From Halobacteriovorax sp. JY17 (GTDB lineage Bacteria; Bdellovibrionota; Bacteriovoracia; Bacteriovoracales; Bacteriovoracaceae), in NCBI RefSeq assembly GCF_002753895.1, contig NZ_NJER01000002.1:741990-805989 (forward strand): DNA of 64,000 nt, given 5' to 3'. Below, one piece after another: positions 1 through 64,000 of this stretch (position 1 is the first letter of the stretch; each line of letters begins with the position of its first letter). A program made the position numbers and the translations under genes. The notes under the pieces were generated by a model. The model had not been told where the DNA came from. It made no database searches and saw only the letters and a list, made by a program, of their open reading frames with translations.

Positions 1-95
1 TTCGCTAGACCCATAATTCCATAAATCATCATACCTAGCATGAGGACAATGGAGAGCTTCGAATTTTCAATAAAGAATTTTGAAATTGTTTTCAT
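1..95 (-). CDS. RND efflux transporter permease, N-terminal fragment
   Basis: The first 31 codons of a gene that runs off the left edge. It starts with ATG at 95 and reads MKTISKFFIENSKLS, then a hydrophobic helix (IVLMLGMMIYGIMGLA). A short amphipathic start followed directly by the first inner-membrane helix is the usual beginning of AcrB-type RND pumps, which export drugs, metals or other compounds using the proton gradient. It begins 16 bases after the stop of the TolC-like gene, so the two are almost certainly one operon. The subfamily cannot be told from this fragment. Confidence 0.7.
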   Translation of the reverse strand, partial: MKTISKFFIENSKLSIVLMLGMMIYGIMGLA

Positions 96-110
96 AGTTA
101 TCTCTCGTTT

Positions 111-1553
111 CTAATTATTAATATCACATGGCATTTCAGTATAAACAGTGAAGTAATCTAGTAGAGTCGTAATGATTGATAATTGACTCTGGACTTCTAG
201 AAGATTACTGCTTAAAAGAGCATCTTGATCTAAGATTAAGTCCCTAAATGAAACTCTCGCCTGGTTATACTTCTTCTTTGTGTGCTTAAGTGTTATTGCT
301 AGTTTTTCACTATTAATATTTTGTTGTTCAATGACTTTTTGTAGTAGATGAATATTTTTAACGACCTGAGAATGATAGGCATTAACTTTTCCAACAATTT
401 CTTCTTTTTGAGAAATGAATCTCTTCTTATCTAATAAGTCTTGAAGCTCTTTTGATTTAGTTGAACTTCCTCCTAGAGGAATTCGTAACTCCACGCCTGC
501 ACTAAATGCTGTTCTTCCGTCATCAGAAAATCTATCCCAAGCTTCACTATATCCTTCTGTTTTTCCAAGTCTTTTAACTTCTGAGACAAATTGAACATTC
601 GCTCTATTGTATGAGTCAGTTATTTTCCTTTGATGTGTGTATTCAGTTTGAAGTGATTTTAAAATCTCATCATAGCTTGAGTACTGCAAAGGAGCTTCGT
701 TGAAGTTCGATATCTGAGCAATACAGCTAAAGAGTTGTTTAGATGTTTTAGGTATCGAGTACGTTCCAAGAACAAGCTCTTTGTCAGAAAGTGTAGGAAG
801 TAGTTCCTTTAATTGTTGAACAAGAACTTCTCTTTGGTATTGAAGGTTTATGATTCTAGAATTTCTATCGGCAATTTGAGATTCTGATCTCGAAACTTCG
901 CTAATTTCAGCAATTTTATTTTTAAACTTTCTCTTTGAGTCTTTTAATTGCTGTTGGGAAAGGGTTAAGAGCTTTTGAGATATCTTCAATTGCTCATTAT
1001 TTGCTACTAGTGACCAATAAATCTTTCTTAAACTTTGGTAGAAGGCCTTCTTTTGAATATTCTTTTGTAGATCTGCTCTAAGTACACTTTCTTTAAGTAG
1101 CTCTCTTTGTGAGCTTGTTAGTCTACCGAGAAAGTTCTTGTAAAGATCCATGGAAAACTCTAGTCCAAAACCGTTACTAGTTCCTTTGTTAACTACGGAG
1201 CTTGTCATTTGTTCTGAAAAAGTATTAACACCGATCTTCATTCCTGTTCCAAGCCCTTTTTCAACACCAACTTTGTAGGCCTTTATAGGTGAACTGACAG
1301 GGATTTGTGGGGAAAATGAATTTTCACTTGTCTTGTAATAACTTGCAGAGCCCACAAGATTGAAGTCGAAATTTTCCTCGAATGCTTCTCTTTGAAAATC
1401 TACTGATAGAAATGAAGCTTCAATTGCCAAAGTATTTGGAGCTGCATTATTGACTTCTTTTTTAATTAATTCTTCTGTAATTGTGACTCTTTCCTTTGCG
1501 AAAGAGGACGTACTCAATAAGGTTATTATTGATACGAAAATTAACATTTTCAT
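111..1553 (-). CDS. TolC-family outer membrane efflux protein
   Basis: About 480 residues with a signal peptide (MKMLIFVSIITLLSTSSFA) and long alpha-helical stretches rich in Gln, Lys and Leu, for example the region around SQKLLTLSQQQLKDSKRKF and the matching region near the C-terminus. This two-fold helical layout and length fit the TolC/OEP family, which forms the outer-membrane and periplasmic exit duct for RND pumps. The ATG at 1553 is preferred over an in-frame TTG at 1577 because it has an AAAGGAAG ribosome site seven bases upstream and the signal peptide follows directly. The TTG lies inside the operator-like repeat. It is followed by the RND gene. No adaptor (membrane fusion) gene is visible upstream. 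Confidence 0.8.
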   Translation of the reverse strand: MKMLIFVSIITLLSTSSFAKERVTITEELIKKEVNNAAPNTLAIEASFLSVDFQREAFEENFDFNLVGSASYYKTSENSFSPQIPVSSPIKAYKVGVEKGLGTGMKIGVNTFSEQMTSSVVNKGTSNGFGLEFSMDLYKNFLGRLTSSQRELLKESVLRADLQKNIQKKAFYQSLRKIYWSLVANNEQLKISQKLLTLSQQQLKDSKRKFKNKIAEISEVSRSESQIADRNSRIINLQYQREVLVQQLKELLPTLSDKELVLGTYSIPKTSKQLFSCIAQISNFNEAPLQYSSYDEILKSLQTEYTHQRKITDSYNRANVQFVSEVKRLGKTEGYSEAWDRFSDDGRTAFSAGVELRIPLGGSSTKSKELQDLLDKKRFISQKEEIVGKVNAYHSQVVKNIHLLQKVIEQQNINSEKLAITLKHTKKKYNQARVSFRDLILDQDALLSSNLLEVQSQLSIITTLLDYFTVYTEMPCDINN

Positions 1554-1571
1554 CTGGTATCTTCCTTTAGT

Positions 1572-1609
1572 ATTCAAACGTTTGTTTGATTTTATACGAA
1601 CGTTTGAAT
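1572..1609 (-). promoter_or_regulatory. Operator-like inverted repeat over the efflux operon promoter
   Basis: The arms ATTCAAACG (1572-1580) and CGTTTGAAT (1601-1609) are perfect inverted repeats, and each arm is itself the core of a CAAACGTTTG-like palindrome. On the minus strand a TATAAA -10 candidate (1591-1596) lies exactly between the arms, 19 bases before the ribosome site region of the TolC-like gene. Such placement fits repression by a TetR-type dimer, as is common for RND operons. The regulator itself is not seen in the window. Confidence 0.55.
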
Positions 1610-1664
1610 TTAAACAAGGGTAGTATGTAAAGAACTTAACTAAAATACTATTTTTCTAATTATT

Positions 1665-3629
1665 TCAAATAGATAAAGAATCAAACTCTTCATAAAGGGC
1701 AAGTAGGCTCGCTTCGAGTCCTTCTTTCTTGCCGCCTAGATTAGCATAGAGTTTACTGGTTTCAGGGTCCATATTGTCGAAATTAAACTTGAGCATAAGC
1801 TCTTCTATAGATGATATTTGAGCTTCAAGATCTTCAATTAATGAAGGAATATCCTCGAGTCTCTTCTTTTGTGAATTTGAAAGCTTCGTAGCTACTGGCT
1901 CAGGAGTTTCAACCACTTCTTTTGGAAGTTCTACTTCAGAATTTTCTTCACTTTCTTGTTCAAGAAGAATATTTTCTAAGGCCAAAGCTTCTAGATAACT
2001 TTCTGCTTGAGCATAGCCGCCAACAAATTGCTCAATGGACTTATTATTTAAAACCCAAGTCTTGTTCGTCACGTTTGAAAGAAAACTTCTATCGTGAGAA
2101 ATAAGGATAAGTGAGCCTTTAAATTGAACAAGAGCATCTTCTAATATTTGAAGAGTTTCAAGATCAAGGTCGTTGGTAGGTTCATCAAAAATCCAAATAT
2201 CTGCTTGCTTTGTTAAATTCTTTGCAAGTTGTAAACGGCCTTTTTCTCCCCCAGAGAGAGTTTTAATTGGTCTCTTTAAATCATCTTTGGAGAAGAGGAA
2301 GCTTTCAAAGTAAGCAGCGACATGTCTTGTTCTACCATCTGCTAATGTCACTTGATCTGAGCCGTCTGTTAAAAAATTATGAGGAGTTTCCTCTTCGTCC
2401 ATCTCTTCTCTTTTTTGCGAGAAGTATTGAATGTTTAAATCATCGGCAATCTTTAGCTTTCCACTCGTATTTACTAATTCTCCGAGTATCATCTTCACAA
2501 GAGTCGTCTTACCAACACCGTTCTTTCCAATGAGTCCAATTCTGTCTCCCTTGTAGATATCAACATCTATTTGAGAGAAAATATCTTTTCCGGGATATGA
2601 GAAAGAAACGTCTTTCATTTCGACGAGGCTTCTAGTCTTACGTTGAGTGGAAGTAATATTTAAATCGAGAGCTCTACGAGCTTCGCCTTTCACTGAAGTT
2701 ATTTTGTCTTTTAAGTCATGAAAGTTTTCAACTCTCTTCTTACTTCTCGTTCCTCTGGCCTTGATTCCTTGACGCATCCATGCTTGCTCTCGACTAAGAG
2801 AATTCTTTAGGCGGCCAAGTAGTTTTCTTCTTGCAGATTCTTGCTCAGATAAGAAATCAAGATAATCAATATAAGAACCTTTAAAGCTTTCAATAAGACC
2901 ATTTTTGATATGGAGAATTTTACTACAAACTTTTCCAAGTAAGTATCTATCGTGAGAAATCACGACAAATGTCTTTCCTGAACTCATTAATTCATCTTCA
3001 AACAATTTGATTGTTTCAATATCTAAATGGTTTGTCGGTTCATCCCATAGGATGAGATTTTCTTTTGCAGTGAAACCAAGGCTTAGTAGAATCTTTTTCT
3101 GCTCACCACCACTAAGGTCGATCACTCTTGTTTCTAAATCATTTTGACCAAAGTACTTCATATACGATTCAAAGGATCGAATTAAATCCCAACTTCCTAA
3201 ATGATCTAATTCATCAAGAAGTTTATTCTGCTGTTCAATAAGTTCTTCACTATAGTCTGTTTCAAACTTTTCATTAATAAGATCAAGGGCCTTATGAATC
3301 TTTAAATGCTCAGGATAGAATCTGAAGAAATAGTCTTTTATAGTGACTTCATCACCATCTTCAAGTTGCATTTCCTGAGGAACTAGGAATGTTGAAAACC
3401 CTTGATTATTCTCTCCACCACTATTTGCCTTATCGAAAGTGAAAGGAGGTGTTGAGCGATCTGGAGTAACCTTTGAGGCTAGTATTTTAAATAGAGAAGA
3501 TTTTCCTTTTCCGTTGAGGCCAAGAAGTCCGATTTGATCGCCATAGGAAATAGTAAACCCCGCACCTGTGAATAAGGTTTTAGTCCCAAGGTGAAGGTGA
3601 ATATTGCTCAAAGTACATAGTAAAGACAT
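1665..3629 (-). CDS. uup: ABC-F family ATPase, Uup type
   Basis: A 654-residue soluble protein with two ABC cassettes and no membrane segments. Cassette 1 has a Walker A-like GLNGKGKSS near residue 37, LSGGEQKK near 171 and LILWDEPTNHLD. Cassette 2 has GKNGVGKTT near 368, LSGGEKGR near 456 and IWIFDEPTNDLD. The TNDLD in the second cassette, the length and the charged helical C-terminal tail of about 100 residues are typical of Uup rather than EttA. ABC-F proteins act on the ribosome; Uup has also been linked to branched DNA intermediates. The ATG at 3629 has no clear Shine-Dalgarno sequence. The gene is divergent from the next one and seems to be transcribed alone. Confidence 0.88.
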   Translation of the reverse strand: MSLLCTLSNIHLHLGTKTLFTGAGFTISYGDQIGLLGLNGKGKSSLFKILASKVTPDRSTPPFTFDKANSGGENNQGFSTFLVPQEMQLEDGDEVTIKDYFFRFYPEHLKIHKALDLINEKFETDYSEELIEQQNKLLDELDHLGSWDLIRSFESYMKYFGQNDLETRVIDLSGGEQKKILLSLGFTAKENLILWDEPTNHLDIETIKLFEDELMSSGKTFVVISHDRYLLGKVCSKILHIKNGLIESFKGSYIDYLDFLSEQESARRKLLGRLKNSLSREQAWMRQGIKARGTRSKKRVENFHDLKDKITSVKGEARRALDLNITSTQRKTRSLVEMKDVSFSYPGKDIFSQIDVDIYKGDRIGLIGKNGVGKTTLVKMILGELVNTSGKLKIADDLNIQYFSQKREEMDEEETPHNFLTDGSDQVTLADGRTRHVAAYFESFLFSKDDLKRPIKTLSGGEKGRLQLAKNLTKQADIWIFDEPTNDLDLETLQILEDALVQFKGSLILISHDRSFLSNVTNKTWVLNNKSIEQFVGGYAQAESYLEALALENILLEQESEENSEVELPKEVVETPEPVATKLSNSQKKRLEDIPSLIEDLEAQISSIEELMLKFNFDNMDPETSKLYANLGGKKEGLEASLLALYEEFDSLSI

Positions 3630-3797
3630 CGCGAGACTATATAGTTTAAGTGCTGCTTATACAAGACTTCTAAGGACTCACGTGAAATATTCCAGCTGTA
3701 AGTGACTGATTTACTTCGGTGAAAATGATTGGGGGCGGCACAATATTCCTTGTTGAAGAAAACAGGTTAGTCAAAAGGTATACTTTTCTTAAGGACT

Positions 3798-4505
3798 TTG
3801 GAGAAAGGTGAACCTGTCAAGGAGGTTGTCATCAAATTTCCAGCAATTGCCAGTAAGACATATCAAGCTTTCAAGTCTCAATCAGAGATGATTAAGATCA
3901 TGAATGATGTCATTAAGAAAATTAAAAAACTTTCCTCTCCCTCTAGAAGGGCCAGATTTGTGCATAAAGAAGTTAATAGAAAGATTACGGAATTATTTAA
4001 AGATTCTGCAGTTGAGAGAAATGTATCTTGTCGTGAAGGATGTTCAGCTTGCTGTCATACACAAGTAAGTATTTCTGACGATGAAGCTCAATTACTTCAT
4101 AAAATTGTACAAGATGGACATAAGATAGATTTAGAGAGATTAAAAAATCAATCAAAGGCTAGTAAGAGTAGCGCCACTTGGTATCGCCTTTCTTATCAAG
4201 AAAGAGCTTGTATTTTCTTAGATGAAAATAAGAGCTGCTCCATATACGACAGTAGACCTATGGTGTGTCGTACAAACCATGTCGTAGGCGACCCAAAAGA
4301 CTGTTCTACTGAGGATGGTTTAGAGCATTCTGTTAAATTACTCAATACATTTGAAGCAGATATGGTTGTCATGGCGGGATTTAGTCAGTGTGAGGAGAAT
4401 GGTGCACTTCCTGATCTTCTATTTAGTTTAATAGAAGGAAAAAAAGAAGTTTTAGATATGATGAGCCCTTTTAAAAATCTGAGTCAGGTTTTCAAAGAAC
4501 TTTAA
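3798..4505 (+). CDS. YkgJ-family cysteine cluster protein
   Basis: About 235 residues. The core has CREGCSACCHTQ (Cys 78, 82, 85, 86) and, further on, ACIFLDENKSCSIYDSRPMVCR, the spacing of the YkgJ/CxxCxxCC zinc- or iron-chelating domain. The biochemical role of this family is unknown. The start is uncertain: the frame opens with TTG at 3798, preceded closely by AAGGA, and no ATG occurs before residue 30, well upstream of the Cys cluster. It is the first of four closely spaced plus-strand genes ending at 6258. Confidence 0.75.
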   Translation: MEKGEPVKEVVIKFPAIASKTYQAFKSQSEMIKIMNDVIKKIKKLSSPSRRARFVHKEVNRKITELFKDSAVERNVSCREGCSACCHTQVSISDDEAQLLHKIVQDGHKIDLERLKNQSKASKSSATWYRLSYQERACIFLDENKSCSIYDSRPMVCRTNHVVGDPKDCSTEDGLEHSVKLLNTFEADMVVMAGFSQCEENGALPDLLFSLIEGKKEVLDMMSPFKNLSQVFKEL

Positions 4506-4523
4506 TCAAGCTATGCTCATGTC

Positions 4524-5162
4524 ATGAGTCATTGCCCACTTTGTCTTTGTGACAATTCCATTTTACATTATGAAAATAAGAAGAAAGTATTTTTTCGTTG
4601 TAATACTTGTAAGCTAATATTTGCTCCCAAAGAGAGATTGCTAAACACCGCAGAAGAAGTTGAGATATATGATCTTCATGAAAATGATCCTAATGATATA
4701 AATTATGTAAATTTTATGGAAAGAATTTTGACTCCTCTTAGAGATCACTTACCATATGGTTCTCATGGCATAGACTTTGGGTGTGGTCCGGGTCCTGTTG
4801 TGAAAACGATTCTCTCAAAAGAAAATTTTAAGATATCAGAGTACGATCCATTCTATGTAAATGATAAGTCCTTACTTGATGAGCAATATGATTTCTTGAT
4901 TGCCACTGAAGTTATTGAACATATTTATGAGACAAAGAAAGATTTCGAACTCATGCTTTCATTGGTAAAGAAAAAAGGCGTGATCGCACTGATGACATCA
5001 TTTTATTCTGATGATATAGATAAGTTTAGTCGCTGGGGATATCACAATGATCCAACTCATGTCCGCTTCTTTAATGAAGAGACGTTTGATTGGATGGCAA
5101 AGGAATATGGATTAAGGCTCATCATTCCCACTAAAAATATTGCATTCTTTATAAAGGAATAA
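4524..5162 (+). CDS. Class I SAM-dependent methyltransferase with N-terminal zinc ribbon
   Basis: A 212-residue protein. Cys4, Cys7, Cys26 and Cys29 form a zinc-ribbon-like start (CPLC then CNTC). GIDFGCGPG at 82-90 is the SAM-binding motif I, and FLIATEVIEHI is the motif II region of the Methyltransf_23 type. The C-terminal RFFNEETFDWMAKEYGLRL resembles the end of ubiquinone-methylase-like folds. Its substrate cannot be predicted. It lies 18 bases after the YkgJ gene and 2 bases before the ArsC-like gene, so co-transcription is likely. Confidence 0.8.
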   Translation: MSHCPLCLCDNSILHYENKKKVFFRCNTCKLIFAPKERLLNTAEEVEIYDLHENDPNDINYVNFMERILTPLRDHLPYGSHGIDFGCGPGPVVKTILSKENFKISEYDPFYVNDKSLLDEQYDFLIATEVIEHIYETKKDFELMLSLVKKKGVIALMTSFYSDDIDKFSRWGYHNDPTHVRFFNEETFDWMAKEYGLRLIIPTKNIAFFIKE

Positions 5163-5164
5163 CT

Positions 5165-5503
5165 ATGATTAAAATGTATGGAATACCAAATTGTGACACT
5201 GTTAAGAAGGCCCGCAAGTTTCTTGATGAAAATCAAGTCGAATTTGAATTTGTCGATTTTAAAAAGGTGGCTCCTACTGAAAAAGAAATCAAGACTTGGA
5301 AAAAAACTTTTGGTGATTGGCCAGTAAATAAGCGCGGAACAACTTTTAGAAAATTAAAAGAAGAGTTTGAAAGTGCAAACGATAAGGAAATTGTAAAATT
5401 AATTTCTGAAAATTCATCTGTAATTAAGAGACCAATTCTTGAAGAAAATGGTAAAGCTATTTGTTTTGGTTTTGATAAAGAGGTTTTTGAAAATCTTCTA
5501 TGA
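5165..5503 (+). CDS. ArsC/Spx/YffB-family thioredoxin-fold protein
   Basis: A 112-residue protein starting MIKMYGIPNCDTVKKA, the active-site loop of the ArsC/Spx superfamily with a single Cys at position 10 and no second Cys of a CxxC pair. It also has NKRGTTFRKL and the IKRPILEENG segment shared by YffB and Spx-like proteins. YffB-type proteins are small and of uncertain role; arsenate reduction is not implied. The start ATG lies two bases after the upstream stop, and its end overlaps the DTW gene by ATGA, showing translational coupling. Confidence 0.85.
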   Translation: MIKMYGIPNCDTVKKARKFLDENQVEFEFVDFKKVAPTEKEIKTWKKTFGDWPVNKRGTTFRKLKEEFESANDKEIVKLISENSSVIKRPILEENGKAICFGFDKEVFENLL

Positions 5504-6258
5504 ACAAAGAACAGTACCTAGCAAAGAAGAAATTAGCACAAGTTGAATTTGATAATATTCAAAGAAGGAAGACTTGTTTGAAGTGTAGGCGAACTATTGA
5601 TGCCTGCCTCTGTGAAAGTATTGTTGAAATTGAAACTAATACGATGTTCGTTCTGCTTATGCACCCTATGGAAGCTAAGAAAGAAAAAGTTGGAACGGGC
5701 AGACTAACTAATGCTAGCCTAGAAAATTCAAAAGTAATAATGGGGATTGATTTTACGGATGACCCAGAAGTTAATGCTCTAATTAATGACTCTAATAATC
5801 TCTGCTTTGCTATGTACCCAGGAAAGAGTGCTATAAATATAAGTGAAGAGAAATTCTCTTACGATAAGAAAAAGAAATTAGTTATTTTTATTATTGATGC
5901 CACATGGCCTTGTGCTAAGAAAATGATGAAGCTCTCTGAAAACCTCTTAGAGCTTCCAAGGATTTGCTTTACTCCAACTGAGAGGTCTAGGTTTGATATT
6001 AAACATCAGCCAATGGACTTTTGCCTCTCAACTATTGAATCTGTTCACTACTTTCTCTCGGCCTTAGAAGAGCAGGGGATTGAGAAATTAAGTGGAAAGC
6101 ATGATTCTCTTCTAAAAACTCTTGAGGCCTTAGTTCATTATCAGCTAGAGTGCGAAAACGATCCCAATAGGCAAACCTATAGAAGAAACTCATTCACTCC
6201 CTTTGAAAAGAGACGAAAGTCCGCGAAGTGGAATACGCGCTCACTATTTGTAGATTAG
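5500..6258 (+). CDS. DTW-domain protein, probable tRNA-uridine aminocarboxypropyltransferase
   Basis: A 252-residue protein with an N-terminal Cys set (CLKC at 26-29, CLC at 36-38) and the DATW motif near residue 133, followed by CFTPTERSRFDIKHQP. These match the DTW family, whose studied members add the 3-amino-3-carboxypropyl group from SAM to uridine in tRNA. It overlaps the stop of the ArsC-like gene by four bases. An 8-bp inverted repeat (TAGGCTGA near 6257, TCAGCCTA near 6293) follows, but it has a long loop and is a weak terminator at best. Confidence 0.82.
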   Translation: MNKEQYLAKKKLAQVEFDNIQRRKTCLKCRRTIDACLCESIVEIETNTMFVLLMHPMEAKKEKVGTGRLTNASLENSKVIMGIDFTDDPEVNALINDSNNLCFAMYPGKSAINISEEKFSYDKKKKLVIFIIDATWPCAKKMMKLSENLLELPRICFTPTERSRFDIKHQPMDFCLSTIESVHYFLSALEEQGIEKLSGKHDSLLKTLEALVHYQLECENDPNRQTYRRNSFTPFEKRRKSAKWNTRSLFVD

Positions 6259-6419
6259 GCTGAAATGCCAACGATTCTTGCTACTAAAATCCTCAGCCTA
6301 TAAAAAATAACCTATTGAAAATACAGACATTTGGCTTTATCTACCCAATTCTTTTAGAACTCACTTGAAGGTAGAATAAAATAAATACTATATAGATTAG
6401 ATAAAGGATGGTTAGTCGC

Positions 6420-8699
6420 ATGAAGACTATATTTTCTTACCTAGCAAAATGCTTTGTTACTTACACTCTCTCATTTGCACTCTTACAAGTTCAGGTTTTC
6501 CTGCCAATTGAAAACTTGAGGCACGCTAGTGGAAATGTCATGGCCGCCAATGACGGGGTAACTCTTGGAGAAGATGGTGTTGCTACGAAATCGGGTAGTG
6601 TTGACTTAAAAAATGAGAAAGGAAATGCTCTTCTTGATCATCTTTCAATGCTTGCATTTGGCTTTTTTACGTCAAGGGCTTTAATGATTTGTAAGCCATT
6701 ACCAATGGATGTAATGATTGCCGCTGCAGGTGGAGTTATTTACATAGGTGGTGAACTTTATACTTTTAATGCTTTTAAAGATTTAAAATCAAAAGATAAA
6801 GTTACTTATAACTCTAGGGAAGATGGCGAAAATGAAAAACAAATAGAAATTCTCGAGGCCCAAAAGAAGGGCTATGACGATATCGCTAAAACAGCTAAGA
6901 CTAAGGCCATGATTCAAATGGCTGCAGGAGCAGCTTATGGTATCTCAGCAGGATATGCACTCCTTAAAAGTGCTGAATTCGGGATGGAGACAGCACATTG
7001 TGGTACCTGCTCCGTTACTACTGCTATAGCAGCTAAGCTTGAACTTGAAAAATTTGATCCTTCAAAGCCTTCAGCTGTTACCGCTCCTGTTATTTACGGG
7101 TTGTGCACAGCTATGGAAGCTGGTGCTCTTTCGGCTAGTTTAGAGCCGAGCTGTACCCAAGCAGAGGCAAGTTGTGTACTTAATGCAGCAACTTGTTCTC
7201 AAGAAGTTATGATTTGTAATCCTAGTGGCGCTACTATAATGGGAAGTAATACTCCTGATGCATTTCAAAAGTTTGCAAGTAAAGGACTGAAGTTTCCAGA
7301 GATAGAGTCTGTTATGGACGATAATTTTATTGCAGAAACAATTAAAGAGACTTATTTAGAGGGCTTTCAACGTGAGTTTCAGCTTTCAAGTTTTATAGAT
7401 AAGTCTAATCCATTTTATGATTTAAATAAGAAAATGGAGTTTGATGAAACAAATTTTGAAACGCAAGTTAACTCCTATGCTAGAAATAGGGATATGAGTA
7501 GATACTATCAAGGTGAAATCTCTTCAATGTCAGTTGAAGAATTTTCTAGTTTTAAAAAATCAATGTTTGAACTAGAGGTAGGTTCGAGTTCAGATAACCT
7601 TGGTGAGAGTCTGAAGCTAGTTCTTCATTCGGGAATTGATTTAATCATTCCAAATACTCATGCAGGAAGTATGATGACAATGCTGGGTGGTGTTGCCGGA
7701 ATTGCTCTCGCATTATTTAAGACGACAAGTTATTTGGTTGATAACTTTATGGCGACGCCTGGTAATAGAGGGCTTATTTGGATAGTGGGAGCAGGATTAG
7801 CTTTAGTCGCTTCAAATTCTAGTAAGAAAATTCAAGAAAGTGCTGAAAAGAACTCAGGAAAAATTCAAGAAATTATTAATAAACTTAACAGTCAAGGTCA
7901 AAAGAACGTCGACTCTCTAGGGGGGAATAGACTTGCAATTCCGTCTCAGATTCCATTTAAGTTAAAAGGGAATGCTCCTTTATCAATTGGCCCTGATAAA
8001 GCACCATGTGCTGATAAGCCAGGAACTTCGGGGTGTGGTTCTTTAAGAAGTGGTATTGAGAAGAATGCTGGCTTTGCTAGTCTTGGTGGGAGTTTTGGTG
8101 CTCTCGCTGGAACTGCAGGTGCAGCTGCTGATGGAGTTACGGGAAGTGATAATATTCCATCAGCTTCAGTTGATGGACTTGTTCAACTTTCAAAAGAGAA
8201 TAATGCTGTTCAGAAGAAATTAAGAGCAGTTCAAAGAAAGTTTAATCAAGCACTAAAAGAAAGTGGTAAATCTCCTCTTGATTTTGAGAAATTAAATGAG
8301 AATATCTTAGCGAAGCTTAGAAAAAACACACAAGCAGCCCTTGCTAAATCTGGTAAATCTGCAGCAGATGTTTTAGCAGCTCTTGGGCCTGTTGCTAACA
8401 GTAAAGAAGAAGAAAAGCCAAAAGTGGCAGCTACTCCGAAAAATGAGAAATTAAAAATGACTTCGGGAACAGCTAAGAAAAATAATGGTGGCTTTAAGTT
8501 AGATCTAGAAAATGAAGGCTCAAATGATGCCCTTCAGAGTGATGAAGTTCTGGCGAATCAGGCCGCGGCAAATGCTTTAAACGGCGAGGCTCAGGATGAT
8601 ATCGTTGCAAATAAAGATGTATCAATATTCAAGGTTATATCTGTTCGTTATTTAAAATCTGGTTTTAATAAATTATTAGATGAAGAAGTTAAGAAGTAA
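6420..8699 (+). CDS. Large exported or membrane protein of unknown function
   Basis: About 759 residues, not recognised. It begins with a hydrophobic signal-like segment (MKTIFSYLAKCFVTYTLSFALLQVQVF). Further hydrophobic or small-residue stretches lie near residues 85-115 (MLAFGFFTSRALMI, VMIAAAGGVIYIGG), 165-185 (MAAGAAYGISAGYALL) and 420-470 (MLGGVAGIALALF, WIVGAGLALVAS). A Cys-rich stretch (CGTCSV, CTQAEASC, CSQEVMIC) suggests disulfides outside the cytoplasm. The last 250 residues are Ala/Lys/Asn-rich and probably flexible. The ATG at 6420 is preferred over 6408 because AAAGGA then lies at a normal distance. It is a single-gene unit ended by a hairpin. Confidence 0.75.
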   Translation: MKTIFSYLAKCFVTYTLSFALLQVQVFLPIENLRHASGNVMAANDGVTLGEDGVATKSGSVDLKNEKGNALLDHLSMLAFGFFTSRALMICKPLPMDVMIAAAGGVIYIGGELYTFNAFKDLKSKDKVTYNSREDGENEKQIEILEAQKKGYDDIAKTAKTKAMIQMAAGAAYGISAGYALLKSAEFGMETAHCGTCSVTTAIAAKLELEKFDPSKPSAVTAPVIYGLCTAMEAGALSASLEPSCTQAEASCVLNAATCSQEVMICNPSGATIMGSNTPDAFQKFASKGLKFPEIESVMDDNFIAETIKETYLEGFQREFQLSSFIDKSNPFYDLNKKMEFDETNFETQVNSYARNRDMSRYYQGEISSMSVEEFSSFKKSMFELEVGSSSDNLGESLKLVLHSGIDLIIPNTHAGSMMTMLGGVAGIALALFKTTSYLVDNFMATPGNRGLIWIVGAGLALVASNSSKKIQESAEKNSGKIQEIINKLNSQGQKNVDSLGGNRLAIPSQIPFKLKGNAPLSIGPDKAPCADKPGTSGCGSLRSGIEKNAGFASLGGSFGALAGTAGAAADGVTGSDNIPSASVDGLVQLSKENNAVQKKLRAVQRKFNQALKESGKSPLDFEKLNENILAKLRKNTQAALAKSGKSAADVLAALGPVANSKEEEKPKVAATPKNEKLKMTSGTAKKNNGGFKLDLENEGSNDALQSDEVLANQAAANALNGEAQDDIVANKDVSIFKVISVRYLKSGFNKLLDEEVKK

Positions 8700-8713
8700 G
8701 TTGAAAATTGTGT

Positions 8714-8730
8714 CCCATCTTTCTGATGGG
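8714..8730 (+). terminator. Probable intrinsic terminator
   Basis: CCCATC (8714-8719), loop TTTCT, GATGGG (8725-8730), 15 bases after the stop of the 759-residue gene. The T content after it is modest, so termination may be incomplete. Confidence 0.5.
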
Positions 8731-8742
8731 GCATTTCATATT

Positions 8743-8803
8743 TGGGCGGAAATCCTGCCGATATATTAAAAATGTCATGGAGTTTAAAATGGCGGTCCCG
8801 GCA
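8743..8803. repeat. Direct repeat copy 1: tRNA-Arg 3' end plus downstream flank
   Basis: This 61-base segment is nearly identical to 8884-8943, differing by one inserted T in the TATAT tract. It includes the last 14 bases of the tRNA-Arg gene (CCA tail, acceptor strand and two T-stem bases, on the minus strand). Just beyond it, TGCGAC also occurs in the tRNA body, but the rest of the tRNA is missing. It is therefore a copy of the tRNA end without a functional tRNA. Confidence 0.85.
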
Positions 8804-8804
8804 T

Positions 8805-8882
8805 GCGACGCAATCAAAATGCGTTAGCATTTTGGTGGTCGCTTTACCGTTGTGCAATTGCGAAACGTCAGTTTCGAAATGC
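8805..8882. other. Two-hairpin structured insert between tRNA 3'-end repeats
   Basis: Hairpin A (8805-8842): outer stem GCGAC/GTCGC and inner stem CAAAATGC/GCATTTTG around a GTTA tetraloop. Hairpin B (8854-8882): core CGAAAC/GTTTCG around GTCA, with an imperfect outer extension closed by GCA/TGC. The doublet fills nearly the whole space between the two direct repeats. It resembles a REP/BIME-like doublet or a small structured RNA, but no known family is recognised. Confidence 0.55.
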
Positions 8883-8883
8883 A

Positions 8884-8943
8884 TGGGCGGAAATCCTGCC
8901 GATATATAAAAATGTCATGGAGTTTAAAATGGCGGTCCCGGCA
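8884..8943. repeat. Direct repeat copy 2: overlaps the intact tRNA-Arg 3' end
   Basis: This 60-base partner of 8743-8803 spans the 3' end of the working tRNA-Arg and 46 bases beyond it. The period between the copies is about 140 bases. A comparable arrangement is known at E. coli tyrT, where repeats carrying the terminal bases of tRNA-Tyr follow the gene. Confidence 0.85.
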
Positions 8944-9006
8944 GGATTCGAACCTGCGACCATTCGCTTAGAAGGCGAATGCTCTATCCAGCTGAGCTAC
9001 GGAACC
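8930..9006 (-). tRNA. tRNA-Arg (anticodon TCT)
   Basis: Read on the minus strand, the acceptor GGTTCCG (9006-9000) pairs with CGGGACC. The D-arm GCTCAGCTGGATAGAGC, anticodon stem TTCGC/GCGAA with loop CTTCTAA, and T-arm with GGTTCGAATCC are all intact. The anticodon TCT reads AGA, a frequent Arg codon in this AT-rich window. Discriminator G is followed by an encoded CCA (8932-8930), giving 77 bases in total. Confidence 0.97.
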
Positions 9007-9032
9007 GTTGATTTTCATTGGATTGGAGACCT

Positions 9033-9061
9033 AAATTAAGGTAAAAAGAGGTAGTTGTCAA
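9033..9061 (-). promoter_or_regulatory. Promoter of tRNA-Arg
   Basis: On the minus strand a perfect TTGACA -35 box (9061-9056), a 17-base spacer and TAATTT as -10 (9038-9033). Transcription would begin about 20 bases before the tRNA 5' end. Confidence 0.55.
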
Positions 9062-9154
9062 GATTCTTTGATATGTTAAATAATTAAAAATACAAAGGTT
9101 ACCCAATTCCTTGTAAAATATACTAGAAGATAAGTGAACATTTATTGAGAATAT

Positions 9155-10495
9155 ATGAAACTAAATAAATTATCCCCTAAAAGCAGAGAAGAGCTCGAGA
9201 CTCATTTGAAGTCGAAAACTCCTTCGTTCTATCACAGCTCTAAAACTTCAACAGTGATTCCCTACGATCATATCGAAAGCTATTTAGAAGATTTAGGGGT
9301 CTTAGAATTCACAATGGTTAATCTCACTGAGTTACCTACACATATGGAATTAGATGGTGAGGGAAATCTCACTATTGAAGGTCCCGTCACTTGGCAAGAG
9401 GCGAAGGCGTATTGTCATTCAAAGGGCAGAGATATCATGACCTCGCCCACAGAGGAGCTTGCTTGTATTCTTGCAGGCTTTGCAACCTCGGCAACTGGTG
9501 AGCGCTGCTTTGGTTTTGGAACGCTGAGGGATCAGGTTATTTCGCTTGAATATTTAAATTCTAAGGCCGAAGTGCACACGTTAAGTTCTAAGAATAAGTT
9601 ACCTATTAATAAAGAATTGGAAGAGTATCAAAGAAGTTATAATTCCTTTAAGGATTTTAAGAATGCGCCTTTTCCACGAATGGAAGTTGAGACGGACCTC
9701 CTGACTGGAACGGAAGGGCAGCTTGGAGTTATTACGAAAGCTATTTTAAAGACAACAGTCCTAGAAGATAGAACTTTTATTTTCATTAAACTTCCAAAGT
9801 GGGAGGAAAATTTCTCTAAGCACTTAGAAATTTTTTCTAAGGTGCAGTCTTTTAGGGATCGAATTTTCTCTTGTGAATTGCTAGATTCTAATTCGATGGC
9901 AGTTCTTCCTGAGGAAGAGAGAATTATTGAGTCTGGTGATCTTATATTTTTAGAGGTTCGCTCTAGTGCCTTTGAAAGCGTATATGAAGACCTAATTTCA
10001 AAATTTGAATTAATCACAGATGAAGATATGTTTGAAGTTCCTGCGGCGAAGAGTCATAGGCTTAGAATGAATGTTCCAAGATTTACATTTGAGCGTAATT
10101 CTAGAATGGGCGTAGTTAAGAAGGGGACAGATGTTCAAGTTTCCCCTGAAAAGTTTCCGGAACTCTTAGAGATCTATAAAGAACTTTCTACACTTGGTAT
10201 TGATTATAACCTCTTTGGTCATTTTGGAGATGCACACTTACACTTTAACTTCTTACCTGATCAAACGAAGGTCGAAACTTGCCAAGAGAAATTGGAAGAG
10301 TTGTATAGAAAGGTTAAGAGTATTGGTGGGTCTCCATTTGCAGAGCATGGAATTGGCTTAATTAAGCAGAAGTTTATTGCTGATTTCTTAGATCCTTTAC
10401 ACTATGTTGTCTTTGACCAAATAAAGAATGAGCATGATCCAGAAAATATATTATTTCCAATGGGATTTTTAAATTTAAATAGGAGTATTGGTTGA
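9155..10495 (+). CDS. FAD-linked oxidase (GlcD/D-lactate dehydrogenase-like)
   Basis: A 446-residue protein of the FAD_binding_4 plus FAD-oxidase_C type. The N-terminal half has the PCMH-fold features GNLTIEGPVTWQEAKAYC and GTLRDQVISLEY, with GTEGQLGVITKA at its end. The C-terminal half has HFGDAHLHFNFLP and EHGIGLIKQKFI, the conserved His- and Glu-containing segments of 2-hydroxyacid oxidases. The substrate is not predictable, and a region around residues 60-160 is shorter than in GlcD. The next gene, rsgA, starts inside its stop codon. Confidence 0.78.
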   Translation: MKLNKLSPKSREELETHLKSKTPSFYHSSKTSTVIPYDHIESYLEDLGVLEFTMVNLTELPTHMELDGEGNLTIEGPVTWQEAKAYCHSKGRDIMTSPTEELACILAGFATSATGERCFGFGTLRDQVISLEYLNSKAEVHTLSSKNKLPINKELEEYQRSYNSFKDFKNAPFPRMEVETDLLTGTEGQLGVITKAILKTTVLEDRTFIFIKLPKWEENFSKHLEIFSKVQSFRDRIFSCELLDSNSMAVLPEEERIIESGDLIFLEVRSSAFESVYEDLISKFELITDEDMFEVPAAKSHRLRMNVPRFTFERNSRMGVVKKGTDVQVSPEKFPELLEIYKELSTLGIDYNLFGHFGDAHLHFNFLPDQTKVETCQEKLEELYRKVKSIGGSPFAEHGIGLIKQKFIADFLDPLHYVVFDQIKNEHDPENILFPMGFLNLNRSIG

Positions 10496-11448
10496 GAGCT
10501 AGGATTTATAAATCTGATAAGCGTCAATTTGAATGTAAAGTTGAATCGACTGGCGAGATGGTTAAGGCCAATGCTATTGGAAATCTCTTAAAGAAAGGCG
10601 AGACTCTCGTTGTAGGAGATTGGGTTGGACTTGAAGAAATTCCAGAGACAAATGAAATTATTATTACTTCTCTTGAAGAGAGAGGAAGTGAAATATTTAG
10701 AATAATCGTTCGCGAGCAAAGAAAGAAGGTTACTGCATCTAATTGTGATCTCTTAATTATCTTAACATCAGTTTCAAAACCAAAATTTAAGCGTGGTTTT
10801 ATCGATAGATTCTTAGCAAGAGCAAGTCAGTGGGGGATTCGTCCCATTGTTGTTTTTAATAAAATGGATGAGTTTGATGACGACTTTGATATTTTATTTG
10901 AAGAAAGAAGGCTTGAAAATCTTGGCGCAAAATGTTTTGAGATATCGGCCCTTAATCCTGATTACAAGCAGAGGTTTCTTTCCAAAGGTTATGAAGATTT
11001 GAAGAATGAAATTCATGACAGAACTTCTATTTTTCTTGGTCAATCAGGAGTGGGAAAGAGTGAGACAATTAACACTCTCTCTGAAGGAAAGTATAAATTA
11101 AAAACTAATGTAATTGCGAGAGTTGGAAAAGGGTCCCACACAACAACTTGGTCTGAAATTATTGACCTTGATGGTTTTTGTACCATTGATTCTCCAGGAA
11201 TTAGATCTTTCTCATTAGAAGACGTTGATCCAGAAGAGCTCTTAAGTTTATTTCCTGATTTAGAAGAGATCGCCGGGGAGTGCAAGTTCTCAAATTGTGA
11301 GCATCTTGAAGATTCTAAAGGCTGTGTTTTTTGGAGTAAGTATTCTCCTGAATCTGAAGAGGGGGAGCTTATTCATAGTAGATTGGATTCCTATCTTCGT
11401 ATTTATGAAGAAGTTTCGGCACAGCCATTTTGGCAGAGAAAATATTAG
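10492..11448 (+). CDS. rsgA: Ribosome small subunit-dependent GTPase A
   Basis: A 318-residue circularly permuted GTPase that acts in late 30S maturation. An OB-fold-like N-terminus is followed by the G motifs in permuted order: NKMD (G4) near 124, GQSGVGKS (G1) near 183 and DSPG (G3) near 233. The C-terminal zinc site is CKFSNCEH plus a later Cys (KGC). The start is TTG at 10492, overlapping the TGA of the previous gene, with AGGAG six bases upstream; this supports the non-ATG start and translational coupling. A small CTACTG/CAGTAG hairpin follows the stop. Confidence 0.93.
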   Translation: MRARIYKSDKRQFECKVESTGEMVKANAIGNLLKKGETLVVGDWVGLEEIPETNEIIITSLEERGSEIFRIIVREQRKKVTASNCDLLIILTSVSKPKFKRGFIDRFLARASQWGIRPIVVFNKMDEFDDDFDILFEERRLENLGAKCFEISALNPDYKQRFLSKGYEDLKNEIHDRTSIFLGQSGVGKSETINTLSEGKYKLKTNVIARVGKGSHTTTWSEIIDLDGFCTIDSPGIRSFSLEDVDPEELLSLFPDLEEIAGECKFSNCEHLEDSKGCVFWSKYSPESEEGELIHSRLDSYLRIYEEVSAQPFWQRKY

Positions 11449-11553
11449 TCTACTGAAAACAGTAGGTTATGGATATTTCTTTGCTTTATTCTCTTAAGTT
11501 TTCAACGATTACTCCGATAAGTCTCTTGATGTAAAAATCTTTAGGAGACCTAG

Positions 11554-12012
11554 ATGACTGATAAAGTGTTGGATTTTGTTGAAAAGAGAAAAGAGAATGT
11601 AGAATTAAAGCGTAGAAATTTTGAAAGAATTCTATTTCAAAACTTTCTTGGGGCCTATTCTGTTATTGATCAGTCCGGAGTTATTTATCCAATAGATCTC
11701 GTTGATATCTCCAATGAAGGGTGCCTCTTTCAAATTCCTTGGAATGCGAGTAGAGACTCTAAGTTTGAGCAAGACACAGAGATTTCTATGAGAATGTACT
11801 TTACAAATGAAAGCTATGTTCCTGTAATTGTTAATGTTAAATACGGACGTGAATATATTGGTAGGGATGGAAACACGTATATGCAATATGGGTGTGAATT
11901 TGACCAATCACTACCTTCGTTCACGGCCATGAAGAGTTTCATTGAATTCATGTACTCTTTCGCTGAGCATTCCGCCATAGATAAGGGCGACCGAAAAGTT
12001 TATTTCAGATAA
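11554..12012 (+). CDS. PilZ-domain protein
   Basis: A 152-residue single-domain protein. RNFER at 21-25 fits the RxxxR element, and DISNEG at 51-56 fits (D/N)xSxxG at the spacing expected for PilZ domains, which bind cyclic di-GMP. The remaining beta-strand pattern (ISMRMYF, VIVNVKY, YGCEFDQ) agrees. It has no output domain, so it probably works by protein contact. An AGGAG ribosome site precedes the ATG, and a strong terminator follows. Confidence 0.72.
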   Translation: MTDKVLDFVEKRKENVELKRRNFERILFQNFLGAYSVIDQSGVIYPIDLVDISNEGCLFQIPWNASRDSKFEQDTEISMRMYFTNESYVPVIVNVKYGREYIGRDGNTYMQYGCEFDQSLPSFTAMKSFIEFMYSFAEHSAIDKGDRKVYFR

Positions 12013-12026
12013 TAATACTATATAAG

Positions 12027-12043
12027 GCCCCTTTCGAAGGGGC
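12027..12043 (+). terminator. Intrinsic terminator after the PilZ gene
   Basis: GCCCCTT, loop TCG, AAGGGGC, then TTTTCTTTT. It has a seven-bp GC-rich stem directly before a T run and lies 15 bases after the stop codon. Confidence 0.88.
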
Positions 12044-12084
12044 TTTTCTTTTAAGAATGTTCCATTCGTGATAGAAAATCTTCT

Positions 12085-13416
12085 ATGAAATTAGCAATAT
12101 TAGGCAGTGGTCCTCTCGCTTTAGAGGCAGCGCTACACTTTGACAAATTAGGTGCTCACGTCACTCTCTTCTCTAGGGGAGAGCTTGGGGGAATGGCAAA
12201 GAGAGTAAATTCATTTGCTAGCGAAACTTCAATGGAAGAGACTTGGGGAGAACTCACATCGTCCGTTGGAAGAGAAGCTCTTAGTTTGAGTGTTGATCTC
12301 TCTGAGATACCTAGTAATGAGGAGTATTTTAAAAGCTATTTCGCTCCTCTCGTCTCCCTTGGAAGTAATTCGATTATAATCAAGCCTGGTAATGTTGAGA
12401 GAGTTCATAAGCGCTTTCTATCACTCTCTGAGGAAGTTCCAGGTAAATCTAGATTACACGATCTTTTTAGAGTTGTTTTTTCTGCAGACCCAAAGAAGAA
12501 TATTTTAAATCAAGTTGAGAGCAATCCAGAGCTTTTTGAAAAACTAGGAGAAGATGTTCTAGCTTCTTTAAGTGAGTCGGTTGAATCTTTTGAAGATTTT
12601 GATCTAGTTATCGACTCTACTGGAACGTTTGAATTTACTTACCCTATGGGACCTTCTAATTCTTACGCTTTGAATGAGTCTAGACTGTCGAGTACTTCAA
12701 AAACTTTCTATGGGCGAGAGTGCTTGAGTAGCTACTCTGAAGTTACAAAGAGTTCGAAGCATATTGCTATCGTTGGCTCGGGACATTTGTCAGCTTTACT
12801 TCTATGTGAATTAGATCTTTGGTTGGATGAAGACTCAAGTCGAGTTGTTTCACTGGTTACAACGGAAGATAGACCATTTGAAAATTACTTAGCGGGAAAT
12901 AGAGAGAGCACTCTTGGTATTATGACCACAGAAGTAGTTAGTAAGTACTTTAGTAAATTACAAACGGCGAGAAGAGATTATGAGAAAGATCTTTTTGAGT
13001 GGCGAGGACTAGAACCTCATATAAAAGCAAAAAAGGCCGCCCCTAAAGAGCCTTCGTGCCAATTAAATATTATTACTGCAAGTAATGTAACTTCACTAGA
13101 TAAATTACTAGATAGAGAAGGCCTATTTGTAACTTGTGAGACCTCAACCTTTAGGAAATCAACTGACGGACTAGGGGAGCAGATTTCAACATTTTCATGT
13201 GATGCTATTTTTGTGTGCACAGGTCATAGGGCCAATCATTCTATTGCTAATGGGTTGAGGGTTGAAAATATTGGAAAGGGTGAAAGTATTTCATATTCTG
13301 AACCTGGTTATTTTACTTTGACTGGTGTTGAAGCCGGTAAGACTTCTCTTTCAAATGGGTTGAAGAAAATTCCTCGTATTGAAAATGAAATTATGAACTT
13401 TTTTAGCAGAGCTTAA
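12085..13416 (+). CDS. Probable FAD/NAD(P)-binding oxidoreductase
   Basis: A 443-residue protein opening with a beta-alpha-beta dinucleotide fold (ILGSGPLALEAALHF, GxGxxA at 7-12), followed by an acidic/basic strand end (VTLFSRGELGG). A second nucleotide-binding motif, IAIVGSGHLSALLL, is near residue 230, and CDAIFVCTGHRA near 380 resembles the ATG/GD-type strand of flavoprotein monooxygenases and reductases. No substrate-specific motif is recognised. It ends one base before the lipoprotein gene, so the pair is likely co-transcribed. Confidence 0.6.
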   Translation: MKLAILGSGPLALEAALHFDKLGAHVTLFSRGELGGMAKRVNSFASETSMEETWGELTSSVGREALSLSVDLSEIPSNEEYFKSYFAPLVSLGSNSIIIKPGNVERVHKRFLSLSEEVPGKSRLHDLFRVVFSADPKKNILNQVESNPELFEKLGEDVLASLSESVESFEDFDLVIDSTGTFEFTYPMGPSNSYALNESRLSSTSKTFYGRECLSSYSEVTKSSKHIAIVGSGHLSALLLCELDLWLDEDSSRVVSLVTTEDRPFENYLAGNRESTLGIMTTEVVSKYFSKLQTARRDYEKDLFEWRGLEPHIKAKKAAPKEPSCQLNIITASNVTSLDKLLDREGLFVTCETSTFRKSTDGLGEQISTFSCDAIFVCTGHRANHSIANGLRVENIGKGESISYSEPGYFTLTGVEAGKTSLSNGLKKIPRIENEIMNFFSRA

Positions 13417-13417
13417 T

Positions 13418-14170
13418 TTGAAATATATTTTACTATGTACATTCTTACTTCTATCAAGTTGTTCTTCTTATACTCTCAAAAATTATGAGAGAAGAAATGA
13501 GAGAGAGTACGAAGATGGTAATGGTGTTATTCAGTACTTCTTGGCAGATCTTCCAAATTGGGCGAACTTCTCATCTGCGGGAAGCTGTCATCGAAACTTT
13601 CCCGTTAGATATTTAAATATTAAAAACTTAAGAGATAGTTTTTCTCTGAGTTATGAAGAGGCCATTCAGTTTCAATTGATGTTCAATGAGTTTTCTGAAG
13701 AGAGAAAGAAACAAGCTTCAGCAAGCTATATTCCATTTAAAGATGAAGAGAAAATTTTCTATACAGTGCTAGATAAAATAAAGGCCGGAATTAGAAATTT
13801 TTCTAGGCCAAAATATAAAGTTGTAAACCTTATTTGGGTTGATATTGCTTTGGAAGATAAGAAATCGCTAGCAAGAGTTAAGAAGGCCCTAGCAAGTGAA
13901 TCTTTCCAGGAAGGACATCCTGTCTTTGTTTCTCTGTGCATGAATAGAAGAGAGTTAAGAGGATATATTGAGAAAATGGGCTTAAAGATTGCTGGAGCGA
14001 AATATATGAGCTACGAGCTTTTAAATCCATTCGATCATAATAATAATCTCGTTGCAGTACCAATTATAGATTTAAATAAAATATTTAATAAGAACCAGAA
14101 AATACAACTCTTTCTCCCTAAAGATAAGCCTTTTGAGTTTAAGGGGCAGGTAAGAGTTAGAAAGTTTTAA
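13418..14170 (+). CDS. Lipoprotein of unknown function
   Basis: A 250-residue protein starting with a short hydrophobic segment and lipobox (MKYILLCTFLLLSSCSS, lipidated Cys near 15). The mature part is basic and mixed alpha/beta, with VNLIWVDIALEDKKSLARVKKAL and later VFVSLCMNRREL. The family is not recognised. The start is TTG at 13418, one base after the preceding stop; no ATG lies close by, and the lipobox fixes the reading frame. It is followed after 14 bases by the cyclophilin gene. Confidence 0.68.
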   Translation: MKYILLCTFLLLSSCSSYTLKNYERRNEREYEDGNGVIQYFLADLPNWANFSSAGSCHRNFPVRYLNIKNLRDSFSLSYEEAIQFQLMFNEFSEERKKQASASYIPFKDEEKIFYTVLDKIKAGIRNFSRPKYKVVNLIWVDIALEDKKSLARVKKALASESFQEGHPVFVSLCMNRRELRGYIEKMGLKIAGAKYMSYELLNPFDHNNNLVAVPIIDLNKIFNKNQKIQLFLPKDKPFEFKGQVRVRKF

Positions 14171-14184
14171 TCAAGGAGAACGAT

Positions 14185-14721
14185 ATGTTTGGTATGGGTG
14201 GAGTAAAGAAATCAGATCATAAAGAAGATCTAGATAGAGTAACAGTAAATTTTCAAACAACTCTTGGAGAGTTTGAAGCAGAGCTTTACGCAAAAGAGTG
14301 TCCAGAAACAGTATGGAACTTTGTTAACCTAATCGAAGGAAGACAAGAGACAAAGAAAGAAGGACCTTATTATGATGGTCTTATTTTTCACAGAGTTATT
14401 TCTGGATTTATGATTCAAGGTGGATGTCCAGACGGAAACGGAATGGGTGGTCCAGGTTATAAATTTGGTGATGAGTGTACTCCTGAACTTAAGCACGACA
14501 GCGAAGGTATTTTCTCTATGGCCAATGCTGGACCTGGAACAAATGGTTCTCAATTCTTTATTACTCTTGGAGCAACTCCACACTTAAATGGAAGACACAC
14601 GGTCTTTGGAAAAATTACAAGTGGTATGGATGTTATTCATAAAATTGGAACAACTCCAACAGGTGGAATGGATAGACCTATTGATGAAGTTGTAATGGAA
14701 AAAGTTACTGTAAAAAGATAA
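14185..14721 (+). CDS. Cyclophilin-type peptidyl-prolyl cis-trans isomerase
   Basis: A 178-residue single-domain cyclophilin without signal peptide, so cytoplasmic. Conserved segments are FHRVISGFMIQGG (catalytic Arg), GPGTNGSQFFITLG and HTVFGKI. It accelerates proline isomerisation in folding proteins. AAGGAG lies seven bases before the ATG. An unusual N-terminus (MFGMGGVKKSDHKEDLD) precedes the domain. A strong bidirectional terminator follows. Confidence 0.93.
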   Translation: MFGMGGVKKSDHKEDLDRVTVNFQTTLGEFEAELYAKECPETVWNFVNLIEGRQETKKEGPYYDGLIFHRVISGFMIQGGCPDGNGMGGPGYKFGDECTPELKHDSEGIFSMANAGPGTNGSQFFITLGATPHLNGRHTVFGKITSGMDVIHKIGTTPTGGMDRPIDEVVMEKVTVKR

Positions 14722-14727
14722 GAAATT

Positions 14728-14750
14728 AAAAGGCCCGTCTAGGGCCTTTT
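14728..14750. terminator. Bidirectional terminator between cyclophilin gene and recJ
   Basis: AAAAGGCCC, loop GTCTA, GGGCCTTTT. A-run and T-run flank a six-bp GC core, so it can stop transcripts from both converging genes. Confidence 0.85.
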
Positions 14751-14751
14751 T

Positions 14752-16491
14752 CTATGACTCAATTCTCTCGATCATGAGTTGAATATATTGATTTCCATTA
14801 AAGTGATTTACCCCAAGAGTGAAGTAAGCAGTAAGTTCATCATCATCTCTTTCTTGAGCATTATAAAGATCTTCAGGGTGAGCGATTCCCCATTTTCCAA
14901 TATAATTAAAGCTGATACCTTTTAGCTTACAAGTAGGGTCTTTCTTAGAGCTTAGATTCCATCTCACATGGACATCTTTTAAGAGGTCAAAGCTATCAAG
15001 TCTAAAATTCTTCATTTTAAATAGTGGCTTCTGATTTCCCATTCCAAATGGCTCTAGCATCTCAAGTTCTTTTAAAAGCTTTGGGTTTATTTCATGAGGT
15101 TCGATTTCAACATCAAAGTAATTTTGAACAGTTCTTTGAATAGCTGGAACCTTAGAAATTGTTTCAAGCATATTCTTCTTGAAGACACTTAAGTTCTCTT
15201 TTGGCATGGAAAGCCCTGCTGCCGCTTTATGGCCACCAAACTTTAAAAAGAGTTCAGAATTTTCAGCTAAACAGTCAAAGAGGTTTAAGTCTCCTGCGCT
15301 TCGAGCAGATGCTTTGATGATTCCATCCTGCTCTGAGTTTGTGAAAACTATGGCAGGAACTTTAAATGTTTCAACAAGTTTAGAAGCAACTATTCCAATG
15401 ACGCCTTCGTGCCAATCGGCAGAGTAGACAATTGAGGCCACATGCTCTTTTCCATCTAAGCTCTTAAGTACTTGCTCCTTCGCAGAATTAAAAACTTCTG
15501 CTTGTATGAATTTTCTTTCTTTATTACAAATTTCTAGATGAGAGTAGAATTCAAAAGCTTTCTTATCATCTTCAATCGTTAAGAGTTGAAGTGCTTTTTC
15601 TGGGTGATCTAGTCTTCCCTTAGAATTAATAAGAGGGCCAATATTAAATGATAACTTCTCAGAAGGAACGAAGCCTCTCTTTCTCTCTTCAGGGGAGAAG
15701 AAGGCCTTAATTCCGTGGTACTGAGTTGTAGGGATTTGTTTTAATCCGTGCCTTACAATTTTTAAGTTTGTTGGGTTTAATTTTGCTAAGTCACAAATGG
15801 TTCCAATGGCCGCAAATTGTAGAAGAGGGTAGAGACTAGGGATATCTTGTCCTCTAGCTATTAGATCTTCTCTAATTTGAACAGCAAGAGCGAATCCAAC
15901 AGTAACTCCTGCTAAGGCCCTTAGTTCAGAGTTTTCTGGCTCATCTCTTCTATTTGGATTTATGATGGCAAAGGCGTCAGGCATGACATCTCTTGCATCT
16001 TTATGATGATCGGTAATAATTAAATCAATACCAATTTCTTTAGCCCTATCTGCAGCTTCATTATTTGTGATTCCGCAGTCGACTGTGATCATTACTTTAT
16101 AACCATCTTCGTGGGCCTTATCAACTGAAGGAGGATGTATTCCGTAGCCTTCAATAAATCGGCTTGGCTGAATAAGACCTACTTCGACATCAATCATTTT
16201 AAAGAAGTGATAAAGAAGCGCACAAGATGTTGTTCCATCAACATCGTAGTCTCCGTAGATGGCAATTTTCTCGCCGTTATCCATGGCCTCTATAACTCTC
16301 TTAGATGAAATATCTAAGTCTTTCATAGAAGTAAGAGAAGGCATGGCCTTTAAATCCCATGATAGAAATTCTGTTATCTCTTTTGGACCCATATCTCTTT
16401 TGTCAAAGATACGTTGAATAACAGGATGGAAGCTAGGCTGCATCTGTGGTTTTTGTGAATTAGTAACATGTGTAGTGTGTGTAGTTTGCAT
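14752..16491 (-). CDS. recJ: Single-stranded-DNA-specific exonuclease RecJ
   Basis: A 579-residue DHH-family nuclease that degrades ssDNA 5'-3' in recombination and repair. Motifs: DYDVDGTTS at 81-89, DHH at 161-163, the DHHA1 motif GGHKAAAG near 420, and a C-terminal OB-fold-like domain (residues about 460-579). The ATG at 16491 lacks a clear ribosome site; a second Met at 17, just before FHPVIQRIF where family similarity starts, is an alternative start. Confidence 0.93.
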   Translation of the reverse strand: MQTTHTTHVTNSQKPQMQPSFHPVIQRIFDKRDMGPKEITEFLSWDLKAMPSLTSMKDLDISSKRVIEAMDNGEKIAIYGDYDVDGTTSCALLYHFFKMIDVEVGLIQPSRFIEGYGIHPPSVDKAHEDGYKVMITVDCGITNNEAADRAKEIGIDLIITDHHKDARDVMPDAFAIINPNRRDEPENSELRALAGVTVGFALAVQIREDLIARGQDIPSLYPLLQFAAIGTICDLAKLNPTNLKIVRHGLKQIPTTQYHGIKAFFSPEERKRGFVPSEKLSFNIGPLINSKGRLDHPEKALQLLTIEDDKKAFEFYSHLEICNKERKFIQAEVFNSAKEQVLKSLDGKEHVASIVYSADWHEGVIGIVASKLVETFKVPAIVFTNSEQDGIIKASARSAGDLNLFDCLAENSELFLKFGGHKAAAGLSMPKENLSVFKKNMLETISKVPAIQRTVQNYFDVEIEPHEINPKLLKELEMLEPFGMGNQKPLFKMKNFRLDSFDLLKDVHVRWNLSSKKDPTCKLKGISFNYIGKWGIAHPEDLYNAQERDDDELTAYFTLGVNHFNGNQYIQLMIERIES

Positions 16492-16578
16492 TTAGAAATA
16501 CTAGCATAGCGTGAATGGAATGACTTGTGATTAGGGGTGCGTTAAGAGATTGAGTATAGGTGAAAACTAAAAGAAAAA

Positions 16579-16594
16579 GGGCCAAATGAGGCCC
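16579..16594 (-). terminator. Terminator after the zinc-ribbon gene
   Basis: On the minus strand GGGCC, loop TCATTT, GGCCC, then TTTTTCTTTT, directly after the stop at 16602. Confidence 0.82.
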
Positions 16595-16601
16595 ATATTT
16601 T

Positions 16602-16850
16602 CTACCAAATTACTTGAATTCCCTTAATGAGATCATCTTCATGGAGTTCATCAGAACCTAGAAAAAGGTTTTTAAACTCTTCTGAATTCTTCGCATGAAC
16701 TTTACCGAAGTAGTTCGTAGGAAGAAATGATTTCTTACAAGAAGGACACTTGCTAGCTTCTCTAGCCGTCTCAAGTAAATGTCCGCAACAGTGGCACTTT
16801 TTAATAATTACTTTCTCTGTTACTTTTCTTGATCTGATTTCCGCTTTCAT
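16602..16850 (-). CDS. Small zinc-ribbon protein
   Basis: An 82-residue protein with KKCHCCGHLLETA and SKCPSCKKSF, two CxxC knuckles (Cys 19, 22, 35, 38) typical of a zinc ribbon, preceded by a basic N-terminus and followed by an acidic tail (GSDELHEDDL). Its role is unknown; RNA, DNA or ribosome contact is possible. GAGGAG lies a few bases before the ATG, and the gene has its own terminator, so it is a true short gene. Confidence 0.78.
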   Translation of the reverse strand: MKAEIRSRKVTEKVIIKKCHCCGHLLETAREASKCPSCKKSFLPTNYFGKVHAKNSEEFKNLFLGSDELHEDDLIKGIQVIW

Positions 16851-17013
16851 TGTTACTCCTCATAAGTACACACGTAGTAACATCTATCCTTGATATTCTT
16901 TTACGCCCTCATCCATTGAGTTGCTAATAAACTAATCGTGAATATTAAGGAAATATTTAGATAAAAGTGGAAAAAAGTGCCGGCTAAAAAGAGTCAACTT
17001 TAGAAATAAAAAA

Positions 17014-17030
17014 GGGACCAATTTGGTCCC
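17014..17030 (-). terminator. Terminator after the 498-residue coiled-coil gene
   Basis: GGGACC and GGTCCC around a short A/T loop, followed on the minus strand by TTTTTTATTTC. It lies 23 bases after the stop. Confidence 0.85.
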
Positions 17031-17052
17031 CTTTTTTATCTTTTTGTTTTTA

Positions 17053-18549
17053 TTAGAAACTGTAGTATCCACTTGGGTTTCTAGATGATTCAGGCTGGAA
17101 CATATCTCTAATAGAGTAGTCGTTACTGAATCCACCATATGGTCTTTCTTGTTGGTAATAGTTATTTGTTACATATTGTGGCGCTGCGTATGGGTCTTGC
17201 ATTCTCATTCCTGTTCCACCGAAACCAAAGTTTTGTTGTGGAAATTGTTGTCCATATCCAGTTAGTGGATTAGTTAGCATATTTGGTGCGTAACTCATCT
17301 GGTTTTGATTCATCATTCCTGCAAACATTTGAGGAAGTCTCATAAAGTTTGCCATCATCATTTGGATAACAGAATCAAATTCTTTCTTTTCTTTTACGAA
17401 GGCCTTATTTTCTTTCTCTAGTTTTGCAATCTTTTCAATTCTCTCTTCTTTTTCTTCTTTAAGAGTTTTTATTGCGTCTTTAGATTCTTTGATTACTTTT
17501 GTACTATCATTGATCAAAGCTTGTAATTCAGAGATTTTATCTGTGTTCACTTTGATTTCTTCTTGCTGGCAAGAAATAGTATTATCCTTTTCTGCAATAA
17601 AACCATCTTTTAACTCAATATCTTCTATTTTTTTAGAAATTTCTTCATCCTTTGCAAGAAGCTCAACTTCTTTTCTTGCAAGTTCGTCTTCTTGTAATTG
17701 AGAGATCATTGCAAGTTCTTCCATTTGTTTGTCGAGCTCTTCCTTAGCAAGAGTTAGGTCACTATGATCTTGTTGGAGTGAAATTAGAGAAGTGTCTAAT
17801 TCAACTATCTTTTGATCTTTCTCACTTATAGATTCGTTTAACTTCTCGATTGAAAGATTTAGTCCTTCAATACTTTTGTTAAGATCGTCATTAGCACTAA
17901 CGGCTTGTGCTAGAGCAATATTCTTAGCATCAACTTGAGCAGAGAGGTCGTTAAGAGCTAAGTTTAAACTCTTAGACTTTTGATTTTTCTCTTCTAAGTT
18001 TGATCTAAGTTTTGCAATTTCTTCTGAGTTGGCTTTCCCTGATGATTCAAGAGCTGCAATTTTCTTCGATAGCGCTTTCTTAGCATCATCTGCTTTGAAA
18101 ATTTCTTCAGCAAGTTTCTTATTTATTTTTGTTAAACCACCGATAGCTTCTTTGTGCTTAACTTTTAATGATTCCATTTTTCTTTCAGCAGCAATTTTTT
18201 CACTTTTAGCATTTGCTAACGCATTTTTTAATTCATTTATTTTTCCAATATTAGCGTATGCAACACCTTTCTTCATTTGAGATGAAAGCTTTGTTTCAAT
18301 TTCAACGAGTTTCTTTGTTACTTTTATCATATCGCCATTTGCATTCTTCATTTCAATGGTAACTTCTTCCATTCTGATTTTTTGTTCTTTGATATATTGT
18401 GCAGAAACGTATTCTGCAATGATAGGATTTTCTACAGAGGCTACAGACCTTGTATTAGAGTAGTTAATTGTTTGATAGATTTTTACTGCTCCAAAAGTTG
18501 CACTAAACATACTTAAGGCAATAAGTGATTTCATCATTGGCTTTTTCAT
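17053..18549 (-). CDS. Exported long coiled-coil protein
   Basis: A 498-residue protein not assigned to a family. It begins MKKPMMKSLIALSMFSATFGA, a signal peptide. Residues about 55-390 are an almost uninterrupted heptad-like coiled coil rich in Lys, Glu, Leu and Ala. The last 100 residues change sharply to a Met/Asn/Gln/Pro/Tyr-rich, Cys-free tail (MFAGMMNQNQMSY, GYGQQFPQQNFGFGG, NNYYQQERPYGGF). GGGAGAG precedes the ATG. Its layout matches the next upstream gene, and a terminator follows. A structural or filament-forming periplasmic role is possible. Confidence 0.75.
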   Translation of the reverse strand: MKKPMMKSLIALSMFSATFGAVKIYQTINYSNTRSVASVENPIIAEYVSAQYIKEQKIRMEEVTIEMKNANGDMIKVTKKLVEIETKLSSQMKKGVAYANIGKINELKNALANAKSEKIAAERKMESLKVKHKEAIGGLTKINKKLAEEIFKADDAKKALSKKIAALESSGKANSEEIAKLRSNLEEKNQKSKSLNLALNDLSAQVDAKNIALAQAVSANDDLNKSIEGLNLSIEKLNESISEKDQKIVELDTSLISLQQDHSDLTLAKEELDKQMEELAMISQLQEDELARKEVELLAKDEEISKKIEDIELKDGFIAEKDNTISCQQEEIKVNTDKISELQALINDSTKVIKESKDAIKTLKEEKEERIEKIAKLEKENKAFVKEKKEFDSVIQMMMANFMRLPQMFAGMMNQNQMSYAPNMLTNPLTGYGQQFPQQNFGFGGTGMRMQDPYAAPQYVTNNYYQQERPYGGFSNDYSIRDMFQPESSRNPSGYYSF

Positions 18550-18658
18550 ATTATCTCTCCCAGATAAATATTCTTAAACTAAAGTGTAGATATAGTTATA
18601 TATCCAAGAAATATGCCAAAATGTGTATCTGTAAGAGGTTAAATTTATTGAAGAATGT

Positions 18659-18677
18659 CTGTCTAAAGTTTAGACAG
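18659..18677. promoter_or_regulatory. Perfect 19-base palindrome upstream of the coiled-coil gene
   Basis: CTGTCTAAAGTTTAGACAG: nine-base arms around a central G, 110 bases upstream of the ATG at 18549. There is no T run on either side, so an operator is more likely than a terminator. The binding protein is unknown. Confidence 0.5.
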
Positions 18678-18694
18678 TGTGTAAAAAATATTCA

Positions 18695-18726
18695 AAAGGA
18701 CCTAGGTTTTAATGCCTAGGTCCTTT
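18695..18726 (-). terminator. Long-stem terminator after the 324-residue coiled-coil gene
   Basis: AAAGGACCTAGG (18695-18706), an 8-base loop, CCTAGGTCCTTT (18715-18726). The 12-bp perfect stem lies 22 bases after the stop on the minus strand, with an AT-rich run after it. Confidence 0.8.
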
Positions 18727-18747
18727 AGAAATAGGGGGGGAGAGATA

Positions 18748-19722
18748 TTAGTTAATACTGAAAGCCTCAGCTTCAATACTTGTTCTATTAAAGTTAGGTA
18801 TAAAAGGTTGTGGTGTATGACCAGCAACATTGTTAAATGATCTTGTTTCTCCGAGCCTTTTTGATGAGTGGTTCATCATTTGTCTTGCTCCTGAGAAGTC
18901 TTGTTGCATAAAGTTTAGCCATGACGAATTATTACTATTGAAACTCATCAATGGATTGTAGTTCATAAATGGGTTCGAAAAGTATCCAATCCCAGGCATC
19001 TGAAAAGACGTTTGAAAGCCTTGTCCAAAAATCATACCCATGGAAAGTATTTGTTGGAATCGATTCGGCACATTTTCTTCTTTTGAAGCTAGCTTATCTT
19101 CATCTTCTCTTTCTTCTTTTAGATCGTCTTTATTATCTTTTTCTTTCTTATCGACCTTTGCTACGGCCTCTTCCTTATCCTTTAATAGGTCTTTTATTTG
19201 CGCAGAAAGTTCATCAATTTCGTTTCTAAATTCACAGGCCGTCACATCGCGTACGACAGCCTTTATTTCAGTGATTCTCTTGCTTAGATTGGTAATGATT
19301 TCCTCGTTACTCGCCATGTCGGACTTAAGCTTTATAATGGACTCATTTTCTTTATCTTCAATTTTCTCTTCCACTGAAGTTATTTGTTTCTTAATAGACT
19401 TCAGTCCATCTTGAATATTCTTCATGTCAGACAGAAGTTTTTCTTTCTCTTCTTCAAAGATTTCGGGCTTATCTGAATCTAGTGCTTTTATAGCACTTTC
19501 TCTCTTTGCTATTAATTTATTAAGATCTTCTCTTGTCCCATCAATAAAGGACTCTAGGTGTTCTTTATCAAAGTTTTCAGTTCTATCTTTTATAATAATT
19601 TCTTCACTAGAAGCAATTGTTCTGTAAACACTCTTTGGTGTTTCGTAACTAAATTGATCAACGAGATTTGGTGTACTGAGTACGCAAAGTGTTGCGAACC
19701 CAAATAGTATTGGCTTTTTCAT
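18748..19722 (-). CDS. Exported coiled-coil protein, architecture like its neighbour
   Basis: A 324-residue protein, not recognised. MKKPILFGFATLCVLSTPN is a signal-like N-terminus beginning MKKP, as in the downstream gene. Residues about 45-215 are highly charged coiled coil (KEKDNKDDLKEEREDEDK near its end) with a single Cys near the middle (VTACEF). The C-terminal 100 residues are Phe/Met/Asn/Ser-rich and low in charge (FGQGFQTSFQMPGIGYFSNP, NPLMSFNSNNSSWLNFMQQ). GGGAGATTATAATG gives a ribosome site almost the same as that of the neighbour. It is most likely a diverged relative or a functional partner. Confidence 0.75.
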   Translation of the reverse strand: MKKPILFGFATLCVLSTPNLVDQFSYETPKSVYRTIASSEEIIIKDRTENFDKEHLESFIDGTREDLNKLIAKRESAIKALDSDKPEIFEEEKEKLLSDMKNIQDGLKSIKKQITSVEEKIEDKENESIIKLKSDMASNEEIITNLSKRITEIKAVVRDVTACEFRNEIDELSAQIKDLLKDKEEAVAKVDKKEKDNKDDLKEEREDEDKLASKEENVPNRFQQILSMGMIFGQGFQTSFQMPGIGYFSNPFMNYNPLMSFNSNNSSWLNFMQQDFSGARQMMNHSSKRLGETRSFNNVAGHTPQPFIPNFNRTSIEAEAFSIN

Positions 19723-19879
19723 TATAATCTCCCTATTTCTAAAAAATAAAATATCTCTCTGAGATACATTACAAAAAGCGGGCCAGAATAAAATTAATCT
19801 AAGTGTATGAAAGAATAAAAAATGTAATTGTGAATGTGTATAAAATAGAAAGAGTGTGTAAAGAAAGTGAACAAAAAAA

Positions 19880-19899
19880 GGGCCGAATAATTACGGCCC
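19880..19899 (-). terminator. Terminator after the 100-residue exported protein
   Basis: GGGCCG and CGGCCC around AATAATTA; the minus-strand transcript continues with TTTTTTTGTTC. It lies seven bases after the stop. Confidence 0.85.
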
Positions 19900-19905
19900 G
19901 AAAGA

Positions 19906-20208
19906 TTATTGAATATTATTCATATTCTGCATTGATTGATTAAAAGCATTTTGGATCTTCTTCATCATCTCTAATTCTTGCTTATATCTTAGAGTTTCAA
20001 TTTTCTTCTTAACCATTAGCTCATTTCTTTTTTCAAGTTGCTCTCTAAAAAGTTTTAATCTTTGAGCAGAAGTTAATTGCTTTCCTTTTGTTGGAGCAGA
20101 GTAGCTTCCATCTATATCAATTGGCATATCAAAATCAATATTAGATGACTCGTATTGAGCGTAAGATGTACTTGTAAGTAAAAGTGCAACTAGAACTAAT
20201 TTTTTCAC
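19906..20208 (-). CDS. Small exported helical protein
   Basis: A 100-residue protein with a clear signal peptide (MKKLVLVALLLTSTSYAQ). The mature part has a short acidic segment (SSNIDFDMPIDIDG) and then a long charged amphipathic helix (residues about 45-95) ending in a Gln/Asn/Met-rich tail (NAFNQSMQNMNNIQ). The start is GTG at 20208 with GGAGATT upstream. The tail composition echoes the two larger coiled-coil genes downstream, so the three may act together. Confidence 0.72.
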   Translation of the reverse strand: MKKLVLVALLLTSTSYAQYESSNIDFDMPIDIDGSYSAPTKGKQLTSAQRLKLFREQLEKRNELMVKKKIETLRYKQELEMMKKIQNAFNQSMQNMNNIQ

Positions 20209-20351
20209 TGCTAATCTCCATGTCTTTAATTTTTTCCATTTCTAACTTTTTTGTCGCAGAATGTAAAATCACATGAAGAAAGTATAAACGCGTAGCGTCT
20301 AGTGTTGATTTATGAGAGGGAATGAGAGTTGAATAGTTATAAAGATTTCAG

Positions 20352-20738
20352 TTATTTAGGCTTTTTTATGGTTATATACTTCTTTAATTTTTCAATCAAA
20401 GAGGCAAAGCATTTTTCTGAATAGACGATAATATCATTCGCCCCATACTCAAATGCGTTAAGAACTTCTTCTTGATCAGTACCATTAGAAATGAAAATAA
20501 TTGGAAGCTCAGTCTTTGTATTTGAGATTCGGGCCAAGCTTAAAATCTCTAGGCCAGGCATATCGGCTAAATTTCCGAAGATGATCAGGGCTGCGTATGA
20601 GTTCTTTTCAAGAAGATGAATAGTTTGAAAACCTTCAAGAGAGAGTTCGACTTGGTGTCCTTGAGCTCTGAGTCTCAATGCAAAGTTATTTCTTCTGTCA
20701 GGATCACCATCGACCATTAATATTTCAGTCTTTTTCAT
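20352..20738 (-). CDS. Degenerate response-regulator receiver domain protein
   Basis: A 128-residue stand-alone receiver fold. ILMVDGDPDRRNNFALRL is the start of the domain and keeps acidic residues. At the usual phosphorylation site (LIIFGNLADMPGLE) the Asp is replaced by Phe54 when aligned on the following G-L-E. The conserved Lys near the end is replaced by Tyr106 (NDIIVYSEK). It is therefore unlikely to be phosphorylated in the normal way and may act by binding partners. It has no output domain. Confidence 0.75.
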   Translation of the reverse strand: MKKTEILMVDGDPDRRNNFALRLRAQGHQVELSLEGFQTIHLLEKNSYAALIIFGNLADMPGLEILSLARISNTKTELPIIFISNGTDQEEVLNAFEYGANDIIVYSEKCFASLIEKLKKYITIKKPK

Positions 20739-20801
20739 ATCTCACCAATATAACGTCAAATATTAACCTAAGGCAAGGGGTGGGAGATCATTCCTTTTCT
20801 A

Positions 20802-21231
20802 TCAAATGGACTGAAACGTTAAGGTATAGAAAACTCTTTCTACATTATCTCCGTTCTTACTTACGACATTCTCTCTTTGTTCATGAGAATTAATTAGTTT
20901 AAATGAGTGTGAAAAGAGTGAGTGCACCTGAGATACGTCATAGAGATTAAAGTTTTCTTGAGTGAAGGGAAGTTTCTCCATGAAACTTTTTTCTGCAAAA
21001 CTAATTGTAACAAGACTTTTCGGTTTTAAGGTTCGATGGATTTCTGAGATAAGAGGCGTTTCCATGGCCTAGTTCAAGAATTCTTTCCTTATTTAATATT
21101 TGAAGTTCCTTAAACGAAGAGAGGATCATGGAGAGATTACTCTCACTCATCTGCTTGGCAATTTCAATGCCTTTCTCACCTTGTGGGTGAGAGAGTTGTT
21201 CAGATAATTCGTTAATGCTTAGATTTTTCAT
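20802..21231 (-). pseudogene. Remnant of a SAM-dependent methyltransferase
   Basis: Two overlapping minus-strand frames together resemble one methyltransferase with its middle missing. The first (21231-21001) runs to the SAM motif ILELGHGNA and then changes to unrelated residues and stops. The second, in another frame (21065-20802), carries METPLISEIHRTLKPKSLVTISFAEKSF, the region after motif III of Methyltransf_11-like proteins. About 60-80 residues between motif I and this segment are absent, so an internal deletion shifted the frame near 21060. A sequencing error alone could not restore the missing part. Confidence 0.72.
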
Positions 21232-21285
21232 AGAGTAATTCTATGAATCAATTATCGAATTGTAAATTAAGATAGATTAAACTCT

Positions 21286-22608
21286 TTATTCCTTAAACAT
21301 TGATTGGAAATGTTTAGATGAGTCTGGAAATTTTGCGACAGCTTTATCAATTAGGTGAATAATTGAATTTGTCTTTCTTTGCGCTTTTATTGAGCTTAGA
21401 ATGACTGCCTCATAAACTTTGATATTGGCAACACCAGATTCCGCGAGGGGAATACCTTTCTTAAGTACACTATTAATATCTTTATTACAGTAATCAATTT
21501 CAATTTCTAAACTCTTGTAGAGAGGGTTTTCCCCGTGGAGAGATTCAAATTGTCTTAGAACTTCAAAGCCTAGTTTTACTTCCTTATGTTCAATGAAAGT
21601 AGAGATAATATTCTCTAAAATAGAAAGTTTCCCGGAGGAACATTTAACTGCCTCAAGTAAAGTTTTAATTCCTTTTTGTCTTTCTCCATTTCGTAAGAAG
21701 AATTTACTACAAATAACAAGGCTAGCCGCTATATTTGTTTTAATTGAAGGGGATTGAACTTCTAAGCTTCTAAAAAATTCTGCATACTTAATTAAGTCTT
21801 CATATTGGTGGTTCGCAATTGATAAGCGTATCAGACTTGGTAGATTATCCGGGTTTATTGGATAGTGCTTAAGTAACTTTATTGTATGTGTGTAAGCTTT
21901 CTTCCACATCTTTATGTTTGAATATTCTTCAGCTAATGCTTTTAAAGAGTGGTAGTGGGCATGATTTACTTCAAGGGATTGTTCATATAGCTTTAGAGCT
22001 TCTTCTAGATTACCTTCTTCTTGATGAATTCTTGCATCTAGATAGAAAATCTCATCTAAATTATCGAACCCTTCAGCTAAGGGAGCTAATTCTTTTTTGG
22101 CCCTTTCTAAATCATTTAAAAAGATAGCTTCTTTTATTGAATGATAAGACTTTATAAATGGAGTCGCATTCATTTTTCTTTCAATTGTTTTTAGTAAACT
22201 TTCGGCAATTGATTTTGCTGTAAAGGGCTCTGCGATATAATCATCCGCTTCTGTATCTAGTATCAAGCATGAAGAAGCGATACTATTTGGTCCAGATATG
22301 AGAGAGAAAATAGCATCTTGTCTATTTGGGAAAATATTTAAATGGGTCTTTAGAATATCAATTCCTTTTTGGTCTTGAACTTCAAAGCCTGCAAATACGA
22401 TATCAATTTTTAGATCGTTGATAATTTCACAGGCATCGGAATTATTATCAGCAATAAAAATATGCTGAACTTTAATACCAAAGGTAGAGAGGATTTTCTT
22501 AAGTGTTGTACGAGTCGTTTTCTTTGTTTCTGCAATTAGAACCTTCTTATTTTCTAAGTAGGACTGAATTGCTTCGACTCTCTTTGGGTTCATATCATCA
22601 AAGATCAT
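21286..22608 (-). CDS. Receiver-like domain plus TPR repeat protein
   Basis: A 440-residue protein. Residues about 20-140 follow the receiver fold (KKVLIAETKKTTRTTLKKIL; ADDYIAEPFTAKSI), but the phosphorylation Asp position appears as Gly74 (VFAGFEVQDQKG) and the conserved Lys is Glu (AEPF), so it is a pseudo-receiver. From about 150 to the end are helical repeats of TPR type (LDARIHQEEGNLEEALKLYEQSLEVN). It resembles regulators that work as protein-interaction scaffolds. Its ATG overlaps the stop of the upstream 160-residue gene by four bases. Confidence 0.78.
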   Translation of the reverse strand: MIFDDMNPKRVEAIQSYLENKKVLIAETKKTTRTTLKKILSTFGIKVQHIFIADNNSDACEIINDLKIDIVFAGFEVQDQKGIDILKTHLNIFPNRQDAIFSLISGPNSIASSCLILDTEADDYIAEPFTAKSIAESLLKTIERKMNATPFIKSYHSIKEAIFLNDLERAKKELAPLAEGFDNLDEIFYLDARIHQEEGNLEEALKLYEQSLEVNHAHYHSLKALAEEYSNIKMWKKAYTHTIKLLKHYPINPDNLPSLIRLSIANHQYEDLIKYAEFFRSLEVQSPSIKTNIAASLVICSKFFLRNGERQKGIKTLLEAVKCSSGKLSILENIISTFIEHKEVKLGFEVLRQFESLHGENPLYKSLEIEIDYCNKDINSVLKKGIPLAESGVANIKVYEAVILSSIKAQRKTNSIIHLIDKAVAKFPDSSKHFQSMFKE

Positions 22609-23087
22609 TTCTTCACCTCTTCAACTAAAGAGGTTATTTTATCCTGCTGCTCTATATATTTTGTGATTATTGATTTCCATTCATTGGTCTTATATTGAGA
22701 GAATTTAACCTCAATTAAAACTTGATCTTCATCCACTTGACTTAGGTCTATAACTTTTCCAATTAAGGTAATGGACTCAATAGATTCTGGAGGTGGGAAT
22801 TTTTGCAGCTTCTTTTTTAGACGACCTAGAAAAATTGCGAGAGTCAGGTTGTGGCCTGATTGGCAGATATTTTTAGGCAAAGTAATACATACAGAATCTT
22901 CACGGAGTTCTGTGATATTGATTAATTGACTCTCTAAGTAGGATACGCCTGACGTATCATTTCTAAGAACTAAGTCATGACTTAGTTCTTGGTATTGTTC
23001 GAAATTTAGAGAATCGCTTATAAGGTTTTTTTTAGCAGCGCGATCATTCATGCCTTCTATTTTAGATGGAAAACCAATTTGAGACAA
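22605..23087 (-). CDS. Conserved-looking protein of unknown function
   Basis: About 160 residues, not recognised. A beta-rich centre (DSVCITLPKNICQSGHNLTLAIFL, ESITLIGKVIDL, DQVLIEVKFSQY) followed by a helical tail (WKSIITKYIEQQDKITSLVEEV) recalls PilZ-like or flagellar-type beta barrels, but no PilZ motif is present. The start is uncertain: TTG at 23087 (weak AGG upstream) or ATG at 23051. It overlaps the TPR regulator by ATGA and sits six bases after the radical SAM gene, so it belongs to this minus-strand operon. Confidence 0.6.
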   Translation of the reverse strand: MSQIGFPSKIEGMNDRAAKKNLISDSLNFEQYQELSHDLVLRNDTSGVSYLESQLINITELREDSVCITLPKNICQSGHNLTLAIFLGRLKKKLQKFPPPESIESITLIGKVIDLSQVDEDQVLIEVKFSQYKTNEWKSIITKYIEQQDKITSLVEEVKK

Positions 23088-23092
23088 ATTGC

Positions 23093-24115
23093 CTATAAAT
23101 ATGGAACTTTAGTACCGTTTTTACTTAATAAGTGACCACTAAAGTGGTATGTTTCGGGATTATAAGCATTTACCTTACCCTCTCCTCCAGGAATATCGAT
23201 GATGTAATTTGGCATGGCCCATCCGGGGAGCTCGTCTCGTAAAGTGGAGTAAATCTTTCTCCCTTCTTCAAGAGAAAGCATGAAGTGAAGTCCGCCTCTT
23301 ACTTGATCAGGGTGGTGAAGATAGTAGGGACGAATGTCTAATTTAATAAATTCGTTAATGAGTGCGAGTAGGTCTTCTTTTGAATTGTTAATATCTTTTA
23401 GGAGAACACTTTGCGAGAGGAGATTAATACCATGGTTTCTAAGTTTCTTAATTGCTTCTCTGTTTTCCTCTGTAAATTCATCTCTGTGATTTGCATGAAC
23501 CACTAAATGAATTTGTTGAAATTTCGTTTTAAATTCTTTGATCATATCGCAGAAGGTTTCAGTAATCCTACTTGGAAGAATAATCGGAGTTCTGGTGTGA
23601 AAGCGAATATACTTTATATGTGAAATCTTGCTGAACTTTGTAAGATAGCTTTGAATTTTTTCATCGCTAAGAATTAGAGGATCACCTCCGCTGAAGATAA
23701 TTTCTTCAATTTCTTCATGCTCTCTTATATAAGAGAGAACCTTCTCAAAATTTGATTTAAAGAGTTCGTCATTGGTACTGAGTTCATTCTTTCTAAAGCA
23801 ATAGCGACAAATAACTGGGCACACTTGAGTGGGGAAGAAGAGAATTCTATTTTTATATCTATGAACAATTTGAGAGATTGGCGACTGATGATGGTCTCCT
23901 ATAGGATCAATAAGCCCTTCGGTGCTGGTTTCTTCATGTGTGGGGAGAAATTGTCTTCCAAGAGGTGAGTCTAATCCCTTTTCTCTTATTCTTTGGGCGA
24001 GAGATCTTGGTATGAGAATTGGATAGCCTGTCTTTGGAAAAGACTTATTAAAGAAAGACTCAAGGGCTTCATGAGATTTAATAGATTGCTTGAATTCCTC
24101 CTGCCAGCTCTCCAT
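23093..24115 (-). CDS. Lysine 2,3-aminomutase-family radical SAM enzyme
   Basis: A 340-residue protein with the radical SAM cluster CPVICRYC (Cys 99, 103, 106), EEIIFSGGDPLIL, and a PLP-lysine region IPGGEGKV near the C-terminus. The family converts alpha-lysine to beta-lysine. The length matches EpmB, which prepares beta-lysine for EF-P modification, but the PGGEGK segment looks more like classical KamA. No epmA or efp is in the window. The ATG overlaps the stop of the preceding small membrane protein. Confidence 0.85.
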   Translation of the reverse strand: MESWQEEFKQSIKSHEALESFFNKSFPKTGYPILIPRSLAQRIREKGLDSPLGRQFLPTHEETSTEGLIDPIGDHHQSPISQIVHRYKNRILFFPTQVCPVICRYCFRKNELSTNDELFKSNFEKVLSYIREHEEIEEIIFSGGDPLILSDEKIQSYLTKFSKISHIKYIRFHTRTPIILPSRITETFCDMIKEFKTKFQQIHLVVHANHRDEFTEENREAIKKLRNHGINLLSQSVLLKDINNSKEDLLALINEFIKLDIRPYYLHHPDQVRGGLHFMLSLEEGRKIYSTLRDELPGWAMPNYIIDIPGGEGKVNAYNPETYHFSGHLLSKNGTKVPYL

Positions 24116-24345
24116 TAGTCATCAAGTCCTTTTACATATCTTCTTCGGGCCCATTTGGCACAACCAAAGATTAAGAGAGCACCCATGGTGGCAATACCTG
24201 TAAAATGAATAAGAACAGTTTGCGTATCCATTGCGCCAGAATTGTTTAGTGTATACCAAATCCAGCGAAGTAGTACTAAGTGTAAGATGAGGATGATTAA
24301 TTGTTGAATTCTTAAATTTAAATTCTTCTTTGTTATATAGCTCAT
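24115..24345 (-). CDS. Small two-helix membrane protein
   Basis: A 76-residue protein with two hydrophobic segments (LIILILHLVLLRWIWYTL and VLIHFTGIATMGALLIFG) and a basic C-terminal tail (KWARRRYVKG), so both ends are probably cytoplasmic. The function is unknown. Both ends overlap neighbours by four or fewer bases (ATGA type), which supports it as a real gene between the exonuclease and the aminomutase. Confidence 0.7.
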   Translation of the reverse strand: MSYITKKNLNLRIQQLIILILHLVLLRWIWYTLNNSGAMDTQTVLIHFTGIATMGALLIFGCAKWARRRYVKGLDD

Positions 24346-25229
24346 TTCTTTTCCATTTTTTCTTTTAAGACTTTCTTTTCATCAGCACTAAGTTCTCTTA
24401 GTTCTATAATTTTCTTTAAAGAAAATGATTTATACATATTGCTAACAAGGCAGTGGGCGTAGAGCATATTTCCTTGTGGCATAGGAAGAAAGCTTATAGG
24501 GCGCACTGGCCTAAATTGATTCTTTAAGCTTCCGCCTCGGTATTTGATCTCGATCATTTCTTGATCTTTTACTTTGTCTTGTAAAGGTTTTAATTTTTTA
24601 GGAATTTCAAAATCTTCTTGTTTAGAGAAGTCTTTCACTTTAAAAAGATAAGCTTCGTTTAAAATTTTTCTATCTGGTTTTTTAAAAACTCTCAGTCCTC
24701 TTTCAAAAACTTTTAAACAGGCGATGGCATCATCTAAAGCACGGTGGTGGTTTTCAAGAGGAATTTCTAATTCCTTAGTTAAAGTTGCTAACTTAAAGTT
24801 GGAGCATCCTCTGAGAGAAAACCTCGAAAATTTACAAGAGCAATAGATATGAGATTCGCCAAGCGGGAGTTTATTTTGGTGCATTCCAAAAACTAGGAAG
24901 CCTAAGTCAAATTTTGCATTGTGAGCAACGAGAGGAAGACTTCCAATAAAATTTATGAACTCTGGTAGAACTTTGTCTAAAGTTCTCTTTCCTTGCACCA
25001 TGTCGTTTGTGATGCCATGAATATCAATTGTAAATTGAGGGATATCTATTTGTGGGTCAATAAGCTCGTCAAAAACTTCTTCGCCGTAAGGCGTCACCTT
25101 AATGGCGGAAAGCTCTATCACCTTATCAATAAGGGGTGAGAGCCCAGTGGTCTCTAGGTCGAGAGCGACAATTCCATTGGGGAATGATCTTAGTAGAATT
25201 TCTCTCTCTTCCTGCGTAAAGTATGCCAT
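24342..25229 (-). CDS. DnaQ-like 3'-5' exonuclease (DEDDh) with extra C-terminal domain
   Basis: About 295 residues. The exonuclease core shows Exo I ALDLETTG (Asp24, Glu26), Exo II VAHNAKFDLGFL and Exo III HHRALDDA, the DEDDh set of DNA polymerase III epsilon and RNase T-like enzymes. Residues about 190-295 form an additional domain (IEIKYRGGSLKNQFRPVRPISF) of unknown role, possibly a WYL-like beta barrel. ATG at 25229 with AAGGG upstream is preferred over GTG at 25235. It is the first gene of the operon running to 20352. Confidence 0.85.
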   Translation of the reverse strand: MAYFTQEEREILLRSFPNGIVALDLETTGLSPLIDKVIELSAIKVTPYGEEVFDELIDPQIDIPQFTIDIHGITNDMVQGKRTLDKVLPEFINFIGSLPLVAHNAKFDLGFLVFGMHQNKLPLGESHIYCSCKFSRFSLRGCSNFKLATLTKELEIPLENHHRALDDAIACLKVFERGLRVFKKPDRKILNEAYLFKVKDFSKQEDFEIPKKLKPLQDKVKDQEMIEIKYRGGSLKNQFRPVRPISFLPMPQGNMLYAHCLVSNMYKSFSLKKIIELRELSADEKKVLKEKMEKK

Positions 25230-25399
25230 TTTCACCCTTAGTCACGCGTTATTTCTTAAGTCATGGAGATCACTTTGAGTGACACTTTTCATGGCCAAAT
25301 TCACAAAGTATTGATATTAAACATGAACTTTTATTTGCTGATATTTTCAACTCTTAGTCGAGTAGTCATATATCTTAAAACACTGAAGGATACAAATAT

Positions 25400-26788
25400 A
25401 TGAAGAGTTTTGATGTTGTTGTTATTGGAGCTGGGCCAGGTGGATATGTTGCCGCAATTCGTGCTTCACAACTTGGAAAGAATGTTGCGATTGTTGAAAT
25501 GGATAAGTTTGGTGGAGTTTGTCTAAACCGTGGATGTATTCCAACTAAAGCAGTTCTTAAGTCTGCTCACTCTGTTCACGAAATAGCTGACATGAAAGAC
25601 CTTGGTATCAACGTTGAGTTAAAATCTTTAGACGGTGGACAAGCTGTTAAAAGAGCAAAAGGTATAAGTGATAAAATCTCAAAAGGTGTTGAGTTCTTAA
25701 TGAAGAAGAACAAGATTACTTCTATTGAAGGTAAAGCTATTCTTAAAGACAAGACAACGATTGAAGTTAAGTCTAAGAAAGGTCACACCGAAACAATTAA
25801 AGCGACAAATATTATTCTAGCAACTGGTGCTCATTATAGAAGCTTTCCAGGGCTTGAGCACGATGGGAAGAGACTTATTGGAGCTTGGGAAGCTATTAAG
25901 ATGGAGAAATTACCAAAGTCTATCGGTATCATTGGTGCTGGTGCAATTGGTGTTGAATTTGCCTACTTTTGGAATGCTTTTGGAGTAGATGTTCATATTT
26001 TTGAACTTCAAAAGAATCTTCTTCCAATTGAAGATACTGATTCTTCTAAAGAAGTTGAAAAAGCGTATAAGAAATATGGAATCAAACTCTCTCTTGGAGT
26101 TGAAAAAGTTTCTGCTAAGAATAATGGAAATGATGTAACAATCACTGCTGTAGAGAATGGTAAGACTGTTGATTATAAGTTTGAGATGGGTCTTATCGCT
26201 GTTGGTATGACAGGAAATATTGATGGTATCGGTCTAGAGGCCGCTGGAATTAAAACAGATAGAGGTTTTGTTTCTGTAAACAATATGTATCAAACAAGCG
26301 CTCCAAATGTTTACGCAATTGGTGATCTTGCTGGACCACCTCTTCTTGCACACGCAGCTTCTCACGAAGGTGTTGTCGCGGCAGAACACATTTCAGGACT
26401 TCACCCTCACGCAATCGATGCGATGAATATTGCTGGTTGTACTTACTGTCAGCCTCAGGTGGCTTCAGTTGGTTACACTGAGAGAGCTCTTAAAGAAAAA
26501 GGGATTAAATTTTCGGTTGGTAAAATTCCTTTCCAAGCAAACGGAAAAGCTATGGCCTCAAATGAGACCGCAGGATTTGTTAAAACTCTTATGGGTGAAG
26601 ACGGAGAAATGCTTGGTGCTCATATTGTTGGAACTCAGGCGACTGAACTTATTCATGAGTATGTTCTATTTAGACAAATGGAAGGGATTGATGAAGAGAT
26701 GTTCGCTACAGTTCATCCACACCCAACTCTTGGAGAATTCTTAGCTGAGTCTGTACTAAATGCTAAGGGTAGAAGTTTAAACTTCTAA
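25400..26788 (+). CDS. lpdA: Dihydrolipoyl dehydrogenase (E3)
   Basis: A 462-residue flavoprotein that reoxidises dihydrolipoamide in 2-oxoacid dehydrogenase complexes. FAD motif VVIGAGPGGYVAAI at 7-20, redox disulfide in GGVCLNRGCIPTKA (Cys41, Cys46), NAD motif IGIIGAGAIGVEFAYFW, and active-site HPHPTLGEF near the C-terminus. GAAGGATAC lies before the ATG. It is 36 bases upstream of the E2 gene, so the two form an operon. Confidence 0.95.
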   Translation: MKSFDVVVIGAGPGGYVAAIRASQLGKNVAIVEMDKFGGVCLNRGCIPTKAVLKSAHSVHEIADMKDLGINVELKSLDGGQAVKRAKGISDKISKGVEFLMKKNKITSIEGKAILKDKTTIEVKSKKGHTETIKATNIILATGAHYRSFPGLEHDGKRLIGAWEAIKMEKLPKSIGIIGAGAIGVEFAYFWNAFGVDVHIFELQKNLLPIEDTDSSKEVEKAYKKYGIKLSLGVEKVSAKNNGNDVTITAVENGKTVDYKFEMGLIAVGMTGNIDGIGLEAAGIKTDRGFVSVNNMYQTSAPNVYAIGDLAGPPLLAHAASHEGVVAAEHISGLHPHAIDAMNIAGCTYCQPQVASVGYTERALKEKGIKFSVGKIPFQANGKAMASNETAGFVKTLMGEDGEMLGAHIVGTQATELIHEYVLFRQMEGIDEEMFATVHPHPTLGEFLAESVLNAKGRSLNF

Positions 26789-26824
26789 GGTTTTAATTAA
26801 GTTAATAAAGAATAGGAGACATAT

Positions 26825-28429
26825 ATGAGACACGAAATCGTAATGCCACAAATGGGTGAGTCGATCACAAACGGAACGATCACTAAGTGGCATAAACAAC
26901 CAGGAGATATGGTTGAAATTGACGAGATTCTTTTAGAGATCTCTACAGATAAAGTTGAATCAGAAATCCCTTCTCCAATCGCTGGAAAAGTTGTCGAAGT
27001 TATCTACCCAGAGGGAGATACGATTGACGTAGGAATTCTAATCGCTGTTATTGATGATGATGCTAATGCAACTGTTGGTGGATCAGCTCCGGCTGCTTCT
27101 GCACCAGCGGGAGCTCCTGCATCTTCTGTGTCAGCAACGCCTGTTGCAGGTAGTGAAAGAATGGACGTTGTAATGCCACAAATGGGTGAGTCTATTACAA
27201 ACGGAACGATTACTAAGTGGCATAAGCAACCAGGTGATATGGTTGAAATTGACGAAATTCTCTTAGAGATTTCTACTGACAAAGTAGAGTCTGAAATTCC
27301 TTCTCCTGTAGCAGGAAGAGTGGAAGAAGTTCTCTTCGCTGAAGGTGAGACTATTGATGTTGGGATTAAGATTGCTTCTATTGAGCAAAACTTAGATGTT
27401 CCATTTGGACAGAGTGGAGCAGCAGCGACATCAACTCCTGCACAAGCAACTTCAACACCTGCGGCGACAACTCAAGCTCCAGCAGCGAGTACAAACTCAG
27501 GAGAGAGAAGATTCTATACTCCTCTCGTTAAGGCACTTGCTACTAAGCATGGTGTTGCGCTTTCAGAATTAGCAAATATCTCTGGAAGTGGAGCAGCTGG
27601 AAGAGTTAATAAAGCTGACTTCATGAATTTCTTAAATAATAGAGGATCTGCACCAGCAGCAAGACCTGCAGCAGCGAGTGCTCCTGCGGCTCCTGTAAAA
27701 TCTTCTGTTCCAGCATTCTCTTCAACTGATAGAGTTGAAATTGTTCCAATGGACAATATGAGAAAAGCAATCGCTAAGAATATGATCGCTTCGAAGATGA
27801 CTTCACCACACGTGAATTCAATTGATGAAACAGATATGACAAATATCTTTAAGTTTAGAGAAGGCTTTAAAAATGAATTCAAAAAACAAGAGGGCTTCTC
27901 CCTTACTTATACTCACTTTATTCTCTACGCACTTGTACAAGCGCTTAAAGAATTCCCTGTTGTTAATGCATCTATAGATGGTGACAATATTGTTTACAAG
28001 AAAGACGTTAATCTAGGTTGTGCAGTAGCAGTTCCGGGGAACGGTCTAGTTGTTCCAGTAATTAAAGGTGCTGATAATCTTAATATTAGAGGAATTGCTA
28101 GAAAGTTAGATGAACTTGTTCAAAAGGCAAGAGCAAAGAAGCTTACAATGGATGATATGAGTGGAGGTACTTATACTTTTACTAATAACGGTTCATTTGG
28201 AATTCTTGCTGCAACACCAGTAATTCTTCAGCCTCAATTAGCAATCTTTTGTGTAGGTACAATGAAAAAGCGTCCAATTGTTACTGAAGATGATGCGATT
28301 GCAATTCGCCAGATGATGTACGCAACTCACACTTATGATCATAGACTGATTGATGGAGAAGTTGGTTCTAAGTTCTTAAGACACGTAATCAATACGCTTG
28401 AGACTACTGATTGGGCACAATTATTCTAA
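26825..28429 (+). CDS. 2-oxoacid dehydrogenase E2 acyltransferase with two lipoyl domains
   Basis: A 534-residue protein. Two lipoyl domains (about 1-75 and 113-190) each contain the lipoylated Lys in EISTDKVESEIPSP. Ala/Pro/Thr linkers separate them from an E3/E1-binding domain (about 230-270, YTPLVKALATKHGV) and the catalytic domain (about 300-534) with HTYDHRLIDGEVG carrying the HxxxDG site. MPQMGESI is typical of 2-oxoglutarate or branched-chain E2 rather than pyruvate E2, but specificity is not certain. No E1 gene is adjacent. TAGGAG precedes the ATG. Confidence 0.92.
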   Translation: MRHEIVMPQMGESITNGTITKWHKQPGDMVEIDEILLEISTDKVESEIPSPIAGKVVEVIYPEGDTIDVGILIAVIDDDANATVGGSAPAASAPAGAPASSVSATPVAGSERMDVVMPQMGESITNGTITKWHKQPGDMVEIDEILLEISTDKVESEIPSPVAGRVEEVLFAEGETIDVGIKIASIEQNLDVPFGQSGAAATSTPAQATSTPAATTQAPAASTNSGERRFYTPLVKALATKHGVALSELANISGSGAAGRVNKADFMNFLNNRGSAPAARPAAASAPAAPVKSSVPAFSSTDRVEIVPMDNMRKAIAKNMIASKMTSPHVNSIDETDMTNIFKFREGFKNEFKKQEGFSLTYTHFILYALVQALKEFPVVNASIDGDNIVYKKDVNLGCAVAVPGNGLVVPVIKGADNLNIRGIARKLDELVQKARAKKLTMDDMSGGTYTFTNNGSFGILAATPVILQPQLAIFCVGTMKKRPIVTEDDAIAIRQMMYATHTYDHRLIDGEVGSKFLRHVINTLETTDWAQLF

Positions 28430-28450
28430 TTAAGATTTAAAGTTTACTAT

Positions 28451-28479
28451 AAAAAAGCCCTCGTTCTGAGGGCTTTTTT
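28451..28479. terminator. Bidirectional terminator after lpd-E2 operon
   Basis: AAAAAAGCCCTC, loop GTTCT, GAGGGCTTTTTT. It serves the E2 gene and the converging minus-strand gene ending at 28488. Confidence 0.9.
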
Positions 28480-28487
28480 TATTATAA

Positions 28488-28964
28488 TTATTCTACTTCT
28501 CTGTATGCACAGTAATTTTCTTTTTCCCAGCTAGTACCAAACTTTTCACTATAAGATCTGTAAGTATCAATGACTAGACGACTTCCTGTAAATTCTAAGT
28601 GTAGCTGACTTTTAGATTTAGCCGCTCCAAGTCTTCCGAATTTGATTTCTTTAGAGACAAAAATTCTATTATTATTTCTTTCTGCATTATACTTTGTCTT
28701 TGTTCTTGTTCCATGTGAAGTATTCATATCTCTATGTACTTGAGCTCCTTCATTAATATTTTCAATTACAACTTCACCTTCAGCAGAGTCCTTATTGAAA
28801 TAAGCTCCCATAACATCTGATAATGTTAAACTTATTTGATTCTCTTTCTCTGTGAGTAGCATCTCTTGAGGGCAATCCGTAGTATCAGAACTAATAAGTT
28901 TATATTGATAATCTTGAGCAAAAGTAGAACTCATTAGAGTTACGAAGATAGTAAGTACTTTCAT
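28488..28964 (-). CDS. Small exported protein of unknown function
   Basis: A 158-residue protein with a signal peptide (MKVLTIFVTLMSSTFAQ). Mature beta-rich sequence with Cys in DTTDCPQEM and at the end (NYCAYREVE), likely forming a disulfide, which fits a periplasmic or secreted location. The centre is Asn/Arg/Lys-rich (KTKYNAERNNNRIFVS). The family is not recognised. TGGAGAAA lies upstream of the ATG. It is divergent from the next gene, also a small exported protein. Confidence 0.72.
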   Translation of the reverse strand: MKVLTIFVTLMSSTFAQDYQYKLISSDTTDCPQEMLLTEKENQISLTLSDVMGAYFNKDSAEGEVVIENINEGAQVHRDMNTSHGTRTKTKYNAERNNNRIFVSKEIKFGRLGAAKSKSQLHLEFTGSRLVIDTYRSYSEKFGTSWEKENYCAYREVE

Positions 28965-29129
28965 TTTTATTTCTCCATTATTGTTTTCTTAATTATGCAT
29001 TTAGTATCATGCTTAATAAGCACGAATCAGTAGCAGTGTAATAAAGATAAGAAGAATGAAAAAATTATAATAGATATTCTGCATCTATTCCTTCAATGCT
29101 AGAAAAGAGAAAAAAACTAAGGATATCTC

Positions 29130-29513
29130 ATGTACAAATCTCTATTATTTCTTGTATTTATATTTTCTCTAAACTCTGGAGCCAGAATAATCTCTCCAGA
29201 GCAAGTTATTGGCTTCTCTGACTCAAGTTTTAACTATAATTCTCAGGAAGAAGCTACTCAGGCTACTTTTTGTTTTCTTGGAGACTTTGAAACAACTTGT
29301 GAAGAAATCAAGAACGCTGCTTATAGAATGAATGGAGCTTACTATCAAGGCGCTCATGATAAAATTGAACTTCTTAAGTGTGAGTTAAGTTTTGGTGATT
29401 CTCACTATCAAGAAGACGAAGTTAAAGTGAGTTACGAGTTAACAGATGATTATGGTGGATATTTTTCAGTAACAAGAGCGATTAAGAGCTGTAAGCGTAG
29501 TCGGTTACTATAA
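29130..29513 (+). CDS. Small exported protein of unknown function
   Basis: A 127-residue protein with signal peptide MYKSLLFLVFIFSLNSGA. The mature part holds four Cys (ATFCFLGDFETTCEE, LLKCELSF, IKSCKRS), consistent with two disulfides outside the cytoplasm. The family is not recognised. AAGGATATCTC precedes the ATG and a terminator follows. Confidence 0.72.
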   Translation: MYKSLLFLVFIFSLNSGARIISPEQVIGFSDSSFNYNSQEEATQATFCFLGDFETTCEEIKNAAYRMNGAYYQGAHDKIELLKCELSFGDSHYQEDEVKVSYELTDDYGGYFSVTRAIKSCKRSRLL

Positions 29514-29527
29514 TTCTAGAAATGACA

Positions 29528-29545
29528 GGCCCACAAAAGTGGGCC
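29528..29545. terminator. Terminator between converging small-protein genes
   Basis: GGCCCAC, loop AAAA, GTGGGCC, followed by TTTTTATTT on the plus strand. It serves the 127-residue gene; the weaker opposite T-run may also help the beta-helix gene. Confidence 0.82.
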
Positions 29546-29552
29546 TTTTTAT

Positions 29553-29993
29553 TTAATAGTATTCGCCTGAGCTGTAAGTCGCATCATACATTCTTGCAAC
29601 ACCGTGAACGCGAACATTGCCCTTGAGTCCTGCAAACCCATAGATCATACTGTCGCCGTATACTCTGGCATTATCCCAAACACCTGCTTCTTCAAAAACT
29701 TGGGCATTTTCAAATACGATAGCATTTCCCCAGACTCTTGCATTGTCATATACCTTGGCGTGATCTTTAATGATGGCATTTCCTGTTATTTGAGCACTAT
29801 TTAAGATCTGAGCATAGTCGCAAATTTGAACACCTTTACCGATATAGGCCATTTTTGAGACTCTAGCTGTTTCAGCTACGAATCCACCAATTTCTTCTCC
29901 GTGATTGATGTGAAAATCGCCACTCGCTCCACCACAAGGTTGAGTCGTCGCAAGAATAGGTAATGAGAATAAGAATAGAACTAAAGCTTTCAT
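29553..29993 (-). CDS. Exported left-handed beta-helix (hexapeptide-like) repeat protein
   Basis: A 146-residue protein with signal peptide MKALVLFLFSLPILA. From about residue 40 to 140 it is a chain of short repeats of the type AxVxxNAxV (AQITGNAIIKDHAKVYDNA, ARVWGNAIVFENAQVFEEA), the pattern of parallel beta-helix transferase repeats. No transferase domain is present. Secreted repeats without an enzyme domain suggest a structural or binding role. Met3 (29993) is the better start: AAAAAAGG lies six bases before it, whereas the ATG at 29999 abuts that ribosome site. Confidence 0.78.
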   Translation of the reverse strand: MKALVLFLFSLPILATTQPCGGASGDFHINHGEEIGGFVAETARVSKMAYIGKGVQICDYAQILNSAQITGNAIIKDHAKVYDNARVWGNAIVFENAQVFEEAGVWDNARVYGDSMIYGFAGLKGNVRVHGVARMYDATYSSGEYY

Positions 29994-30107
29994 AAACATC
30001 CTTTTTTATAAATTTAAGAAAATTATAAGCAAGGATTAGTTAAATGTAAATTTGATGAATTGAGTTTTAGAGACTACCATACTTATATATCAATTCTTTG
30101 GAGAGTT

Positions 30108-30848
30108 ATGAAGGTCTTGCTTTTTATTTCATTAGTTCTTTTATCATCTTGTGCAACCAGAAAGAGGACTGCGCTAGATTTTGATTTTACTCTCTCTGAT
30201 GATTCTAAAGAGTCTCTCACTCTTTGGGCAACGAATTACTATACTCCTATTTTTCAAGCAAGAATGAATGGGATTCCCTTAAAGGATCTCGGCGAAAATT
30301 CACTAGTAAATGGAGTTTACCCCGTTCTTCTGACTAAGAAGGAGTGGTGTTTTTCAGCAATGGAAGGCTCTGTTGCTATAAAATTTCCTGGTGGAGATCA
30401 AAAGACTTTTAACTATGCAGGAAAGACTTCTAGACAAGTGGATTGCTCACCGTTCTTTGGAGAAGACTTTCCTGAGACAGATAAAGTTCGCTTTAGGGCG
30501 GCCAATAGCCGTTGGGGAGATGGAGTTCAAAACTATTCTCTTATTCCTTATCGCACGATTGCCGTTGATCCAAAATTTATTCCCTTCGGAAGCGTCATCT
30601 ATATTCCAGAGGCTAAAGGCGTAAAATTCATGTGGGTTGGAAAGCAATTTACACACGATGGATTCTTTTTCGCTGGAGATAGGGGAGGAGCAATTAAAGG
30701 TCCCCATATTGATGTCTTTACTGGAAACTCAAAAAACCACGAATTTTCCTTTATAGGAAATCGTAAGAGTAAAACTTTTGAAGCTTTTAAGATTGAAGAT
30801 GATGAGGTGATAGAAGATCTTACGAGATTACATAAGATCTTCTATTAG
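30108..30848 (+). CDS. 3D-domain (MltA-like) lipoprotein
   Basis: About 246 residues. The ATG at 30108 has GGAGAG upstream and opens a lipoprotein signal (MKVLLFISLVLLSSCAT); an upstream in-frame TTG is ignored. The C-terminal half has YRTIAVDPKFIPFGSVIYIP and FFFAGDRGGAIKGPHIDVF, with the conserved Asp residues of the 3D domain in MltA and related murein-acting proteins. The MltA barrel domain is only partly evident (WATNYYTPIF is similar to its start). Action on peptidoglycan in the periplasm is probable. Confidence 0.78.
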   Translation: MKVLLFISLVLLSSCATRKRTALDFDFTLSDDSKESLTLWATNYYTPIFQARMNGIPLKDLGENSLVNGVYPVLLTKKEWCFSAMEGSVAIKFPGGDQKTFNYAGKTSRQVDCSPFFGEDFPETDKVRFRAANSRWGDGVQNYSLIPYRTIAVDPKFIPFGSVIYIPEAKGVKFMWVGKQFTHDGFFFAGDRGGAIKGPHIDVFTGNSKNHEFSFIGNRKSKTFEAFKIEDDEVIEDLTRLHKIFY

Positions 30849-30850
30849 TA

Positions 30851-31255
30851 TTATTCTTGAACTTTAAAAGACCCAAGAACAGACTCATCACTTGAGTTTA
30901 CAAAACGAATTTCCCACCATCCCATCATCTTTCTTAAGAAGATTTCTGTGACTAAGTAATTTCCATTCGCTAGCTCTGTTGTAATGACAGGCCTTGTTCC
31001 GTGTTGCATATTTGGCATAATCATCCAAGGAAGAATCTCAACCTCTTCTTTGGGGATTGCTGTTTCAGTAGCATCGTCAGCATCAAAGAATCTTACTTCT
31101 AATTCTGAGAAATTTCTCTCCGCTCCAGAGTTTAGAAATGGTCCCTTTGTCCATTGGTATGCAACACAAGTGTTGCTCTCTTCTAAGAAGACATCGCAAT
31201 TTGCAAATGAAAGTGTTGAAAGTGAAAAAATCATAAGGGCTAAAATAGCGTTCAT
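30851..31255 (-). CDS. Exported YtkA/FixH-like protein with MPNMQHG motif
   Basis: About 134 residues from ATG 31255 (AGGAGAATAT upstream), with signal peptide MNAILALMIFSLSTLSFANC. It holds an Ig-like beta pattern, WMIMPNMQHG and a final WWEIRF strand, matching YtkA/FixH-like domains. The Met/His-rich motif may bind copper, by analogy with other periplasmic Met-His sites; this is inference. It follows the barrel-like gene, overlapping only in its unused longer frame. Confidence 0.68.
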   Translation of the reverse strand: MNAILALMIFSLSTLSFANCDVFLEESNTCVAYQWTKGPFLNSGAERNFSELEVRFFDADDATETAIPKEEVEILPWMIMPNMQHGTRPVITTELANGNYLVTEIFLRKMMGWWEIRFVNSSDESVLGSFKVQE

Positions 31256-31263
31256 ATATTCTC

Positions 31264-32160
31264 CTATAATGGCCATCGCTCAAGCCAGCTGATGGCAATT
31301 GTTCTTGATAAGGTTGTGTTCTCTGTTGATCCTAAAATTGTCTGGTCTGTATAGCTAAGATTAAATGTAGAATCATTTATCATGTAGGCAAGTCCTAGCT
31401 CAAAATCCCAGTACTCTTCTCGGTTAGAGTTTTGTCGTAAATTATTTATGGTAATCTCTTTGTCGTTATAGTGATTTCTAGTGACTCCGATAGATGTTCT
31501 AATTGCTCCATTATTTGGAGAGTAGCCAATACTGAACCCTTGAGAGTCCGCACTAGATTCTGCTATGGAAGTTTTACCGATTTCTTCTTTATAAAGGTAT
31601 CTATACTCGCTAAAAAATTGCCAATCAATACTTTTAAAAATTTTTGAGAAGACTAGGCCAAGAGCACTACTGTATTGCCCTTTTCCTGAGACATCTGTTA
31701 GAAGCGTCGTCGTTGTTTCAAAGTTGGACTTTCCTGTGGGAAAAGTCTGTTTGAAATAGATAAAGCCCCTTGGCTTCCAGACGGAATAAAATTTCTCAGG
31801 AAGATATTCGTAAGTAATACTTAGATCAGCATCTCCTAAGAGAGTCTTTGATTCTTTGACAGACTTATCTGAATTATCTTTATGAATAAGACTTATTCCT
31901 CCGCCTATTTGGAAAAGTGGTGAGAGGAGATAAGCTCCTTTAAAAGAAGTTGTAAGAGTTTGGTACTTTTTGCTATTGGCGTAGAAAACACTTTGATCTT
32001 TAGCATAAGTTCTACCGACGACTTTTCCTAGTGATTGCGCTACTGAGAATTGCGCTCCATTATCACCAGTAATGAGAGAAGGAAGCGCTGAGCTTCCTCC
32101 ACAGCAAGCTGCACCGAAGGCATTTACTTGAAATAATATAAGGAGTAGAAAAATCTTCAT
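31264..32160 (-). CDS. Probable outer membrane beta-barrel protein with CCGG N-terminus
   Basis: A 298-residue protein with signal peptide MKIFLLLILFQVNAFGA, then ACCGGSSALPSLITGD. The rest shows alternating hydrophobic/polar strands with many aromatic girdle residues (FKGAYLLSPLFQIGGGISLIH, YSSALGLVFSKIF, WDFELGLAYMIND) typical of an outer membrane barrel. The paired Cys directly after cleavage suggests metal or thiol chemistry. It overlaps the upstream YtkA-like lipoprotein by four bases. The exact family is not recognised. Confidence 0.62.
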   Translation of the reverse strand: MKIFLLLILFQVNAFGAACCGGSSALPSLITGDNGAQFSVAQSLGKVVGRTYAKDQSVFYANSKKYQTLTTSFKGAYLLSPLFQIGGGISLIHKDNSDKSVKESKTLLGDADLSITYEYLPEKFYSVWKPRGFIYFKQTFPTGKSNFETTTTLLTDVSGKGQYSSALGLVFSKIFKSIDWQFFSEYRYLYKEEIGKTSIAESSADSQGFSIGYSPNNGAIRTSIGVTRNHYNDKEITINNLRQNSNREEYWDFELGLAYMINDSTFNLSYTDQTILGSTENTTLSRTIAISWLERWPL

Positions 32161-32612
32161 AGAGAAAGTTCGACCTTTGTTGAATCAGATAAGTTACTTC
32201 CCTCGTAAAGTTGAATATTTAAATCCCAATCTCCACCCATATTGAAATAGAGCTCTCTTTGAATGTAGACGCCTTTAGAGAGTCTCTCTGTGTATCCATC
32301 ATCTGCAGTGCCGTGACCCATCGAAGGCATCCATCCCCAGTTATAGAAAGCATATTGAGACGGAAGATCTGTAAGCTCTCCGTTTGAATCTTGAACGATA
32401 ATCATAAAACTATTTTCTAAGCTAGGGTCTCCGTAAGGACCTTTTAGCCAATTGATTTTTAAATAGAGGTTAAGACTTTTAAACGAGAGGCTAGAAGCTA
32501 CAGCATTTGTTCCTTGGGTTATTTGATCTTTTTCATTTTCATGATTAAAGAGAGGAGACTTTCCACAAGAAGTAAGAGCTAGAAGTATAAATGCAATTAA
32601 AAGAATTTTCAT
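32157..32612 (-). CDS. YtkA-like lipoprotein with MPSMGHG motif
   Basis: A 151-residue lipoprotein (LLALTSCGKS lipobox). The mature part has WGWMPSMGHGTADDGYTERLSKG and YFNMGGDWDLNIQLYE, the YtkA-like fold seen also in the 134-residue gene downstream. The shared MPxMxHG element in both suggests the same ligand, perhaps copper. It lies three bases downstream of the thioredoxin-like gene's stop and overlaps the barrel gene, so it is inside one operon. Confidence 0.7.
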   Translation of the reverse strand: MKILLIAFILLALTSCGKSPLFNHENEKDQITQGTNAVASSLSFKSLNLYLKINWLKGPYGDPSLENSFMIIVQDSNGELTDLPSQYAFYNWGWMPSMGHGTADDGYTERLSKGVYIQRELYFNMGGDWDLNIQLYEGSNLSDSTKVELSL

Positions 32613-32615
32613 TTC

Positions 32616-33140
32616 TTACCTTACTATATAGCAGCCAAGTGCCTTGGCAAATTTGAGTTGAACATCTCTTCGCTTAGAAATATCTTCAAGTGCGTTCTTT
32701 AGATAGAATCTCTTGGCCCTTGCTGGATCAACACTATTAGTAACTCCTCCGTGAAAGAGGATTTCATTTTTCGCGTCTAGTACAAAGACGTGAGGAGTTT
32801 TAGTAGCTTTAAATTGATCTGCTATTTTCATGTCGGCATCATAAGCGATAGGGAAATTTAAATTTCCAAATTCCTTCTTCGCATCTTCAAAACTCTCGTT
32901 ACTATTTGAGTGGACTCCCAGAAATTGAAACTCTGGGTACTGCTTACTTAAAGTTTGGAGATAGGGAACACTCTTCTTAGTACATGGACAAGAAGCACTT
33001 AAAAAGAAAATTACAGACTTCCTATTTTTTAAATTTAATGAACTAACTTTCTTTCCATCTAGTAAGGTTGAGCTTAATAGTGGAGCTTCAAGAGCAAGGG
33101 AGTTGATCGATAAGAGAAGTAGTAAGAGTGTAAATTTCAT
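32616..33140 (-). CDS. Exported thioredoxin-like (redoxin) protein with CPC site
   Basis: About 174 residues. MKFTLLLLLLSINSLA is a signal peptide, so ATG 33140 is chosen; the ATG at 33176 lies inside a palindrome and would add a hydrophilic extension. The redoxin/AlkA fold is shown by VIFFLSASCPCTKKSVPYL, FQFLGVHSN, the cis-Pro TKTPHVFVLD and ILFHGG. The site is CPC rather than CxxC. It likely reduces or transfers to periplasmic partners in the operon, divergent from the RegB/RegA pair. Confidence 0.78.
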   Translation of the reverse strand: MKFTLLLLLLSINSLALEAPLLSSTLLDGKKVSSLNLKNRKSVIFFLSASCPCTKKSVPYLQTLSKQYPEFQFLGVHSNSNESFEDAKKEFGNLNFPIAYDADMKIADQFKATKTPHVFVLDAKNEILFHGGVTNSVDPARAKRFYLKNALEDISKRRDVQLKFAKALGCYIVR

Positions 33141-33174
33141 GGATTCTATATATAACGCAGAGGCTAGATCGTCC

Positions 33175-33193
33175 ATGCAACATATTGTTGCAT
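33175..33193. promoter_or_regulatory. 19-base palindrome between redoxin operon and regB
   Basis: ATGCAACATATTGTTGCAT: eight-base arms around TAT. Its centre lies about 50 bases before the expected regB transcription start and just upstream of the -35 box, an activator-like position. The GCAAC/GTTGC arms are compatible with the loose GCGNC/GNCGC pattern described for RegA-family sites, but not a strict match. Confidence 0.5.
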
Positions 33194-33198
33194 AACTA

Positions 33199-33227
33199 TT
33201 TACAGGGCAAGCCCCTTTACTTATATT
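33199..33227 (+). promoter_or_regulatory. Promoter of regB-regA
   Basis: TTTACA (-35, 33199-33204), 17-base spacer, TATATT (-10, 33222-33227). Both boxes match the consensus at five of six positions, and the start codon follows 18 bases later behind GGAAAG. Confidence 0.6.
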
Positions 33228-33245
33228 GGTTTGAAATAGGAAAGT

Positions 33246-34484
33246 ATGAAGATAAATTTATTTAATTACGGACATTTACAGCATAGAAACGAGCTGAAAT
33301 TTCAGCTGCTTATTCATTTGCGCTGGATTCTCTTAAGTCTTTTAACTATTCTTCTTTGCGTACTAATGCTTCTCTATAAAATTGATCGTTTAGTCTTCTT
33401 TTATCTCTGCTTTATTTTCTTAGGAATGGGTATTTTTAATTCCTATTCTCTGGGGCGCTTAAATTCCTCTAAGGAGATAAGTAATTGGGATATCTTCTTT
33501 AATATTCTCTTTGATCTCTTTGTCATAAGTATTTGCTTACACCTCTGCGGTGGAATTCATAATCCTTTTAGCGCATTTATTTTGATCTACCTAATTCTTG
33601 GAGGCTTTCTTCTTGATGCAAGAGAGTCATTCTTAATTCTTATTGCGAGCTTGCTTAGTATCTTCTTTCTTTGGTTAAGTCCTCTTCCAAGCTTAATAGG
33701 GCAAGAGTTTAATTATAATACTTCAAGTTATCTTATTGGTAGCTCTGTTGTGATTTCATTTCTATGGGCCTTGATTTCATGGGTTCAAAGTTCTTTTAAA
33801 GTTATGGATCGTAATATGATTCGAGTGACGAGACAGCTCCAACAAGCAGATAGACTAAAGGCCCTTGGTCTACTTTCCGCAGGTCTTAGCCATGAATTGG
33901 CCACTCCTCTTAATACGATACTTTTAAAGGCAGATAGAATTAAGAGAAAGAGCGGAGATGAGTTTAGAGATGATATTTTGGCCCTTTCTGAAGCGACGAA
34001 TTCATGTATTAATTCTCTTAGAAGGATTCAGCAAACATCCGTATCTAATGAGGAGCTAGATTTTGAAGAAATTGATCTCATAAGTTCAGTGGAAAATATT
34101 ATTCATTTTAAGAATTGGAATATTTCAATTCTTAAGGAAGTCGAAAGCTTTAAATATAGCCTACCTCTAATTGGATTTTCTCAAATCATGGTGGATTTAA
34201 TTGAAAATGCAATTGAGGCCTCTGGAGAAGAGAATGTCTCAGTTCTATTTACTCATTCAAAAGAAGCTCTACAGATAAAAATTATAAATAGATTTTCAAA
34301 AATCGATGAGGTTATTCTAAAACACTTCGGAGAACCCTTTGTTACAACTAAGAAACAGGGAACAGGACTGGGGCTTTATAATGCTAAACTATTTCTGGAA
34401 AGTGTTGGTGCTAAAATCTCTTTAAAGAATATAGAAGAAGATGTTTGCGTAGAACTTGAGATAGAGAGAGGAGTAGTTCTTTGA
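33246..34484 (+). CDS. regB: RegB/PrrB/ActS-type redox sensor histidine kinase
   Basis: A 412-residue protein with about six membrane helices (residues about 20-180). CGGIHNPF at 101-108 matches the GGxxNPF quinone-site motif typical of RegB. The phospho-acceptor His216 lies in LSHELATPLNTI, nearly the RegB H-box. Cys254 (NSCINSL), 38 residues later, is near where RegB has its redox-active Cys. The ATPase part has ENAIEAS and GTGLGLYNAKLFLE. It senses redox state and phosphorylates RegA. The RegA gene overlaps its stop. Confidence 0.85.
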   Translation: MKINLFNYGHLQHRNELKFQLLIHLRWILLSLLTILLCVLMLLYKIDRLVFFYLCFIFLGMGIFNSYSLGRLNSSKEISNWDIFFNILFDLFVISICLHLCGGIHNPFSAFILIYLILGGFLLDARESFLILIASLLSIFFLWLSPLPSLIGQEFNYNTSSYLIGSSVVISFLWALISWVQSSFKVMDRNMIRVTRQLQQADRLKALGLLSAGLSHELATPLNTILLKADRIKRKSGDEFRDDILALSEATNSCINSLRRIQQTSVSNEELDFEEIDLISSVENIIHFKNWNISILKEVESFKYSLPLIGFSQIMVDLIENAIEASGEENVSVLFTHSKEALQIKIINRFSKIDEVILKHFGEPFVTTKKQGTGLGLYNAKLFLESVGAKISLKNIEEDVCVELEIERGVVL

Positions 34485-34999
34485 AGAAAGTTTTAATTGT
34501 TGATGATGATAAGAATTTTTGTGAGAGCTTGAGTCTTGAATTTAAAGATCTGGGCCACCAAGTATCACTTGCATACTCTATTGCAGACTTGGAAGAGATA
34601 GAAGAACTTGAACTCTATGATTGGGCAGTAGTTGATTTGAGAATAGGAACAGATAATGGTCTTGAAGTTGTAGATTTATTAAAGAAGATAAATTCTGGAA
34701 TTGAAGTTATTATTTTAACTGGGTTTGGATCAATTTCAACTGCAGTCGAAGCAGTGAAAAGAGGTGCAAAGCAATATCTTTCTAAACCAGTTCAATTTGA
34801 AGAAATTTTAGAAAATTTTGAAGGAGATTCTCTCTCTAAAGAAAATGAAGCCTATCCTAGTCTTGCCAGAAAGGAGAGAGAGTATATTGAATTTGTATTA
34901 AATGAATGTGAAGGAAATATTTCATTAGCAGCAAAGAAGCTAGGGATTCACAGACAGTCGCTTCAGAGAAAACTTAAAAAATATACGCCACTAAAGTAG
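34481..34999 (+). CDS. regA: RegA/PrrA/ActR-type response regulator
   Basis: A 172-residue regulator. The receiver has VDDD at 8-10, phospho-Asp52 (VVDLRIG), ILTGFGS and Lys102 (LSKPVQ), all intact. The C-terminal Fis-type helix-turn-helix EYIEFVLNECEGNISLAAKK followed by LGIHRQSLQRKLKK corresponds closely to RegA-family ends. The start is TTG overlapping the regB TGA, with GAGGAG at a proper distance. The usual Pro-rich linker between domains is shortened. Likely target: the palindrome upstream. Confidence 0.87.
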   Translation: MKKVLIVDDDKNFCESLSLEFKDLGHQVSLAYSIADLEEIEELELYDWAVVDLRIGTDNGLEVVDLLKKINSGIEVIILTGFGSISTAVEAVKRGAKQYLSKPVQFEEILENFEGDSLSKENEAYPSLARKEREYIEFVLNECEGNISLAAKKLGIHRQSLQRKLKKYTPLK

Positions 35000-35002
35000 A
35001 TC

Positions 35003-35033
35003 CTCCCGTATATGATTTGATCTTACACGGGAG
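35003..35033 (+). terminator. Putative terminator after regBA
   Basis: CTCCCGT and ACGGGAG around a 17-base AT-rich loop, five bases after the stop; only a weak T run (ATAAATTTAAATT) follows. Confidence 0.45.
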
Positions 35034-35044
35034 ATAAATTTAAA

Positions 35045-35884
35045 TTAAATATCGTTGATTAGATTGATTAATTCTGGGTAATCAATAAATGGATTTCTAT
35101 TTTTTTGGACACCATAAACACCGTCGTTTCTATCTCTTTCGGCTTGATCGATAGGGTCTTCAATATTCCACTTTCTTAGTGATCTTTCCATGTCAGAATT
35201 GATTCTTCCATTGTATCTAACGGCGAAGTAGAACATTGCTCTAGCAACATTTCCTCTGTGGTTGATTGATGGTTGAAATACTCTGTTTCCGCTAGAGCTT
35301 ACTTGTGATTCATCGCAATTTGGAGCTGGATCTTTTCCATTCATAACATCTCCAAAGTCATAGTTTCCACGAGAACTATTGGCCTTTGAGTCTGTAGGGA
35401 ATAAATGATGGAGGTCAGCTTTTTGATGACCAGATTGATATCCCGTAAACTTACTTTGTGGCCATGTATGCTCACAATTAAGTACATTACTATTTGGAAT
35501 ACTCATTGGACCAATTGTTCCAGTTGTCTTTGATGTTGTGAATTTATTTTCGCAATATACACCGTAGAGGTAGTAACCATTATCTTTCTTAAGATGACCA
35601 AGGGCCATATTTCCAAAGAGATTCTTTCTTGCTGTTTTATAGCCTAGATTGATATGAGAATAACAATCTCCACTTCTAGAAGAGCAACCAAGTGTATCAG
35701 CGGCTCCAGAGTTCTTTGAGTGACTTGAAGTGAGGATTTTCTTGAGTTCATCTTTTAGTTGATCATCTTCTAATTCGTTTCTTTCAAGAGCATCTTGAAA
35801 AGACTGTGGGTAGTAAGGGTGTCCGGCAAATGAGTTAAATGTGAATGATGTAAAAAGGGCAGTCAAAATAAGAAGCAATTTCAC
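35045..35884 (-). CDS. Exported endonuclease I family protein (copy A)
   Basis: About 280 residues. The GTG at 35884 has AAAGGA upstream and opens a signal peptide (KLLLILTALFTSFTFNSFAG); a longer GTG frame lacks these. The core NCEHTWPQSKF and KADLHHLFPTDSKANSSRGNY is the His-Me finger site of endonuclease I (EndA), a nonspecific DNA nuclease. Six Cys in the export form probably make disulfides. It is 44% or more identical by eye in core motifs to copy B just upstream. Likely periplasmic or secreted DNA degradation. Confidence 0.88.
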   Translation of the reverse strand: MKLLLILTALFTSFTFNSFAGHPYYPQSFQDALERNELEDDQLKDELKKILTSSHSKNSGAADTLGCSSRSGDCYSHINLGYKTARKNLFGNMALGHLKKDNGYYLYGVYCENKFTTSKTTGTIGPMSIPNSNVLNCEHTWPQSKFTGYQSGHQKADLHHLFPTDSKANSSRGNYDFGDVMNGKDPAPNCDESQVSSSGNRVFQPSINHRGNVARAMFYFAVRYNGRINSDMERSLRKWNIEDPIDQAERDRNDGVYGVQKNRNPFIDYPELINLINDI

Positions 35885-36001
35885 GCTATAGTCCTTTGAA
35901 TGAGGTGTGAAAATATTACACACTCGACTTAAGGTCTGGCCAATCTTTTTTATTAGATTCAGCTTATAAAATTGTCAGGATTACATTTTTAAATAAAAAA
36001 A

Positions 36002-36017
36002 CCTCACATTCGTGAGG
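36002..36017 (-). terminator. Terminator after endonuclease copy B
   Basis: CCTCAC, loop GAAT on the minus strand, GTGAGG, preceded and followed by A/T runs; on the minus strand GTGAGGTTTTTTTATTT. It separates the two endonuclease genes. Confidence 0.85.
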
Positions 36018-36045
36018 CTTTTTAGTTAATCATTTAAACTATATT

Positions 36046-36861
36046 TTAGAAGTCGTTAATTCTTTCAGATAACTCAGGGTAGTCGATGAAAGGATTTCTA
36101 TTTCCTTGCACTTCGTAAATCCCATCATTTCTTTCTCTTTCCGCAGCGTCAACTGGGTCTTGAATGTTCCATTCTTTAATTGTTCTTTCTTGCTCTGGGC
36201 TGATTTTCATTTTGTATCTAACTGCAAAGTAGAAAAGAGCTCTGGCAACATTCCCTTTATGTTCTGTTGGTGGCTCAAAGTGTCCTGGAGCCTCTGAGTG
36301 TGAAGCTTCACAATTTCTTATTTCTCCGTAATCATCAACATTCCCAAACTCGTAATTTCCTCTGATGCTATTTGCCTTTGAGTCAGTAGGGTAAAGGTGG
36401 TGAAGATCACTTTTTTGCATTTCTTTTTCAAAATTTCTTGAGAATTTACTCTGTGGCCAAGTGTGCTCACAGTTAAGCATATTGCTATTTGGAATTCTAT
36501 TTGGTCCGATATTCGTTTGACTTGAGGTAAAAACCTTACGGCAATAAACGTCTTTTAAGAAATATCCGTTTTGACCCTCTTCAAGGTGAAGTTTACCAAA
36601 GAGAACTTTTCTCGCACCTTTGTATCCGAGAACTTTTTGAGAGTAGCAAAGTCCTTCTGTTCCATCACAACCTAGAGTGTCAGCCTTTCCTCTTCTCTTA
36701 GTATGAGCTGTTGAGAGAAGTTCAAATAAAGCATCTTTTAATTTTTCGTTTGCAAGTCCACCCTTTTGAAGTTTTGAATTGAAGTCTGTAGGGTAGTAGC
36801 TATTGGCAGCAAGAGTGCTTAGTGAGAGCGTAAGTATTAGAAGCGTAAAGAGTTTTTTCAT
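36046..36861 (-). CDS. Exported endonuclease I family protein (copy B)
   Basis: About 271 residues from ATG 36861 (AGAGG eight bases upstream), with signal peptide MKKLFTLLILTLSLSTLAA. It has the same catalytic region as copy A: NCEHTWPQSKFS, KSDLHHLYPTDSKANSIRGNYEFG, and the C-terminal RNPFIDYPELSERINDF. Cys pairs are conserved between the copies (TLGCDGTEGLCYS). Tandem orientation with a terminator between points to an old gene duplication with separate expression. Confidence 0.88.
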   Translation of the reverse strand: MKKLFTLLILTLSLSTLAANSYYPTDFNSKLQKGGLANEKLKDALFELLSTAHTKRRGKADTLGCDGTEGLCYSQKVLGYKGARKVLFGKLHLEEGQNGYFLKDVYCRKVFTSSQTNIGPNRIPNSNMLNCEHTWPQSKFSRNFEKEMQKSDLHHLYPTDSKANSIRGNYEFGNVDDYGEIRNCEASHSEAPGHFEPPTEHKGNVARALFYFAVRYKMKISPEQERTIKEWNIQDPVDAAERERNDGIYEVQGNRNPFIDYPELSERINDF

Positions 36862-37101
36862 TTTCTGAACCTCTGGTAGTTTTTTTGTGTGTGAAAGGTT
36901 TATAGGACCACTCATATAAAAAGCCAAGTATTTTTTTAAGTATTTCTTATATTAGTTATTAGGTCCTGTGTTAATAAAGGTTTTGGCCTGCGTTATAAGG
37001 AGAGAATAAATTTTGATTAAAAGACTTTGATTCTTGCTATCTGTCTTGCTATACATTTACCCCACCAAACACACACGTAGATGAGCTTCAAGGAGCCTAA
37101 A

Positions 37102-37509
37102 ATGAGATTCGCTAGATTTGTAGTTGTAACAAGTTTTCTTTTGTTTGCTATTTCTGAATTTTCAAGTGCAGATGAGACAAGATGTATCAATAGACTGACA
37201 GATGATTTCAATACTGATTCTGTTTCTCACACTCTTAGTCTTGATGAATATGACGTTAGAGATTACGGAAATGATCACTTGGCCCTTTCAATTAAAATGA
37301 TTAGAATTTTAATTGACCAAAAAGGTTGTTCTCCAAAAGATATTAACTTTGGTAGAAGTGCTAGAGGGCGCTCACACAATAGATGTGATCAAATCCTAAG
37401 AGGCGTTCCTTCTTCAAGAGTTTGTTATGTAGAAACTAACCTTGGTTACTTCTTTGTTACGACTAATATGCTTACAGATATGCATATTACTTTTAATCGT
37501 TGGGATTAA
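37102..37509 (+). CDS. Small exported protein of unknown function
   Basis: About 135 residues. The ATG at 37102 has AAGGAG six bases upstream and a signal peptide (MRFARFVVVTSFLLFAISEFSSA); the longer frame from 37081 would place that ribosome site inside the gene. Four Cys (TRCINRL, KGCSPKD, NRCDQIL, RVCYVE) suggest disulfides. The family is not recognised. It sits among exported nucleases, and a nuclease inhibitor or accessory role would be pure guesswork. Confidence 0.72.
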   Translation: MRFARFVVVTSFLLFAISEFSSADETRCINRLTDDFNTDSVSHTLSLDEYDVRDYGNDHLALSIKMIRILIDQKGCSPKDINFGRSARGRSHNRCDQILRGVPSSRVCYVETNLGYFFVTTNMLTDMHITFNRWD

Positions 37510-37525
37510 TTCCCCAATTTCTGAT

Positions 37526-37548
37526 GGGCCACGAAATCACAGTGGCCC
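37526..37548 (+). terminator. Terminator after the 135-residue exported protein
   Basis: GGGCCAC, loop GAAATCACA, GTGGCCC, then GCATTCTTTCTT. Confidence 0.65.
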
Positions 37549-37619
37549 GCATTCTTTCTTGTTGCATAGAACATAATTTTTACTATCCAATCAACTCAGC
37601 TTGTAGTTAGACTTATTAC

Positions 37620-38468
37620 ATGAACAAAACTACAAGAACTTTATTGGCCGCTCTAGTTTCTACTTTGAGCATGAATTTATCTTTTTCAGCAACGACTTCA
37701 ATTGCTGGGTACTCGACTCCTCCACTTAGTGAAATTCATTTAATTTCAGGGCAGTCTTCGATGGATAAACTCAATCCCGAGCGTATGTCTATATTGGTTT
37801 GGAATATCTATAAAGGGGGGAAACCTACTTTTAAGACAGACTTCCCCGAAATCATTAAAGATAAAGACCTTCTTCTTATCCAAGAAACTGATTCACATCC
37901 AAATGTTCAAGAAGTTTACAAGGATATTGAAGGCTTTCGTTTTGATACAGGAGTTAGTTTTACTTACGATAAATATCCTAACTCATTTTCAGGATCTGCC
38001 ATTGCCTCTAAAGTTGACCCAAGTGAAGTCAGACTATTTAGAACAAAGTATCGTGAGCCAATCGTATCAACTCATAAAGTTGTGACTTCTGCTACATATC
38101 CAATGGCCGGAAAGAGTGAAGAACTTTTAGCAATTAGTATTCACGCTATTAACTTCTCTCCAATGGTAGGCTTCTTTCATCAATTAGAGCAAACCTCAGA
38201 AATGATAAAGAATCATAGGGGACCAATTATCTTCGGTGGAGATTTTAACTGTCGCTCACTAACAAAAACGAATTATATGAGAAATTTCTTTAAGAAGCTG
38301 GGCTTTAAGGAAGTTACTTTTACTAACGATACTAGGTATCGCTCAGGAATGACTGGTCGAGTTATTGATTATATCTTTGTTAGAGACCTTAAAATTCTAG
38401 AATCACAGGTTTATGGAGAGCTAACATCTTCCGACCATATGGCGATGAGGGTAGAGCTTTCTTATTAG
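37620..38468 (+). CDS. Exported endonuclease/exonuclease/phosphatase (EEP) family protein
   Basis: A 282-residue protein. The N-terminus MNKTTRTLLAALVSTLSMNLSFSA is a signal peptide. EEP motifs in order: LVWNIYKGG near 59, LLIQET near 86, SIHAINF, FGGDFNCRS near 206, VIDYIFVR and SSDHMAM near 272, which cover the metal and catalytic residues of DNase I-like enzymes. It may cut nucleic acid or phosphoesters outside the cytoplasm. It is the third nuclease-type exported protein in this 3.4-kb stretch. Confidence 0.85.
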   Translation: MNKTTRTLLAALVSTLSMNLSFSATTSIAGYSTPPLSEIHLISGQSSMDKLNPERMSILVWNIYKGGKPTFKTDFPEIIKDKDLLLIQETDSHPNVQEVYKDIEGFRFDTGVSFTYDKYPNSFSGSAIASKVDPSEVRLFRTKYREPIVSTHKVVTSATYPMAGKSEELLAISIHAINFSPMVGFFHQLEQTSEMIKNHRGPIIFGGDFNCRSLTKTNYMRNFFKKLGFKEVTFTNDTRYRSGMTGRVIDYIFVRDLKILESQVYGELTSSDHMAMRVELSY

Positions 38469-38526
38469 GAAGCTACTTGCTCTAATTTTTCTTCTTTGAT
38501 TCACATTTATAGTTTAGAATATGTAA

Positions 38527-39303
38527 ATGAAATTAGTTTTTATTCTCGCTCATTTTCTTCTTGGTTTTTCTTCCTATAGTGCAGATATAACTATAACAGC
38601 CCATCCTGATTATCCTCCAATCTCATGGGAGAGTGGAGGAACATTGAAAGGGGCTTCTATTAAGTTAGTAAAGACTGCTCTTCATAATCTTGGACATAAG
38701 GCCGTATTTGTTCCTGTTGGAACGTGGGGTAGAGCGCAACTTGAAGTAAAAATCGGAAGAATTGATATCCTTCTTCCCCCTTATAGGACTCCCGAGAGAG
38801 AGAAGTATTATTCCTTCCCTGAGAAACCTTTCTTTATGGATCAGACTGTTTTAATTACGAAGAAAGGGAAAGTTATAAAGTATAAAGATTTTAAGGATCT
38901 AAAAAAATATAAAGGGATTGCTATTTTTAGTGATAGTTTTGGTGACTCTTTTGATAAAGCCGATAAGAAATATACTCTTTTAAAGAGATTTTCTAGGACA
39001 TCTCAGTGCCTTAAATTCCTCTTAAGAGGACGCGCAGACTATCTTATTGCAGGAAAGAACGCAGCACTAGCTGTTATAAGTAAGCTAGGTCTTGAAGAGC
39101 AACTTGATATACAGGAGAAAGTCGTTGTTGAGACGGGGATGTATACAGCAATTTCGAATAAATCTGTTCACAATACTAAGGCCTTCAGAGAAAGCTTCTT
39201 TAATGAAATGAGTAAGTTAGTAAGTCAAAAAAGTCGCGATGAGGTACTAAAGGAAGCTCTGAGAGAATACGCGATTGAGAAGAATCAAAGACTTAAAGAT
39301 TAG
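38527..39303 (+). CDS. Periplasmic solute-binding protein (SBP_bac_3 type)
   Basis: A 258-residue protein with signal peptide MKLVFILAHFLLGFSSYSA. The mature part begins with ITITAHPDYPPISWESGG and goes on with GWRAQLEV-like GTWGRAQLEVKIGRIDILLPPYRTPER, the typical start of amino-acid-type binding proteins. The second lobe includes KKYKGIAIFSDSFGDSF and CLKFLLRGRADYLIAGK. No ABC permease or ATPase is adjacent, so it may be an orphan sensor- or scavenger-type protein. Confidence 0.8.
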   Translation: MKLVFILAHFLLGFSSYSADITITAHPDYPPISWESGGTLKGASIKLVKTALHNLGHKAVFVPVGTWGRAQLEVKIGRIDILLPPYRTPEREKYYSFPEKPFFMDQTVLITKKGKVIKYKDFKDLKKYKGIAIFSDSFGDSFDKADKKYTLLKRFSRTSQCLKFLLRGRADYLIAGKNAALAVISKLGLEEQLDIQEKVVVETGMYTAISNKSVHNTKAFRESFFNEMSKLVSQKSRDEVLKEALREYAIEKNQRLKD

Positions 39304-39355
39304 TCTGGGGCAGGTCATTGCCACTTTGTAGAGTTATTTGGTAGCTTTGCGAGAT

Positions 39356-40663
39356 ATGAAAGTTCTAATTACTCTATTAATACTAAGTTGTATCAGTCCA
39401 GTGCTCGCATCTAAGCACCATGTCTTTTTAATTCACGGAATTGGCGATAGTGAAAAAGCCTTTGGCGCTGCTAATATTGTTCTAAATAATCTGTTAAATG
39501 AATCTTCTGAGGAGACACAATTCTTTCTTGAGAGTTTTGAATATCAGACAGGAAATGATGATTTAAATACTGTGGATTTTGCTAAGAGTTTTACTAAGTT
39601 CTTTAAAGAGTACTTTAAAGAAAAGACAATGCTTGCAGATGATAAATTCTCCATCTTGGCCCACTCTCAAGGTGGCTTAGTCACAATGAATTGGCTTTAT
39701 CATAGCTTTAAAGGTGACGCCGAGTTTACGGATTTTAATTTTATAAGAAAACATATGAAGACATTTATCTCGGCAGCCACTCCTTACGGTGGAACAGAGA
39801 TCATAACTCTGGCTCTTCTCTTTCGAAGACTTAGACAGTACTTACAGTTTGGAAAGAAAGAACTTGATGATATGTACTTTCCAAGTGCCATGATTAGTAA
39901 AATGAAGGGCATGCTTCTAGGTAATGATCCTGAATTTCTGAAGTTCTTACATTCTTTAAATATTTTAAATATTGTGGGAGTCGCTCATAGACTTCCGCCA
40001 CTTTCGAGTTCAGCTGCAAACTTACAAGACGATACGACTGTTCCTGTTTCTTCAGCAAATATGAATTTCTACTATTTGAAAAATCATAAGAGATACTTCC
40101 CTGGTCTTGGGGAAAAAATTCCTGTAAGCGAAACCAAGTTTTATAAGAATGCCACTGTTGTTCCAGTGAACGCAGCTCATATTTCGGTTCTCTTTGTTCC
40201 GGGGATTGTGAAAATTCCTCTGGAATGTAAAATTTTATCTGAATGTGATCATCCAGCAATTAACTTCTATTTAAATCATCTTCTTTCAAAACCACTTCCA
40301 AAAGTTGAAGAGGTGACAAGAAGCTTCGTTGTAAAGTTAAAACTAGAAGTTTCAAAGAAGTCATTAAGTTATAGCAACAGGGACCCGGCCCTTAACGTTA
40401 CATTTGATTCAAAAACTTTTAATGCTTCTAAAGTTTTTGGAAAGAAATTCTTCTTAGATGATATTAAGGAAAAAGAAAGTTCTAGAGTTTATGAATACTA
40501 CTACGCAGGAAAACTCTCAGAGGATAATTTAAAAGAGCATATCGTAAATATAGTAATTAAAGGACCGACTCCTTTTCATATAAGAAGAGAAGCCGATTTT
40601 AAAATATCTCCAGGATACCAGACGACATTAGATTTAAAATTAATGTCAATCGGAGACTACTAA
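39356..40663 (+). CDS. Exported alpha/beta hydrolase, lipase-like
   Basis: About 435 residues. ATG 39356 opens a signal peptide (MKVLITLLILSCISPVLA); an upstream TTG adds six residues only. HHVFLIHGIGDSEKAF is the oxyanion strand, and ILAHSQGGLVTMNW holds the nucleophile Ser (near 103) in GxSxG-like AHSQGG. DDTTVPVSSA (Asp) and NAAHISVLF (His) are likely remaining triad members. A C-terminal beta domain of about 130 residues follows (residues about 305-435). Substrate probably lipid or ester. Confidence 0.78.
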   Translation: MKVLITLLILSCISPVLASKHHVFLIHGIGDSEKAFGAANIVLNNLLNESSEETQFFLESFEYQTGNDDLNTVDFAKSFTKFFKEYFKEKTMLADDKFSILAHSQGGLVTMNWLYHSFKGDAEFTDFNFIRKHMKTFISAATPYGGTEIITLALLFRRLRQYLQFGKKELDDMYFPSAMISKMKGMLLGNDPEFLKFLHSLNILNIVGVAHRLPPLSSSAANLQDDTTVPVSSANMNFYYLKNHKRYFPGLGEKIPVSETKFYKNATVVPVNAAHISVLFVPGIVKIPLECKILSECDHPAINFYLNHLLSKPLPKVEEVTRSFVVKLKLEVSKKSLSYSNRDPALNVTFDSKTFNASKVFGKKFFLDDIKEKESSRVYEYYYAGKLSEDNLKEHIVNIVIKGPTPFHIRREADFKISPGYQTTLDLKLMSIGDY

Positions 40664-40673
40664 AGGAAGAATT

Positions 40674-42476
40674 ATGGAAATAGTTAATGACACAACAGTT
40701 TGGGATAATTCAGGTATTTATCAGTCTATTGATGATCCGAAAATTGTCGAGGACCTATCGACTGCACAAGACTTGATTACTTCTCAGATGAAGAACGCAG
40801 ACTTAATTTCAAAGGCCCTTGATGAGCAAGAGTTAGGAAGTGAGCTTATTGAAGTCGCAAGAGAGATGTCAAAAGTTAGTACTGATCTTTCTATCCGTCT
40901 TAGAACAATAGGAACTTATATTAGTTCAATTCTGAGTGTTGATTCATCTAATAATACAGCAAAGACTTTGAGATCAAACTTCTCTAAAGTGACAGCATCG
41001 AAGTCGAAAGTTTATTCTTCTCTGTCAGTCTATTTAACTCTAATTGACGATGAGACACTAGAAGCTTTCTTCACTGAAGAGCTAGAACCAAAGAGATTTC
41101 AAATAGGTTTAATGAGAGATTTTAAAGATCATACATTGGACGCAAAGAGAGAATCTTTAATTAATGGTCTCTCTACAGATGGATTAAGTGCTTGGGGAAA
41201 ACTTTATAATGATATTTCTGGAAGCCTTGTCTGTGATGTAGATGGTAAGAAAGTTAATTATGCTTCTGCTGCTTCTATGACTAGAGGTGGAGATGCCAAA
41301 CTTAGAGAGTCTGCCTGGAGAGGAGTTCAAAACGCTTGGGAAACACACGAAGAGAGTATTGCCGCAATCTTAAATGCAATTAATGGTTGGAGACTAGAAG
41401 AAGCAACAGTGAGATCTGAAAAGAAAGAACTTCACTATCTAGATATCTCTTGTTCTCAATCGAGAATTAAAAGAGAAACACTTGATGCTCTTATTTCTTC
41501 TACCTATGAAAATAGAAGTGTTGGTCAGCGCGCTGTTAAATCTATGGCCAAAGTTTTTGGTAAAGAAAAGCTTGGGCCATGGGACTTACTTGCTCCAGCT
41601 CCAAGTAAAGAAGGAAAAGTCATCTCTTTTTCAGAAGCAATAGATACAATTGAGAAAGCATTTAATAGACTAAGTCCTGAAATGGGAGCCTTTGCTCGCA
41701 TGATGTATGAGAAGAATTGGATTGATGCAAGACCTACTGAATTTAGAAAGCCCGGAGCGTATTGCACTGGTTTTGCAAACGTAAGAGAGCCAAGAGTCTT
41801 TATCACTTACTCAGGTTCGATGGGAGATCTCATTACGCTGGCCCACGAAATTGGACACGCTTATCATAGTTGGGTGATGAGAGACTTACCAATTGATGAA
41901 ACAAATTACTCGATGACTCTTGCTGAGACAGCGTCAATTTTTGCAGAAACTCTTGTGAGAGAATACTTATTTGATACTTTAGAATCGAAAGAAGAGAAGT
42001 TAGAGATTTCTTGGCAAAATGCTGAAAGTGCAGCTGCGATGCTTTGTAATATCCCTGCTAGATTTGAATTTGAAAAAGACTTAGTGGAAAAGAGAAAAAC
42101 TCAAACTCTTACTCCTAGTGAAATGAAGTCTCTTATGAGTGGAGCATGGAAGAATTGGTATGAAGATTCACTAAGTGAATATGATGAAATGTTCTGGGCC
42201 ACTAAGCTTCACTTTTCAATTGCAGAACTTGGTTTCTATAATTACCCATACCTCTTTGGATATCTATTTAGTCTTGGAGTTCTTGCTCAAAGAGATAAGC
42301 TAGGTGAAGGATTCAATGAAGCTTATGTAAATCTTCTAAGAGATACTGGACGTATGAAAGCTGAGGATCTTGTCATGAAGCACCTAGGAAAAGATATTTC
42401 TAAGAGTGAGTTCTGGTTCGATAGTTTAAAAATTGTTGAAGACCAAATTAAAGTATTTGAGGAGCTTGTGAAATAG
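40674..42476 (+). CDS. pepF: M3-family oligoendopeptidase (PepF-like)
   Basis: A 600-residue cytoplasmic zinc metallopeptidase with HExxH in LAHEIGHAYHSW near residue 390 and the third ligand Glu in MTLAETASIFAET. Its length and the RPGAYC-like FRKPGAYCTGF segment match the PepF/oligoendopeptidase F group, which degrades short peptides. AAGGAAG lies before the ATG. Its stop is directly followed by the ATG of the next gene. Confidence 0.9.
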   Translation: MEIVNDTTVWDNSGIYQSIDDPKIVEDLSTAQDLITSQMKNADLISKALDEQELGSELIEVAREMSKVSTDLSIRLRTIGTYISSILSVDSSNNTAKTLRSNFSKVTASKSKVYSSLSVYLTLIDDETLEAFFTEELEPKRFQIGLMRDFKDHTLDAKRESLINGLSTDGLSAWGKLYNDISGSLVCDVDGKKVNYASAASMTRGGDAKLRESAWRGVQNAWETHEESIAAILNAINGWRLEEATVRSEKKELHYLDISCSQSRIKRETLDALISSTYENRSVGQRAVKSMAKVFGKEKLGPWDLLAPAPSKEGKVISFSEAIDTIEKAFNRLSPEMGAFARMMYEKNWIDARPTEFRKPGAYCTGFANVREPRVFITYSGSMGDLITLAHEIGHAYHSWVMRDLPIDETNYSMTLAETASIFAETLVREYLFDTLESKEEKLEISWQNAESAAAMLCNIPARFEFEKDLVEKRKTQTLTPSEMKSLMSGAWKNWYEDSLSEYDEMFWATKLHFSIAELGFYNYPYLFGYLFSLGVLAQRDKLGEGFNEAYVNLLRDTGRMKAEDLVMKHLGKDISKSEFWFDSLKIVEDQIKVFEELVK

Positions 42477-43139
42477 ATGAAGTCTATTCTCTTCTTTTTA
42501 TTTATTTTTTCTCTCTCTTCTTTTGGGAGTAATATTCTAAAAGAGGGAGAGTGTGTTGCCTTACCGGGAACTAAGAAATATGTAGACTTTGATTCGTCTA
42601 CAAATTACCCAAAGACTTATCAATTTACTTGTGAGTTTGAATGCCTCTCTGGAAGTGAAGTTTCAAAAGTAGAGGCCTTACATAGAGTCGTCGTAAAAAG
42701 TTTATTAGACGAAGCCCGCAATGTTGTTTGTTATGGTGTAAGAGTTAAGAAAGTTTCTTGGGGTTATGACTTTGACCGAGTTGAAAAGTTCTTTCTCTAT
42801 GAGGCAGGACTTCTTGAAATTACTTCCTGGGGAAGAGATGAAGGTATTGACCTCAATCACTCTAGCTCAAATTATTTAATGGATAAACTAGTTAAAACTC
42901 TTAATGAAATTCTTCCTAGTTTTAAAATTGCTTCTCAGTCCAATGTGGAAAGTGCTAGGGTGTTTGGTGAAGCGGTAGAAATAATGGAAGATCTCTTAAA
43001 TGAGCTTCCAAATAAAACTGAGAGGCTTGATCAATTGCTTTTAAAAGTAAAATCAACTGATCTTAGCTCTCATACAGGATTAAACTTAGTTCTTAGAATT
43101 CTTTCTTCAAGTGCTAAGTGGCGCTTGAATTACTTGTGA
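42477..43139 (+). CDS. Exported protein of unknown function
   Basis: A 220-residue protein with signal peptide MKSILFFLFIFSLSSFGS. Cys residues in GECVALPG, FTCEFECLSG and VVCYGVRV lie in the first half; the second half is helical and acidic (VEIMEDLLNELPNKTERLDQLLLKV). The family is not recognised. It starts at the base after the pepF stop, so it is co-transcribed, and its last ten bases overlap the converging catalase-like gene. Confidence 0.7.
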   Translation: MKSILFFLFIFSLSSFGSNILKEGECVALPGTKKYVDFDSSTNYPKTYQFTCEFECLSGSEVSKVEALHRVVVKSLLDEARNVVCYGVRVKKVSWGYDFDRVEKFFLYEAGLLEITSWGRDEGIDLNHSSSNYLMDKLVKTLNEILPSFKIASQSNVESARVFGEAVEIMEDLLNELPNKTERLDQLLLKVKSTDLSSHTGLNLVLRILSSSAKWRLNYL

Positions 43140-44056
43140 TTTAAATTAGACTTCCACTTTGGATGATTAAAGTGAAGTCTATGATCACAAGAGTCCGAAA
43201 CAGTACTATCAGTAAATTCAATAAAACCTAGCTTCTTCCACTGCTTCTTCTTTTGAACTTCTTTGCTTGTTACGTAGATATCAAAGAATAAATTCTTCGC
43301 TCTATGATCTATATTCAACTCATCTCTAAAGTCGTTCTCATTAATGTTTTGTCCGGCTCTAGCCTTGATCATCATCCACTTAGGAGTGATCGCATTCTTT
43401 GATTCATTAAGCTCTGATATTTGATAGAGCTGTCTCATTCCGGGGTTAGAGTCGGCCTTTCCAAATGTCACAGCTAATTTCAATGTGTAAGCGATATTCT
43501 TGATAACATCTAATGTCTTTGAAACAGCAGGCTCATTGGTCATCTCAACGCCAGTGTAGTGTGGAGCTTTTGTTCCTCCAAGGTCATCTACTAAGAAGAA
43601 GTTGGCCGTCTTTACACTTTCTGATTCATCAAGTGTTGGAAAGAGTTTTCCTGCAAAACCAAAACCTCTATTACTTCCAACTGTTGTTTTAGATAACGCC
43701 ACTGAAGCTCTCGTTATAATAATCGCCTCTGAACCCTTCTTAAAGTAACCCGTATATGGGTTGTCCTCAGTTATATTCCAAGTACCTTTTAAGCACGCAC
43801 CATTTGGATGAGCCAGCTTGTCAAAGTGTGGAAGTAAGTCAGACTTGTCATTGAGTGTTCTATTGGCAGATTGTTTAATTTTACTTTTTAATCCATTAAA
43901 TAAACTAGTATAAGAAATTTTATTCTTAGGTAGTTCTAGGTAAGGAGTAGATTTAACTTCTCCCCATACATCTTCAACTGACGAGCCTTGGTAAGCTCCA
44001 GCGATTGCACTGGTTGAAACTGTAGAAATAGTAAGAGCTAGGATTACTTTCTTCAT
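43130..44056 (-). CDS. Exported catalase-like (heme-fold) protein
   Basis: A 308-residue protein with signal peptide MKKVILALTISTVSTSAIAG. The centre, HPNGACLKGTWNI, SNRGFGFAGKLFPT and TANFFLVDDLGGT, resembles the catalase-related superfamily, where a His near the start and an Arg/Phe-rich strand flank heme. It is shorter than true catalases, and the conserved Tyr heme ligand region is not evident. Peroxide or other heme chemistry in the periplasm is possible but unproven. GAGGTTCCA lies before the ATG. Confidence 0.55.
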   Translation of the reverse strand: MKKVILALTISTVSTSAIAGAYQGSSVEDVWGEVKSTPYLELPKNKISYTSLFNGLKSKIKQSANRTLNDKSDLLPHFDKLAHPNGACLKGTWNITEDNPYTGYFKKGSEAIIITRASVALSKTTVGSNRGFGFAGKLFPTLDESESVKTANFFLVDDLGGTKAPHYTGVEMTNEPAVSKTLDVIKNIAYTLKLAVTFGKADSNPGMRQLYQISELNESKNAITPKWMMIKARAGQNINENDFRDELNIDHRAKNLFFDIYVTSKEVQKKKQWKKLGFIEFTDSTVSDSCDHRLHFNHPKWKSNLNHK

Positions 44057-44167
44057 TGGAACCTCTTAAATTTTAAATTAACTTGATCTAAATTTAACAG
44101 GATTTTGAATTCAATAAGTTTAATTTCCTCTTTCTCAGTAATAATTATATGTATGAATTTTAGACAA

Positions 44168-45466
44168 TTAACTCTTCCAGAGCTTGGATAAGCGGTCCTT
44201 AATATTCTTTTCAACACCAATTTCAGTAGGTTGATAGAATTTAGGAGTTCCCGCTGGTGCATACTGCTGCTCGACAAAGTGATGAGGAAAGCTATGCGGG
44301 TATTGATAGGGTTTAGTATCTTTAGGCGGGTAATTTTTTAAATGATCAGGAACAAGGATCGTTTGATTATTTTCGACAAAACTTAGAGCTTCATTAATCG
44401 CATTATAGGCAGCATTACTCTTTACTGTTGAGGCCAGATAGGTTGTTGCTTGTGCAAGGTTAATTCTTGCTTCTGGCATTCCTATTTGTGCGACTGCTTG
44501 TAAACAGGAAGTCGCTACGTTTAGAGCTGTAGGGTCAGCATTTCCGACATCCTCTGATGCGAAGATAACTAGTCGTCTAGCTATAAAGACTGGATCTTCG
44601 CCTCCATCTAACATAACAGCAAGCCAGAGTATTGCTGCACTTGGATCACTTCCTCTCATACTCTTTATAAAGGCTGAGATAACATCGTAGTGGCGATCTT
44701 TATTTCGATCGTACTCTCTGGCATTCTCTAGAACGAGTGGCTTGATTTCTTTGAGTGTGAGTTCTGCTCCAGAGTTGATTTCGCTCTTTTCTATAACATC
44801 TAAAATATTTAAGGCATTTCGTGCATCGCCATTAGAGTAGTCTCCAATGAAATGAACAGCTTCTTCATTAATTTTAATATGAAACTTCGTTGCAACATTT
44901 TTAATAATTGAAGTGAGGTTCTCTTCGCTTAACTTCTTTAGTTCAATAATTTGTACTCTAGAGAGAAGTGCCTTATTAACTGAACTTCTAGGGTTCTCTG
45001 TTGTTGCTCCAATAAACTTAAAACTGCCTTGCTCGACATAAGGGAGGAGAGCATCTTGCTGAGCTTTATTGAAGCGGTGGATTTCATCCACAAAAATAAT
45101 CGACTCTTTTCCAAAGTCTTCTCTTAGTTGGATGGCCGTCGCGATGAGCTTTTTTAGTTCATTGACTCCGCCTAAGACAGCATTGAAGTTGTAGAGCTCT
45201 AATCCGCTATTAGCAGCTAAGATATTAGCGAGAGTGGTCTTTCCTGTTCCTGGAGGTCCCCAGAGAACAAGACTTGGAAAGTCTTTTTCTTTTAGAAATT
45301 TATATCTAGAGAAAATATGCTCTTGCCCGAAGTAGCCTTCAAAGTTAGTAGGTCTGGCCCTAAATGGAAGGGGGGAATTGATGCTTTGCGTGTTATTACT
45401 TGCATTATTCTTAGAAGTACTTGAAAATAGGTCTGACTGTAAGTTACTGCTATTATTATTATCCAT
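44168..45466 (-). CDS. rarA: Replication-associated recombination protein A (RarA/MgsA)
   Basis: About 432 residues of an AAA+ clamp-loader-like ATPase acting at stalled replication forks. RPTNFEGYFGQEHIF, Walker A LWGPPGTGKTTLANILA near 71, Walker B IIFVDEIHRFNKAQQDALLP, sensor GATTENP and the C-terminal tetramer domain with QYPHSFPHHFVEQQYAP. ATG 45466 is chosen; a TTG four codons earlier is possible. A low-complexity Asn/Ser N-terminus precedes the domain. Confidence 0.92.
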   Translation of the reverse strand: MDNNNSSNLQSDLFSSTSKNNASNNTQSINSPLPFRARPTNFEGYFGQEHIFSRYKFLKEKDFPSLVLWGPPGTGKTTLANILAANSGLELYNFNAVLGGVNELKKLIATAIQLREDFGKESIIFVDEIHRFNKAQQDALLPYVEQGSFKFIGATTENPRSSVNKALLSRVQIIELKKLSEENLTSIIKNVATKFHIKINEEAVHFIGDYSNGDARNALNILDVIEKSEINSGAELTLKEIKPLVLENAREYDRNKDRHYDVISAFIKSMRGSDPSAAILWLAVMLDGGEDPVFIARRLVIFASEDVGNADPTALNVATSCLQAVAQIGMPEARINLAQATTYLASTVKSNAAYNAINEALSFVENNQTILVPDHLKNYPPKDTKPYQYPHSFPHHFVEQQYAPAGTPKFYQPTEIGVEKNIKDRLSKLWKS

Positions 45467-45491
45467 TTCTACACTCAACTATGGAAAACTA

Positions 45492-45574
45492 TTGACTTTA
45501 GATTGGTTGCATCCTAACTTATGCTACTTATAAAAGCTAGACCCTGATTTGGGTCCAAGGCCTTCAGTGGAAGG
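45492..45574 (+). promoter_or_regulatory. rpsU promoter region and structured 5' leader
   Basis: A TTGACT -35 candidate (45492-45497) is followed by AT-rich sequence with only a weak -10. The leader then forms two hairpins: GACCC/GGGTC (45540-45555) and CCTTC AGTG GAAGG (45561-45574). They lie 30 to 65 bases before the start codon, in the place where ribosomal protein leaders often act. No known leader family was recognised. Confidence 0.4.
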
Positions 45575-45605
45575 TAAAATCAAGCCGAAGGGGAGGTGAT
45601 TTCAA

Positions 45606-45836
45606 ATGGCAAAAGACAAGAATTATTCAATTTACATTTCAATTGATGACAAACTTGGAGCAGAACGTTCTCTAAGAAAGTTTAAGAGACTTTGCGAAGC
45701 TTTTGGTGTTGTACGTGAGTACAGAAAAAGAAAAGAATTCAAGAAGCCTTCTATCTGTAGAGTTGAGAAGCTCGAGGCTGCAGAGAAACGTAGAAACAAA
45801 TCTGCAAGTAAGATGAGAAGAACATCTAAGATCTAG
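45606..45836 (+). CDS. rpsU: 30S ribosomal protein bS21
   Basis: A 76-residue basic protein: an N-terminal beta segment (YSIYISIDDKLGAERSLRKF) then a Lys/Arg-rich helix (REYRKRKEFKKPS and EAAEKRRNKSASKMRR), longer at both ends than the 71-residue E. coli protein. bS21 sits next to the anti-Shine-Dalgarno sequence on the 30S platform and helps initiation. Its own ribosome site, GGAGGTGAT (45592-45600), is an extended perfect complement of the 16S 3' end and is the strongest in this window. Confidence 0.95.
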   Translation: MAKDKNYSIYISIDDKLGAERSLRKFKRLCEAFGVVREYRKRKEFKKPSICRVEKLEAAEKRRNKSASKMRRTSKI

Positions 45837-45848
45837 TTGAAATATAGG

Positions 45849-45873
45849 GCCCTCTTTTTGAGGGCTTTTTTTT
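45849..45873 (+). terminator. Terminator after rpsU
   Basis: GCCCTC, loop TTTTT, GAGGGC, then eight T residues, 12 bases after the stop codon. Confidence 0.92.
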
Positions 45874-45884
45874 GCCTAAAAAAA

Positions 45885-46718
45885 CTATCTTCTAAGAATT
45901 AATTTTAAAATTGAGTTCCATCTATTGTGCATGATGTTTGTGACTTTGACTTTAGATAAGGGGATTTCATAATTTCCTTTGGTCATGTTCTTATGAAAAC
46001 TATTCCAGTCAATATTCAAACGCTCTAGATGAGTAAGGAGATACTCTTTATCATTGGGAGTTAAAATTCTTTGTTCTAAAATTTTTATAAAAGATGACCA
46101 TACATTGTCGTACTCAACTCGGTAATCATGATCGACGAAAATATTTAATTTTAAATCAACTGTTTCTAAGGAATTGTAAATAATTTTTTCAATATCTGCT
46201 GGAGTTGTAGAGAATCTTTGAAAATCTGTTTCTCGTAACATTTTGAATTCATCAAATCTATGATTCACTTTAGAGTTAGTCAAAATAAGTTCATTGAGAA
46301 GTTTATTAAAGGCGAGTGAGTCATCAATCATAGAGGGAATAAATTTAAAATTTGAAACCTCTGAATATAGTTTCGCTTCGTAGAGTTTTAACTTTCTTCC
46401 AAAGTCTGCTATTTGTGTATGGCAGCGGACGTTTCTTTCAATATCTCTTTGATCGCAAACTTTCGTAAGCTCCACTGATTCAATATAGAGCTGGCGAAGA
46501 TTTCTTCTAATATTTATAACAGGTTCTGACTCGGGAGAGACTTTCTTTAGGACGTGAAAGAATTCATTAATAATACTTTTAATTTGTGGAGTAGCATACC
46601 TTCTAAAGCTTTCTTTACTCATTAGAACGTCAGATTTTTTTATGTTGTAATAGGAGTACTGAGCAAACGTTGAGTTTACTACTAGAAGTAATAATAGAGT
46701 AGAAATGATTGTCTTCAC
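45885..46718 (-). CDS. Exported mostly helical protein of unknown function
   Basis: A 277-residue protein with signal peptide (KTIISTLLLLLVVNSTFAQ) from a GTG start at 46718. The mature part is charged and helical (SIINEFFHVLKKVSPESE, TDFQRFSTTPADIEKIIYN) with two Cys close together (KVCDQRDIERNVRCHTQ) that may pair. The family is not recognised. The ribosome site is weak. It is transcribed toward the rpsU terminator. Confidence 0.65.
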   Translation of the reverse strand: MKTIISTLLLLLVVNSTFAQYSYYNIKKSDVLMSKESFRRYATPQIKSIINEFFHVLKKVSPESEPVINIRRNLRQLYIESVELTKVCDQRDIERNVRCHTQIADFGRKLKLYEAKLYSEVSNFKFIPSMIDDSLAFNKLLNELILTNSKVNHRFDEFKMLRETDFQRFSTTPADIEKIIYNSLETVDLKLNIFVDHDYRVEYDNVWSSFIKILEQRILTPNDKEYLLTHLERLNIDWNSFHKNMTKGNYEIPLSKVKVTNIMHNRWNSILKLILRR

Positions 46719-46772
46719 TAATCTATTGTTGATTTAATAAGGAGTTTTGTCAAAGATTGGAGGCCGCTTGAT

Positions 46773-47276
46773 TTAAGCAGCGGCCTTATAAAGAGCTTTA
46801 AATGGAGCAACCCAGGAATCTTCACTGTAATGGAAGTTTACCGATATATTCTTTTGCCCTAGTTTCTTACTTAGCTTTAGTGGAACCAGCCCTGTAGGAG
46901 CATCTGTAAGATCAAATGAAATATTTATAGTCTTTGGAATCTTACCCATCGAAATTGCCGAGAGACAGATATAGCTTCCGAAGTCTTGTGAAGAAACTTT
47001 TACATCTTTACTGGTTTCTGGAAGAGCGCTTACAAACTCTTCTACGTATTCTAATAATGTTTTGGGATCAAGGGATTGGTATTGTTGAATGATTTTTCTA
47101 TGGTCTAAACTTAATTCTCTCTTCTCTTCTTTTGTTAACTTTAGCTTTGAGTGAGAGCACATGAGAAAGTCGCTAAAGGAGGCCTCTTTTACAGGGAGGT
47201 CAAAGTTTAATACGGTTTTTCTTTGAGATCCTGAGACAAGTTTAATTTGTCCCTTAAAAGGGTGTGAGCAGGCCAT
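46773..47276 (-). CDS. Protein of unknown function
   Basis: About 167 residues from ATG 47276, which has GGAG eight bases upstream; a longer TTG-type frame to 47342 lacks support. No signal peptide. It opens MACSHPFKGQIKLVSGSQRK and contains a central helical segment (KLTKEEKRELSLDHRKIIQQYQ) and a beta-rich end (INISFDLTDAPTGLVPLKL). The family is not recognised. Its place downstream of ileS with a 79-base gap gives no functional hint. Confidence 0.6.
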   Translation of the reverse strand: MACSHPFKGQIKLVSGSQRKTVLNFDLPVKEASFSDFLMCSHSKLKLTKEEKRELSLDHRKIIQQYQSLDPKTLLEYVEEFVSALPETSKDVKVSSQDFGSYICLSAISMGKIPKTINISFDLTDAPTGLVPLKLSKKLGQKNISVNFHYSEDSWVAPFKALYKAAA

Positions 47277-47421
47277 AAGTTTTCTCCAGGAAGATTTTTT
47301 CCTTACATAGACATAGTTTAATGCTATTCGGCAGTTTCTCACTCAATTTTAGATTAAATTTTGAAAAAAATAGTCAAGTATCGAAAATCAGGAGGAAGAA
47401 ATATTCCTCCTGAGATATTAT

Positions 47422-50400
47422 TTAGGCTCTAATTATAGACAATTTAAGGCTTTGCTCCTCAATTTGGAATTCTTCTCCAGTTATGGAGTCATTTTGAGCA
47501 ATTGAATTACTAAGCGTTTCCTTGGCAATATAAGCACTATGCTTGGAAATTGCAGAAACCACTTTCTCATCGCCACTAAATTCGATCACGATTCTATCGT
47601 CGATATTAAATCCACTCTCTTTTCTATGCCTTTGAATTCTATTTACAACTTCTCTCGCCAGGCCTTCTTCAAGAAGTTCTTCTGTTAGAACTACATCCAT
47701 GTCGATAGAGATATATCTATTTGATAGGGCCTGAGTACCTTCTTTGGCTTCTCTGAAGATATCGATATCTTCAGTAATAAAGTTCTCTCCATCTAAAGTG
47801 ATTTCACCTTTCTCTTCAAAAACAGCTAAGTCATCAGCGCTTAGGCCTTGAATCAATTTTCCAAATGGCCCCATTCTCTTCCCAAGCTTCTTACCGAGAA
47901 CTTTAAAGTTCGGTTTAGCAAATAGATTGATGAATTCATCTTCATGAGTAGAGTATTTAATTTCTTTAATATTAAGTTCTGATTGAATATAGAATTCAAG
48001 CTTAGAGATTTCATCTAGTAGAGATTGATCTTTGTGAATAATAGTCAGGCTCGCAAGCGGAGTCTTAACTTTTATTTGTACTTGATTTCTCTTCTGCCTT
48101 CCAAGAAGAATAAGCTGCTGCATTCTATCAACTGCGTCTTCAAGTCTTGGTTTAATTTTATCTTCTTGCGCTACCGGGTAATCACATAAGTGAACCGAAG
48201 CCTCTGTTTCATTAGCGTTGAACTTTTTAAGTTCTGCATACGTGTACTCTGCAAGAAATGGAGTGAATGGTGCCATACACTTTGAAATTTCTGTAAGTAC
48301 GTAGTGAAGAGTCGAGTAGGCGGCGCACTTGTCATCGCTTAAACCTTCTCCCCAGAAACGAGTTCTATTTAATCTAATATACCAATTTGTTAGATCTTCG
48401 ATAAAATTAAAGAGTGCAGGAACAACATTGTAGAGTTTGTATTCCTCCATTTCTTTTGCAATATTTTTCTTCATTGTTTGAAGTTTAGAGACAACCCATT
48501 GGTCAACAATATTATCGCCTTCTTTGAAGTTGGAAGTAACATTCCATCCATCAACTTCAGCGTATGTTTGAAAGAATTTAAATGCATTAAACCAAGGAAG
48601 AAGCGCACGTCTTACCATGTCTTTAACGCCAGCATCAGAGAATCTCTGTTCTTCTCCGCGTACGAGTCCTGAGTTGATGAGATAGAGTCTCAGAGCATCA
48701 GCTCCATACTCTTCCATTAGATTGTCAGGAGGAGTGAAGTTTCTAAGACTTTTAGACATCTTCTTACCATCTTCCGCCATAACAAGACCGTTAACGATTA
48801 CATTTTTAAATGCAGGCTTATTGAATAGGGAAGTCGAAAGAACTGTTAGCGTATAGAACCAACCTCTTGTTTGATCGAGACCTTCAGCGATAAATTCAGC
48901 AGGATATCCTTGCTCAAACACTTCCTTGTTTTCAAAAGGGTAGTGAAGTTGAGCGTATGGCATTGAACCTGATTCGAACCAGCAATCAAAAACTTCAGTA
49001 ATTCTCTTATAGGTACCTTCTTCTCCAGAAACTGTGAAAGTCACAACGTCGGCGTGTTCTCTGTGTAAGTCTTCAAGTTCAACACCCGAGAGTTTCTTAA
49101 GCTCTTCAATAGAACCAACACAAATACAATTTTCAGTTGTATCATTTCTCCAAATTGGAAGAGGTGTACCCCAGACTCTATTTCTAGATACCGCCCAGTC
49201 TCTTGCTCCTTCTAACCACTTTCCAAAACGTCCGGCCTTAATGTGTCCAGGTACCCAATTGATTTGAGAGTTAGATTCAAGAAGCTTTTCAATATTCTCT
49301 TCAACTTTAATATACCAAGAAGGAATTGATTTATAGATAAGTGGAGTATCTGATCTAGGACAGAATGGGTAACTATGTACAAGAACTGATTGCTCATAGA
49401 GGTTACCATTATCTTTTAGATCCTTGATGATCTGCTTATCAGCTTCTTTTACATGAACTCCTTGGTAAGGAGCAACTGTGGCCTTAAACTTTCCAGCATC
49501 ATCAACAGGACAAACGATAGCATCGATGCCAGCTTCTTTCATTATTCTATTATCGTCTTCACCAAAGGCAGGGGCAGTGTGAACAATTCCCGTTCCATCA
49601 TCTACCGTAACGTAATCATCATTTAAGATTTGGAAGGCACCTTCTGATTTAAACTCGGAAAAGAAGTCAAAGAGAGGTTCGTAAGTCTTTCCTTTAAGGT
49701 CGCTCCCTTTTAGCTCTTCAACAACTGTTAAGTTTCTCTTCTTCGAATAGTGCTCAAGCCTAGCTTTTCCAAGATAGAAGTAAAGGTCTTTGTCTTCATC
49801 CTTTACTTTTACGTAGTCAATATCTGCACCAACACAAAGACACAGGTTAGACGGAAGTGTCCAAGGAGTAGTTGTCCAAGCTGCAAAGTAAGTATTCTCT
49901 TCACCATCAACTTTAAATAGAACTGTGATTGCTGGGTCTTGAACATCTTGATAGTTTGATGATGCTTCAAAGTTAGAAAGAACTGTTCCGAGTGCAGTTG
50001 AAAAAGGAACAACTTTCGTACCTTGATAAACAAGGTTCTTTTCCCAAAGCTGCTTAAAAACCCACCAGCATGATTCCATAAATGTTGGATCCATTGTTTT
50101 GTAATCATTTTCAAAATCAACCCAACGGCCAATTCTTGAAACAGTCTTCTCCCATTCAGAAGTATATCTTTGAACGATGCCACGACACTCGTCGTTGTAG
50201 GCCTTTACTCCAAGTTTCTCAACTGCATCTTGAGCTGACATTCCTAATTTCTTATCAATCTCATGTTCAACAGGTAGCCCATGACAATCCCAACCAAAAC
50301 GTCTTTCAACGAAGCGGCCTTTCATTGTCCAATATCTTGGAACAATATCTTTTAAAGTTGAGGCGAGTAGGTGACCGTGGTGAGGAAGTCCTGTTGCAAA

Positions 50401-50553
50401 TGGAGGACCGTCGTAGAAAATATAAGGCTTCTTATCGCGAGTTTTATCAAGTGACTTCTTGAAGATATTATTCTCTTTCCAAAAAGCTAAAATATTATGT
50501 TCGTTTCCAACAAATGAAAAACTCTCTTGATTTGAATTCTCTGATTCTGACAC
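47422..50553 (-). CDS. ileS: Isoleucyl-tRNA synthetase, eukaryote-like type 2
   Basis: A 1043-residue class I synthetase charging tRNA-Ile. The HIGH motif reads PHHGH at 57-61 within YDGPPFATGLPHHGHLL, and KMSKS is at about 598. The length and the ATGLPHxGH form are those of IleRS type 2 (as in eukaryotic cytosol, many archaea and some bacteria), which is generally much less sensitive to mupirocin than type 1. The editing domain lies between about 185 and 400. The start is GTG at 50553 with GGAG seven bases upstream. It is the only ileS visible here. Confidence 0.94.
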   Translation of the reverse strand: MSESENSNQESFSFVGNEHNILAFWKENNIFKKSLDKTRDKKPYIFYDGPPFATGLPHHGHLLASTLKDIVPRYWTMKGRFVERRFGWDCHGLPVEHEIDKKLGMSAQDAVEKLGVKAYNDECRGIVQRYTSEWEKTVSRIGRWVDFENDYKTMDPTFMESCWWVFKQLWEKNLVYQGTKVVPFSTALGTVLSNFEASSNYQDVQDPAITVLFKVDGEENTYFAAWTTTPWTLPSNLCLCVGADIDYVKVKDEDKDLYFYLGKARLEHYSKKRNLTVVEELKGSDLKGKTYEPLFDFFSEFKSEGAFQILNDDYVTVDDGTGIVHTAPAFGEDDNRIMKEAGIDAIVCPVDDAGKFKATVAPYQGVHVKEADKQIIKDLKDNGNLYEQSVLVHSYPFCPRSDTPLIYKSIPSWYIKVEENIEKLLESNSQINWVPGHIKAGRFGKWLEGARDWAVSRNRVWGTPLPIWRNDTTENCICVGSIEELKKLSGVELEDLHREHADVVTFTVSGEEGTYKRITEVFDCWFESGSMPYAQLHYPFENKEVFEQGYPAEFIAEGLDQTRGWFYTLTVLSTSLFNKPAFKNVIVNGLVMAEDGKKMSKSLRNFTPPDNLMEEYGADALRLYLINSGLVRGEEQRFSDAGVKDMVRRALLPWFNAFKFFQTYAEVDGWNVTSNFKEGDNIVDQWVVSKLQTMKKNIAKEMEEYKLYNVVPALFNFIEDLTNWYIRLNRTRFWGEGLSDDKCAAYSTLHYVLTEISKCMAPFTPFLAEYTYAELKKFNANETEASVHLCDYPVAQEDKIKPRLEDAVDRMQQLILLGRQKRNQVQIKVKTPLASLTIIHKDQSLLDEISKLEFYIQSELNIKEIKYSTHEDEFINLFAKPNFKVLGKKLGKRMGPFGKLIQGLSADDLAVFEEKGEITLDGENFITEDIDIFREAKEGTQALSNRYISIDMDVVLTEELLEEGLAREVVNRIQRHRKESGFNIDDRIVIEFSGDEKVVSAISKHSAYIAKETLSNSIAQNDSITGEEFQIEEQSLKLSIIRA

Positions 50554-50731
50554 GAAATGGCTCCAAATTAATTTTAGAAATTAGTGGTTTTTAAGGGCAA
50601 AAGACTACCAAATTCTTTATGAAATTAATAGCTTATTCTCGCTCTGCGTTCTAAACAGTCAATAATTGCCGGAAAGTGTTAAATAGGGCGATGAACTTAG
50701 AGTGAAATACTTAAATTCCGATACTTTATAT

Positions 50732-52138
50732 ATGAAAAATTCAATTATCCTCACTATTTCCCTCCTGCTCTCTTTGCAAATCTTTGCTGAGGGAAAAAAG
50801 TATGAGGAGAATTACTATTATCAGGGCATGAATAAGAGCATGATTGAGTGGGATAAGTTAGATCCTGTAGATTTTATTGACTATGATCTCTGGCTTCGGG
50901 ATGTGAAGTTAAAAGATAAATGGCCGAACTGGGAGAAGACTGCTCGGGAAAAAAATCAACACGAGAAAGTGGGAAAAGTTCTTCATTGCGTTGGGCAGTG
51001 TCGCTTTTACCGCGGAGTCGGATTCTACAATGGACAGTTTCGCTCTACAGTTTTAGAGGGGGACGAAGTTCACACCGCAGACGATAGTTATGCTTGGATT
51101 TTTCTCTTTGATGGAACAATGGTGAGGCTTTCTCCAAATTCTTCGATAACTTTTAAAGAACTAAATATTGGTGAGAAAACAAACTTCATCCACGCGAGAA
51201 TTAATTCAGGTAATATCCTTTGGCTTTCAAGAGAGAGAGCAAAGTTTAGCGAAACGAATGAGAGAGAAACTGATGCTTTATTTCTTCCTATGAGTTTCTA
51301 TGAAGCTCTCCCCGTAACGGAAAATCTTGATTATGATGAAGAAGATCTCATCGCGACAATTGCCGAGAGTAAGAGTACCCTTAACCAGTATAAGAGGCTA
51401 AATCAATTGATCGAAGAAAATAATAAGTATTTTCCTGAGAGAAAAACGTTCGCTTTTCTTGTTTCTCCGAATGGATCTATTTCTGGTGAATCTTTAAATA
51501 TAGAATTTATATCTCTAATTGGTAATGAGAGTTTTCTTAAGCGAAGAAGCCTGGAGCAACTTGGACTTGTTGGCGAGGCTAGAGAGTCGACCGTAAATTT
51601 CTACTATAGGGGATTTGACAATAAAGATGTTAAAGAAATTGAAGAGAGTACTTGGTATAAATTAGGTGCGAAGGGAAGAGAAATAGAATCTTATGAAGAG
51701 AGTAGCCTTTTTCATATGGGTGAGCTTATGACGAAGAGAATCCCTACGATACTTGTAGCAAGGGAACTCCTGCTTAAGGAGTATAGTGAATTTCTTACAA
51801 AAACTAATGACGAGAGAGTTCTCGCCCGAGAATTTGGTTATAGAAAGTGGGGTTCGTTCGATAATCCAAAAAGTGATTTAAGTCTTAGATTTAATTTTCT
51901 TAAGGAGTATACACGAAGGATGGAGACATCAAATCTTCTCGCGTCTCAAAGACTAAGGGAGAAACTAGAGGGCATGGGAGAAAAGAGTAATGATATGAGT
52001 TATTCAGCAACATTCTTTAATCGTGCATTAGTTGAATATCAAAGAGGAAAGAACTTAAATATTAATATAGATAGTGGTAAAGAAGTTTTAAATAGTACTA
52101 AGAAAAAATTCTGGAAAATTATAAATGAAATTAAATAA
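50732..52138 (+). CDS. Exported FecR-domain protein
   Basis: About 468 residues. ATG 50732 opens a signal peptide (MKNSIILTISLLLSLQIFAEG); an in-frame GTG at 50702 is less likely. Residues about 90-175 resemble a FecR domain (VLEGDEVHTADDSYAWIFLFDGT, MVRLSPNSSITFKELN, ARINSGNILWLSR). The rest is charged and unknown. In anti-sigma systems FecR domains face the periplasm, but here there is no anti-sigma N-terminus, and no sigma factor nearby. Its end overlaps the maf gene by 14 bases. Confidence 0.7.
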   Translation: MKNSIILTISLLLSLQIFAEGKKYEENYYYQGMNKSMIEWDKLDPVDFIDYDLWLRDVKLKDKWPNWEKTAREKNQHEKVGKVLHCVGQCRFYRGVGFYNGQFRSTVLEGDEVHTADDSYAWIFLFDGTMVRLSPNSSITFKELNIGEKTNFIHARINSGNILWLSRERAKFSETNERETDALFLPMSFYEALPVTENLDYDEEDLIATIAESKSTLNQYKRLNQLIEENNKYFPERKTFAFLVSPNGSISGESLNIEFISLIGNESFLKRRSLEQLGLVGEARESTVNFYYRGFDNKDVKEIEESTWYKLGAKGREIESYEESSLFHMGELMTKRIPTILVARELLLKEYSEFLTKTNDERVLAREFGYRKWGSFDNPKSDLSLRFNFLKEYTRRMETSNLLASQRLREKLEGMGEKSNDMSYSATFFNRALVEYQRGKNLNINIDSGKEVLNSTKKKFWKIINEIK

Positions 52139-52784
52139 GAAAATGAAATTGATTTTAGCAAGTGGTAGTCCTAGAAGAAAAGAATTACTTGGATGGCTCA
52201 ATATTCCTTTTGAAGTGAAGAGTTCCGACGTTGAGGAAATTACTGAAAAGTTAATTCCTGCAGAGATTGCAGAAGATCTTGCGGCGCTAAAGGGGCGAGA
52301 TGTTTTTAATATTCTTTCAAAAGAGGCTCAGTTTGGAAAAGAATTCTTTCCGTTTATTATTTCCTCAGACACTATTGTAACTCTTGGAAAGAAAGTTTAT
52401 GGAAAACCTAAAGACATCGAAGATGCAAAGAGGATGCTACTTGAATTAGAAGGAAAGGAGCACCGAGTTTTGACGGGAGTTTTCTTTACTCTTGTCGATA
52501 GTGAAGGGCAGGTTCACGAGAAAGTATTCTCTTGTGAGAGTGAAGTTACATTTGAGAGAATAGACAAGGATTTGTTGGATAATTATTTGGAGAGTGGAGA
52601 ATCTCTAGATAAAGCAGGTGCGTACGGAATCCAAGGGCGTAGTTTGAGTTTTATTTCAAATATCAAAGGGTCTTATTCCAATGTGGTTGGCTTTCCCATT
52701 TCTGATTTTCTGCGTGAGTTTAAAAAATTCTTAGGACATGAGAAATCAATAAATGGAGAGTGGAGAGAGCTCTTTGAGTCTTAA
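52125..52784 (+). CDS. maf: Maf-family nucleoside triphosphate pyrophosphatase
   Basis: A 219-residue protein. LILASGSPRRKELL at 9-22, ISSDTIVTLGKKVYGKP near 80, and DKAGAYGIQGRSLSFISNIKGSYSNVVGFP are the substrate and metal motifs of Maf enzymes, which hydrolyse non-canonical or dTTP/UTP nucleotides and affect division. GGAAAATTATAA precedes ATG 52125; an ATG at 52143 (MKLILASG) is an alternative. It overlaps the end of the FecR-type gene. Confidence 0.92.
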   Translation: MKLNKKMKLILASGSPRRKELLGWLNIPFEVKSSDVEEITEKLIPAEIAEDLAALKGRDVFNILSKEAQFGKEFFPFIISSDTIVTLGKKVYGKPKDIEDAKRMLLELEGKEHRVLTGVFFTLVDSEGQVHEKVFSCESEVTFERIDKDLLDNYLESGESLDKAGAYGIQGRSLSFISNIKGSYSNVVGFPISDFLREFKKFLGHEKSINGEWRELFES

Positions 52785-52891
52785 ATAAGATAGTAAAATC
52801 TAAGGTTAAGGACTTTTCTCCTTATTTCACTTTTACATACCGTAAGAATATCGATTACTATTTAAGAGAACTTAAAAAACTTAGCTGGTAA

Positions 52892-53368
52892 ATGAAGAAA
52901 GTAATAATCCCTATATTTATAATTCTCTATACTCAAATTTCTTTTGCGCAAGCGAAGAAATCTTCTTTTGAATATACAAATGAAATACATGGAAAAATTT
53001 CTAAGATTAAAGAAGTTGCCCCTGATAATTTTATTGGGGAACTAGAAGATTTAAAAGAAGATCTTGAAAACTTCTTTGATCATAAGAGAAAGGTTTGTAA
53101 CGGAGAGTTCTCTTCTTTGATTTTAGTGGCAAGTGCCTCTAAAGATGGCGGTGGAAATAAACTTAGCGATCAAGAGAGAAGTCTTTGTTATAGAGAGCTG
53201 AAGGCCTTGCAAACGACTTATGTTAATAATTTATTTCTCGCAAGAAAGAGATATCTTACTTGGGTATTTGAAAAGAATATTAAAGATTTAGATTCGGAGA
53301 GGACAAAGGCAATTAAGAGCTTACAAGAAAGCTTTGATAAGAAAGGACTAGGAAAAGAGAGTAGGTAA
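52892..53368 (+). CDS. Small exported helical protein of unknown function
   Basis: A 158-residue protein with signal peptide MKKVIIPIFIILYTQISFAQ. The mature part is helical and charged (FIGELEDLKEDLENFFDHKR, LFLARKRYLTWVFEKNIK) with two Cys (KVCNGEF, SLCYREL). The family is not recognised. It follows maf by 107 bases and may have its own promoter. Confidence 0.68.
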   Translation: MKKVIIPIFIILYTQISFAQAKKSSFEYTNEIHGKISKIKEVAPDNFIGELEDLKEDLENFFDHKRKVCNGEFSSLILVASASKDGGGNKLSDQERSLCYRELKALQTTYVNNLFLARKRYLTWVFEKNIKDLDSERTKAIKSLQESFDKKGLGKESR

Positions 53369-53379
53369 AAACCTCAACT

Positions 53380-53589
53380 CTACTTATCCTGAAATTCCTC
53401 AATTGAAATCGTCGTTTTTTTAATCCCAACTGCAGTTCTTGGTCTTAAACTCTTAACTCTATTAAATGATCTTGAAGGCTTTACACTTAGGCTTGGCGCC
53501 GCAGATCTTTTAATAATGCGTGTAAGGTTCTTAGAGTCAATCTTGATCTCTGAGTCTGTAGTGTGATTAATTTCATTAGAAGTGCTCAT
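53380..53589 (-). CDS. Small basic protein of unknown function
   Basis: A 69-residue, Lys/Arg/Ser-rich protein without signal peptide (LTRIIKRSAAPSLSVKPSRS, FNRVKSLRPRTAVGIKKTT). AAGGAG stands eight bases before the ATG, better than many confirmed genes here. The composition would suit nucleic-acid binding, but no family is recognised. Divergent from the TRAP leader. Confidence 0.55.
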   Translation of the reverse strand: MSTSNEINHTTDSEIKIDSKNLTRIIKRSAAPSLSVKPSRSFNRVKSLRPRTAVGIKKTTISIEEFQDK

Positions 53590-53707
53590 GCAACTTTCTC
53601 CTTAGTTAGTGTGTCTGAATTTTGTTCACCCTCAGATCACACTTATAAGAAGTCAAGCTACTTAATTGGTGAACCTAGGTCGGCACGTAGGCCTTTTCTC
53701 AAGTTTT

Positions 53708-53737
53708 TTAACAACGGCAATTCCTTTAGCCTATAAT
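53708..53737 (+). promoter_or_regulatory. Promoter upstream of the TatT-TRAP operon
   Basis: TTAACA (-35, 53708-53713), 18-base spacer and a perfect TATAAT (-10, 53732-53737). Transcription would begin near 53744, about 204 bases before the first start codon. Confidence 0.6.
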
Positions 53738-53779
53738 TGCTATATCTTGAACCATATCGGTCAAAAACTGTTTAAACTT

Positions 53780-53802
53780 AACTCGATTGCTCGAGTTTCT
53801 TT
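53780..53802 (+). terminator. Terminator-like hairpin in the TRAP leader
   Basis: AACTCGA, loop TTGC, TCGAGTT, then TCTTTT, about 36 bases after the predicted transcription start and far before the gene. It could be an attenuator or the end of a short RNA of about 60 bases. The rest of the 358-base gap holds a second hairpin (ACCGC CTAC GCGGT, 53859-53872) and otherwise no gene that I can support. Confidence 0.55.
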
Positions 53803-53947
53803 TAAGACATTTTAACACATTTTGCCAAAAAATACACCTATTGCAAGAGGAAGATCTGACCGCCTACGCGGTGAGTTGTAAATAGCTGAAATCTAGGGCA
53901 ATCTAGAGTGGTAAATCAAAAAATATTGTCAAAAAGGAAGACGTTTT

Positions 53948-54931
53948 ATGACTAAGGGCCATTTATTTCTCCAGGTGTTGTCACTTTTTACACTTTTACT
54001 CTTAAATAGCTGTGGAACAGTACAAAATATCGCTGTTGGGACAACAGGAAGCTTGATGTATGAGGCAACGAAAGGGCTAGAGACTCAGGGGAATTGGGAG
54101 AATTTTAAAGATGGAACTTTAGCAAACCTCACTCTCATTGATGGTCTCCTTCATTTAAAGCCAAGTGACAGCGAACTTTTGGTTACAGCAATTAAAGGTT
54201 ACACAGGTTATGCCTTCGCTGTGAATGAAACTTTATTTTTAAAAGATTATTATCAAGACAAGATCAAGAGTGAAAATAAGAATCAGGCCATTTATAATTA
54301 TGCGAAGGCCTTCGGTTATGGATTAAGGTTCCTAGAAAGTGAAGGTATTTCTTGGGATACTCTGGTTAGATCACAAAATCAAGATGGTGGAGTAGTTGAA
54401 GTTTTAGATAACCACCTTTCGAAGAATATGCTTAATTATGAAGGAGTTCTCTTCGCTGCTCAGGCCCTGGGGGGAATGATTAATTTAGAGAAGACGGATA
54501 TGACTCTCGTTGCAAATCTTCCCATAGTAAAAGGCATGTTTGATTGGGTTTGTGCAAATGAGCCAACAATTAATTTTGGAACATGTAAAATATTCTACGG
54601 AACTTATGAAGCAGCTCGTCCAAAAATGCTTGGTGGTAATCCAGAAAAGGGAAAGGAAATTTTTCTTGAATTAATTGCTGAACAGCCTAATAACTGGTTA
54701 GCAAGAGTAGCATTTATACAATATTATATTATTCCAATGTTGGAAGAAGATGATTATAAGTCGCAAAAGTACTTTATGGAGACAGCTCTTCGCAAGCACT
54801 ATAAAGAGTTATTGGGAAAGCCAAATCGTCCAATAGAAAAGGACTTTAGTGAGCCAAGACTTAGACTTTATCAATCCTTGGCCATAAAGAGATATGAAAT
54901 TATTAAGAAATTTGAAGAAGATTTATTTTAA
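53948..54931 (+). CDS. TRAP transporter-associated lipoprotein, TatT-like
   Basis: A 327-residue lipoprotein (lipobox LLLLNSCGT, Cys22). The mature part is helical (NIAVGTTGSLMYEATKGLE, AIKGYTGYAFAVNE, NYAKAFGYGLRFLE), matching the TatT family first described in Treponema, where a TPR-like lipoprotein partners with the TRAP binding protein. AAGGAAG lies seven bases before the ATG. It is the first gene of the operon with dctP, dctQ and dctM, which supports the assignment. Confidence 0.85.
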   Translation: MTKGHLFLQVLSLFTLLLLNSCGTVQNIAVGTTGSLMYEATKGLETQGNWENFKDGTLANLTLIDGLLHLKPSDSELLVTAIKGYTGYAFAVNETLFLKDYYQDKIKSENKNQAIYNYAKAFGYGLRFLESEGISWDTLVRSQNQDGGVVEVLDNHLSKNMLNYEGVLFAAQALGGMINLEKTDMTLVANLPIVKGMFDWVCANEPTINFGTCKIFYGTYEAARPKMLGGNPEKGKEIFLELIAEQPNNWLARVAFIQYYIIPMLEEDDYKSQKYFMETALRKHYKELLGKPNRPIEKDFSEPRLRLYQSLAIKRYEIIKKFEEDLF

Positions 54932-54946
54932 ACATAGGTGATAGAA

Positions 54947-55921
54947 ATGAAAAAAATTATTACGACAATTGCATTCAGTTTTCTCTTGTGTGTCAATACA
55001 CTTGCTGTGACTTTAAAAGTAGGAGTTCTCGCTCCTGAAGGAACTAATTGGTCCAATAGCTTAAAGAAGATGGCGAAGGAAATTAGAGAGAAAACAAATA
55101 AGAAAGTAAAAATTAAATTCTATTTTGGAGGGTCTCAGGGAGACGAGCCAGATGTTCTTAGAAAGATAAGAGTAGGGCAGCTTCACGGAGGGATTTTTAC
55201 TGGAAAAACTCTTGGAGATATTAATGGAGACGTTAGAGTTATTGAACTTCCATTTACTTTCTATCACGATAGAAAGAAGGCGCTTGGGATTGTTGAAAAG
55301 ATGGAGCCATTCTTTAATAAGAAGTTTGAAAAGAATGAGTTTAAAAATCTTGGATTCTTTGAAATTGGAAATGTTTACTTCGTTTCTCAGACAAAAACAG
55401 ATTCATTAAAAAATATGATGGGTGTGAAAATTTGGTCATGGGAAGGAGATAAACTCGTTTCGACAATGATCGAAACAATGAAGTTTGTATCGGTTCCACT
55501 TCCTCTTCCAGATGTTCTCTCTTCACTTTCAACAGGTATTATTCAAGCAGCTTATGCTCCACCACTAGGGATAATCTCTCTTCAATGGAATACAAAAATT
55601 AAATATGTTATCGATCTTCCAATATCATTCTCGGTTGGAGCTTTCTTATTGTCTGACAAAGCTTGGGCAAAAGTTGGTCCTGAATATAGAAAGACAGTTG
55701 AAGATATTGCTCGCAAATATGTTCAAGAGGTTAATGCTGGAAATGAAAAAGATAATAACGATGCTCTGTCTGCAATGAAGGCTCAAGGGATTGAATTTTT
55801 AAAATTCTCTAAAGAAGATGTGGAAAGAGGAAAAATCCTTAGGAAAGAAGTTATCAGTAAGTTGAAAGGTAATCTCTTTTCAGCAGAGGCTCTTAATCAA
55901 TTGGAGAATAATTTAAAATGA
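54947..55921 (+). CDS. dctP: TRAP transporter substrate-binding protein (DctP family)
   Basis: About 324 residues from ATG 54947 (AGGTGA upstream) with signal peptide MKKIITTIAFSFLLCVNTLA. TLKVGVLAPEGTNWSNSLKK and FYFGGSQGDEPDVLRKIRVG are the typical opening, and LKNMMGVKIWSWEGDKLV stands near the ligand-Arg region of DctP/TRAP proteins. The ligand cannot be predicted; TatT-linked binding proteins may handle hydrophobic ligands rather than C4-dicarboxylates, which would be inference here. Stop overlaps dctQ by ATGA. Confidence 0.9.
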   Translation: MKKIITTIAFSFLLCVNTLAVTLKVGVLAPEGTNWSNSLKKMAKEIREKTNKKVKIKFYFGGSQGDEPDVLRKIRVGQLHGGIFTGKTLGDINGDVRVIELPFTFYHDRKKALGIVEKMEPFFNKKFEKNEFKNLGFFEIGNVYFVSQTKTDSLKNMMGVKIWSWEGDKLVSTMIETMKFVSVPLPLPDVLSSLSTGIIQAAYAPPLGIISLQWNTKIKYVIDLPISFSVGAFLLSDKAWAKVGPEYRKTVEDIARKYVQEVNAGNEKDNNDALSAMKAQGIEFLKFSKEDVERGKILRKEVISKLKGNLFSAEALNQLENNLK

Positions 55922-56412
55922 AATTATTTAAGTTTCTCGATCAAATTATTGAAAAAGTTTCAACTTGGACACTACTTGTAAGTGTCCTTTTGATGTTGAG
56001 TTTAAGTGTTCTAGCAATTGTTCTTCGATGGTTTAACCTTACTCTGCACTGGATTGAACCTTTTGTTAGACATTTAGTTTTCCTAAGTACTTTCCTAGGG
56101 GGAGTCCTCGCTACTGGTCGTGGAACTCATATAGGGATAGATATTTTAGGTAAGTACTTGGAGTCTATTCACAATGATCTTCTTTATAATTGGATAAAGA
56201 GAGTGGGCTCTCTTGCATCCTTTCTTACTTTATCTTGGTTGATCTACGCTTCTTATAACTTTCTTATTGTTGAGCTTAAGTATGGAAAGCCTGTTTTTTG
56301 GGGAATTGAAAGTGGATACCTTGTTGCTATCATTCCAATCGGTTTTGGTCTAATTGCTTATAGATTTTTCTATATTTTTATAAATTCATTTAATGGGAAA
56401 AGAGCATGTTAG
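55918..56412 (+). CDS. dctQ: TRAP transporter small permease subunit (DctQ family)
   Basis: A 164-residue protein with four membrane helices (TLLVSVLLMLSLSVLAIVLR; HLVFLSTFLGGVLATGRG; SLASFLTLSWLIYASYNFL; GYLVAIIPIGFGLIAYRFF). GGVLATGRGTHIGID matches the conserved region of DctQ. It helps assemble or stabilise the large permease DctM. It overlaps dctP and dctM at both ends. Confidence 0.9.
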   Translation: MKLFKFLDQIIEKVSTWTLLVSVLLMLSLSVLAIVLRWFNLTLHWIEPFVRHLVFLSTFLGGVLATGRGTHIGIDILGKYLESIHNDLLYNWIKRVGSLASFLTLSWLIYASYNFLIVELKYGKPVFWGIESGYLVAIIPIGFGLIAYRFFYIFINSFNGKRAC

Positions 56413-57677
56413 AAATTTTTGCTTTTTTAGGAATTATCTTACTGGCAATTTTAGGGGTTCCGCTGTTTGTGATTATGTCCCTAGCTGCCTTAACAGCATT
56501 TAGTTTCACTGATGTTCAAACCTCTGCAGTTGCTGTTGAGATCTATAGGTTATCTTCGGCTCCAACACTTTTAACTATTCCGCTTTTTACTTTTGCTGGT
56601 TACATTATGGCCGAGTCAAAGTCTCCGCAAAGGCTTCTGCGTTTTGCTGAGGCTGCTCTAGGATGGTTACCTGGCGGAGTCGCAATCGTCAGTTTAGTTA
56701 TCTGTGCTTTCTTCACCGCTTTCACTGGAGCGAGTGGGGTGACAATTATTGCTCTTGGAGGTCTTCTCTTTCCAATTTTAAAGAATGAAGGTTATACAGA
56801 GAAGTTTAGTCTTGGTTTAATTACAACTTCAGGATCTCTTGGTCTTCTTTTTCCACCATCACTTCCAATTATTCTCTATGGACTAGTTGCAAAGGTTGAT
56901 ATTGATCAACTCTTTCTCGCAGGAATAATTCCTGGAATATTACTGATAGTGATTCTTTCAGCATGGTCTATTAAGAATGGAAAAATGTCGGCAAATCATA
57001 AGAAGTTTGAACTTAATGAGCTTATAGCCGCTTTCAAAGGTTGCTTCTTTGAGGCAATTCTTCCTGTGGGTGTACTTGTTGGGATCTATGGAGGTTTCAC
57101 TACAGCAACAGAGGCCGCAGCAATCACAGCTTTCTATATTTTAATCATTGAATGCTTTGTTTACAAAGATCTTCATATTATAAGAGATATTCCAAAAGTA
57201 ACTGCTGATAGTATGAGTCTTGTTGGTGGAATTCTACTTATTCTTTGTTGTGCTCTCGGGCTTACAAATTATCTAGTTGATGAAGAAATTCCAATGCATA
57301 TTTTAGATTTCATGAGAGAGTTTTTAACTAATAAGTATTCATTCTTATTATTCTTAAATATCTTCTTATTAATTGTTGGCTCTTTAATGGATATTTTTAG
57401 CGCAATTATTGTCGTTGTTCCGCTGATCGTTCCAATTGCTCAAGAGTTTGGAGTTCATCCTGTACACTTGGCCATTATCTTCTTAACAAATTTAGAAATT
57501 GGATATATTACACCTCCTGTGGGGATAAATTTATTTATTTCATCATTTAGGTTCAAGAAGCCTGTGACGGAACTTTATAAAGCGTCTTTCCCATTTCTAC
57601 TTCTGTTACTAGTAGCACTCGCAATTATTACTTATGTTCCAGACTTAAGTTTAATGCTAATTGGTGAAGGGAATTAG
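56406..57677 (+). CDS. dctM: TRAP transporter large permease subunit (DctM family)
   Basis: A 423-residue polytopic protein with about 12 helices. AIVSLVICAFFTAFTGASGVT, FSLGLITTSGSLGLLFPPSLP and NLEIGYITPPVGINLF are the signature segments of DctM, which drives sodium- or proton-coupled uptake of the ligand delivered by the binding protein. ATG overlaps the dctQ stop region. Confidence 0.94.
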   Translation: MLEIFAFLGIILLAILGVPLFVIMSLAALTAFSFTDVQTSAVAVEIYRLSSAPTLLTIPLFTFAGYIMAESKSPQRLLRFAEAALGWLPGGVAIVSLVICAFFTAFTGASGVTIIALGGLLFPILKNEGYTEKFSLGLITTSGSLGLLFPPSLPIILYGLVAKVDIDQLFLAGIIPGILLIVILSAWSIKNGKMSANHKKFELNELIAAFKGCFFEAILPVGVLVGIYGGFTTATEAAAITAFYILIIECFVYKDLHIIRDIPKVTADSMSLVGGILLILCCALGLTNYLVDEEIPMHILDFMREFLTNKYSFLLFLNIFLLIVGSLMDIFSAIIVVVPLIVPIAQEFGVHPVHLAIIFLTNLEIGYITPPVGINLFISSFRFKKPVTELYKASFPFLLLLLVALAIITYVPDLSLMLIGEGN

Positions 57678-57685
57678 AATTCAAT

Positions 57686-59278
57686 ATGATGATTAGAAAT
57701 ACAGTTTTTATTATCTTTTGTGCCCTTGGTATTAACACTTGGGCCTTAGATTATTCTTCAAATAAATACTATGACAGCTCATTTGTAGGTGAGCAGCCAA
57801 CACCTTTGTACTTTGGTCCAATTTCACCAAAGTATTCTTTTAGTTCTATAGATGGAGAGATCTCATTCTCGGATGACGAGTATTACAACGAATACTTACC
57901 ATCTCTAATTGAGAAAGAAATTTTTAATCTAAATGAATTATGGAGTAAAGAATTTCCTGCGAAGTCGAATTGTCCTGATTTCTACTTGAATGAAAATATA
58001 GAATATATTCGCTATCTTTATCGATTGATCACAATTAGTTATCTCTTTGAAAGCATGAAGGAAAATCACTCTCTGATGTATGAGATCGATGGGAACGAAA
58101 AACTTTGTTCGCTAGATTGGAAGAAGACTTTGGGAATGTGCAGTCCTAAGAGTGTTGAAATGATAAAATTTGTAAAAAGAGCGAAGACTAGATATCTAAA
58201 AGATTGGAATCCAGGTGCGCTTTCAAAGCTTAATAGTTCAGAGAGAGAGGGTTGGCTTGAAAACTTTAAATCTTTAACTCCTAGAGGGGTCGCTAAAACT
58301 AGAGTCTACGAGTGGTTAAAAGAAAAAGGAATTAAAAATAAGAACTTTACTATAGATAAGTCTCATCAGGCCCTAGCATCAATATGCCACAATGATAAAG
58401 AACTTCTCGTTCAACTATGTTCTGAAAGAGATGATCTCTATGGTCTAAGCTCAGTACCTAAGGCCATTGAATTATTATATGAATCTAATGCGGCTAATGT
58501 CATTAATACTGGTGGGCATGGTTTAAGTTGTTTGAAGAGATATTCAGCTCTCTTTTCAACTAAAGAGAGATCTTATCCAGACTTAGAAATTATTTTCTCT
58601 CTTGTTTCAAAGCAACTTGAAGCGAGTAAGTCTCGTTATGCTCAGGGAGATTTATTTCTACCAGGAGCTTTAAAAGAATTTGATGATAAAGGTCTAGGAG
58701 ATTTTCTATTCGTCGAGAAGAAAGTTGAACCTAAGCCGGAGCCAAAGCCTACTCCTATAATTGTGATAAAACCAAAACCTAAACCACTTCCAAAACCTGT
58801 TGTAGCAACGGTTAAACCAGTCGTTAAAGCAGAGCCTGTGAAGTTACCTGAAAAAATTATTATCAAAGTCTCAGCTTTTGAGCAGGCAGTGAGAAATCTA
58901 CTTGAGCTTAAACTTACGGTATCAACAGTAAATATGGGGAAAATGAAAAGCGACTTTGTGTTCTCTGATACAATGGTTGAGGCGCTAAAGACTCCTTTGA
59001 AAGATTACCAAACGAGAGAAGCTCTCTCTGATATGAAAAAGTATGATGGGTTGGGGCAGCGTACTGAACCAATGAGATTAATCTTCTTAAAATATCTAAT
59101 TGAAAATCATCTACACCAAGGTCTTTATAATATTGTTTCAATTGTTGGGGAGAGATTTTGGCTTTTAAATGATATTGATGGAAAAACAGAACCCGTCTAT
59201 GCTGAAATTTTAAATAACGAAAGTACAAATTATAAGTGGCAAATTAATATTTTGGATTTTCATAAAGTGAAGAAATAA
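57686..59278 (+). CDS. Large exported protein with Pro/Lys linker
   Basis: A 530-residue protein, not recognised. Signal peptide MMIRNTVFIIFCALGINTWA. Domain 1 (about 20-345) is mixed with Cys (KSNCPDF, KLCSLDW, GMCSPKS, SICHNDK, QLCSERD, LSCLKRY). A Pro/Lys linker (about 348-395, VEPKPEPKPTPIIVIKPKPK) follows, then a C-terminal domain of about 135 residues. It starts eight bases after dctM and is probably in the TRAP operon. The linker resembles those in proteins spanning periplasm or binding peptidoglycan. Confidence 0.7.
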   Translation: MMIRNTVFIIFCALGINTWALDYSSNKYYDSSFVGEQPTPLYFGPISPKYSFSSIDGEISFSDDEYYNEYLPSLIEKEIFNLNELWSKEFPAKSNCPDFYLNENIEYIRYLYRLITISYLFESMKENHSLMYEIDGNEKLCSLDWKKTLGMCSPKSVEMIKFVKRAKTRYLKDWNPGALSKLNSSEREGWLENFKSLTPRGVAKTRVYEWLKEKGIKNKNFTIDKSHQALASICHNDKELLVQLCSERDDLYGLSSVPKAIELLYESNAANVINTGGHGLSCLKRYSALFSTKERSYPDLEIIFSLVSKQLEASKSRYAQGDLFLPGALKEFDDKGLGDFLFVEKKVEPKPEPKPTPIIVIKPKPKPLPKPVVATVKPVVKAEPVKLPEKIIIKVSAFEQAVRNLLELKLTVSTVNMGKMKSDFVFSDTMVEALKTPLKDYQTREALSDMKKYDGLGQRTEPMRLIFLKYLIENHLHQGLYNIVSIVGERFWLLNDIDGKTEPVYAEILNNESTNYKWQINILDFHKVKK

Positions 59279-59282
59279 AAAA

Positions 59283-59300
59283 GGGGAGCGAATGCTCCCC
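59283..59300. terminator. Terminator between converging genes
   Basis: GGGGAGC, loop GAAT, GCTCCCC. On the minus strand it is followed by TTTTTTATTTC, so it terminates the lipoprotein gene best; it may also stop the plus-strand operon. Confidence 0.8.
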
Positions 59301-59323
59301 TTGGAATAATTAATTTTTATTTT

Positions 59324-59977
59324 TTAGTATTTCTTTGCTTGTTTTTTAAGTCTCTTCTTAACAGATCCTTTCATATCAAGCATTAGTAAGAAACCACCGT
59401 TCTCTCCGTCTTGGTCTTCACCGATTAGAGAGAGGTTACCAACTCTATCGCCACCAGCATAGAATCTAGCAGTAATAATTGAGTTTTGAAGGTTAAGACC
59501 TTTTACTGGAATGAAGATACCAAAGATATCTGGTCCAAGGTAAACACCCATGTTGTGGAACTTCTCAATACTAAATGCCACTGCAGGTAAACGTCCGCTC
59601 GCAACACCTGGAAGAGCTCTTCCCCCTGGAAGTGATTGTGGATCAAGCTTAGAAAGGTTTCCGTTGAATACATCATCAAGTGAAATTGATACGGCCATCA
59701 ATGTTCCATTTGATTGAAGATCTGGTGAAATTTCAATGTAAGAGTTTGGATACTTTGGAATTGCATATCTTAACCCGCCTTGGAGTTGAAGATTATCAAA
59801 TACCATTGTAACTAAGACATCGTCTTGTTGTAGTGAAACTACTGGTCCAGTAACACCAGGAATTTCTAGATTGGCACCATCTTTTCCACTTCCACATGAA
59901 GTTGTAAAAACAGCAACAGATAATAGTAGTGACATGAATACGAGTTTAGATCTCTTTGCCAGTTCCATTGATTTCAT
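59324..59977 (-). CDS. Lipoprotein of unknown function
   Basis: A 217-residue lipoprotein with lipobox FTTSCGSGK (Cys near 28). The mature part is beta-rich (VTMVFDNLQLQGGLRYAIP, YIEISPDLQSNGTLMAVSIS, SIITARFYAGGDRVGNLSLI) and ends in a strongly basic tail (GSVKKRLKKQAKKY). No family is recognised. A purine-rich GAGAGAG precedes the ATG. Confidence 0.72.
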   Translation of the reverse strand: MKSMELAKRSKLVFMSLLLSVAVFTTSCGSGKDGANLEIPGVTGPVVSLQQDDVLVTMVFDNLQLQGGLRYAIPKYPNSYIEISPDLQSNGTLMAVSISLDDVFNGNLSKLDPQSLPGGRALPGVASGRLPAVAFSIEKFHNMGVYLGPDIFGIFIPVKGLNLQNSIITARFYAGGDRVGNLSLIGEDQDGENGGFLLMLDMKGSVKKRLKKQAKKY

Positions 59978-60081
59978 AAATTCTCTCTCATTTTTTTTAG
60001 AAACGTCGTTTCTATTGATCTCTAAATAAAGTCTGACAAACTACGGACAAATGGAACTGACGTACAACTTAAAGTCTTTAT

Positions 60082-60216
60082 TTAGAATTTTCTCTCATCC
60101 CTTTTATGAAGACCAAGATTATCAGGTTGATCACTTTGGTCAATTACTTTTTCGGCGAGAATTCTATAAGCTTGAGTGAAATCGTCGGGAACTTGCCAAA
60201 TCTCTTTTAAATCCAT
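60082..60216 (-). CDS. Possible 44-residue protein
   Basis: A short open frame from ATG 60216 to TAA 60082 reading MDLKEIWQVPDDFTQAYRIL, AEKVIDQSDQPDNLGLHKRD and ERKF. Composition is protein-like and acidic/basic mixed, unlike random AT-rich DNA, but the ribosome site is weak (CTTAAAGC). It is the only coding candidate in the 327-base gap between 59977 and 60305; otherwise I see nothing there. Confidence 0.4.
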   Translation of the reverse strand: MDLKEIWQVPDDFTQAYRILAEKVIDQSDQPDNLGLHKRDERKF

Positions 60217-60358
60217 GCTTTAAGATAGTCTTAAGTAAAAAAACACCTTTTTAGATCTGCCATAAATTTTAGACAGGGTCTACTGTAGTAGTGCCAACAA
60301 TTGAATGAGAAAGAGTTTCCACGGCGAAACTTGTTTTCTATTTCGCTATAATAAGTCT

Positions 60359-60847
60359 ATGAGAGTCTTTACAACATTTAATGAGACATTACCTGCAGCA
60401 ACTGAGAAACCTTCAAAACAAAGAGGGAAGAAGAGCGGTCCTACAAAAGTAGATAAGTCCTATAGACCTCCTAGAGAAAATCTATCTCCTGAGGAAATTA
60501 AGGCCAGAGTAGCTAAGAAGACCGGACATAGTGCAGAGAAGAAAGTAGAGAATTTAGCAGGTAAGCAAGTAAGTACATTTATGGCCGACACTCCTGCAGT
60601 GAAGACTGATATTAGAACTAAAGCCGCAACTACAAGCGCAGTGAAAGGTTTAGGCAATCCTGAAGAAGTTGAAAAGAAAGCAAATACCCCAGAAGCAAAG
60701 AAGGTCTTACTTCATTCAGATGTCGATAAGAATGATCCAAAAGATACAAATGTTCAGGAAAAACTTAAGGGACTATTAGGTTCTGGTGGTTTTGGCTGGA
60801 ATGAAAAAGAAAGAGCAGCTCTCTCTGAAATCTTAGGAAAGAGTTAG
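60359..60847 (+). CDS. Disordered Lys/Ala-rich protein of unknown function
   Basis: About 162 residues from ATG 60359 (MRVFTTFNETLPAA); an earlier ATG at 60305 would add a Phe/Arg-rich stretch without support. The sequence is basic, Lys/Ala/Pro/Thr-rich and likely disordered (QRGKKSGPTKVDKSYRPPRE), with KAATTSAVKGLGNPEEVEKK, ending in a short folded-looking element (LKGLLGSGGFGWNEKERAALSEIL). No signal peptide. It overlaps the end of nrnA by four bases. Function unknown. Confidence 0.55.
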   Translation: MRVFTTFNETLPAATEKPSKQRGKKSGPTKVDKSYRPPRENLSPEEIKARVAKKTGHSAEKKVENLAGKQVSTFMADTPAVKTDIRTKAATTSAVKGLGNPEEVEKKANTPEAKKVLLHSDVDKNDPKDTNVQEKLKGLLGSGGFGWNEKERAALSEILGKS

Positions 60848-61827
60848 TCCTTTGATCTATCTATCATTCTTTGAATTTTATCTATAGAAGACTTCACTAT
60901 CTCATCCATTGACCCTTCAAGAACTGTAGCCGCAGAATGATTATGACCACCACCTCCAAGGGCTTGTGCCATAATTCCTACATCAATAGTTGTGCAAGCG
61001 GATCTCATACTTAGTTTAATACTCGTACCATTTTGTCTAAACATACAAGCGACTTTTATATTATCTAAAATAAGCAGATGATTGATAAAGCCATGAGTAT
61101 CTTCAGGATCTGATTGATGTTTTGCAATCATTTCTTCATTCAAGCAAATCCAAGCGACTTCTTCGGTGTCATTTGTTTGCGCTGAGCTTAGAACTTCTCC
61201 AATTAATCTCATGTATCCAATTTTCTTTGTTCCATTAATTTGGTTGAAGGCTTCAGGAGGTCTGACTCCAGCATCCATAAGACTAGCAATGAGTCTATGA
61301 GTATTACCAGAAACAGTTGGATACCTAAAGCTTGAAGTATCAATGAGAATCGCGGTGTAGAGCGCGAGAGACATATCTTTTGTAAATTCCACTCCAAGGC
61401 CTGAAATTAAATTTCCGACAAGTTCCCCAGTCGCCGCCATCGTTGTATCAATACAATGAATGGCCGCAAGTTCTCTTGCACATGGATGATGATCAATGAA
61501 TAGAAGATCTTTTGCATTTAAAACTAGCTCTTGTGTATTTCTTCCAATTCTTGGAAGGCTATTAGTATCTGCAACGATGAGAAGATCTATTTCCTTAAAA
61601 GGATTCTTCATGTATTCGTCGTAGGAAATGATGACGTCTTTTGGATCTAAGTACTTATATCTATCGAACAACTTCTTTTCATTTACACAAATGGCCTTCT
61701 TTCCAAGACTTTGCAGGGCCATACATAGGGCAATCTGACTTCCTATACCATCCGCATCTGGAAAAACGTGAGTTGTTATTACAATTGTTTCAGCATTTTT
61801 AATGTGTTCTTGGAATAGTTTGTTCAT
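60844..61827 (-). CDS. nrnA: Bifunctional oligoribonuclease/PAP phosphatase NrnA
   Basis: A 327-residue DHH/DHHA1 phosphoesterase. VFPDADGIGSQIAL (Asp24, Asp26), DLLIVADTN, FIDHHPC near 112 and the DHHA1 motif GGGGHNHSAA near 292. NrnA degrades short RNA oligomers (nanoRNA, including pGpG) and may dephosphorylate pAp. This complements the PilZ protein as a possible cyclic di-GMP turnover link. ATG at 61827 with GAGAT just upstream. Confidence 0.92.
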   Translation of the reverse strand: MNKLFQEHIKNAETIVITTHVFPDADGIGSQIALCMALQSLGKKAICVNEKKLFDRYKYLDPKDVIISYDEYMKNPFKEIDLLIVADTNSLPRIGRNTQELVLNAKDLLFIDHHPCARELAAIHCIDTTMAATGELVGNLISGLGVEFTKDMSLALYTAILIDTSSFRYPTVSGNTHRLIASLMDAGVRPPEAFNQINGTKKIGYMRLIGEVLSSAQTNDTEEVAWICLNEEMIAKHQSDPEDTHGFINHLLILDNIKVACMFRQNGTSIKLSMRSACTTIDVGIMAQALGGGGHNHSAATVLEGSMDEIVKSSIDKIQRMIDRSKD

Positions 61828-61961
61828 ATCTCATTATATCGGTAAGTAAGTGAAAATTCTTGAAGAAAATAGATAATAACTGATCATTTGGAGTCAGTTA
61901 GGCTTTAACTTTCCTAAATTCTTTTGCTAGGATTAGATATATAAATTTCGAGAGGTATTTT

Positions 61962-62852
61962 ATGGAAGAAAAGGCCATCCGAGTTGAAAATGTTCACAAG
62001 AGCTACTCTTCGACCATTGCATTAAATGGTATTTCCTTTGAAGTATCAAAGGGAAGTATTCATGGGTTCTTAGGGCCTAATGGTGCTGGAAAATCTACAA
62101 CAATGAAAATAATTACTAATGAGCTTACTTCTTGTTCGGGAGAGGTCATTGTTAATTCTAATAGACCAATAGGATTCCTTCCTGAACTTCCACCTCTCTA
62201 TAAGCATATGGTGGTTGAAGAGTTCTTAAGTTTCGTGAAAACTATTTTTGAATCCCGAGTAGAATTGTCTTCTATTGTTCAGAAGTGTGGGCTTGAAAAT
62301 GTTAAGAAGAGACTTATAGGAAATCTTTCTAAAGGTTATCAACAGAGAGTAGGAATTGCACAGGCCCTAGTCGTTGATCCTGAGATAATTATTCTCGATG
62401 AACCAACTGTTGGACTAGACCCTCATGCTATCAAGGAAATAAGAGAGCTTATTCTATCTCTAAAGAAAAATCATACTATTCTCTTTTCTACTCATCAGCT
62501 TTATGAAGCAAGTAACCTCTGTGATGAAGTGACGATCATAAATCATGGAAGAATATTGAAGACTGGAAAAATTGAAGACGTTAAGAGAGATCTAGTCGCA
62601 GGGGAAATTTTTCTTATCGAACTGGATTCTAAATTGAGTGATTCAGATTGTATGGATTGTTCTAAAGAATTTGATGTGGAAATTTTAGTTAATGAAAATA
62701 AACTTCGAATTACTTCAAAAGGAAGTGAGGATTTAAGAGGGAAGATTAACCGCTTTCTCTTGGATCGGAATTATATTGTAAGTTCTTTAAGAACCGAAGA
62801 AATGGATTTGGAACAAATCTTTGATCATGTTACGAGTGAGCGAAATGTTTAG
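61962..62852 (+). CDS. ABC transporter ATP-binding protein, GldA-like
   Basis: A 296-residue ABC ATPase: Walker A GPNGAGKST at 38-46, signature LSKGYQQR near 128 and Walker B IIILDEPTVGLDP near 148. A C-terminal extension of about 85 residues follows the ATPase core. The gene order ATPase, permease, GldG-like protein is that of the gliding-type ABC system. GAGAGG precedes the ATG. Its last eight bases overlap the permease gene. Confidence 0.9.
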   Translation: MEEKAIRVENVHKSYSSTIALNGISFEVSKGSIHGFLGPNGAGKSTTMKIITNELTSCSGEVIVNSNRPIGFLPELPPLYKHMVVEEFLSFVKTIFESRVELSSIVQKCGLENVKKRLIGNLSKGYQQRVGIAQALVVDPEIIILDEPTVGLDPHAIKEIRELILSLKKNHTILFSTHQLYEASNLCDEVTIINHGRILKTGKIEDVKRDLVAGEIFLIELDSKLSDSDCMDCSKEFDVEILVNENKLRITSKGSEDLRGKINRFLLDRNYIVSSLRTEEMDLEQIFDHVTSERNV

Positions 62853-63570
62853 TATCTATAAAAGAGAACTCAAGGAGTCTCTCTCATCACCACTGTTTTA
62901 TATCTTATGCGCTATTTTTAGTGCAATCACTGGCTGGATTTTCTACTACAGCGTGCTAGCTTCAAAAGAAGTTGTAGGATCTAGTCTAACCACTAATGTT
63001 CTAATTCCTTTATTTGGAACAATTAGCTCTCTCTTTATGTTCTTAACTCCACTATTAACAATGAACTCTTTTGTTGAAGAGAAGAGAACAGGAACCTTAG
63101 AACTTCTAATGAGATCTAAAGTTGGACTTTGGAATATTATCATTGGTAAATTTCTCTCTCACATAACTCAAATTAGCTTTATGCTCATACTCTCTTTAAT
63201 GTTTCCTATGATTCTTATGTTTTCAGGCTACAGTGACTGGGGGATTGTTTTAAGCGGGTATTTGGGACTTGTTCTAAATATTAGTACCTATGTTTTAATT
63301 GGTATGTTTGCCTCTTCGATTTCGGGCAATCAAATTATCTCAGGTTTTATTTCGTTCTCAATGATTTTTGGAGTTCTACTCTTAAACTTAACAGCGAACT
63401 CAACTAATAATTTCATTGTTGGTCAATTGCTAAGCTATTTAAATAATACTTCTCATTTTAGTCACTTTGCTCAAGGCGATATTAGAAGTTTTAGTTTTAT
63501 CTACTTCGCTTCTTTTATTGGTTTATTTATGTTCTTTATAAATAAGTCTCTTAGTTCGAGGAGATGGTAG
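62845..63570 (+). CDS. ABC transporter permease, GldF-like
   Basis: About 241 residues from ATG 62845; earlier starts at 62821 and 62827 lie inside the ATPase gene. It begins MFSIYKRELKESLSSPLFYI, typical of ABC-2 permeases, with about six helices (LCAIFSAITGWIFYYSV, TNVLIPLFGTISSLFMFL, LGLVLNISTYVLIGMFA). FVEEKRTGTLELLMRSKV is the conserved loop of this family. Together with the next gene it forms a membrane complex for export of an unknown substrate. Confidence 0.88.
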   Translation: MFSIYKRELKESLSSPLFYILCAIFSAITGWIFYYSVLASKEVVGSSLTTNVLIPLFGTISSLFMFLTPLLTMNSFVEEKRTGTLELLMRSKVGLWNIIIGKFLSHITQISFMLILSLMFPMILMFSGYSDWGIVLSGYLGLVLNISTYVLIGMFASSISGNQIISGFISFSMIFGVLLLNLTANSTNNFIVGQLLSYLNNTSHFSHFAQGDIRSFSFIYFASFIGLFMFFINKSLSSRRW

Positions 63571-64000
63571 TGAAGAGTGTTTTATCAACCATTTTAATTA
63601 TTACTAATATTATTCTCTATTTAACGAGTATCGTCCTTTGGCTTTCGATTTCTGATGAAATATATTTAAATATTGGAGTCTCTCTCGCTGCAGTTGTTGT
63701 TACGCTAGTTCTTCTCATTATTTATAGAAAGTCTTTTAAAGCTTATTATATGAGCTCTCAATTTAAAATGCTTAGTGACGCCATTATTTCGTGCTTTCTT
63801 ATTTCTTGTATTGTTGGTCTCGTAAACTATCTTGCTTTTAAAAATCCGATCCAAATTGATCTCACTGAAAAGAGGCTACATTCTTTAAAGTCTCAGACGG
63901 TGAATGTTTTAAAGAACTCAAAGGGGTTGGTTGAAATTGATGTCTATGCTAGAAAAGAAAATTTTCAAAGAGTAAATATTCTTCTTGAATTGTACCGCTT
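63570..64000 (+). CDS. GldG-like ABC auxiliary protein, N-terminal part
   Basis: The reading frame starts at GTG 63570, overlapping the permease stop, with GAGGAG at a good distance, and runs off the right edge. The first 105 residues have three membrane helices. NPIQIDLTEKRLHSLKSQTV matches the DLTExRxxSLSxxT segment characteristic of GldG/PF09822-type auxiliary proteins just after the third helix. EIDVYARKEN follows as the start of the periplasmic part. The rest is outside the window. Confidence 0.8.
   Translation, partial: MKSVLSTILIITNIILYLTSIVLWLSISDEIYLNIGVSLAAVVVTLVLLIIYRKSFKAYYMSSQFKMLSDAIISCFLISCIVGLVNYLAFKNPIQIDLTEKRLHSLKSQTVNVLKNSKGLVEIDVYARKENFQRVNILLELYR

Follow-up and report, generated by a model that had tools for sequence, protein, structure and literature searches.

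In the window analysed here (the whole stretch of 64,000 nucleotides from Halobacteriovorax sp. JY17, genome G000), the 3′ end of a tRNA-Arg gene is found twice, and a pair of hairpins separates the two copies. What is this insert, and how did the end of the tRNA gene come to be repeated around it? We propose that the insert is probably one copy of a small, non-autonomous palindromic mobile element of about 88 nt, which inserts at the ends of genes.

The tRNA-Arg locus and its twin-hairpin insert

The tRNA-Arg gene (anticodon TCT, 8930-9006, minus strand) is intact, as found by ARAGORN and by Rfam (RF00005, 72.2 bits). It is transcribed leftwards, so that the insert and the second repeat copy are located downstream of its 3′ end. 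Two repeat matches were detected in the window, one of 37 nt at 100% identity (8767-8803 and 8907-8943, offset 140) and one of 29 nt at 97% (8743-8771 and 8884-8912, offset 141). Combined, they make a repeat of about 60 nt with one indel. Its right copy occupies 8884-8943 and its left copy, with one extra T, 8743-8803 (no strand being assigned to either). In the right copy, the last 14 nt (8930-8943) are the tRNA 3′ end, and the first 8 nt (TGGGCGGA) belong to the element, as its 3′ end. The left copy terminates in the tRNA fragment GGCGGTCCCGGCA. The original prediction of a 60-base repeat including the last 14 bases of tRNA-Arg was therefore borne out by the repeat search and by ARAGORN. Its suggestion that the insert might be a tRNA remnant was not, as the tRNA gene is complete and the insert bears no relation to tRNA.

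The two hairpins with GTTA and GTCA loops, also predicted, do lie between the repeat copies. The boundary had to be moved, however: the full-length twin-hairpin element covers 88 nt (8804-8891, plus strand, 90.3 bits with covariance model R1) and includes the terminal TGGGCGGA, formerly counted as the start of the repeat. It is made of hairpin 1 (8805-8842, plus strand; GCGAC..GTCGC at the base, CAAAATGC-GTTA-GCATTTTG at the top), a TTTA linker (8843-8846, plus strand) and hairpin 2 (8847-8890, plus strand; CCGTT..GGCGG at the base, CGAAAC-GTCA-GTTTCG at the top), both hairpins being delimited by the fold and by the family consensus. Folding of the 91-nt insert stretch gave z-scores of −3.9 and −4.3 on the two strands, and none of 200 shuffles equalled it.

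This architecture is that of a family, of which 59 copies were catalogued (see below). The consensus is about 88 nt long, with two unlike hairpins in fixed order and a 3′ end reading (T)GGGCGGA. The linker reads TTTAC in 42 of the 59 copies, and GCGGA or GCGGC forms the 3′ end in 50. Sub-types of hairpin 2 exist, in which the CCG/CGG foot is replaced by CCTTG/CAAGG or CCTTA/TAAGG. Among 60 aligned matches, two-sided (compensatory) changes were observed in 30 of the 31 pairs (251 cells, compared to 64 after shuffling), and standard pairs filled 91.5% of the cells, compared to 75% when shuffled and 32-43% when slid; having been fitted to the model, the alignment has some advantage, but the slid and shuffled controls still remain far below. 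A general inverted repeat at the element borders was present at a few loci only. Fuller copies, with an extra hairpin within hairpin 1, are found at L056, L060, L074, L076 and L034. A search of Rfam over the insert, up to E = 1, returned no match at gathering score, and a known RNA family was rejected as its identity; at eight other element loci, tRNAs and cobalamin riboswitches were found, and nothing else.

On the side opposite to the tRNA, the element adjoins an ORF of 763 aa (6408-8699, plus strand), convergent with the tRNA and giving no Pfam match. A terminator-like hairpin (CCCATC-TTTCT-GATGGG, 8714-8730, no strand assigned) was recognised by eye between this ORF and the repeat. On the tRNA side, the 9 nt that follow the element (AATCCTGCC, 8892-8900, plus strand) read as the reverse complement of the stretch of tRNA gene that spans the insertion point (GGCA/GGATT, 8940-8948). 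A like arrangement exists beside the element at the tRNA-Thr of sister genome G001 (L033), where CACTGAGCC faces GGCTC/AGTG of that tRNA's own sequence, and GATA comes next in each case. This complementarity is a post hoc observation, and it is missing at most other copies.

Dispersed copies and their mobility

Searching the window's own genome with the region revealed a second place, at 78% identity, behind the ribonucleotide reductase (RNR) gene, and relatives yielded further copies at 75-94% identity. A lack of other copies and of conservation, which would have refuted the original prediction, was not seen: there are copies elsewhere in this genome and in other members of the family. In a pattern scan of 85,000 species genomes, clear copies were confined to Bacteriovoracaceae / Halobacteriovoraceae. 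Other taxa (Arthrobacter, Bordetella, Clostridia, Rhodospirillaceae and others) also gave pattern matches; as these lacked the hairpin context, we attributed them to chance. A covariance model built from 11 copies detected the element within its own family (Halobacteriovorax and relatives), where 22 of 129 genomes, in 9 of 48 genera, have it; the other families of the phylum sample gave no match. Carrier genomes have 1-9 matches each at E ≤ 0.01, counts that rest on prefiltered searches in which weak copies may be missed. The window's genome has three copies (at tRNA-Arg, at tRNA-Ser and behind the RNR gene), and G001 has nine, plus one doubtful match. No copy was found in a phage or plasmid, and a phage, plasmid or viral origin was rejected for want of a credible match. 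In the accessible parts of papers on REPs and on Halobacteriovorax genomes, such repeats are not mentioned. We conclude that the twin hairpin defines a new family of small palindromic mobile elements, REP- or MITE-like in kind, and unusual in its architecture and its preference for gene ends.

Several comparisons bear on mobility. The tRNA-Arg(UCU) site is empty in G002, G003 and G004, and congeners differ, filled or empty, at eight sites (tRNA-Ser, tRNA-Thr, tRNA-His, RNR, rny, EF-G, groEL and a sigma-54 regulator), the copy at the RNR site of G001 being degenerate. The clearest evidence comes from one copy of G001, L268, whose donor can be traced. It is 79 nt long, 95% identical to the tRNA-His locus of the same genome and cut at its 5′ end, and it comprises the 3′ part of the tRNA-His element, the flank and 9 nt of the tRNA-His end. 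It directly follows the TAA stop codon of a PilT-type gene; in G000 and G004, the orthologues of this gene have no copy. A full copy after a PilT-type gene of another genus (L139) is independent. That a site can be filled in one species yet empty in another, and that one copy has a traceable tRNA-His donor, argues that the family is mobile, a conclusion that these sequence comparisons support well.

At four post-stop sites where G001 has the element, the G000 orthologues (L244, L247, L250 and L254) carry a short CGC-containing stretch just 3′ of the stop (ATCGCGAA, AACGCGAGC, AAATCGCTGAA and TCACGCCGA, respectively), and G003 and G004 do not have it. These stretches are possibly scars of lost copies, so that loss in G000, and not gain in G001, may have happened there.

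For the window locus, the most economical history would be the following. The element would have entered tRNA-Arg(UCU) 14 nt from its 3′ end, in an ancestor of the window species and G001, and its entry would have duplicated the tRNA end plus flank. The unit would then have been duplicated in tandem, and the outer copy would be decaying, part of its element (hairpin 2) being kept in G001. Since G001 retains this hairpin, we read the TGGGCGGA at 8743-8750, the first 8 nt of the left repeat copy, as what probably remains of the preceding element in the window's species.

Insertion sites, direct repeats and alternative explanations

Copies next to protein genes, which outnumber those beside tRNAs, very often begin immediately 3′ of the stop codon, in sense orientation. 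Counting from 5 nt before to 10 nt after the end of the stop codon (nearly all being within 4 nt), and using a simple ORF caller, 19 of the 59 copies start at a same-strand stop codon. The corresponding proportion of intergenic positions at the same loci is 3.0%, which makes an excess of about tenfold (binomial p = 4×10−15, an optimistic value, as copies in tandem or orthologous in sister species are not independent). Genes targeted in this way encode GroEL (two genera), EF-G, RNase Y, SSB, ribonucleotide reductase, a PilT-type ATPase (two genera), GMP synthase (GuaA), a transketolase-family subunit and a sigma-54 activator; the names RNase Y, PilT-type and GroEL come from Pfam domains and from our own reading of the sequences.

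Another class of copies abuts tRNA genes: Arg (in the window), Ser, Thr, His, Arg again and Val. Like those at RNR and at one other gene end, they begin within the gene or where it stops. They occur in both orientations, and those at Arg and His run against the tRNA. For three of the tRNA genes (Ser, Thr and the Arg of L035), the junction immediately precedes the conserved AG of the D loop. In another genus, too, tRNA-Arg(UCU) has a 5′-truncated copy nearby (L128, the place of L067), apparently an independent insertion. Two cobalamin riboswitches likewise adjoin copies; at L119 and L125, tandem arrays of elements adjoin such riboswitches, with a left flank, GGCAGGTCTTCGGGCT, that looks like a riboswitch end. 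A structured RNA coupled to the tRNA, as had also been proposed, is not the common theme, given the two orientations beside tRNAs and the larger number of copies beside protein genes.

Direct repeats ending at the left junction were 13, 15, 20, 20, 21, 24, 30, 37 and 44 bp long. Within the tRNA class, the repeat of the window has 37 nt (60 if the indel is included), that of Ser 20, of Thr 15 and of another Arg 13, and His has repeats of 20 and 24; similar repeats exist outside tRNAs, at RNR (30 nt) and L136 (44 nt). At the tRNA sites, element-free congeners have a single copy of the repeat sequences. This supports the idea that the repeat is a duplication accompanying element insertion, and the earlier suggestion of an integration scar pointed in the right direction. 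Insertion with duplication of the gene end leaves one intact gene. Post-stop copies have no direct repeat of the 13-44 bp kind seen at tRNA-type sites, so that one insertion mechanism may not cover both classes.

The usual small mobile palindromes land loosely in intergenic DNA. Repeated landing a few bases from the stop codons of essential genes, or in tRNA ends with repair by duplication, would, if true, be a strategy by which a tiny element reaches safe sites, and might point to a targeting principle that is new. It is conceivable, though we doubt it, that the family represents a new class of bacterial mobile element homing to gene ends (post-stop positions and tRNA arms) and leaving the gene unharmed, guided by translation termination, by transcript ends or by short base-pairing with the target.

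The strong covariation, and the sense copies standing between stop codon and terminator in many housekeeping mRNAs, would also suit a structured RNA acting in cis. The hairpin pair would then be kept behind stop codons and tRNAs for its action in the transcript (stabilising the mRNA 3′ end, shielding it against Rho or exonucleases, or guiding the processing of the tRNA trailer), and dispersal would be secondary. However, the presence of the element at a given gene is sporadic among congeners and the copy number is low, and as both orientations occur beside tRNAs, the transcribed strand differs from one to the other. We consider this explanation improbable.

Even less likely is a SINE-like origin, in which reverse transcription of the folded RNA would take place at nicks in gene ends and generate variable target duplications and 5′-truncated copies. 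Duplication lengths do vary (13 to 44 bp), several of the target genes are expected to be highly expressed, and 5′-truncated copies exist (in G001 upstream of tRNA-Arg, L067 and L268), but this truncation bias may be a detection artefact, since the conserved 3′ end drives the search. Moreover, at Arg and His the element and the tRNA point in opposite directions, and RVT_1 had no match in the window's own genome nor in seven carriers (G100, G110, G077, G010, G117, G015 and G105). A resident reverse transcriptase being absent from most carriers tested, it is unlikely to be the mobilising enzyme. Finally, a neutral tandem duplication of the tRNA end with hairpins of local origin, as in the E. coli tyrT repeats, would fit the tandem unit with its trace of a second element copy in G001, and the two units likewise present at the tRNA-His of G001, but it is hardly credible, being contradicted by the dispersed copies, which have the same hairpin pair with conserved linker and end at many unrelated sites.

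Known elements and candidate mobilising enzymes

Returning to a mobile element, we read it as comparable to REPs and MITEs, with an unusual architecture and target choice. In the accessible parts of two reports, RAYT Y1 transposases are credited with part of the mobilisation of REP/BIME palindromes (GTAG and CGTC super-families; PMC3733652, PMC2817692). Like these palindromes, the twin-hairpin element is small, palindromic, non-coding and dispersed, mostly extragenic and downstream of genes, has paired hairpins, and resides in hosts that encode Y1 transposases. In contrast, REPs are 20-40 bp long and usually present in tens to thousands of copies, compared to about 88 nt and 1-9 per genome here. 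REPs carry an unpaired GTAG or CGTC tag, whereas the twin-hairpin element has no general tag: a CGTC-type tag was seen at the foot of hairpin 1 in 9 of the 59 copies, where CGTC can pair with GACG, and GTAG near the 5′ end in 5. The TTTA linker, the GGCGGA end and the exact post-stop or gene-end placement are further differences, and its copies do not, as a rule, flank RAYT genes. Of the REP-like doublet originally proposed, the dispersed palindromic element is retained, but its tag, size and copy number are not those of a REP.

MITEs and other non-autonomous derivatives of insertion sequences are short, non-coding, mobile, structured and presumably moved in trans. The twin-hairpin element has the same properties, presumably including movement in trans, and its sites are empty in relatives. 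It differs in that we saw no terminal inverted repeats that extend over the full unit, and in that the duplications accompanying some of its copies range from 13 to 44 bp instead of having a fixed length. No parent transposon of the element was found. The units of the E. coli tyrT repeats, which give the rtT RNA, follow a tRNA and carry at their end a duplicate of its 3′ terminus. The analogy with rtT holds for this layout, which the window shares, and for nothing beyond it. The unit here contains a dispersed mobile element found at several tRNAs and protein genes. Integron attC sites are folded single-strand recombination sites right behind stop codons. The twin-hairpin element is also folded and also right behind stop codons, but the RYYYAAC / GTTRRRY end pairs are present in 0 of 59 copies, on which ground an attC identity was rejected, and no cassette arrays were seen.

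The empty and filled sites and the traceable donor offer a concrete handle for finding the mobilising enzyme. Y1 (HUH) transposases act on single-stranded hairpins. A Y1 transposase was found in all 14 carriers that are at least 90% complete, compared to 43 of 59 non-carriers (Fisher p = 0.03, phylogeny being ignored), which makes a resident Y1 enzyme a weak candidate. The element might thus be mobilised in trans, as single-stranded, hairpin-folded DNA, by such a transposase, for example the resident RAYT-type proteins; we put this forward tentatively. With the exception of G110, no transposase gene was found beside a copy. There, a RAYT gene, apparently with its own terminal repeats, has two copies in its vicinity, at distances of 1.3 and 2.1 kb. 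This was the only one of 36 RAYT neighbourhoods with model matches, meaning that a RAYT flanked by twin-hairpin elements is not general. The gene next to the fuller copies was rejected as a mobilising gene, as the upstream sequence shared by several of these copies is an antisense MutM-like (MPELP..) start or a fragment of it; this start stands on the left of L056, L060, L074, L076 and L034, at different loci.

RAYT-type proteins number one or a few per genome in the family (L170, G000:C2:444543-444824, in the window's genome; other Y1_Tnp loci are L171-L204). Several of the RAYT genes are bounded by their own inverted repeats, which contain GGTACGTGGTACC- or GGTGCCATGCACC-like palindromes and have no relation to the twin hairpin. 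This agrees with the accessible part of one report, according to which the terminal repeats on either side of a RAYT gene may have nothing in common with REPs (PMC3733652).
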